Of a stretch of DNA of 20,973 bases, positions 1-20,973 are shown in pieces. The position numbers were made by a program, and so were the translations under genes. The stretch is taken from IMG/VR virus record IMGVR_UViG_3300012147_000107, positions 1-20,973 of that record; one strand, 5' to 3'. Position 1 is the first letter of the stretch; each line of letters opens with the position of its first letter. The notes under the pieces are model-generated. The model was not told where the DNA came from, made no database searches, and saw only the letters and a list, made by a program, of their open reading frames with translations. Source of the stretch: a virus.

Positions 1-3
1 GAT

Positions 4-291
4 ATGGGTGATACATTAGATAAAGTATCTTTTCCTGATAAGAGAGTTGGCAGTAGGACAATCAATGTTGCTAACTTCAATACCATAATGAATAAGACAT
101 TAATCTCAAGAAAAACATCAATAGCTAAAGCACTGGTTGATAAGCCAATGATGTTTATAATAGACCCACTAGAATCATCGAGTTTTGATAACTTAGTAAT
201 CCTTGGTAAAATAAACAAGGTTGATGCTGTATTCGAGAACAGCAATAAAAACACTATTTCTTGGGAAATAGAACAACAAATAATACTATAA
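4..291 (+). CDS. Phage structural-region protein, possibly a C-terminal fragment
   Basis: A 95-residue protein with no family I recognise. The frame is still open at base 1 and no ribosome binding site can be seen before the ATG at base 4, so this may be the C-terminal end of a longer tail protein cut by the window edge. It is hydrophilic, with no signal peptide, membrane segment or cysteine. It lies 12 bp before the fibre-like gene and is read in the same direction as the DGR target, so a tail or baseplate role is the natural inference from position only. Confidence 0.5.
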   Translation: MGDTLDKVSFPDKRVGSRTINVANFNTIMNKTLISRKTSIAKALVDKPMMFIIDPLESSSFDNLVILGKINKVDAVFENSNKNTISWEIEQQIIL

Positions 292-303
292 AAGGAAAAA
301 GAA

Positions 304-792
304 ATGAGTACAATAACAACGACTATGAGTCCTATACCTCTTCTTAAGCACAGAAACACTGTAGTAACACTTGCAGACCAGAATGAGTTTGTGACTAAAT
401 ATGAAGCAACCAACGACCACTTATCAAATAATACTGTAGTAGAAGTAAATGCTATCTGCAACGAGATAGATGTTGTAGCTTCAGAGATAAATGTTATTAA
501 GAGCGAGACTAATGATATAAAAAACGAAACAAACACGATTAAGAGCGAGACTAATGATATAAGATATGCAACAGCTGGTTACAGGAATGAAGCACTGACT
601 TACAAAACAAATTCTTATCATTATAGTTTTGACTCGTCAAGACACGCTGAGGCTTCTGAGATGTCTTATCAAAACACAGTATCTCTTATAGCCGAAACAG
701 ACATAGCAGGAACAGCTGGGTATACAATTTCTGCTATAGACTCAAAAAACAACCAACGAGATTTAGAAAACTTTCTAAACTTTAAATTTTAA
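304..792 (+). CDS. Tail-fibre-like protein with heptad repeats
   Basis: A 162-residue protein whose middle (about residues 55-115) is a run of seven-residue units beginning IKSETND, IKNETNT, IKSETND, then IRYATAG, YRNEALT and YKTNSYH. This periodicity is typical of trimeric coiled coils or fibre shafts in phage tail proteins. The ATG at 304 follows an AAGGAAAAAG ribosome binding site, and the stop is 12 bp before the DGR target gene, also preceded by AAGGAAA, so the two are probably co-transcribed. A tail-fibre or linker protein that carries or sits beside the variable receptor-binding protein is likely. No enzymatic motif is visible. The function rests on repeat architecture and context. Confidence 0.6.
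   Translation: MSTITTTMSPIPLLKHRNTVVTLADQNEFVTKYEATNDHLSNNTVVEVNAICNEIDVVASEINVIKSETNDIKNETNTIKSETNDIRYATAGYRNEALTYKTNSYHYSFDSSRHAEASEMSYQNTVSLIAETDIAGTAGYTISAIDSKNNQRDLENFLNFKF
496..562 (+). repeat. Exact 25-bp direct repeat inside the fibre-like gene
   Basis: The same 25 bases occur at 496-520 and 538-562, a spacing of 42 bp or two heptads. They encode the duplicated IKSETND units. The repeat explains how the shaft could lengthen or shorten by slippage or recombination in whole heptads. Confidence 0.9.
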
Positions 793-804
793 CAAGGAAA
801 AAAA

Positions 805-2223
805 ATGGCAAATGCAAAAACAGTTTTAAAAGAGACGGCTCTTAGCTTCATTGAAGCGGCTACGAGTTTAGATAATGTGGCTTACTTGGTTAAGTCTCTT
901 GTAGACAATGACATGTACGATTCTACACTTCAAGAAGCGGTGGATAACAAAGTAACGGCTCTTGCTCCTACTTCAAGTGCTAAAAATGTGGCATACACTA
1001 TGAGTGCTTTGAGTGCTAGTAAAGAGCTTGATTATAGCATTTATGGAATCGGAACAGTGGGGAAAATAGGCTTTGGTGTTTCGTGTCTAACTGCTTTAGA
1101 AATACCTGATGGGTTTACAGTAGGTACAGGTTACTATACTCTTGGTGCTCCTGATTATGCTCGTTTGTATGATGCGAGTGGTTCACATATGACCGCTATA
1201 AGAAAACACTGGTTTAAAATAACTGGAAATACATTTACTTTTCATGATACCCCAGTGAGCGGTTCTGTTTTACCTCGTATGTTCATAAACGCAGGAATAG
1301 AAGTAAATGCAGTGCTTGTTGACATCCACACTTGCGGAAATGAGGGCGGTGTTTTTGTGAGCAAGCCTAACCTCGACCCATGTTCTACTAGTTCAAGCCA
1401 CAACCCTATATCTGCACTAAATAATTCGCCTGCAAACAATTACGGTGGGCTATATAAGGCTGTAAAAACTCGTGGTGCTGAGTATTTTCTTATGCCAACG
1501 TGGACTTACACTCACTTGGCGTTTATGGCAAAGGCTCACGGCGAAGCATCAACAAGTACTGCGGCATGTGCATTTATAGATGTAAATCCGAAAATGCCAA
1601 AAGGAAATAATAACAATGCACTTCGTGATGTAAACGATAGCGGTGTTACCTTTACTACAAGCGGTTTTTCAAACTGTGCAATGACTGGAAGTGGAAAGCC
1701 TTTTGCAAAAACTACTCACAACGGTCAAGATTGCGGGATAGCTGATTTGAATGGGAATATGAGTGAAGTTTCGAGTGGCTTTACAAGAACTGATGCACTT
1801 GGCTTTTTAGTGATGAAAGAGTCAGTAGACATAAGAAGCATTACTGATGATGGCACTGGAGCTACTGGAGCTTACAACACCGCTCTTTATGATGTCATAG
1901 ACATAAGTGATGTGGTAAGTGACAATAGCGGATGGACTTACTTTGGGAATGGAACAAATCAAGTATTTGGGATGAATACAAACAGAACAACAGACGAGTA
2001 CAAAAGAACTGCTCTAGGTTTACCACTCGCAACTGGTGTCAGTGGTGGAACTACTGAGTTTGGAAACGATGGGCTTTACAGATACTTACGAAACGAGCTG
2101 GCTTGTCTATGCGGTGGCTATTGGGGTAATACTTCTGATGCTGGCGTTTTCTATCGCCATTTGGGCGGTTACCGCACTAGCTCTAGCAATACTGTTGGCG
2201 GACGTGCCTCGTACCTTGTGTGA
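805..2223 (+). CDS. DGR target protein, FGE/C-type-lectin-like, probable phage receptor-binding protein
   Basis: A 472-residue protein with the hallmarks of a diversity-generating retroelement target. The N-terminal part (about 1-85) is probably a tail-attachment region. The C-terminal half resembles the formylglycine-generating-enzyme/C-lectin fold used by many DGR targets: a GIADLNGNMSEV segment (about residues 313-324) matches the usual D-x-x-GN-x-x-EW motif, and the end has a GGYWGN start and a GGRASYLV finish. Residues about 431-468 are encoded by the variable region at 2095-2209. Avd, TR and RT follow immediately. Compared with the TR, 13 codons differ, mostly Asn codons changed to Tyr, Gly, Ser, His or Thr. 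The ATG at 805 has an AAGGAAAA binding site. It probably sits at the tail tip and contacts the host surface, so its diversity would change host range. The fold is inferred from motifs; the DGR link is seen directly. Confidence 0.9.
   Translation: MANAKTVLKETALSFIEAATSLDNVAYLVKSLVDNDMYDSTLQEAVDNKVTALAPTSSAKNVAYTMSALSASKELDYSIYGIGTVGKIGFGVSCLTALEIPDGFTVGTGYYTLGAPDYARLYDASGSHMTAIRKHWFKITGNTFTFHDTPVSGSVLPRMFINAGIEVNAVLVDIHTCGNEGGVFVSKPNLDPCSTSSSHNPISALNNSPANNYGGLYKAVKTRGAEYFLMPTWTYTHLAFMAKAHGEASTSTAACAFIDVNPKMPKGNNNNALRDVNDSGVTFTTSGFSNCAMTGSGKPFAKTTHNGQDCGIADLNGNMSEVSSGFTRTDALGFLVMKESVDIRSITDDGTGATGAYNTALYDVIDISDVVSDNSGWTYFGNGTNQVFGMNTNRTTDEYKRTALGLPLATGVSGGTTEFGNDGLYRYLRNELACLCGGYWGNTSDAGVFYRHLGGYRTSSSNTVGGRASYLV
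2095..2209 (+). other. DGR variable region (VR)
   Basis: A 115-bp segment at the 3' end of the target gene aligns without gaps to 2683-2797 (offset 588). There are 15 mismatches, at 2098, 2108, 2119, 2125, 2152, 2158, 2164, 2165, 2167, 2168, 2170, 2180, 2186, 2192 and 2207, and every one lies opposite an adenine of the TR. About half of the roughly 32 TR adenines are changed; no G, C or T is. The invariant stretch 2193-2206 (TGTTGGCGGACGTG) near the 3' end is the likely initiation-of-mutagenic-homology area. The stop codon at 2221-2223 lies just outside the VR. Confidence 0.97.
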
Positions 2224-2254
2224 GTGAACGATAGTGAGCGGGAGTAAGTAAGAG

Positions 2255-2647
2255 ATGAGCATACATAGCGAAGCGGTTTTAAACAGAAAGTTTATGCAGA
2301 TGATAAAGTTGCTAAACATATACTTGAATCATTTTCCAAGACATGAAAAATATGCTCTCTCAAATGGCATACGCAATACCGCGTATAGTATTTATGACCT
2401 CATAACAGAGTGTCAAAAAAGATACTATAAAAAGACATCGCTCACTGAGCTTGATGTAACTCACGAAAAGCTTCGCATGCAGATTTATCTCGCAAACGAG
2501 TTAGGGTACTTCACTTTTAAAGATGGAAAACCAAACAAAGAAGTAGATGCACCAAAGAGATTTTTAGCGATATCTAATCTAATAGATGAGATAGGAAAAA
2601 TCATAGGAGCTTGGATAAACAAGCTTCGTGAGGCTGGAAAAATATAA
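2255..2647 (+). CDS. avd: DGR accessory protein Avd (four-helix bundle)
   Basis: A 130-residue, almost entirely helical, basic protein. It has the length, charge pattern and sequence of the Avd/S23-like family: NGIRNTAYSIYDLI near the middle of the N-terminal half and a KRFLAISNLIDEIGKIIGAW segment near the C-terminus. In studied DGRs Avd forms a pentameric barrel that binds the reverse transcriptase and TR RNA and is needed for adenine-mutagenic cDNA synthesis. It lies between the VR-bearing gene (31 bp upstream) and the RT, the classic cassette order. Its TAA stop overlaps the ATG of the RT frame by one base (TAATG at 2645-2649), suggesting translational coupling. Confidence 0.92.
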   Translation: MSIHSEAVLNRKFMQMIKLLNIYLNHFPRHEKYALSNGIRNTAYSIYDLITECQKRYYKKTSLTELDVTHEKLRMQIYLANELGYFTFKDGKPNKEVDAPKRFLAISNLIDEIGKIIGAWINKLREAGKI

Positions 2648-3918
2648 TGAAGAATATAGGGCACGATAGCAATATGAAATCTGAGATGGCTTGTCAATGC
2701 GGTGGCAATTGGAGTAATACTTCTGATGCTGGCGTTTTCAATCGCAATTTGAACAATAACCGCACTAACTCTAACAATAATGTTGGCGGACGTGACTGTT
2801 TTTCTAAACTTGAAACAACAAAAGTTGATACTAGAAAAAGAGGGATATCGTGTCCTGCTATTAGCGAAATCAAAAATGAAGAAAGTCTTTTGAGTAGCAG
2901 TGTCGAAAATCAGACTAAATCAAAACGAGTAGGCTTTTTGTTTGAAAAAGCTTTTACTAAAGAAAACCTATATGATGCTTTTTTGGACGCAAGAAAAGGC
3001 AAAAGAGTTAAAAGTGCAACACTTAAATTTGAAGTAAATTTAGGTTCAGAAATTGAGTCATTATACAAAGAACTACACGGTGGAACATATAAGCCTAGAG
3101 CTTACTCACAGTTTTATGTGTATGAACCAAAAAAGAGACTTATAAATGCACCATCGTTTAGAGACTTGGTCGTGCAACATGCCATATACAGAACCATATA
3201 TGATGTGTTTGATAGAACTTTTGTAGATACTTCTTATGCCTGTAGAAAAGGCGGTGGAACTCATAAAGCAAGTCATTACACTCAAAGAGAGATACGAAAG
3301 TATGATGGAAATTTGTACTTTATCAAGTTAGACATTAGAAAGTTTTTTTACTCTATCGATAGACAAATTCTTAGAAAAATGTTTGAGAAGAAAATAAAAG
3401 ATACGAGATTTATAGACATCATGTGTGAGTTTATGGAGATGAACACAGAAAAAGGCATACCAATAGGAAATCTTCTATCACAGATTTATGCACTTATATA
3501 TCTTAATCCACTGGATCACTTTATAAAGAGAGAACTTAAGGTTAAAAGTTATGTTCGCTATGTGGATGATTTTGTAATGATAGGATTAAGCCTAGAAAAA
3601 GCAAAAGAGTTTAAAAGTAGATGCGAGAAGTTTGTACAAGATGAACTTAGTTTAGAATTATCGCACTGGCATATTCAAAAGATTAAACGCGGGATTAATT
3701 TCGTAGGTTATAGAACTTGGAAAAGCATTAAGTTCGTAAGAAAACATAGTATTTATAAAATGAAAAAAGCAATTAAAAAACTCAAAATTGAGTCAATAAT
3801 TTCCTTAATAGGGCATGCAAAAAGAACTGCAACTATGCCCTATTATAGAAGATTGTTGATTGAATCTGATGTTTTAAATTTATTACCAAAGAGGAGCGTG
3901 GCATGTTTAAATATATAA
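2647..3918 (+). CDS. DGR-type reverse transcriptase with TR-encoded N-terminal extension
   Basis: A 423-residue frame whose conserved reverse transcriptase begins near residue 95 (VGFLFEKAF), where known DGR RTs start. Visible motifs: YEPKKRLINAP (159-169), KLDIRKFFYSID (227-238, catalytic Asp229), GIPIGNLLSQ (270-279, where the terminal SQ marks DGR enzymes rather than group II intron or retron RTs), YVRYVDD (302-308, catalytic Asp307/308) and GINFVGYR (349-356). It copies TR RNA into adenine-mutagenised cDNA that replaces the VR. Residues 1-94 are read through the TR and a spacer with no stop codon. The ATG at 2647 overlaps the avd stop, which supports it as the real start, but no later in-frame Met precedes the domain. 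A start at a TTG/GTG downstream of the TR (for example near 2888) cannot be excluded. The core call is firm; the start is uncertain. Confidence 0.95.
   Translation: MKNIGHDSNMKSEMACQCGGNWSNTSDAGVFNRNLNNNRTNSNNNVGGRDCFSKLETTKVDTRKRGISCPAISEIKNEESLLSSSVENQTKSKRVGFLFEKAFTKENLYDAFLDARKGKRVKSATLKFEVNLGSEIESLYKELHGGTYKPRAYSQFYVYEPKKRLINAPSFRDLVVQHAIYRTIYDVFDRTFVDTSYACRKGGGTHKASHYTQREIRKYDGNLYFIKLDIRKFFYSIDRQILRKMFEKKIKDTRFIDIMCEFMEMNTEKGIPIGNLLSQIYALIYLNPLDHFIKRELKVKSYVRYVDDFVMIGLSLEKAKEFKSRCEKFVQDELSLELSHWHIQKIKRGINFVGYRTWKSIKFVRKHSIYKMKKAIKKLKIESIISLIGHAKRTATMPYYRRLLIESDVLNLLPKRSVACLNI
2683..2797 (+). other. DGR template repeat (TR)
   Basis: The partner of the VR, located between avd and the conserved RT domain. 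Its sequence is rich in AAT/AAC codons (Asn), which adenine mutagenesis can turn into many amino acids but not into stop codons. Homology to the VR begins at GAG (2683) and ends at ACT (2795-2797); flanking bases do not align. The TR is in the same translational phase as the VR and also in phase with the RT frame, so it is predicted to be translated as residues 13-50 of that frame. Confidence 0.97.
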
Positions 3919-4307
3919 AGTTTGAAAAAGTAGAGACTGAGTTTACAGTTTTAGAGTTTCGTGGTGGAAGTGAGGATGTAAAAGTAAATCACTTTGATGT
4001 AAATGTTGTTTCTGTTGAAGCTGAGAACGAGAGCGACATCGATGCTTTAGTTGGTTCTCAAGATGCAAGAATAATGTGTGAGGAAATATCTCACGAAGAG
4101 TTCAAAACTCTAGTAAATGAATCTGCACAACTCAACAGAATTCGTGATGTTGTCAAAGAAAACATAGCGAAAAAGTACACTCTCGCCGATGAAATAGCGA
4201 TGATGAAAAGAGATGATAGCGATGAGAGAAAAGTTGCTTATGAGGCTTATGTAATAGCTTGTCGAATTTTAGGGGATGAACTTAAAAAAGAGATTGGCTA
4301 CTTATGA
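3903..4307 (+). CDS. Phage protein of unknown function downstream of the DGR
   Basis: A 134-residue acidic protein. The first 60 residues are beta-rich by appearance (FEKVETEFTVLEFRGG), and the rest is helical and charged, ending in a segment (EIAMMKRDDSDERKVAYEAY) that looks like a helical hairpin. No membrane segment or catalytic motif is evident. The ATG at 3903 has a strong GAGGAG site and overlaps the end of the RT by 16 bp. Its own stop overlaps the next start (ATGA at 4304-4307). Position after the tail/DGR cassette and before membrane and lysis genes suggests a late-operon accessory protein; function unknown. Confidence 0.75.
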   Translation: MFKYIKFEKVETEFTVLEFRGGSEDVKVNHFDVNVVSVEAENESDIDALVGSQDARIMCEEISHEEFKTLVNESAQLNRIRDVVKENIAKKYTLADEIAMMKRDDSDERKVAYEAYVIACRILGDELKKEIGYL

Positions 4308-4528
4308 AAAACAAAGACAAGATATATCACTTTATGGCAGGACTGGCTGTAGCACTACTGTTTGGATTGTATTCTGCATTTGTTGGCTTGTGTATGGCTA
4401 TAGTCATTGCAGCAGGTAAAGAAGTCTATGACTACATAAATCAAGATAATCACACTAGCGATGGTGCTGACTTTATAGCTACTGTAGTTGGTGGCTTGGT
4501 TGGGTATGTAACTGTGGGAGTGTTTTAA
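4304..4528 (+). CDS. Small phage membrane protein
   Basis: 74 residues with two or three hydrophobic segments (about 10-25, 25-38 and 55-72) separated by a charged GKEVYDYINQDNHTSDGADF loop. The KxYHFxAG start and GKE-x-YD and D-x-x-AT-x-x-G motifs resemble small phage inner-membrane proteins found near lysis genes, but I cannot assign a named family. Its start overlaps the upstream stop (ATGA). A role in lysis or membrane modification is inferred from context only. Confidence 0.75.
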   Translation: MKNKDKIYHFMAGLAVALLFGLYSAFVGLCMAIVIAAGKEVYDYINQDNHTSDGADFIATVVGGLVGYVTVGVF

Positions 4529-4529
4529 A

Positions 4530-4880
4530 ATGCTTTATATACTAATTGCTGCAATAACACTTGGAGTTGGTAGCTATCTATATAACGGTGGTACTCCCGA
4601 GCCAAGTGATAGTGAGTACCTGAGAGTTTATAAAATCACTCATGCAAATAAACTGAGTGATGAGGCAATACTTCAAGAGAGAAAAGAAGATGAAGTTACT
4701 CGTCTAAAATGGAAAGCAACAAACTCCATGTTGGATGATGAGCTAATAAGAAGAGGTCTTAATGCAAATGAGTACAAGATGCAAAAAGCACTCGACCAGA
4801 CACTATTTTACAACAAGCATTATGATGACGATATGAGTGTATCTGACTTTGTTAATATGCAGTATCAAAAGAGTAAGTGA
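4530..4880 (+). CDS. Phage protein with N-terminal membrane anchor, unknown function
   Basis: 116 residues. An N-terminal hydrophobic segment (about 1-16, LYILIAAITLGVGSYLY) acts as an anchor or uncleaved signal. It is followed by a charged helical domain rich in Lys, Glu and Asp. There is no Cys lipobox. It follows the small membrane protein after one spacer base and ends with TGATG, overlapping the holin-like start by one base. It belongs to the lysis or late operon; no function is assigned. Confidence 0.7.
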   Translation: MLYILIAAITLGVGSYLYNGGTPEPSDSEYLRVYKITHANKLSDEAILQERKEDEVTRLKWKATNSMLDDELIRRGLNANEYKMQKALDQTLFYNKHYDDDMSVSDFVNMQYQKSK

Positions 4881-5098
4881 TGGATAAAAAACTAAACGAC
4901 TACAGAGTATTTCCTAGAGCTATGGTGTTGTTTATGATGTATATGCTTTTGCAATTTCACTGTTGGTTCACTCAAAATGGCACTATCTCTATAGTAGATA
5001 TAAATGAGTGGGCTTTGATAGGCTATGGAAGTGTCCTCGCAACATTTGTAGGATTTGCGAAGTTCTACATGGAAACTGGCGCTTGGAGAGAAAAGTGA
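4880..5098 (+). CDS. Holin-like small membrane protein
   Basis: 72 residues from the ATG at 4880, which overlaps the upstream TGA. There are two hydrophobic helices (about residues 13-31 and 43-62) joined by a short polar turn with NGTISIVDIN, and a short charged C-terminus (TGAWREK). Size, two-helix topology and position directly before the Rz/Rz1 pair and near the lysozyme fit a class II-type holin, the inner-membrane pore that times release of endolysin. The sequence is not matched to a named holin family, so the call rests on topology and neighbourhood. Its stop overlaps the GTG start of the Rz-like gene (GTGA). Confidence 0.6.
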   Translation: MDKKLNDYRVFPRAMVLFMMYMLLQFHCWFTQNGTISIVDINEWALIGYGSVLATFVGFAKFYMETGAWREK

Positions 5099-5457
5099 AT
5101 AATTTATATTTGTTTGGTGGCATAACTGCTTTGTTTGTTTTGCTTGGTGGGTACTGCTATACAAGTACAAACAACTTAGAAAAAGAACTTCTTGAGACTC
5201 AAAAGCAAGTACTAAAAGCTAAAACACAATCTACTCTATACAAATCTTCACTTGATACTCAATCGGCTCACATAGAGTCTGTGAGAGAAGATTATGAAAT
5301 GAAGATTAAAGAGTACAAAGCATTTACCCCAGAAGTAAAATATAGAGTCGTTTATAGAGACGTTGTAAGAGATATGAATTTAACAAAGGAGAGTAGCTGT
5401 GAAGATGTTAAAAATATCATTGATGGTGTTCGTGCTATTGACTTTTCAAGCTTGTAG
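5095..5457 (+). CDS. Rz-like inner-membrane spanin subunit (i-spanin)
   Basis: 120 residues from the GTG at 5095, which overlaps the holin-like stop (GTGA). An ATG-initiated frame could begin at 5008, but that start lies deep in the preceding gene. One N-terminal transmembrane helix (about 3-21, LYLFGGITALFVLLGGYCY) is followed by a periplasmic coiled coil (LEKELLETQKQVLKAKTQ onward) and a polar C-terminus. This is the usual Rz architecture. Rz proteins pair with the outer-membrane lipoprotein Rz1 to disrupt the outer membrane in the last step of lysis of Gram-negative hosts. The downstream gene overlaps its 3' end out of frame, as in classic embedded or overlapping Rz/Rz1 pairs. Confidence 0.75.
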   Translation: MNNLYLFGGITALFVLLGGYCYTSTNNLEKELLETQKQVLKAKTQSTLYKSSLDTQSAHIESVREDYEMKIKEYKAFTPEVKYRVVYRDVVRDMNLTKESSCEDVKNIIDGVRAIDFSSL

Positions 5458-5644
5458 TAAAGTTGAGTATGTAGAAGTTCCAAAACCTTATGCAGTACCA
5501 GTTCCGTGTACTACTCCTGATGTGAATTGCAGTGTGAGTGGTAGTGATGCCAATGTAGTGGTTGAACTTGTGAAGTGTGTTGTAGATTTGAAACTAGCGA
5601 ATGGAGTGTGCAAAAATGGGAAACGAAATAGTGGAAGATTGTAA
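5399..5644 (+). CDS. Rz1-like outer-membrane lipoprotein spanin (o-spanin)
   Basis: 81 residues, overlapping Rz by 59 bp in another frame. A lipoprotein signal peptide is clear: MKMLKISLMVFVLLTFQAC, with Cys19 as the lipidation site. The box FQAC is slightly atypical at -2. The mature part starts with a Pro-rich stretch (VPKPYAVPVPCTTP), typical of Rz1. The GTG at 5399 is preferred because AAGGAG at 5386-5391 lies 7 bp upstream; the ATG at 5405 would give a 13-bp spacing. The extra cysteines in the mature part may form disulfides. Together with the upstream gene it completes a two-component spanin complex. Confidence 0.75.
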   Translation: MKMLKISLMVFVLLTFQACSKVEYVEVPKPYAVPVPCTTPDVNCSVSGSDANVVVELVKCVVDLKLANGVCKNGKRNSGRL

Positions 5645-6041
5645 ATACTATCAAAGAACAGCCATAGCTTTAGAGGACATAGAAGAACTAAAAAAAGGAC
5701 ACACTCTCCTTGAAGCGAGCATGAAATCAGTGCATAAACGCATGGACGAAGATAATAAAATAAGAATTGAAACGCATGATAGTGTTGTCTCGCTCTCTCA
5801 GGATATGAAGTCTTATAAAACACAAGAAACTAATCGTAGGAATTTCCTTTTATCTATTTTTAGTTTCATTTTTGTAATTGCGATGTCTGTTTCTGGATGG
5901 GTTTTTGTTACTATAAATGAGAACAAAGATAGAAGTAAATCCAACGAGCAAGCTTTAAACTCTATGTCAAAAAGTGTAGATAAGATTGATAGCAATGTGG
6001 AAAATATAAAAGAGATACTTTTTAGTATCAAAAAAGGATAA
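5616..6041 (+). CDS. Coiled-coil/transmembrane phage protein of the lysis region
   Basis: 141 residues from the ATG at 5616, chosen because GGAG lies 9 bp upstream; the in-frame ATG at 5601 has no such site. Layout: an acidic coiled coil (about 15-70), one transmembrane helix (about 76-100, NFLLSIFSFIFVIAMSVSGW) and a second coiled coil (about 105-140). This helix-TM-helix form recalls hemolysin XhlA-like proteins that assist holins, but no direct family match is claimed. It overlaps the Rz1 gene by 29 bp and ends 3 bp before the lysozyme start, so co-expression is expected. Confidence 0.65.
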   Translation: MGNEIVEDCKYYQRTAIALEDIEELKKGHTLLEASMKSVHKRMDEDNKIRIETHDSVVSLSQDMKSYKTQETNRRNFLLSIFSFIFVIAMSVSGWVFVTINENKDRSKSNEQALNSMSKSVDKIDSNVENIKEILFSIKKG

Positions 6042-6044
6042 AAC

Positions 6045-6434
6045 ATGAGAGAATTACTTGAGGAAATAAAAATAAATGAGGGTTTTGTAGGAACTGTTTA
6101 CAAAGACACTGAGGGATTTGACACGATCGGATACGGAACAAAATTGCCACTTAGCAAAGAAGAAGCGGAAGTGCTCGCAGAAATGCGACTCAAAGCAAAA
6201 ATAAAAGAGCTTGAGCAAAAAGAGCCATTTGTAAATAAGCTCCCACTTGATAAACAAGAAGTAGTAGTAGAGATGTCATACCAGATGGGTGTCAATGGAG
6301 TTTTGAAGTTTAAGAAGATGTGGAAAGCTTTGAAAGTTGAAGATTATGATACAGCTGCTAAAGAGATGCTAGATAGTAGATGGTATGTGCAGACTCCAAA
6401 CCGCGCTATGAAGCTTAGTTTGAAGATGAGATAA
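6045..6434 (+). CDS. Endolysin, T4-type lysozyme (glycoside hydrolase 24)
   Basis: 129 residues. The active-site block is unmistakable: NEGF...YKDTEGFDTIGYGT, giving the catalytic triad Glu12, Asp21 and Thr27, which matches T4 lysozyme Glu11/Asp20/Thr26. The enzyme cleaves the beta-1,4 bond between N-acetylmuramic acid and N-acetylglucosamine. There is no signal peptide, so it should depend on a holin for export, consistent with the holin-like gene upstream. The C-terminal SRWYVQTPNRAMKL motif matches the usual SRWYxQxxNRA of the family. It is shorter than T4 lysozyme (164 aa) and ends soon after that motif; the stop precedes a convergent leftward gene by 13 bp. Confidence 0.95.
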   Translation: MRELLEEIKINEGFVGTVYKDTEGFDTIGYGTKLPLSKEEAEVLAEMRLKAKIKELEQKEPFVNKLPLDKQEVVVEMSYQMGVNGVLKFKKMWKALKVEDYDTAAKEMLDSRWYVQTPNRAMKLSLKMR

Positions 6435-6447
6435 TTTTGTTTACGGC

Positions 6448-6633
6448 TTAAAGATATCTAAACCCGAGAGAATCTTCTTTATAGTTTGATTTTTCATTTA
6501 TGTAAAATTGTGGACTGTCCTTAAGTTGGCCGTCACCCCATCTTCCACCAAGAACAAGAAGAGGTCGTTTGTTTTGTCTTGTATAAGACTTTTTAAACGA
6601 CAAAACTCTTTTAATATTTTTAGTTCTTTTCAT
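6448..6633 (-). CDS. 61-aa protein resembling the end of an FGE/C-lectin domain
   Basis: 61 residues from the ATG at 6633, which overlaps the end of the RHH gene by 14 bp. The first 24 residues are very basic (MKRTKNIKRVLSFKKSYTRQ). The rest, VLGGRWGDGQLKDSP followed by a polar stretch ending SLGFRYL, resembles the C-terminal signature of formylglycine-generating-enzyme/C-type-lectin domains (V-x-RGG-x-W-x-DG ... GFR), the same fold used by the DGR target. There is no nucleotide match to the TR, so it is not a second VR of this DGR. It may be a remnant of a larger CLec gene or a real mini-protein; the overlap with the RHH gene favours expression. The resemblance is by eye and modest. Confidence 0.5.
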   Translation of the reverse strand: MKRTKNIKRVLSFKKSYTRQNKRPLLVLGGRWGDGQLKDSPQFYINEKSNYKEDSLGFRYL

Positions 6634-6775
6634 GTATATCAACCTTGATTTCAGAATTTAAAGCTACAAATATTAAATACTCACTAATATTAGAAAAGCC
6701 GAACTTTTCAGCTTTTTCTATGATTTTATTTTTTTTTTCTTGACTTATTCTTAGTTGGATTGTTGCGTTTTTCAT
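6620..6775 (-). CDS. Ribbon-helix-helix small DNA-binding protein
   Basis: 51 residues. The N-terminus MKNATIQLRISQEKKNKI is a typical RHH beta strand and first helix, followed by a GFSNISEYL turn and second helix, as in Arc/MetJ/CopG-type and mobilisation-type small regulators. Such proteins bind DNA as dimers and often act as autorepressors or antitoxins. The start overlaps the stop of the upstream 81-aa gene (ATGA at 6775-6772), and its stop overlaps the 61-aa gene start, so it is the middle cistron of a leftward mini-operon. A toxin-antitoxin role is possible, but no toxin motif is seen in its neighbours. Confidence 0.7.
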   Translation of the reverse strand: MKNATIQLRISQEKKNKIIEKAEKFGFSNISEYLIFVALNSEIKVDIHEKN

Positions 6776-7017
6776 ATCATTTTTCCAAAATGAAGATTAA
6801 ATTTTGATTGTTTTCCATTTAAATTTCTAAAAAAATCTTCCCAACTATCAGGTTTATAAGATAAATTGTCAGAAAAAACGCTAGGGTTTAACCCACCACT
6901 TTGCAATATCTGGAACATTGACTTAATACCATTAATTTTTTTATCTTTATTACAAGTTATTTCAATACCGTGCATAGATTTTACAATCATTCCATTTTCT
7001 AATCTTAAAGTTTTCAT
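6772..7017 (-). CDS. 81-aa hypothetical protein in the accessory operon
   Basis: 81 residues, no recognised family. The sequence begins MKTLRLENGMIVKSMHGIEI and has a C-terminal WEDFFRNLNGK segment; no transmembrane region or cysteine cluster. A good AAAGGA site lies upstream of the ATG at 7017 (bases about 7028-7033 on the complementary strand). The stop overlaps the RHH start. Start-stop coupling suggests a functional link with the RHH protein. Confidence 0.65.
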   Translation of the reverse strand: MKTLRLENGMIVKSMHGIEITCNKDKKINGIKSMFQILQSGGLNPSVFSDNLSYKPDSWEDFFRNLNGKQSKFNLHFGKMI

Positions 7018-7056
7018 TTTTTTACATTCCTTTTCTCTTTTTTTTTGTTGGATTAT

Positions 7057-7083
7057 TCACAGTTGGATTGTTGTGTTTTTCAT
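7057..7083 (-). pseudogene. Eight-codon remnant of a second RHH gene start
   Basis: Reading leftward from 7083 gives MKNTTIQL and then a TGA stop. Bases 7062-7083 repeat 6754-6775, the start of the RHH gene, with a single mismatch over 22 bp. It sits immediately after the stop of the 82-aa gene, as the intact RHH gene sits after the 81-aa gene. This looks like the leftover of a duplicated or deleted RHH gene, or a recombination linker. Confidence 0.6.
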
Positions 7084-7084
7084 T

Positions 7085-7333
7085 TTAGTATGTATTCTCA
7101 CTTTTATATTGTGTAGCTAAAAATTTACAAAATTCAAACATTGATTTATTTTTATCAAACTTGTTATATTCATTAGTGATTATTCTAGTTGGTAGTGCTG
7201 TATCAAAACTAGACGCAAGTTCAAATTCAATCTCTCTAAGTGACACTTCATATGTCATGTTGCTGAAAAACCATGAAGTTTCAAAACCTTCCATTTTTTC
7301 GCCAGTTGCTAAATTGTAGTTTTGTGTTTTCAT
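7085..7333 (-). CDS. 82-aa hypothetical protein, first gene of the accessory operon
   Basis: 82 residues, soluble, with an N-terminal ATGEKMEGFETSWFFSN stretch and a C-terminal FEFCKFLATQYK helix; no family recognised. The ATG at 7333 has an AAGGA site 7-8 bp upstream and lies about 24 bp from the predicted transcription start. It is the promoter-proximal gene of the leftward operon controlled by the consensus promoter at 7364-7392. Placement between attP and lysis genes is typical of accessory (moron-like) genes. Confidence 0.65.
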   Translation of the reverse strand: MKTQNYNLATGEKMEGFETSWFFSNMTYEVSLREIEFELASSFDTALPTRIITNEYNKFDKNKSMFEFCKFLATQYKSENTY

Positions 7334-7363
7334 TTTTTAGTCCTTTTCTCTTTTGATATCACT

Positions 7364-7392
7364 ATTATATATTATTGTAGTGATAATGTCAA
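7364..7392 (-). promoter_or_regulatory. Consensus sigma70 promoter with repressor operator in the spacer
   Basis: On the minus strand TTGACA (7392-7387), a 17-bp spacer and TATAAT (7369-7364) form a perfect consensus promoter reading toward the 82-aa gene. The spacer contains most of an operator-like 17-mer, ATTATTGTAGTGATAAT at 7371-7387, which matches the immunity operator at 16817-16833 at 15 of 17 positions. It also lies within an 8-bp dyad (TATCACTA 7357-7364, TAGTGATA 7378-7385). A bound repressor would block RNA polymerase directly. Confidence 0.75.
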
Positions 7393-7426
7393 TACAATTA
7401 TAAAAGAATCATGGAATTTTGTTTAG

Positions 7427-7614
7427 TGTACCGTTTTTGTACCACTTTTTTTCAATGAGTTTACAATGATTAGATTGAAGTGAGTAGCGGGAAGATGCTA
7501 TATACTATGTAAGCATTGCAAAGGCATTGCAAATTTCTTTTTTAATTTAAACAAAACTTAATTATTTAACCCCTATTATTGGGCTTTATGAGTCTTGTGT
7601 ACCATTTTTGTACC
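7427..7614. other. Probable phage attachment site region (attP) with paired TGTACC repeats
   Basis: Two copies of a 17-bp element, TGTACC[G/A]TTTTTGTACC, at 7427-7443 and 7598-7614. Each contains two TGTACC units spaced 11 bp, one helical turn. The right copy overlaps the 3' end of the integrase gene. Between them are a TTCAAT/ATTGAA inverted repeat (7451-7456/7474-7479) and a tandem GCATTGCAAA repeat (7513-7522 and 7524-7533). Such paired, phased repeats beside a tyrosine integrase resemble integrase arm-binding and accessory-factor sites flanking a crossover core. The region 7393-7585 holds no gene. The core is not identified. Confidence 0.5.
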
Positions 7615-8656
7615 GTTTATCTAAGAAGCCAATAATCATTTTTTCTTTTTTTGGCATAAAATGAGTATAGATATTGTAAGTTATTTGTAGGTTTTCATGT
7701 CCTAGTGTATGTGATACCCACAAAGGCTCTATGCCGTTGTTTAACATCATGCTTGCAAATGTATGCCTGGTATTATGAAGTGACCTAATTTCAATGTTTA
7801 ACTTTTTCAATATCTCTCTAGTACTTCTAAAGAAAAAATCATTTGTGCCATAGTGTTCGTTATTTCTATTTAGAAAAATATATCCATCTTTTAGGCCAGT
7901 TTCTAAGAGTTGTTTTTTAAAATACTCTTTTGCCATTGGCAGCATTTCGATATCTCTTTCACTTGATCTAGTCTTAGTCGCGTTTATTATTCCTTGAGCT
8001 ATCGTTTTAGTTATTGAAATAGTTTCGATTTCAAAGTTTATGTCACTCCACTTAAGAGCCAAAACTTCTCCACTTCTCATTCCAGTAAAAAACGATATCC
8101 CTAGAAAATTCTTAACACTACCACTTGCAAAATCAAGTATCTTGTCAATCTCATCCAAAGTAAAAGGCTTTTGTTTTTTCTTTACAAACTTTATCTTTGG
8201 CATACTTACAGCTTCAACTGGACTAGATGATATCAGCTCACTTAGTATTGCAATTTCAAATGCTTCTTTGAGCAATATTCTTGAGAGCTGCACACTATCT
8301 TTTTTAAGACCTTTTAGCACCATTTCATCTTGAAAGTTTTTTATGTCAATGGGCTTAATCATTGTAATAAACTTCTCTTTGAAAAATGGTATAATATGGT
8401 TTTTAAAAGAAGAACGATATGCTAACATACTCTTATGTTTCAAGTGTTTACTCTTGTCATTTAAAACTTCTTCTACAAGTTTGATGATAGTATCGCTTGG
8501 AGTTATCGTCAAATCTCCTTCAAGCTCACCACGATTGAATTTACCTATCAAAATATTTCTATTTATCTTAGTATCACTCATTCGAGATGATTTCAAACTA
8601 TCACCAAAACCAAAATAAAGAACACCGTTTCTATTTTTAAATCTTAATTTTTTCAC
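7586..8656 (-). CDS. int: Phage tyrosine integrase
   Basis: 356 residues. The N-terminal arm-binding part is followed by a core-binding SAM-like domain (about 52-150) and the catalytic domain (about 165-345). Catalytic residues are visible: Arg194 in TGMRSGE, probable Lys228, His294 and Arg297 in LHNTRHTF, His320 in TLGHENLQ and the nucleophile Tyr330 in NIYTHF. It performs site-specific recombination between attP and the chromosomal attB through a 3'-phosphotyrosine intermediate. It is the last gene of the long leftward operon, and its start overlaps the HTH gene stop (ATGA at 8656-8653). The C-terminal codons (NGTQ) form part of the TGTACC repeat, so the att region runs into the gene. Confidence 0.97.
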   Translation of the reverse strand: MKKLRFKNRNGVLYFGFGDSLKSSRMSDTKINRNILIGKFNRGELEGDLTITPSDTIIKLVEEVLNDKSKHLKHKSMLAYRSSFKNHIIPFFKEKFITMIKPIDIKNFQDEMVLKGLKKDSVQLSRILLKEAFEIAILSELISSSPVEAVSMPKIKFVKKKQKPFTLDEIDKILDFASGSVKNFLGISFFTGMRSGEVLALKWSDINFEIETISITKTIAQGIINATKTRSSERDIEMLPMAKEYFKKQLLETGLKDGYIFLNRNNEHYGTNDFFFRSTREILKKLNIEIRSLHNTRHTFASMMLNNGIEPLWVSHTLGHENLQITYNIYTHFMPKKEKMIIGFLDKRYKNGTQDS

Positions 8657-8931
8657 GCTATTATCCTTTTATCAAAAGTCAAAATAGCATCTTCCACGAA
8701 CAACAGTTTAGCATTTTTTCTAAAGAAGTGTTTTCCCTCTACTAGATATCCATTTGTTATGTAGTTATTTATGGTCCTTGGTTTAACACCAAAATAGTTT
8801 GCAACACCTAGCTTTGTAGTCAAAGGAGGTGCAATTACTTGCTCTATTCTTTGGAGTTTTGTTTGTAAGTTTTCTATCTGTTCCAGGAGCTTAGGAATAA
8901 GCCCTAGGTTTTCAAAATCTTCTGCTTTCAT
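8653..8931 (-). CDS. HTH protein with N-terminal coiled coil, possible excisionase or regulator
   Basis: 92 residues. Residues about 12-32 form a coiled coil (LLEQIENLQTKLQRIEQV). Residues 38-92 look like a helix-turn-helix of the excisionase/MerR type: LTTKLGVANYFGVKPRTINNYI then an EGKHFF wing and FVEDAILTF. Its position directly upstream of and overlapping the integrase gene fits a recombination directionality factor, but a general DNA-binding role is equally compatible. Start overlaps the upstream stop (TGATG). Confidence 0.65.
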   Translation of the reverse strand: MKAEDFENLGLIPKLLEQIENLQTKLQRIEQVIAPPLTTKLGVANYFGVKPRTINNYITNGYLVEGKHFFRKNAKLLFVEDAILTFDKRIIA

Positions 8932-9086
8932 CAGTTGACCCTCTCATCTATTACAACATCACTCTCAGTGATATGATGTGACTCTTTTTCTATGCCTATC
9001 AGATGCCATTCATTAGTATCTTCATCATACTTTGCTATTTGGTATTCGTCCTGGTAGATTATCCAGTAGTAGCCTGACTTTTTCAT
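8931..9086 (-). CDS. 51-aa small phage protein
   Basis: 51 residues: MKKSGYYWIIYQDEYQIAKY, then DEDTNEWHLIGIE and a polar tail. The aromatic YYWIIY strand followed by a W-containing strand resembles a widespread small phage protein of unknown function built of a few beta strands. The ATG at 9086 overlaps the stop of the preceding gene (ATGA), and its TGA overlaps the next start (TGATG at 8933-8929). That tight coupling makes translation likely despite the short length. Confidence 0.6.
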   Translation of the reverse strand: MKKSGYYWIIYQDEYQIAKYDEDTNEWHLIGIEKESHHITESDVVIDERVN

Positions 9087-9250
9087 TTTAAAACCCTTGA
9101 AGCTTCACATTGTTTATAAAAAGAGTTTTTCCAATATTCAACTTCTTTTTGATACTCTTCTAGTAGCTTATCAAGCACTGCAAGTTTATGCTCTGCTGTT
9201 ATTGCCATCACTATGGCATCTCTCAGTTGTTTTTGTTTATCTAAAGTCAT
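9083..9250 (-). CDS. 55-aa small helical protein
   Basis: 55 residues, from the ATG at 9250 to the TGA at 9085-9083. Almost wholly helical and charged (LDKQKQLRDAIVMAITAEHK, then LDKLLEEYQKEVEYWKNSF). It overlaps the end of the 182-aa gene by 14 bp and the start of the 51-aa gene by 4 bp. No family is recognised. A coiled-coil partner protein or small regulator is possible. Confidence 0.55.
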   Translation of the reverse strand: MTLDKQKQLRDAIVMAITAEHKLAVLDKLLEEYQKEVEYWKNSFYKQCEASRVLK

Positions 9251-9785
9251 TCGCTAACTCCTTCCCCTCAATTATAAGGTTATTTTTCAATATAAGTTTT
9301 TTACCACTAAACAGCGACTTTTTAAGTGCTACACCGCTATCTTTTTCAAAGAGATTTATGTAAGTACTTAGCAAGTCACTATCGTTTTTCTCTATATCAT
9401 GTGCTGTTTTTGAGTCCACTTCTGTTTTGTTATGGATCATGTTCATTTTTTCCATTAGCTTTGGATTTAAGTTTGCATGCCTGGTCATTTGATTTTCAAA
9501 ATACTCATAAACGCTACATACAAAGTCAACTGCAAATATAGGAACACTTCCATCGTAAGAGCTAGTGGCGTTTAGCCAAAGTTCTCTTTCATAATCAGTC
9601 GCGTTTACAAATGCAGCTGTGTTTGTTCTCTCTCTTTGTCTTAGCATCTTTGTAAGTCGTTTGAGTACTTTCTCAAATGTCGAGTTTCTTTCATGTGGCT
9701 TGAAGTTACTCATAAATCTTCTCATAGTATGAGCAACTACTATAGATATTTCAAAGTCTTGAAGTTTTTTCTCTCTTTTACTCAT
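9237..9785 (-). CDS. 182-aa hypothetical protein of the leftward operon
   Basis: 182 residues, mostly helical and rich in Lys, Glu and Asn, no signal or membrane segment. The N-terminal half is strongly basic (RRFMSNFKPHERNSTFEKVL, KMLRQRERTN), suggesting nucleic-acid contact. The middle has SSYDGSVPIFAVDFVCSVYEYFEN and the C-terminus a Lys-rich LFSGKKLILKNN segment. No family match. The start overlaps the stop of the preceding Cys-rich gene by 8 bp. Confidence 0.7.
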   Translation of the reverse strand: MSKREKKLQDFEISIVVAHTMRRFMSNFKPHERNSTFEKVLKRLTKMLRQRERTNTAAFVNATDYERELWLNATSSYDGSVPIFAVDFVCSVYEYFENQMTRHANLNPKLMEKMNMIHNKTEVDSKTAHDIEKNDSDLLSTYINLFEKDSGVALKKSLFSGKKLILKNNLIIEGKELANDFR

Positions 9786-9999
9786 AAGAAAGTCTTTTTA
9801 TTTTTGCATCAAGCCCTATATCTTCATAAAACTTATAAATCTCATGTTTATCACATGTGTCAGTTTCAAAAACTTCTTTATTTTTCAAGGAACAGATTCC
9901 ACTATCTGTATCTTCTAAACTATCTGGAAAATTCATATAGAGACAATTTATGCATTTTGCATCAAAAGTTATCTCTAGTTTTAGTTGGATTGTTTTCAT
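9778..9999 (-). CDS. Small Cys-rich, probable zinc-binding protein
   Basis: 73 residues with four spaced cysteines: CINC (16 and 19), GICSL (36) and DTCDKHE (49). This is a pattern able to bind one zinc ion (C-x2-C...C...C). It starts MKTIQLKLE. Its ATG overlaps the methyltransferase TAA (TAATG at 10001-9997). The DNA of the start (ACAATCCAACTAA) is shared with the RHH gene start. Function unknown; co-transcribed with the methyltransferase. Confidence 0.65.
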   Translation of the reverse strand: MKTIQLKLEITFDAKCINCLYMNFPDSLEDTDSGICSLKNKEVFETDTCDKHEIYKFYEDIGLDAKIKRLSYE

Positions 10000-11231
10000 T
10001 ATGCAACTCCCATAAAGTCAAATAAGTTGTTTTGAGTTTGTTGCTTGCATAAAGCCCTAATGATTGACCGCATCGTATTTACTTCGATTGCATTTCCAGC
10101 GATTCTATAACTTTGTGTATCTGAGTTGATTAGATTTATATCTTCATCTTTTATGCCTTGAAGTCTGAAACATTCGCTAGGAGTTAATCTTCTGATTTTA
10201 TATTCATCGATCACTGCTTGATTACAAGCACAATCTAAAGTCTGAGCTACACCTTTTCCTACTCTTCCTCTTCTTGTTCCGCTGTTTGGATGAGTGAAGT
10301 TGATTGAATCGTTTTGCGTTGCTGTTTCATATCCTGATTTAGTTGCAGATTTAATTTGGTATAAACCAGTTTTCCCACCACCACCACCACCATTGGCACT
10401 TAAACACATTGCAAGACCATCATCTGTGTAAACTCTTCCAGCTACACTATTATGCTCATTGTCATATATGTTCCCTACTTGTTTTAAAATAGGCTCTTTT
10501 ATGTATGGGTCTGTTGTTCCCATCTTGTTGTATCTGGCTGTTAAGCATTTAGAATGCGAATCGTCTTTGCTATGTGGTGCATTATCTATCTTTTGATTAC
10601 TAAGACAATCAATCATCTTCTGAGATAGATAATACTTTTCATCAACATCATCTTCTAAATAATCTCTTAATGTTTTAGTTAATGGAACTTTATCTTCAAA
10701 ACTAAAGTCGTGATAAGCATCTTCATCTAAAAATCCAACTACAAAAACTCTTTCACGATTCTGTGCTGTTCCATGCTCTTTCGCATTTAAAACTTTCATT
10801 GCAATTAAATAGCCTAAGTCTTGAAATGTTTTTATTACTTCTTTGTAATCTGCTCCACCATTTGAACTAAGTAGTCCTTTTACATTTTCAAATATAAATG
10901 TTTTTGGCATCATCTCACTCATAACTCTTGCACCCTCTCTAAATAAAGAAGATTTAGCACCATCAAAACCTTTTCGTTTTCCTGCAAGCGATAAGTCTTG
11001 GCATGGACTTCCCCAGACAAATAAATCAATCTCGTCTTTATATTTAGTTGCGTTCAAGTCTGATATGTCGTTATAAAATATCCCAGGCTCTCCATGAAAC
11101 TCTAAATATTGACTTCTGGCATATTTATCCCACTCACAAGCAAAGACTACTTGATGCTCTATATCCTCATATCTTAGTGCAAACTCACAAGCAGCAAGTC
11201 CACCACTAAATGCTGTAGCTACTTTCATCAA
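9999..11231 (-). CDS. DNA (cytosine-5-)-methyltransferase
   Basis: 410 residues. C5-methyltransferase motifs occur in order: I, TAFSGGLAACEFAL (6-19, AdoMet binding); IV, GSPCQDLSLAGKR (74-86, nucleophile Cys77); VI, FIFENVKGL (112-120); VIII, QNRERVFVVGF (157-167); then a target-recognition region (about 200-355) with repeated segments ending in LTARYNKMG, LSANGGGGGG and LDCACNQ; IX, RRLTPSECFRLQG; and X, YRIAGNAIEV. It transfers a methyl group from AdoMet to C5 of cytosine in a sequence not deducible here. No endonuclease gene adjoins it, so it looks like an orphan phage enzyme for protection against host restriction or for regulation. Start coupled to the upstream gene (ATGA). Confidence 0.96.
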   Translation of the reverse strand: MMKVATAFSGGLAACEFALRYEDIEHQVVFACEWDKYARSQYLEFHGEPGIFYNDISDLNATKYKDEIDLFVWGSPCQDLSLAGKRKGFDGAKSSLFREGARVMSEMMPKTFIFENVKGLLSSNGGADYKEVIKTFQDLGYLIAMKVLNAKEHGTAQNRERVFVVGFLDEDAYHDFSFEDKVPLTKTLRDYLEDDVDEKYYLSQKMIDCLSNQKIDNAPHSKDDSHSKCLTARYNKMGTTDPYIKEPILKQVGNIYDNEHNSVAGRVYTDDGLAMCLSANGGGGGGKTGLYQIKSATKSGYETATQNDSINFTHPNSGTRRGRVGKGVAQTLDCACNQAVIDEYKIRRLTPSECFRLQGIKDEDINLINSDTQSYRIAGNAIEVNTMRSIIRALCKQQTQNNLFDFMGVA

Positions 11232-11419
11232 AACAGGCCCCCTTGCAGTTTTTCAACTTTTTTAAATCTTCCATCAAAATCTCTTACATTGCTTAGCGAT
11301 TTACCTAAAGAAGTGCCAACTATCATCAACAACGGCGTGAAGTGCATATCGAATGTTTGCAGCTCGAATAACTTGTTATCTTTGATTCTTATGTAGTTTT
11401 CTCTTTTGATTATTTTCAT
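11228..11419 (-). CDS. 63-aa hypothetical protein upstream of the methyltransferase
   Basis: 63 residues, basic N-terminus (MKIIKRENYIRIKDNKLFEL), a hydrophobic middle (FTPLLMIVGTSL) too short for a clear membrane helix, and a polar C-terminus. It overlaps the AlpA-like gene stop (TAATG) and the methyltransferase start (ATGA). No family recognised. Confidence 0.6.
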   Translation of the reverse strand: MKIIKRENYIRIKDNKLFELQTFDMHFTPLLMIVGTSLGKSLSNVRDFDGRFKKVEKLQGGLF

Positions 11420-11604
11420 TATGCAGCTTCAACTTTAGAGTCAAACCACTCTCTTAGTTCTAGTATAGAGTAGAGTGTTGCGCCGTGTACTTTTCTCTTT
11501 TTTGGAAAGTCATCTTCTTTGCTTAAACGCCAAAAGGTTGTTTTGCTTATGTCAAAAATCTCGTGTGCTCTGTAAGCTCTGATGTACTCTTGTATCTCAC
11601 TCAT
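11419..11604 (-). CDS. AlpA-like HTH regulator
   Basis: 61 residues from the ATG at 11604, chosen because AAGGAG lies upstream with good spacing; a longer in-frame extension to 11751 has no binding site and unphage-like sequence. It contains a MerR/AlpA-type HTH: EYIRAYRAHEIFDISKTTFW then RLSKEDDFPKKRKVHG, and a LYSILELREWFDSK recognition tail. Proteins of this type (prophage CP4-57 regulator, excisionase-like) activate or repress phage promoters or assist excision. Co-transcribed with the methyltransferase. Confidence 0.8.
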   Translation of the reverse strand: MSEIQEYIRAYRAHEIFDISKTTFWRLSKEDDFPKKRKVHGATLYSILELREWFDSKVEAA

Positions 11605-11755
11605 ATCACTCTCCTTATGTGTCCACTCCCTCCAGCTCTTAGCCAAAGTGTGAGTATTTTTTGTAGTCCTGGCATATCGCAGGACATCATTTGTTTTATG
11701 AGTCCTAGCTCGTCTTTTCCCTCTAAGGAATAAACTCTTCTTGGAGCACACACCT

Positions 11756-12076
11756 TTAGTAAAACTTCTTGACGATATCTAGTAGTTCTTGTGCTACTTC
11801 TTTCATATCTTCTATCTTTTCATGCTCATTTTCTATGTAAAAAACCCCATTCGAGATGCGAAAATATTGTCTGTTCTCTTTTTTAGAAAAATCGTAAAAA
11901 GAAAAATCTTGAGTATGTGAGTAAAAGATAGTGCTGATGCTTAGTTTTGTATATTTTTCTTGAAATGCAATGTACTCTTCATCTCTTTTGACTTGAAATT
12001 CAAGCATATTTTCTGCATTTTCTATGGCGAGTTTATAGTAGCTGATGGCTTTTCTTGTTTGTTCGATTATCATCAC
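11756..12076 (-). CDS. 106-aa hypothetical protein
   Basis: 106 residues, helical at both ends (TRKAISYYKLAIENAENMLE and KIEDMKEVAQELLDIVKKFY) around a beta-rich, aromatic middle (FYSHTQDFSFYDFSKKENR). No known family. A GATAGGAGCAAGT binding site precedes the start; the same junction sequence precedes the 189-aa gene. The 150 bp between this gene and the AlpA-like gene (11605-11755) holds only a small 6-bp hairpin (11666-11685). Confidence 0.65.
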   Translation of the reverse strand: MMIIEQTRKAISYYKLAIENAENMLEFQVKRDEEYIAFQEKYTKLSISTIFYSHTQDFSFYDFSKKENRQYFRISNGVFYIENEHEKIEDMKEVAQELLDIVKKFY

Positions 12077-12098
12077 TTGCTCCTATCTTTTGTTGTTT
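12075..12098 (-). repeat. 24-bp gene-junction repeat (copy 1; copy 2 at 12867-12890)
   Basis: The same 24 bases are found at 12075-12098 and 12867-12890. On the coding (minus) strand each copy encodes the last codons of the upstream gene (NNKR then TAG), a GGAG ribosome binding site and the spacer up to the next ATG. Such boundary repeats between phage gene cassettes can mediate recombination between neighbouring modules. Confidence 0.85.
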
Positions 12099-12295
12099 CG
12101 AAGTGTTTCTATAAAAGTTATATTTTCAATTTCTCTAACATAATCATTTCTATCATTCTGACTCATAGTGCTATATCTAGATATCATCTCAACTGCTATG
12201 TCTGCAAATATTGCTATTAATGTGCTTGTTGAATGTGCTTCTACATTCAAAACTATTTCGCCGTTTTCTAATGCTATGTCATGTTGTGTTTTCAT
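12083..12295 (-). CDS. 70-aa hypothetical protein
   Basis: 70 residues, acidic to neutral, with a central hydrophobic stretch (TLIAIFADIAVEMI) that could be an amphipathic helix and a C-terminal NNKR encoded by the junction repeat. Start is one base after the stop of the 189-aa gene. No recognised family. Confidence 0.6.
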   Translation of the reverse strand: MKTQHDIALENGEIVLNVEAHSTSTLIAIFADIAVEMISRYSTMSQNDRNDYVREIENITFIETLRNNKR

Positions 12296-12296
12296 C

Positions 12297-12866
12297 TTAT
12301 TTTTTCCTCTTTATTATTAGTGTTTTGTAATCAGCTGTTATTAAAAATATAAATCTTGATAAAAAAGAAAATTTATATTCTTGCACATAGCACCTTTCTT
12401 GTGCCAATGTTTTTTTTCTATGTAATCTTCCCCGCTCCTTGGTGCACTGTATACACCAAGACTGAAGCTTTGACTCTCTTGTTTTGCTGCTGTAAAAAAA
12501 GTCTTTACTTGCAACTATAGGATTTGCTCCCTTGTGAGTTTTGCAAGAGCATTTTTTGTATCCATTTATAATCTCGTCATTTGATTTAAAAATTTTACTT
12601 TCAGGGATATTTGATTCAAATATAAAATTATTGCTATTTAATTTTTTTGCGAAAAGTTCCGCATCATGACTATCTTTTATATTTTTTTCTACTTTTTCTA
12701 TATCAGACACGCTTTTTATGAACTGTAATTTTGCAACTTCAAACCAATCGTATGCACCATTTCTCCCTAAACTAATGATAATCTTTGTTGAGTTTTTATA
12801 CCACAATACTTTTCCTATTCTGCCATTTAATAGAACGGGTAGCCCATTATTATTAAGTGTTACCAT
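12297..12866 (-). CDS. 189-aa protein with zinc-binding motif
   Basis: 189 residues. Residues about 104-150 carry a zinc-site pattern, CSCKTHKG ... SWCIQCTKERGRLHRKK, with Cys pairs separated by about 33 residues and an F-Y-S-S-K motif between them. It resembles the zinc-binding portion that precedes HNH or endonuclease VII-like nucleases in phages (C-x-C...W-C-x-x-C-x-K-x-R), but no HNH catalytic Asp-His is seen. The N-terminal 60 residues are a beta-rich WFEVAKLQF-like domain. Possible nucleic-acid-binding protein; no clear activity. Confidence 0.6.
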   Translation of the reverse strand: MVTLNNNGLPVLLNGRIGKVLWYKNSTKIIISLGRNGAYDWFEVAKLQFIKSVSDIEKVEKNIKDSHDAELFAKKLNSNNFIFESNIPESKIFKSNDEIINGYKKCSCKTHKGANPIVASKDFFYSSKTRESKLQSWCIQCTKERGRLHRKKTLAQERCYVQEYKFSFLSRFIFLITADYKTLIIKRKK

Positions 12867-12874
12867 ACTTGCTC

Positions 12875-13195
12875 CTATCTTTTGTTGTTTGGATTGTACT
12901 GCTCACGATGCACTGGAACTTGTCCATGTGGTGCATTGTATGTTTCGCCATGGTATTGAAGTGGTGGCTGTTGTGGCTGTTGATAGCCTTGTTGTGGTTG
13001 CTGATTGTTGTTGTCGTCTCTATCAAAACAGTTTATTTTAAAATCTGTAATTCCTACTGGAATTGACTCAATCTCTCCAAACACTTTTCCATCATCACTT
13101 ATGACTAAAGAGCCTATGTTTATCCACTTTGTTTTAACCGCGTTTGTGTTTTTGTCTGTGTAGCTTTTTGCTACGCTTATGTTCATTCTTCTCAT
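12875..13195 (-). CDS. SSB-like phage protein with Pro/Gln-rich tail
   Basis: 106 residues. The N-terminal 60 residues (NISVAKSYTDKNTNAVKTKW followed by INIGSLVISDDGKVFGE) look like a short OB-type beta barrel. The C-terminal 45 residues are a disordered Q/P/G/N-rich tail (NNNQQPQQGYQQPQQPP), as in single-strand DNA-binding proteins. This suggests a phage SSB or SSB-like recombination factor, but the C-terminal acidic tip of bacterial SSB is absent, ending instead in NPNNKR. Immediately follows the 66-aa gene stop. Confidence 0.6.
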   Translation of the reverse strand: MRRMNISVAKSYTDKNTNAVKTKWINIGSLVISDDGKVFGEIESIPVGITDFKINCFDRDDNNNQQPQQGYQQPQQPPLQYHGETYNAPHGQVPVHREQYNPNNKR

Positions 13196-13396
13196 TTATT
13201 TTTCCTTTGTAAAATCATTTTCGCACAAGTACTCGCAGGTACCACCATTTGCTAAGATATCTTTATATATCACTTGTCTTGCAGTATCTTCGTTCATGAC
13301 CATAGCTATGCTAATTCCCTCACAGAGAACTCTGCACCACGAACTCTCTTTTATTTTTAGTATTGAGTAGCGTTTGTCTTGTTTTAAGTACATCAT
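13196..13396 (-). CDS. 66-aa hypothetical protein
   Basis: 66 residues, with a basic start (MMYLKQDKRYSILKIKESSW) and three Cys (CRVLC and CEYLC area). The stop abuts the SSB-like start (TAAATG) and the start overlaps the 57-aa gene stop (ATGA). No family recognised; part of the coupled leftward operon. Confidence 0.6.
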   Translation of the reverse strand: MMYLKQDKRYSILKIKESSWCRVLCEGISIAMVMNEDTARQVIYKDILANGGTCEYLCENDFTKEK

Positions 13397-13566
13397 CTGT
13401 AAACCAATATGGCTCTAGTTCCATCAACAAAGCCTACATTTTTTAATCTTGGATTTTTAATAAAATCTTTTCTTGGTTTGTCTTTTTCCCAGTAACTTCT
13501 CTCTATATCTTCAAATGCTCTTTTTGCATCTGCTAGTACCTCTTCAAAACTCTGTTTGTATTTCAT
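13393..13566 (-). CDS. 57-aa hypothetical protein
   Basis: 57 residues from the ATG at 13566, favoured over a longer frame from 13608 because a GAGGAGAAC site lies just upstream. It has a helical N-terminal half (KQSFEEVLADAKRAFEDIE) and a basic C-terminal segment (RKDFIKNPRLKN) ending VDGTRAILVYR. Overlaps the 93-aa gene end by 23 bp. Unknown function. Confidence 0.6.
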   Translation of the reverse strand: MKYKQSFEEVLADAKRAFEDIERSYWEKDKPRKDFIKNPRLKNVGFVDGTRAILVYR

Positions 13567-13825
13567 TTTTGTTCTCCTCAAAAAGTTTATGTTTATCAAC
13601 ATGACCAAACATAAGTGCTGCTATGATTTGTTTTTTTCTTAGTATGCTTAGCCTGTCATCTAGTTGATCCATCCAGTAAGCGAAAAGTTTTGTGTTGTAG
13701 TGAGCAACAGCATCTTTTCTGCACATAGGTTTTGGTTTGTCGGCTATATAGACAGTCTTTACAAACTCTCCATTTACAAGTTCCATCGAGTCAAGCTCGG
13801 CTCTGTGTGCTTCACCATATGTCAT
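13544..13825 (-). CDS. 93-aa hypothetical protein
   Basis: 93 residues, soluble. It starts MTYGEAHRAELDSMELVNGE and has a helical C-terminal half with YWMDQLDDRLSILRKKQIIA and ENKNEIQTEF. Two cysteines or fewer; no known family. Start overlaps the stop of the basic repeat protein gene by 4 bp (ATGA at 13825-13822). Conserved coupling suggests expression with the operon. Confidence 0.6.
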   Translation of the reverse strand: MTYGEAHRAELDSMELVNGEFVKTVYIADKPKPMCRKDAVAHYNTKLFAYWMDQLDDRLSILRKKQIIAALMFGHVDKHKLFEENKNEIQTEF

Positions 13826-14676
13826 GCCACTTCTCTCTTTCGTTCTCGCTGTTTACGAGCACGGTCTTGTGCTCTAACTTTTTCAAGGTTTTTTGCTCTG
13901 TATTCTCTTTGGTTCTCGCGTTTCTTTTCCATGAGCTCAGGAGACTCTCTCACTCTTTGCATGTACTCTTTGTTAACTTGTTTCATTTTCTCTTTGTTCT
14001 GGCTTTTCCATCTTATGGCATTTGCTTTTCTTTTTTCTATGAACTCAGGGTCATTTTTCATCTTGAGATAATGTAGCTTTGCATATTCTCTTGCTTTTTG
14101 TTTTTTCTCTTCATCACTCAGTATGACTTTTGGGGAGTTCTCTTTTCGCCTTTGTCTGTTCTTTGCGTTTATATCTTTTTTGTTTTTTGCATAGTACTTA
14201 GCAGCATTAACTCTTGCATGTTCTAATTTCTGCTCATCCGTGAGTAAAACCTTATGTTCCTTGGCACCTAGTGCTTCTACTTTTGCCTGGTACTGTTTAC
14301 GAGCTTGAGCATTTCGTTTTAGTCGTTTTTCATCTTCAGTTTGCAAAACTCTTTTTTGTTTTTCAGGCTTAGAAGCTTTAACTATCTTTTTTTCTTCTAG
14401 CTTGTCTGCTCTTATCTCATCTCTGAGTAGCTGTTTTTCTGTCTTTTTAACTCTTTTTGGAGCTCGTCTATTTATCTGAATATCAAGAGCCTTTTTTGCA
14501 GTCTCAGACAACTCAGGGGCTTTTTGTTTTCTTTGGAGTGAGAGTTCTGTTATGTTCACTCTGTTTTCATTTTGGCGTTTAACTATTTCTGAGCCAAAAA
14601 TCTCTTCTTTGCTACTCGGCTTTAGACCAAGTTTTTCACACTTGCGTTTGTATGCATCGTAAGCTTTTTCATACAT
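13822..14676 (-). CDS. Highly basic, repeat-containing protein, possible nucleic-acid binder
   Basis: 284 residues, over 30% Lys plus Arg. Three related blocks occur: LQTEDEKRLKRNAQARKQY, LLTDEQKLEHARVNAAKYY and ILSDEEKKQKAREYAKLHY, each followed by a basic K/R/N stretch, and the C-terminus has further Y-x-R-x-KN-x-E-K units (REYRAKNLEKVRAQDRARKQ). Repeats of this Y-x-(x)-N-x-x-K-x-R kind are common in phage HNH-associated or DNA-binding proteins, but no catalytic motif is visible. Nucleic-acid binding is inferred from charge. A GGAAAAG site precedes the ATG at 14676. Confidence 0.7.
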   Translation of the reverse strand: MYEKAYDAYKRKCEKLGLKPSSKEEIFGSEIVKRQNENRVNITELSLQRKQKAPELSETAKKALDIQINRRAPKRVKKTEKQLLRDEIRADKLEEKKIVKASKPEKQKRVLQTEDEKRLKRNAQARKQYQAKVEALGAKEHKVLLTDEQKLEHARVNAAKYYAKNKKDINAKNRQRRKENSPKVILSDEEKKQKAREYAKLHYLKMKNDPEFIEKRKANAIRWKSQNKEKMKQVNKEYMQRVRESPELMEKKRENQREYRAKNLEKVRAQDRARKQRERKREVA

Positions 14677-14690
14677 CTCTTTTCCTTTTT

Positions 14691-14855
14691 CTAATCTTCA
14701 TCTTTTATGAGAGTATAGAAATCATTAAAAACTCTATCTTTATCGTCTATGAATGTTTCATCAGCTCTAAACTCTTTTATAAACCAGGCAACTGTGACAA
14801 CTATAATAGTTGCCAGAGCTACAAACCATATTATTATCGCAGTTACTTCGTTCAT
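14691..14855 (-). CDS. 54-aa single-pass membrane protein
   Basis: 54 residues. One transmembrane helix spans about residues 4-23 (VTAIIIWFVALATIIVVTVA), followed by an acidic cytoplasmic tail (DETFIDDKDRVFNDFYTLIK). An AAAAGGAT site lies upstream of the ATG at 14855. It is among the first genes of the leftward operon. Small membrane proteins at this position in temperate phages often act in superinfection exclusion or host modulation, but nothing specific is seen here. Confidence 0.65.
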   Translation of the reverse strand: MNEVTAIIIWFVALATIIVVTVAWFIKEFRADETFIDDKDRVFNDFYTLIKDED

Positions 14856-14902
14856 GTTTATCCTTTTAATATTTATATGCTATAATTTGACTTCGTTTTT
14901 CA

Positions 14903-14977
14903 CTAAAACAACTTTTGAGCGAACTGCTCTAACAGTTCCTCAAACTTTTCCCATCCATTCATCATCTTTTTTGCCAT
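14903..14977 (-). CDS. 24-aa possible leader peptide
   Basis: Short frame MAKKMMNGWEKFEELLEQFA followed by QKLF and a stop, preceded by AAGGAAA at a good distance. It is amphipathic helical. It could be the first cistron or an unwanted short frame; the ribosome binding site is the only direct support. Confidence 0.35.
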   Translation of the reverse strand: MAKKMMNGWEKFEELLEQFAQKLF

Positions 14978-15001
14978 AACTTTTTCCTTAAGTATTTAAT
15001 C

Positions 15002-15023
15002 AGAACAGTCTGCAGCATGTTCT
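15002..15023. promoter_or_regulatory. Dyad AGAACA-N2-CTGCAG-N2-TGTTCT
   Basis: A 22-bp dyad: AGAACA at 15002-15007, CTGCAG at 15010-15015, TGTTCT at 15018-15023. It lies just upstream of the first leftward small gene and does not match the repressor consensus. It could be an operator for another regulator such as the Cro-, CII- or AlpA-like protein. Confidence 0.4.
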
Positions 15024-15045
15024 CATGTAGATACTTGATAACTCA

Positions 15046-15370
15046 AACACTCAAAACAACGAGCAACTGGCTAACTTCACTACCTGTATTGTTTAAGTTA
15101 AAGGTTATTTCTGAGGTTGACAAAGGAGGTGCCACCTTTGAAGTGACTTTGTTACTCGCTGTGTTGAGTGTTATAAAACTTGATGAAGTGCACCGACCGC
15201 AAATCTGCAATCCTAAAAATGTACTTCATCAAGTTTTATGTTTTTAACAATAGACAGCCCTTGACCTCTAAAAGAAGTCGCACCCACTCTTTGTGGTTTC
15301 GTGTTTGGAGCTAGTAAGTAAAAGTAAAGCCTCAAACAATGTCTCTGTGTTTCAAGAGGTTTATTGTTTG
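15046..15370 (-). ncRNA. Hairpin-dense noncoding leader region A
   Basis: No gene lies in 14978-15467. Visible structures: (i) 15046-15067 pairs with 15151-15172 at 19 of 22 positions; (ii) immediately next, 15173-15189 pairs perfectly with 15223-15239 over 17 bp, extendable inward by a G-U pair, C-G and A-T, around a 27-base loop; (iii) CAAACAAT 15333-15340 with ATTGTTTG 15363-15370; and (iv) inside the first, CAAAGG 15121-15126 (in the run ACAAAGG) with CCTTTG 15135-15140. If leftward transcription starts near the operators at 15382-15433, this region would form the 5' leader of the leftward operon. RNA function and strand are inferred. Confidence 0.5.
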
Positions 15371-15381
15371 TGTATGAGAAT

Positions 15382-15398
15382 ATTATCATTATGATAAT
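15382..15398. promoter_or_regulatory. Repressor operator, perfect 17-bp palindrome
   Basis: ATTATCATTATGATAAT, perfectly symmetric about its central base. The same 17-mer occurs at 15416-15432, centres 34 bp apart, the same spacing as two operators beside the repressor. The pair lies at the left edge of the immunity region, like OL in lambda. Confidence 0.85.
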
Positions 15399-15414
15399 TA
15401 AACAGAGCTTAAAG

Positions 15415-15433
15415 TATTATCATTATGATAATA
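15415..15433. promoter_or_regulatory. Repressor operator, perfect 19-bp palindrome
   Basis: TATTATCATTATGATAATA, perfectly symmetric. Together with the copy at 15382 it lies just upstream of TATAAT (15444-15449) serving the rightward zinc-ribbon membrane protein gene, so a bound repressor would block or modulate that promoter and probably a leftward one as well. Confidence 0.85.
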
Positions 15434-15443
15434 TTTAAAAAGA

Positions 15444-15449
15444 TATAAT
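15444..15449 (+). promoter_or_regulatory. Promoter -10 box (TATAAT) for the membrane protein gene
   Basis: Perfect TATAAT, 18 bp before the ATG at 15468. No TTGACA is seen at the right distance; the position overlaps the operator at 15415-15433. Weak -35 boxes are usual in Campylobacterota. Confidence 0.5.
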
Positions 15450-15467
15450 TTCAATAAAGGCATAAAT

Positions 15468-16127
15468 ATGGGTTTAGAATATAATAGTGGCTACTGTAAA
15501 GAGTGTGAAGCTGTTAAAAAGTTACAAAGAAACACACCAAATCATCTACTACATTTCATCATAGTTATTGCTCTTGGTATTGTTAGCTTTGGCATTGGGT
15601 CTATTATCTGGCTTTTTGTGTGGATTGGTATTAGTATCCAGTTTGGTGGATGGAGATGTTCTACATGTGGCAGTAAAGATGTAAAAGCAAGTTTTCAGAT
15701 GCCATCATTTTTTACTTCTTTTTTAATTTTTAGTGCTCTTGCTATTTTCCTTATAATACCTTACTTACAGGATGAATTTAAAAATAGACCTAATATGAAA
15801 AAAGAAGTAAAAAAAGAAAATGTAAAACAAGGTTCACAAGCAGAGTATGATGCATACGAAGTAAATCAAGTAAAACAGGAACTCGTAAAAATAGCCTTGA
15901 GTGATGAGCTTAAAAGTGTAACAACTGCATCATGGAACTCAAATACTTTTACACTCATAGCTAAACGCGGTGTTGATAATCTTGATGGATTTTCCGACTA
16001 CATCTGTTCAAATTATATGAACAGTGGTAGATATGATAGTGCTTATAATAATGGAAAAATAGTATATATAAAAGTAAAAAACTCTTATGGACTCACTATA
16101 GACAAACACGATTGTTTTAAAGAGTGA
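15468..16127 (+). CDS. Zinc-ribbon membrane protein of the immunity region
   Basis: 219 residues. Two Cys pairs, CKEC (10/13) and CSTC (64/67), flank a hydrophobic segment (about 30-57), so a split zinc ribbon bracketing a membrane hairpin is likely. A second transmembrane region spans about 80-100. Residues 105-140 are Lys/Glu-rich and 140-219 form a soluble domain containing WNSNTFTLIAKRGVDNLDGF and a final Cys. AAAGG precedes the ATG. Flanked by two operator palindromes upstream and the convergent repressor gene downstream, it occupies the place where lambda-like phages keep rex or superinfection-exclusion genes. An exclusion role is inferred from position and topology only. Confidence 0.75.
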   Translation: MGLEYNSGYCKECEAVKKLQRNTPNHLLHFIIVIALGIVSFGIGSIIWLFVWIGISIQFGGWRCSTCGSKDVKASFQMPSFFTSFLIFSALAIFLIIPYLQDEFKNRPNMKKEVKKENVKQGSQAEYDAYEVNQVKQELVKIALSDELKSVTTASWNSNTFTLIAKRGVDNLDGFSDYICSNYMNSGRYDSAYNNGKIVYIKVKNSYGLTIDKHDCFKE

Positions 16128-16138
16128 TTTGAATTTAG

Positions 16139-16735
16139 TTAAAAATCAGTATCTACAACTCCAACAACTTTTGCCATCTTTAAGACCACATGCTCATCTG
16201 CATGTATGCTTATAACATCGTAATCGATGTTTAGAGGAACTAGAGAGATGGTGTCTCCTTTTTCATTCATCTTATACTTCTTTATGCCACTCTCTCCATC
16301 TATGGAGTAGTGGACTATGTCGCCGTTGTTTATGTGTTGATGTGCATTACAGTAGACTATGTTTCTATCGTTTATCTTTGGGCTCATGCTCTCGCCCTCA
16401 GCCTGAACTGCATACATTCCCTCTTTGTATAGTTTTGCACTTACTGGGACTGATTCATATCCGTTTAGGTCATAGTTTGATGGTATGCCACATGAAGCAA
16501 AACCGATGAGAGGAATATTTTTTACATACACAATATCTTCGCTTCCAAGAAGATAAGACTCACTTACTTTGAACAACTTTGCTAGTTTTGGAATATGTTC
16601 TGCTTGAAATTTTCTTCCTTTTCTGTTTAAAGCATCACTGACATGTGGTGCGGATAATCCAATAAATTTTGATATTTTTAGTTGATTTATTTTTTGTTCT
16701 TCTCTTAGGTTATTTATTTTATCTATTAAGTCCAC
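16139..16735 (-). CDS. CI/LexA-like phage repressor with S24 autoprotease domain
   Basis: 198 residues from the GTG at 16735, which has an AAAGGGG site. An N-terminal XRE-type HTH (about 5-64: QLKISKFIGLSAPHVSDALN) is followed by a linker and a peptidase S24 domain. Cleavage-site candidate Cys82-Gly83 (SCGIP), catalytic Ser116 in AEGESMSPK, general-base Lys152 in GIKKYKM. Such repressors hold the lysogenic state and are inactivated by RecA-stimulated self-cleavage. Divergent from the Cro-like gene across three operator-like sites. It ends 11 bp from the convergent membrane protein gene. Confidence 0.95.
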   Translation of the reverse strand: MDLIDKINNLREEQKINQLKISKFIGLSAPHVSDALNRKGRKFQAEHIPKLAKLFKVSESYLLGSEDIVYVKNIPLIGFASCGIPSNYDLNGYESVPVSAKLYKEGMYAVQAEGESMSPKINDRNIVYCNAHQHINNGDIVHYSIDGESGIKKYKMNEKGDTISLVPLNIDYDVISIHADEHVVLKMAKVVGVVDTDF

Positions 16736-16756
16736 GTCATCCCCTTTTTTTAAATC

Positions 16757-16833
16757 ATTAGCAAAATGATAACACTTAATTAAGTATCGAAATGATAATC
16801 AATTAAGTGTATTTTAATTATCATAGTGATAAT
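16757..16833. promoter_or_regulatory. Three-site repressor/Cro operator region
   Basis: Three 17-mers: ATTAGCAAAATGATAAC (16757-16773, 13 of 17 to the palindrome), AGTATCGAAATGATAAT (16783-16799, 13 of 17) and ATTATCATAGTGATAAT (16817-16833, symmetric arms). Centres are 26 and 34 bp apart, as in lambda OR1-3. Between them is a second symmetry: ACTTAATTAAGT (16774-16785) and a 10-bp inverted repeat, ACACTTAATT (16772-16781) with AATTAAGTGT (16801-16810), which may bind a different protein. The last operator overlaps the -10 candidate GATAAT at 16828-16833 of the Cro-like gene. Confidence 0.8.
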
Positions 16834-16842
16834 ATCTATCTT

Positions 16843-17100
16843 ATGAAACTCGTAAACACAAAAAAAGTAAAAAAATTACTAGAGCAAAATGGCACAAAAC
16901 AGATAGCTTTAGCGGAGTTTTTAGGACTCCCCGCATCTGGCCTGAGTGATTCACTTAATGGTAAGCGACCACTATCTATGAACCACATCTTTGATTTAGC
17001 AGACTTTTTTCAAGTAGATGCTAAGTCATTGACTGTAGATAATGATACAAAACATCACGATGATAAATCTACAACTAAAAAAAATAAAGAGGTAGCATAA
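16843..17100 (+). CDS. Cro-like HTH regulator
   Basis: 85 residues from the ATG at 16843, preferred over an upstream GTG at 16807 that would put the coding region inside the operators. XRE-type HTH: KQIALAEFLGLPASGLSDSL then NGKRPLSMNHIFDLADFFQV, and a basic, disordered tail (DDKSTTKKNKEVA). Being the first gene of the rightward operon and divergent from the repressor, it is a Cro analogue or antirepressor. No ribosome binding site is seen, and the GATAAT box lies only about 10 bp before the ATG, so the mRNA may be leaderless. It ends TAATG overlapping the next start. Confidence 0.85.
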   Translation: MKLVNTKKVKKLLEQNGTKQIALAEFLGLPASGLSDSLNGKRPLSMNHIFDLADFFQVDAKSLTVDNDTKHHDDKSTTKKNKEVA

Positions 17101-17591
17101 TGAGTTACACATTTAACAAGTCTCCAAAAGACAGAACACTTTGCAGGGTTATAAGAAAAACCATAACGACTCAAAAGAAAAACATAGGTCTTAGCTTTGC
17201 AGAAGTAGCAGAAGAGCTTGGTATGTCAAACGGCACACTTGAAAACAAGCTAAAGCCAGCAAAACACGACAATGACTTAAGTATAACAGAGTTTGTCCAC
17301 TTCCTAGAGCTTACAGGAGACTATGCAGCACTTGAACACATAGCAAACGAGTTTGACCTTGTGCTTGTTCCTAAAAAAGATACTAAGTCGTCTATGGGCG
17401 ACATAAACTTAGTAGCGGACCTTGCAAATATAGAAAATGCAGACGTGTTTAGAGTTGTAAAAAATGCAATGCAAGATGGAACTATCTCCGAAGATGAAAA
17501 AGAAGAGATACTCAAAGAGATAGATGAAGCACAAAAAGCAAACGCCATCCTAAAAGATACCATCTTGCATTTGGCAACATCTAAAGACTAG
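17100..17591 (+). CDS. CII-like regulatory protein (phage CP76-type family)
   Basis: 163 residues. N-terminal HTH-containing domain with GLSFAEVAEELGMSNGTLEN then KLKPAKHDNDLSITEFVHFL and LTGDYAALEHIANEFDLVLV, the order typical of the phage regulatory CII/CP76 family. The C-terminal part (about 100-155) is acidic and helical. Such proteins act early in lysis-lysogeny choice. Start overlaps the Cro-like stop. Confidence 0.75.
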   Translation: MSYTFNKSPKDRTLCRVIRKTITTQKKNIGLSFAEVAEELGMSNGTLENKLKPAKHDNDLSITEFVHFLELTGDYAALEHIANEFDLVLVPKKDTKSSMGDINLVADLANIENADVFRVVKNAMQDGTISEDEKEEILKEIDEAQKANAILKDTILHLATSKD

Positions 17592-17600
17592 GAAAAGATT

Positions 17601-17885
17601 ATGGCAACACTTACTTTTAAAGCTGGATCGACTCCTCATATACTTCATACTCACTTTGCTAGTGGAAAGTCTCTTACTTGTGATGAGTCATATGCCATGG
17701 GCATAAGAAATCTTACACAAAGAATTTATGACTTAAAAAACAAGTTTGAAGATGCTGGAGTAAAAAGCCCAATAATGGTTTTTGATGAAAAAAACGAGAG
17801 AGGCGGAATTCATGCAAGATACTTCTATAAAGGTGCAAATTGTTCATTTGAGAGCATACCAGGTGCGAGAAATTATTCAGTGTAG
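17601..17885 (+). CDS. HTH protein similar to HTH_39 phage proteins
   Basis: 94 residues. SGKSLTCDESYAMGIRNLTQ followed by RIYDLKNKFEDAGV matches the pattern of a winged-helix type domain (HTH_39) in which a helix-turn-helix with a conserved R-x-x-D-L motif precedes a short wing (PIMVFDEKNERGGIHARYFY). A DNA-binding regulator or replication/packaging helper is likely. A TAGGAAAAG site lies upstream of the ATG. Confidence 0.65.
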   Translation: MATLTFKAGSTPHILHTHFASGKSLTCDESYAMGIRNLTQRIYDLKNKFEDAGVKSPIMVFDEKNERGGIHARYFYKGANCSFESIPGARNYSV

Positions 17886-17890
17886 AAGTT

Positions 17891-18097
17891 AGTAAGTATC
17901 CATCTATAAGTCTTACTCTTTTGTTAAGGTTTATAGGTGGATATAGGCATATAAAGTCTTGGCGGACTGCCTATATCCGAAAAACGTCGCACTAAGGCAA
18001 CTTGTAATTATAGCAAGTTTTCAAAGTGCCTTTAACTATTGTTTAGAAAGTGCAAGTGAGTTACGTGGTTGTTCCACTTGTACTGCACTTTCTAAAC
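17891..18097 (+). ncRNA. Hairpin-dense noncoding region B
   Basis: The 235 bp between the HTH_39 gene and the next small gene carry no frame but several inverted repeats: 17898-17909 with 17931-17942 (11 of 12), 17939-17949 with 17968-17978 (11 of 11), AAGGCA 17994-17999 with TGCCTT 18027-18032 enclosing AACTTG/CAAGTT, and 18041-18054 with 18084-18097 (14 of 14). Also AGTAAG 17891-17896 with CTTACT 17912-17917. The first two long helices share 17939-17942 and so are mutually exclusive. It lies inside the rightward early transcript and may be a structured RNA, an attenuator or part of an origin. Confidence 0.5.
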
Positions 18098-18120
18098 TAT
18101 GAACAACCCAAAGGCTAAAT

Positions 18121-18252
18121 ATGAAATACAAAATAGCACTAACACTTAATAAAATAATTCTAAAAGTACCTTTTTTGAGTTTTAATAAAAAAGTTACTTT
18201 TTATAAAATCATCAAAAACTACTTAAAAACTAATGGTTACAAAGGCATATAA
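18121..18252 (+). CDS. 43-aa small basic protein upstream of the helicase
   Basis: 43 residues, very basic (10 Lys): MKYKIALTLNKIILKVPFLS followed by FNKKVTFYKIIKNYLKTNGY. AAAGG precedes the ATG. Its TAA overlaps the helicase ATG (TAATG), so it is coupled to replication gene expression. No family recognised; the high charge suggests DNA or protein binding. Confidence 0.55.
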   Translation: MKYKIALTLNKIILKVPFLSFNKKVTFYKIIKNYLKTNGYKGI

Positions 18253-19520
18253 TGGCTGAATTTTATAACCTAGCGTTTGAGCGAAGCATACTCTCATCAA
18301 TTATAAGTAGTTCATCTGCTGAATCTTTAGAAGATATGCTCTCAAAAGTATCTACAGAACTTTTTTATTTACCTGCACACCAAAACATACAAATTGCAAT
18401 AACTACACTCCACAAAACAAATAAGCCTATAGATGAAGAGTTTATAAAATCTCTTCTTGATGTTGAGAAAAAGTTTGATGATCAGGTTATGCTTGAAGTA
18501 CTTATGCAAAACCCTATATCAAACATAGAGCCTTATGTTCTTGAGCTAAAAGAGATCTCTCGTAAGCGTTCTCTTGACCAGTTAGCCATCAGAGTACAAA
18601 AGATGATAAGAGATGATAATGCTACAGCAGATGAAGCTCAAGCTACTATAGAGATAGAACTTCAAACTTTAGAGGGTAGAAGTGGAGTTGGAATGCCTAT
18701 AACAATGGCGCAAGCTATTTATAACTATGAGAACATGACTGAGCCTCCAAAAATACAAACAGGTATAGCAAAGCTTGATGAGATGCTTTGTGGTGGTATA
18801 GAGCCTGCACAACTTGTTCATATAGGCGGAGAGAAGAATGTAGGTAAAACTACACTACTAAAACAAGTTCTTTACAATACTTCTAAAGGATACGACAATC
18901 TTTTCTTTAGTTTTGAGATGCCAGCTTGGAAGATGGCTAAGTACACAAAACAGATGAGCGGTGATGCGGACCTAAGCCGCTATAGAATTATAGATACTGA
19001 GATGATGAAGTCTCGTGATGTTATGGATGTAGCACGTATGATTCGCATGATGCATCGCAAGCATGGTATACGGTTTGTGCTCATAGACTCTAAGATGAAA
19101 CTAACTCACAAGACATTTGTTGGTAGTAATGATGGAGATAGAAAAGGCGACATAGATGCCATACTAAATGCAGTCATACAAGAGACTGGCATAGTTGTTA
19201 TGATGATTACTCAGCTTCGCAAGAACGATATAGAGAGTGGAACTATGAGTAACTATGGTTCAGGCCTATCAGACTATGAGGCAGACATGCAGCTTATGAT
19301 GTACCACTCTAAAGACAATGATAACTCTGTTGAACTTAAAGTGTCTAAGAATAGACAAGAGGTATTGCATGATCCTATCAAGATGTGGCTTGATACTAAA
19401 GAGTTGAAGTTTACTACATCTCGCGTTGTTGAAACTGTGTATACGGTGGCTAGTGATGATGAGTTCTTTCATGGAAGAAACAATTCGTACGGTGACAAAG
19501 TAGAGGTAGTAGTAATATGA
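18252..19520 (+). CDS. DnaB-like replicative helicase
   Basis: 422 residues. N-terminal helical domain (about 1-100; NLAFERSILSSII, QIAITTLHKTNKPIDEEFI) as in DnaB, followed by the RecA-like ATPase: Walker A GEKNVGKT (193-200), FSFEMPAWKMAKY after strand 2, Walker B RFVLID (274-279) and sensor TQLRKND (320-326). It should unwind the phage fork as a hexamer, 5' to 3'. The phage uses it with the downstream replication protein. Walker A differs from the usual S-x-MGKT of bacterial DnaB. Stop overlaps the next gene by 4 bp. Confidence 0.92.
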   Translation: MAEFYNLAFERSILSSIISSSSAESLEDMLSKVSTELFYLPAHQNIQIAITTLHKTNKPIDEEFIKSLLDVEKKFDDQVMLEVLMQNPISNIEPYVLELKEISRKRSLDQLAIRVQKMIRDDNATADEAQATIEIELQTLEGRSGVGMPITMAQAIYNYENMTEPPKIQTGIAKLDEMLCGGIEPAQLVHIGGEKNVGKTTLLKQVLYNTSKGYDNLFFSFEMPAWKMAKYTKQMSGDADLSRYRIIDTEMMKSRDVMDVARMIRMMHRKHGIRFVLIDSKMKLTHKTFVGSNDGDRKGDIDAILNAVIQETGIVVMMITQLRKNDIESGTMSNYGSGLSDYEADMQLMMYHSKDNDNSVELKVSKNRQEVLHDPIKMWLDTKELKFTTSRVVETVYTVASDDEFFHGRNNSYGDKVEVVVI

Positions 19521-20302
19521 GAATGAACTATAAATCTTACCCTACAGACTATGTACAAGAACTAAATGCAAACAGAGGTGTTACAGGTCGTAAGAAGTCT
19601 CGTGCTTTTATGGAGTACTGGAACGATATGGAGCATGGAGAACATAACTCATATGGTTTTTATGCAAAGAGTTGGGATATAAGCAAGAGTACTTGCTTTG
19701 CCTGGATAGAAGAATTTATGAAAGAAGCAGAGTTATTTCTAGCACATTGGCACATTAGAAATAAACAACACTATAGCTATGCAAAAAATCAAACCGAACG
19801 ACAACCGAACGAAACGAACGGCTATAAAGCCCAAAATATAGGGAATGTAGAGGACACACAAGAACGACAACCGAACGAAGCTCTTAATATATATAATAAC
19901 AACAATACTAAGAGTTGGACTTTTGATAAGAACTTTATAGATTTGTATTTTATATATGGAGCTAATACTAAATTTAAGGGCAGGAAAGATGAAGCTTTTG
20001 AAGAGTTTCAACATGTAAATATAGATATAAATCTTTTAAAGCTTGCATCAGTTAAATATTTACATGATCCAGAAACGCAAGGCAAAAGATATAACCTTAC
20101 AAACTTTCTAAAGAATGAAATCTATTTATCTTATATGCCTAAAAAAATAAGACTTGTTCTTGATGGCATTTCAAGAACTGGAACATATGATGACAAAACA
20201 ATGCTTTTTAAATCTGAGTCTGATAGCTTTGTAGGACAGATAAGTGCAGCACGATTAGTGGAACTTTATGAAGCGAAAGCTTTGGATTTCTTAAAATTTT
20301 AA
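19517..20302 (+). CDS. Replication protein, possible initiator or helicase loader
   Basis: 261 residues. The N-terminal 80 residues are a winged-helix-like region (SKSTCFAWIEEFMKEAELFL), as in phage replication O/DnaD-type proteins. The middle (about 92-130) is low-complexity Gln/Asn/Glu-rich and encoded by the iteron-like repeats; the C-terminus (about 135-261) is helical (NFIDLYFIYGANTKFKGR). Layout DNA-binding domain, flexible origin-encoding linker, C-terminal helicase-contact domain parallels lambda O. The function is inferred from this layout and its place after the helicase gene. Confidence 0.65.
   Translation: MRMNYKSYPTDYVQELNANRGVTGRKKSRAFMEYWNDMEHGEHNSYGFYAKSWDISKSTCFAWIEEFMKEAELFLAHWHIRNKQHYSYAKNQTERQPNETNGYKAQNIGNVEDTQERQPNEALNIYNNNNTKSWTFDKNFIDLYFIYGANTKFKGRKDEAFEEFQHVNIDINLLKLASVKYLHDPETQGKRYNLTNFLKNEIYLSYMPKKIRLVLDGISRTGTYDDKTMLFKSESDSFVGQISAARLVELYEAKALDFLKF
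19796..19912 (+). repeat. Iteron-like repeats and AT-rich tract, candidate replication origin
   Basis: An 18-bp direct repeat, GAACGACAACCGAACGAA, occurs at 19796-19813 and 19862-19879, 66 bp apart. GAACG occurs at 19796, 19807, 19816, 19862 and 19873, with 9-11 bp spacing inside clusters. An AT-rich tract follows at 19882-19912 (CTTAATATATATAATAAC). Repeats plus AT-rich DNA inside the initiator gene is the lambda-type origin arrangement. It encodes the duplicated ERQPNE peptide. Confidence 0.65.
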
Positions 20303-20315
20303 ACAAGGGTTAGAT

Positions 20316-20570
20316 ATGGCAAGCAGTATGGTAAAGATGGAAGAAGTTGTAGAGAGAATCAAAGATGTTATATGTCATGAGTTCAAGGGTGGTAAAGTAC
20401 TAGATAAGAATGTAGCGAATGAACTTGGTATTGAACAAAGTACTCTTTCAGCTTCAAAGAGCAGAAACTCTTTACCATATGATGAACTAACAATGTTCTG
20501 TATTAGACGCAAGATAAATACTAATTGGCTATTCTTTGGCATTGGTAGCATGGAGATGAGCTATGCCTAG
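20316..20570 (+). CDS. CI-repressor N-terminal-like HTH protein
   Basis: 84 residues. A DNA-binding domain of the Bac_CI_repr type: VVERIKDVI... then VANELGIEQSTLSASKSRNS, LPYDELTMFCIRRKINTNWL and FFGIG. It lacks a C-terminal protease or dimerisation domain, so it is a stand-alone HTH, possibly a second regulator or antirepressor. AAGGG lies before the start. Overlaps the HNH gene by 8 bp. Confidence 0.75.
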   Translation: MASSMVKMEEVVERIKDVICHEFKGGKVLDKNVANELGIEQSTLSASKSRNSLPYDELTMFCIRRKINTNWLFFGIGSMEMSYA

Positions 20571-20946
20571 GAAGATATGTAATGAGATAGGATGCAGTGA
20601 GCTTATAGACATGAAGCAAAGATATTGCAAGGAACATCAGCAAGATAGTAAGAGAATAATCAATAAAGACTATGATGATAATAGACGCAACAAGATTCAT
20701 CATAAGTTCTATAACTCTAAAGAGTGGAAACAAGTTAGAGAACTTGTAATGTCTCAACATGCGGGCTTATGCAAGCAGTGTTCAGAGAATGATATAGATA
20801 CTAAAGCTGATGTAGTTGACCATAAAATTCCACTTGCTAGGAGCTGGGAAGATAGAATTAAGCGATCAAACCTTCAGCCACTGTGTCACAATTGCCACAA
20901 TAAAAAGACTTCAAAAGATTTAACGAAATGGGGAGGGCAGGTATGA
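20563..20946 (+). CDS. HNH endonuclease
   Basis: 127 residues. N-terminal CNEIGC...YCKEH zinc knuckle (Cys6, Cys11, Cys22, His25). The HNH core is VVDHKIPL (Asp86-His87) with CKQC (70/73), NLQPLCHNC (Asn103, Cys108, Cys111) and His112. Such small HNH nucleases usually sit next to the terminase genes and nick DNA during packaging or cos cleavage. The ATG overlaps the preceding gene; the stop overlaps the next start (ATGA at 20943-20946). Confidence 0.95.
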   Translation: MPRKICNEIGCSELIDMKQRYCKEHQQDSKRIINKDYDDNRRNKIHHKFYNSKEWKQVRELVMSQHAGLCKQCSENDIDTKADVVDHKIPLARSWEDRIKRSNLQPLCHNCHNKKTSKDLTKWGGQV

Positions 20947-20973
20947 AAACTACAGTATATTCGACCGCTTTAC
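20943..20973 (+). CDS. Start of next gene, cut by window end (probable packaging gene)
   Basis: ATG overlapping the HNH stop; the first ten codons read MKTTVYSTAL. Position after an HNH endonuclease suggests a terminase subunit or other packaging protein, but nothing in the ten residues shows it. Confidence 0.4.
   Translation, partial: MKTTVYSTAL

Follow-up and report, generated by a model that had tools for sequence, protein, structure and literature searches.

The window, a virus record of 20,973 bases, very probably carries a temperate-phage DGR whose RNA (a clasp helix, the template region and a spacer stem) coincides with the 5' part of the RT coding sequence and is translated through. 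The template region (TR) lies within the RT ORF and in frame with it, not beside it, an arrangement missed by an earlier, sequence-only reading of this DNA. In DGRs, the RNA that surrounds the TR is bound by RT and Avd, which prime from the spacer, and the resulting cDNA, with errors at adenines, replaces the variable region (VR) (PMC12875486).

The cassette and its proteins

All features described here are on the + strand. The VR occupies positions 2095..2209 and the TR positions 2683..2797, and a repeat search of the window matched them over 115 nt (ungapped, 87%). Recounting gave 15 mismatches, each of them opposite a TR adenine, while the remaining 83 positions all match, so that the alignment described in the sequence-only reading was exact, coordinates included. 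The probability that 15 random mismatches would all fall on A is 2.4e-10. The VR differs from the TR at 15 of the 32 TR adenines and, in the frame of the target gene, every mismatch is at codon position 1 or 2. The A-biased VR/TR pattern is also present in most related loci. The range formerly assigned to the element (2095-2797) does take in the VR, avd and the TR, but it excludes the RT gene (ending at 3918) and the greater part of the target gene (starting at 805). A different arrangement was observed in locus L070, where one TR (5831-5914) is accompanied by two VR-like copies (4771-4849 and 5305-5388), a possible two-target DGR; L071 is organized likewise.

The target (variable) protein gene (805..2223) encodes 472 aa with a C-terminal FGE-type C-lectin fold, and the VR is located at its 3' end, stopping 14 nt short of the end of the gene. 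The target sequence on its own has no Pfam match. However, a profile built from 22 relatives matches the solved DGR variable protein TaqVP (5vf4) with an E-value of 4.2e-43, in agreement with the C-lectin/FGE-type target proposed earlier, and the protein also matches phrog_2889. The structure prediction that had been suggested as a check points in the same direction, since 5vf4 is the best Foldseek match of the model (E 2.9e-3, probability 0.99), with a TM score of only 0.27. This low score is due to the badly modelled C-terminus (pLDDT below 50 at residues 251-320 and 414-469), and the fold assignment therefore rests on the sequence profile. The target would be a receptor-type tail protein, presumably one that binds a receptor.

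The avd gene (2255..2647) encodes an accessory protein of 130 aa that matches PF22296 (bAvd, E 6e-19) and phrog_3206 (Avd, E 1e-20), as well as NF033474 (E 3e-19) with 69.4 bits, under the cut-off of 80 for that model. The RT ORF (2647..3918, 423 aa) matches RVT_1 and phrog_1423 (E 9e-113); the RT core begins at about 2923 and contains the motifs IGNLLSQ (SQ motif) and YVDD. Residues 93-379 match the RT chain of PDB 8ub7 (E 1.3e-68), which we take to be the BPP-1 cryo-EM entry. These matches bear out the presence of both RT and Avd that had been read from the sequence. Several features by which a DGR is recognized are found together: an A-restricted VR/TR pair, a DGR-type RT, Avd, a 3' VR in a C-lectin target and structured RNA flanking the TR. 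Judged by its sequence, the locus is a genuine DGR, and its RT is, by these matches, of the Bordetella-phage kind (bRT-type).

The template region and its flanks as RT codons

The TR corresponds to RT codons 13-51 and is read in the same frame as the VR in the target gene. The ATG of the RT ORF, at 2647, overlaps the avd stop codon and would be the translation start. For comparison, 72 viral and 15 genome loci were gathered, most of them metagenome assemblies. The TR-in-RT layout is common to the loci whose RT is at least about 67% identical, while in the sister loci L029-L034 (57-61%), L035 and L076 stop codons separate the TR from the RT. In the tree, the 23 fused rows form one group (support 98/96), which branches from within the DGRs whose TR and RT are separate; the most parsimonious history is thus a single gain of the layout.

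Within this fused clade, all 23 RT ORFs have an ATG or GTG located 3-5 codons ahead of a conserved glycine encoded in the 5' arm of the clasp. In none of the 23 does a stop interrupt frame 0 of the linker between TR and RT core (residues 52-97), and in every one of them frames +1 and +2 contain stops. The span from one clasp arm to the other takes six lengths (189, 195, 198, 201, 204 and 207 nt), all of them multiples of three, whereas the spans of 28 separate DGRs are spread 11/9/8 over the three frames. No conserved start codon was found downstream of the TR in the fused-clade comparison.

These observations bear on the alternative that this is an ordinary DGR, in which TR and RT share a frame by chance of ORF calling, the RT starts after the TR (the window has a possible start for a shorter RT in the TTG at 2890) and the TR and its flanks are noncoding, as in BPP-1. 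Such an organization exists, since in BPP-1 and in the sisters L029, L032 and L034 the RT begins after the TR, with stops between them. Chance in-frame cases exist as well: the Vibrio phages VP58.5 and VHML (L094 and L097) carry nearly the same DGR, and the annotated RT CDS of VP58.5 (gp18-gp20) spans the TR in frame, but in VHML the TR-RT frame is broken by a single additional base and is thus not conserved between near twins, and the VP58.5 RT is distant from that of the window. However, a chance frame does not account for 23 open ORFs out of 23, for six arm spans that are all multiples of three, for the permanent closure of the other two frames, or for an upstream start that is conserved when downstream starts are not. 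We therefore regard the ordinary organization as unlikely for the fused clade.

Codon evolution points to a constraint below the protein level. Synonymous differences amount to 0.26 per site in residues 52-77 compared with 0.74 in the RT core, indicating that the RNA is constrained beneath the code, while pN/pS is 0.66 in the same residues (bootstrap 0.44-1.08) and 0.20 in the core. Amino-acid constraint on the linker is thus weak, and the linker peptide itself may have no function. A contrary reading, in which the TR-encoded N-terminus is a functional RT protein domain and the RNA helices are secondary, could draw on the conserved peptide motifs GQHSNMK and CCPAISEIK in the N-termini of the fused RTs. 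Nevertheless, AlphaFold gives residues 1-92 a pLDDT below 50, synonymous sites are constrained and the residues encoded by the clasp arms vary in concert with the base pairing (H-C, C-Y, Y-Y, C-H, S-G), all of which makes this reading very improbable.

The RNA in question contains an 11-bp clasp helix that encloses the TR, followed by a second stem. Pairing between the TR flanks was first spotted by eye and later computed. The 5' arm of the clasp (AGGGCACGATA, 2658..2668) lies inside RT codons 4-8 and was placed by covariation, and the 3' arm (TATCGTGTCCT, 2846..2856), also inside RT codons, by covariation and the single-sequence fold. The spacer stem (2796..2842, arms at about 2796-2810 and 2823-2842), supported by RNAalifold, pair counts and the single-sequence fold, covaries and is likewise contained in RT codons. 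A small hairpin, GC-TATTA-GC (2857..2865), was detected by RNAalifold and pair counts; its GC/GC arms are swapped with GG/CC in relatives, its second pair being C-G in 15 sequences and G-C in 6.

RNAalifold, applied to 21 sequences, recovered the clasp, the spacer stem starting at the end of the TR and the small hairpin. Standard pairs make up 251 of the 253 clasp pairs in the fused clade. Over the 21 sequences, 97.3% of the cells are paired and 13 pairs have double changes; cells with double changes number 47, compared with 11.9 (sd 2.7) in shuffled alignments and 3-7 when the arms are slid. The window on its own folds likewise (z -2.0), and Rfam holds no matching family. Given the conservation of frame, start and span, together with covarying helices within RT codons, we conclude that the DGR RNA and the RT N-terminus are very probably dually encoded.

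The clasp was also examined beyond this clade. In 54 nonredundant DGR loci, the ungapped helix score of each locus with its own arms averaged 25.8, compared with 19.1 for permuted arms and 17.6 for shuffled flanks, and none of 2000 permutations reached the own-arm score. When the TR flanks were instead folded as gapped duplexes, true arms could not be told from permuted ones (median rank 0.29). Clasps around the TR were seen, with quite different sequences, in diverse DGRs (flanks of L036, L037, L038 and L041-L085). Since it occurs in diverse DGRs with divergent arms, the clasp looks like a general feature of DGR RNA that could be used as a search model.

Activity, target site and host

The sequence-only reading had taken the high share of substituted adenines as a sign of recent or frequent activity, a claim that is not supported in that form, since the VR of the window is identical in contigs L003 and L004 and changes at 15 of 32 adenines point to no more than one necessary event of mutagenic homing. 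One of these two contigs has 11 differences from the window in the 1000 bases upstream. When additional VR/TR copies were sought with every A position set to N, only L003 and L004 came up, so that the window VR was compared over three contigs, in whose assembly variants may be hidden. The comparison of VRs that had been recommended thus gave an invariant VR for the window itself, but turnover in close relatives. For instance, L018 and L020 have identical avd, TR and 1200 RT bases and only 3 differences in the 1000 bases upstream, and yet their VRs differ at 14 positions, all of them TR adenines. This comparison of sequences indirectly shows DGR activity in close relatives of the same build, and mutagenic retrohoming by the window copy would fit with it. 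L015 and L016 differ at 19 A positions and 4 others, with some general divergence. Outside this clade, the pairs L045/L046 and L047/L048 agree fully in their TR and in the 1000 bases upstream, while their VRs differ at 17 and 14 A positions, respectively; by this pattern they are active DGRs of another group.

The identical VRs of the window, L003 and L004 could be taken to mean that VR and TR represent not a working DGR but a duplication that is inactive or has decayed. Mismatches restricted to adenines, intact RT motifs alongside Avd and the VR turnover in close relatives make this extremely unlikely.

Directly after the target gene there is a putative target-site DNA hairpin, GTGAAC-[GATA]-GTGAGC (2224..2239), identified as a conserved motif. 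Published phage DGR hairpins have a GC-rich stem of 7-10 bp and a GRNA loop (PMC3240598). The hairpin of the window has the GRNA loop but not such a stem: its stem is six positions long and includes one G-T as well as two tandem G-A mismatches. The arrangement N2-GA-N2-[GRNA]-N2-GA-N2 is present in 21 of 22 fused loci, against 0.3% in shuffled sequences, and the flanking pairs vary but mostly remain paired, which suggests that the motif may form a hairpin in DNA. Pairing is complete around the G-A step in L018 (ATCG-GA-GC[GATA]GC-GA-CGAT) and L044 (GGCC-GA-GC[GGGA]GC-GA-GGCC). A search of the fused clade for a post-VR hairpin paired throughout gave none. Stems with tandem G-A also occur in L029, L034, L044 and L076.

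The window contains an integrase and an S24-type repressor, and, among named genomes, its closest relatives are in a Sulfurovum MAG (79%) and a Campylobacterales MAG (73%). The phage is temperate and, judging by these relatives, probably infects Campylobacterota. The tail neighbourhood proposed for the target gene is supported by relative L005, in which a tape-measure gene lies directly upstream, at the head of the same row of genes. Host-range switching may be the role of target diversification. The window also encodes a phage-borne DNA cytosine-5 methyltransferase (9999-11231, TIGR00675).

Relation to known systems and biological meaning

The DGR of the window resembles that of BPP-1 (mtd-avd-TR-brt) in the order VR, avd, TR, RT, in the A-only changes and in its homologous RT; BPP-1 likewise carries the flank element GTCCTGC(N4-5)GCGAA, along with a clasp-like pairing that is weaker. 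However, the TR and spacer of BPP-1 are outside brt, while both are RT codons in the window, and the stem of the BPP-1 hairpin is an 8 bp inverted repeat, whereas that of the window contains tandem G-A mismatches. The Thermus aquaticus prophage DGR shares the target family (TaqVP, 5VF4), the FGE-type C-lectin fold and the avd-TR-RT order, but its RT gene is described as following the TR (PMC6328139). The overlap of the TR with an annotated RT ORF defines group 3 of the 2012 DiGReF catalogue (PMC3521204), to which the window conforms, and the layout itself was therefore already known. That grouping is based on annotation and, as far as the accessible text of the paper goes, no test of start codon, frame or RNA covariation is reported (PMC3521204). 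The literature searched contained no evidence of dual coding from selection, frame or covariation; a 2025 Nature study of the BPP-1 DGR RNA falls outside that coverage and may describe the clasp.

In the mechanism that we propose, the RT message would be translated from the ATG or GTG upstream of the 5' clasp arm and on through arm, TR and spacer, yielding an RT whose N-terminal tail, disordered over about 92 residues, bears the TR peptide. Avd and the bRT-type RT would copy the TR RNA into cDNA, making errors at adenines, and this cDNA would replace the VR at the 3' end of the gene for the C-lectin-type, tail-associated protein. Because the RNA scaffold is here RT coding sequence, ribosomes and the RT-Avd complex might compete for one RNA, which could limit RT synthesis. 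More tentatively, the embedded template might act as a switch in which translation and RT-Avd-RNA assembly are mutually exclusive, RT is self-limiting and its action has a cis preference, with the target hairpin of the clade using tandem G-A pairs and not a GC stem; we consider this possible but doubtful.

The fused clade provides about two dozen natural DGRs in which one stretch of RNA meets the demands of a conserved fold together with those of a protein reading frame. With such a set, the flanking-RNA model of DGR priming can be tested by covariation and recoding. These loci suggest that a DGR can do without a separate noncoding stretch for its RNA and, if translation and template use compete, the arrangement would provide a simple feedback on mutagenesis.
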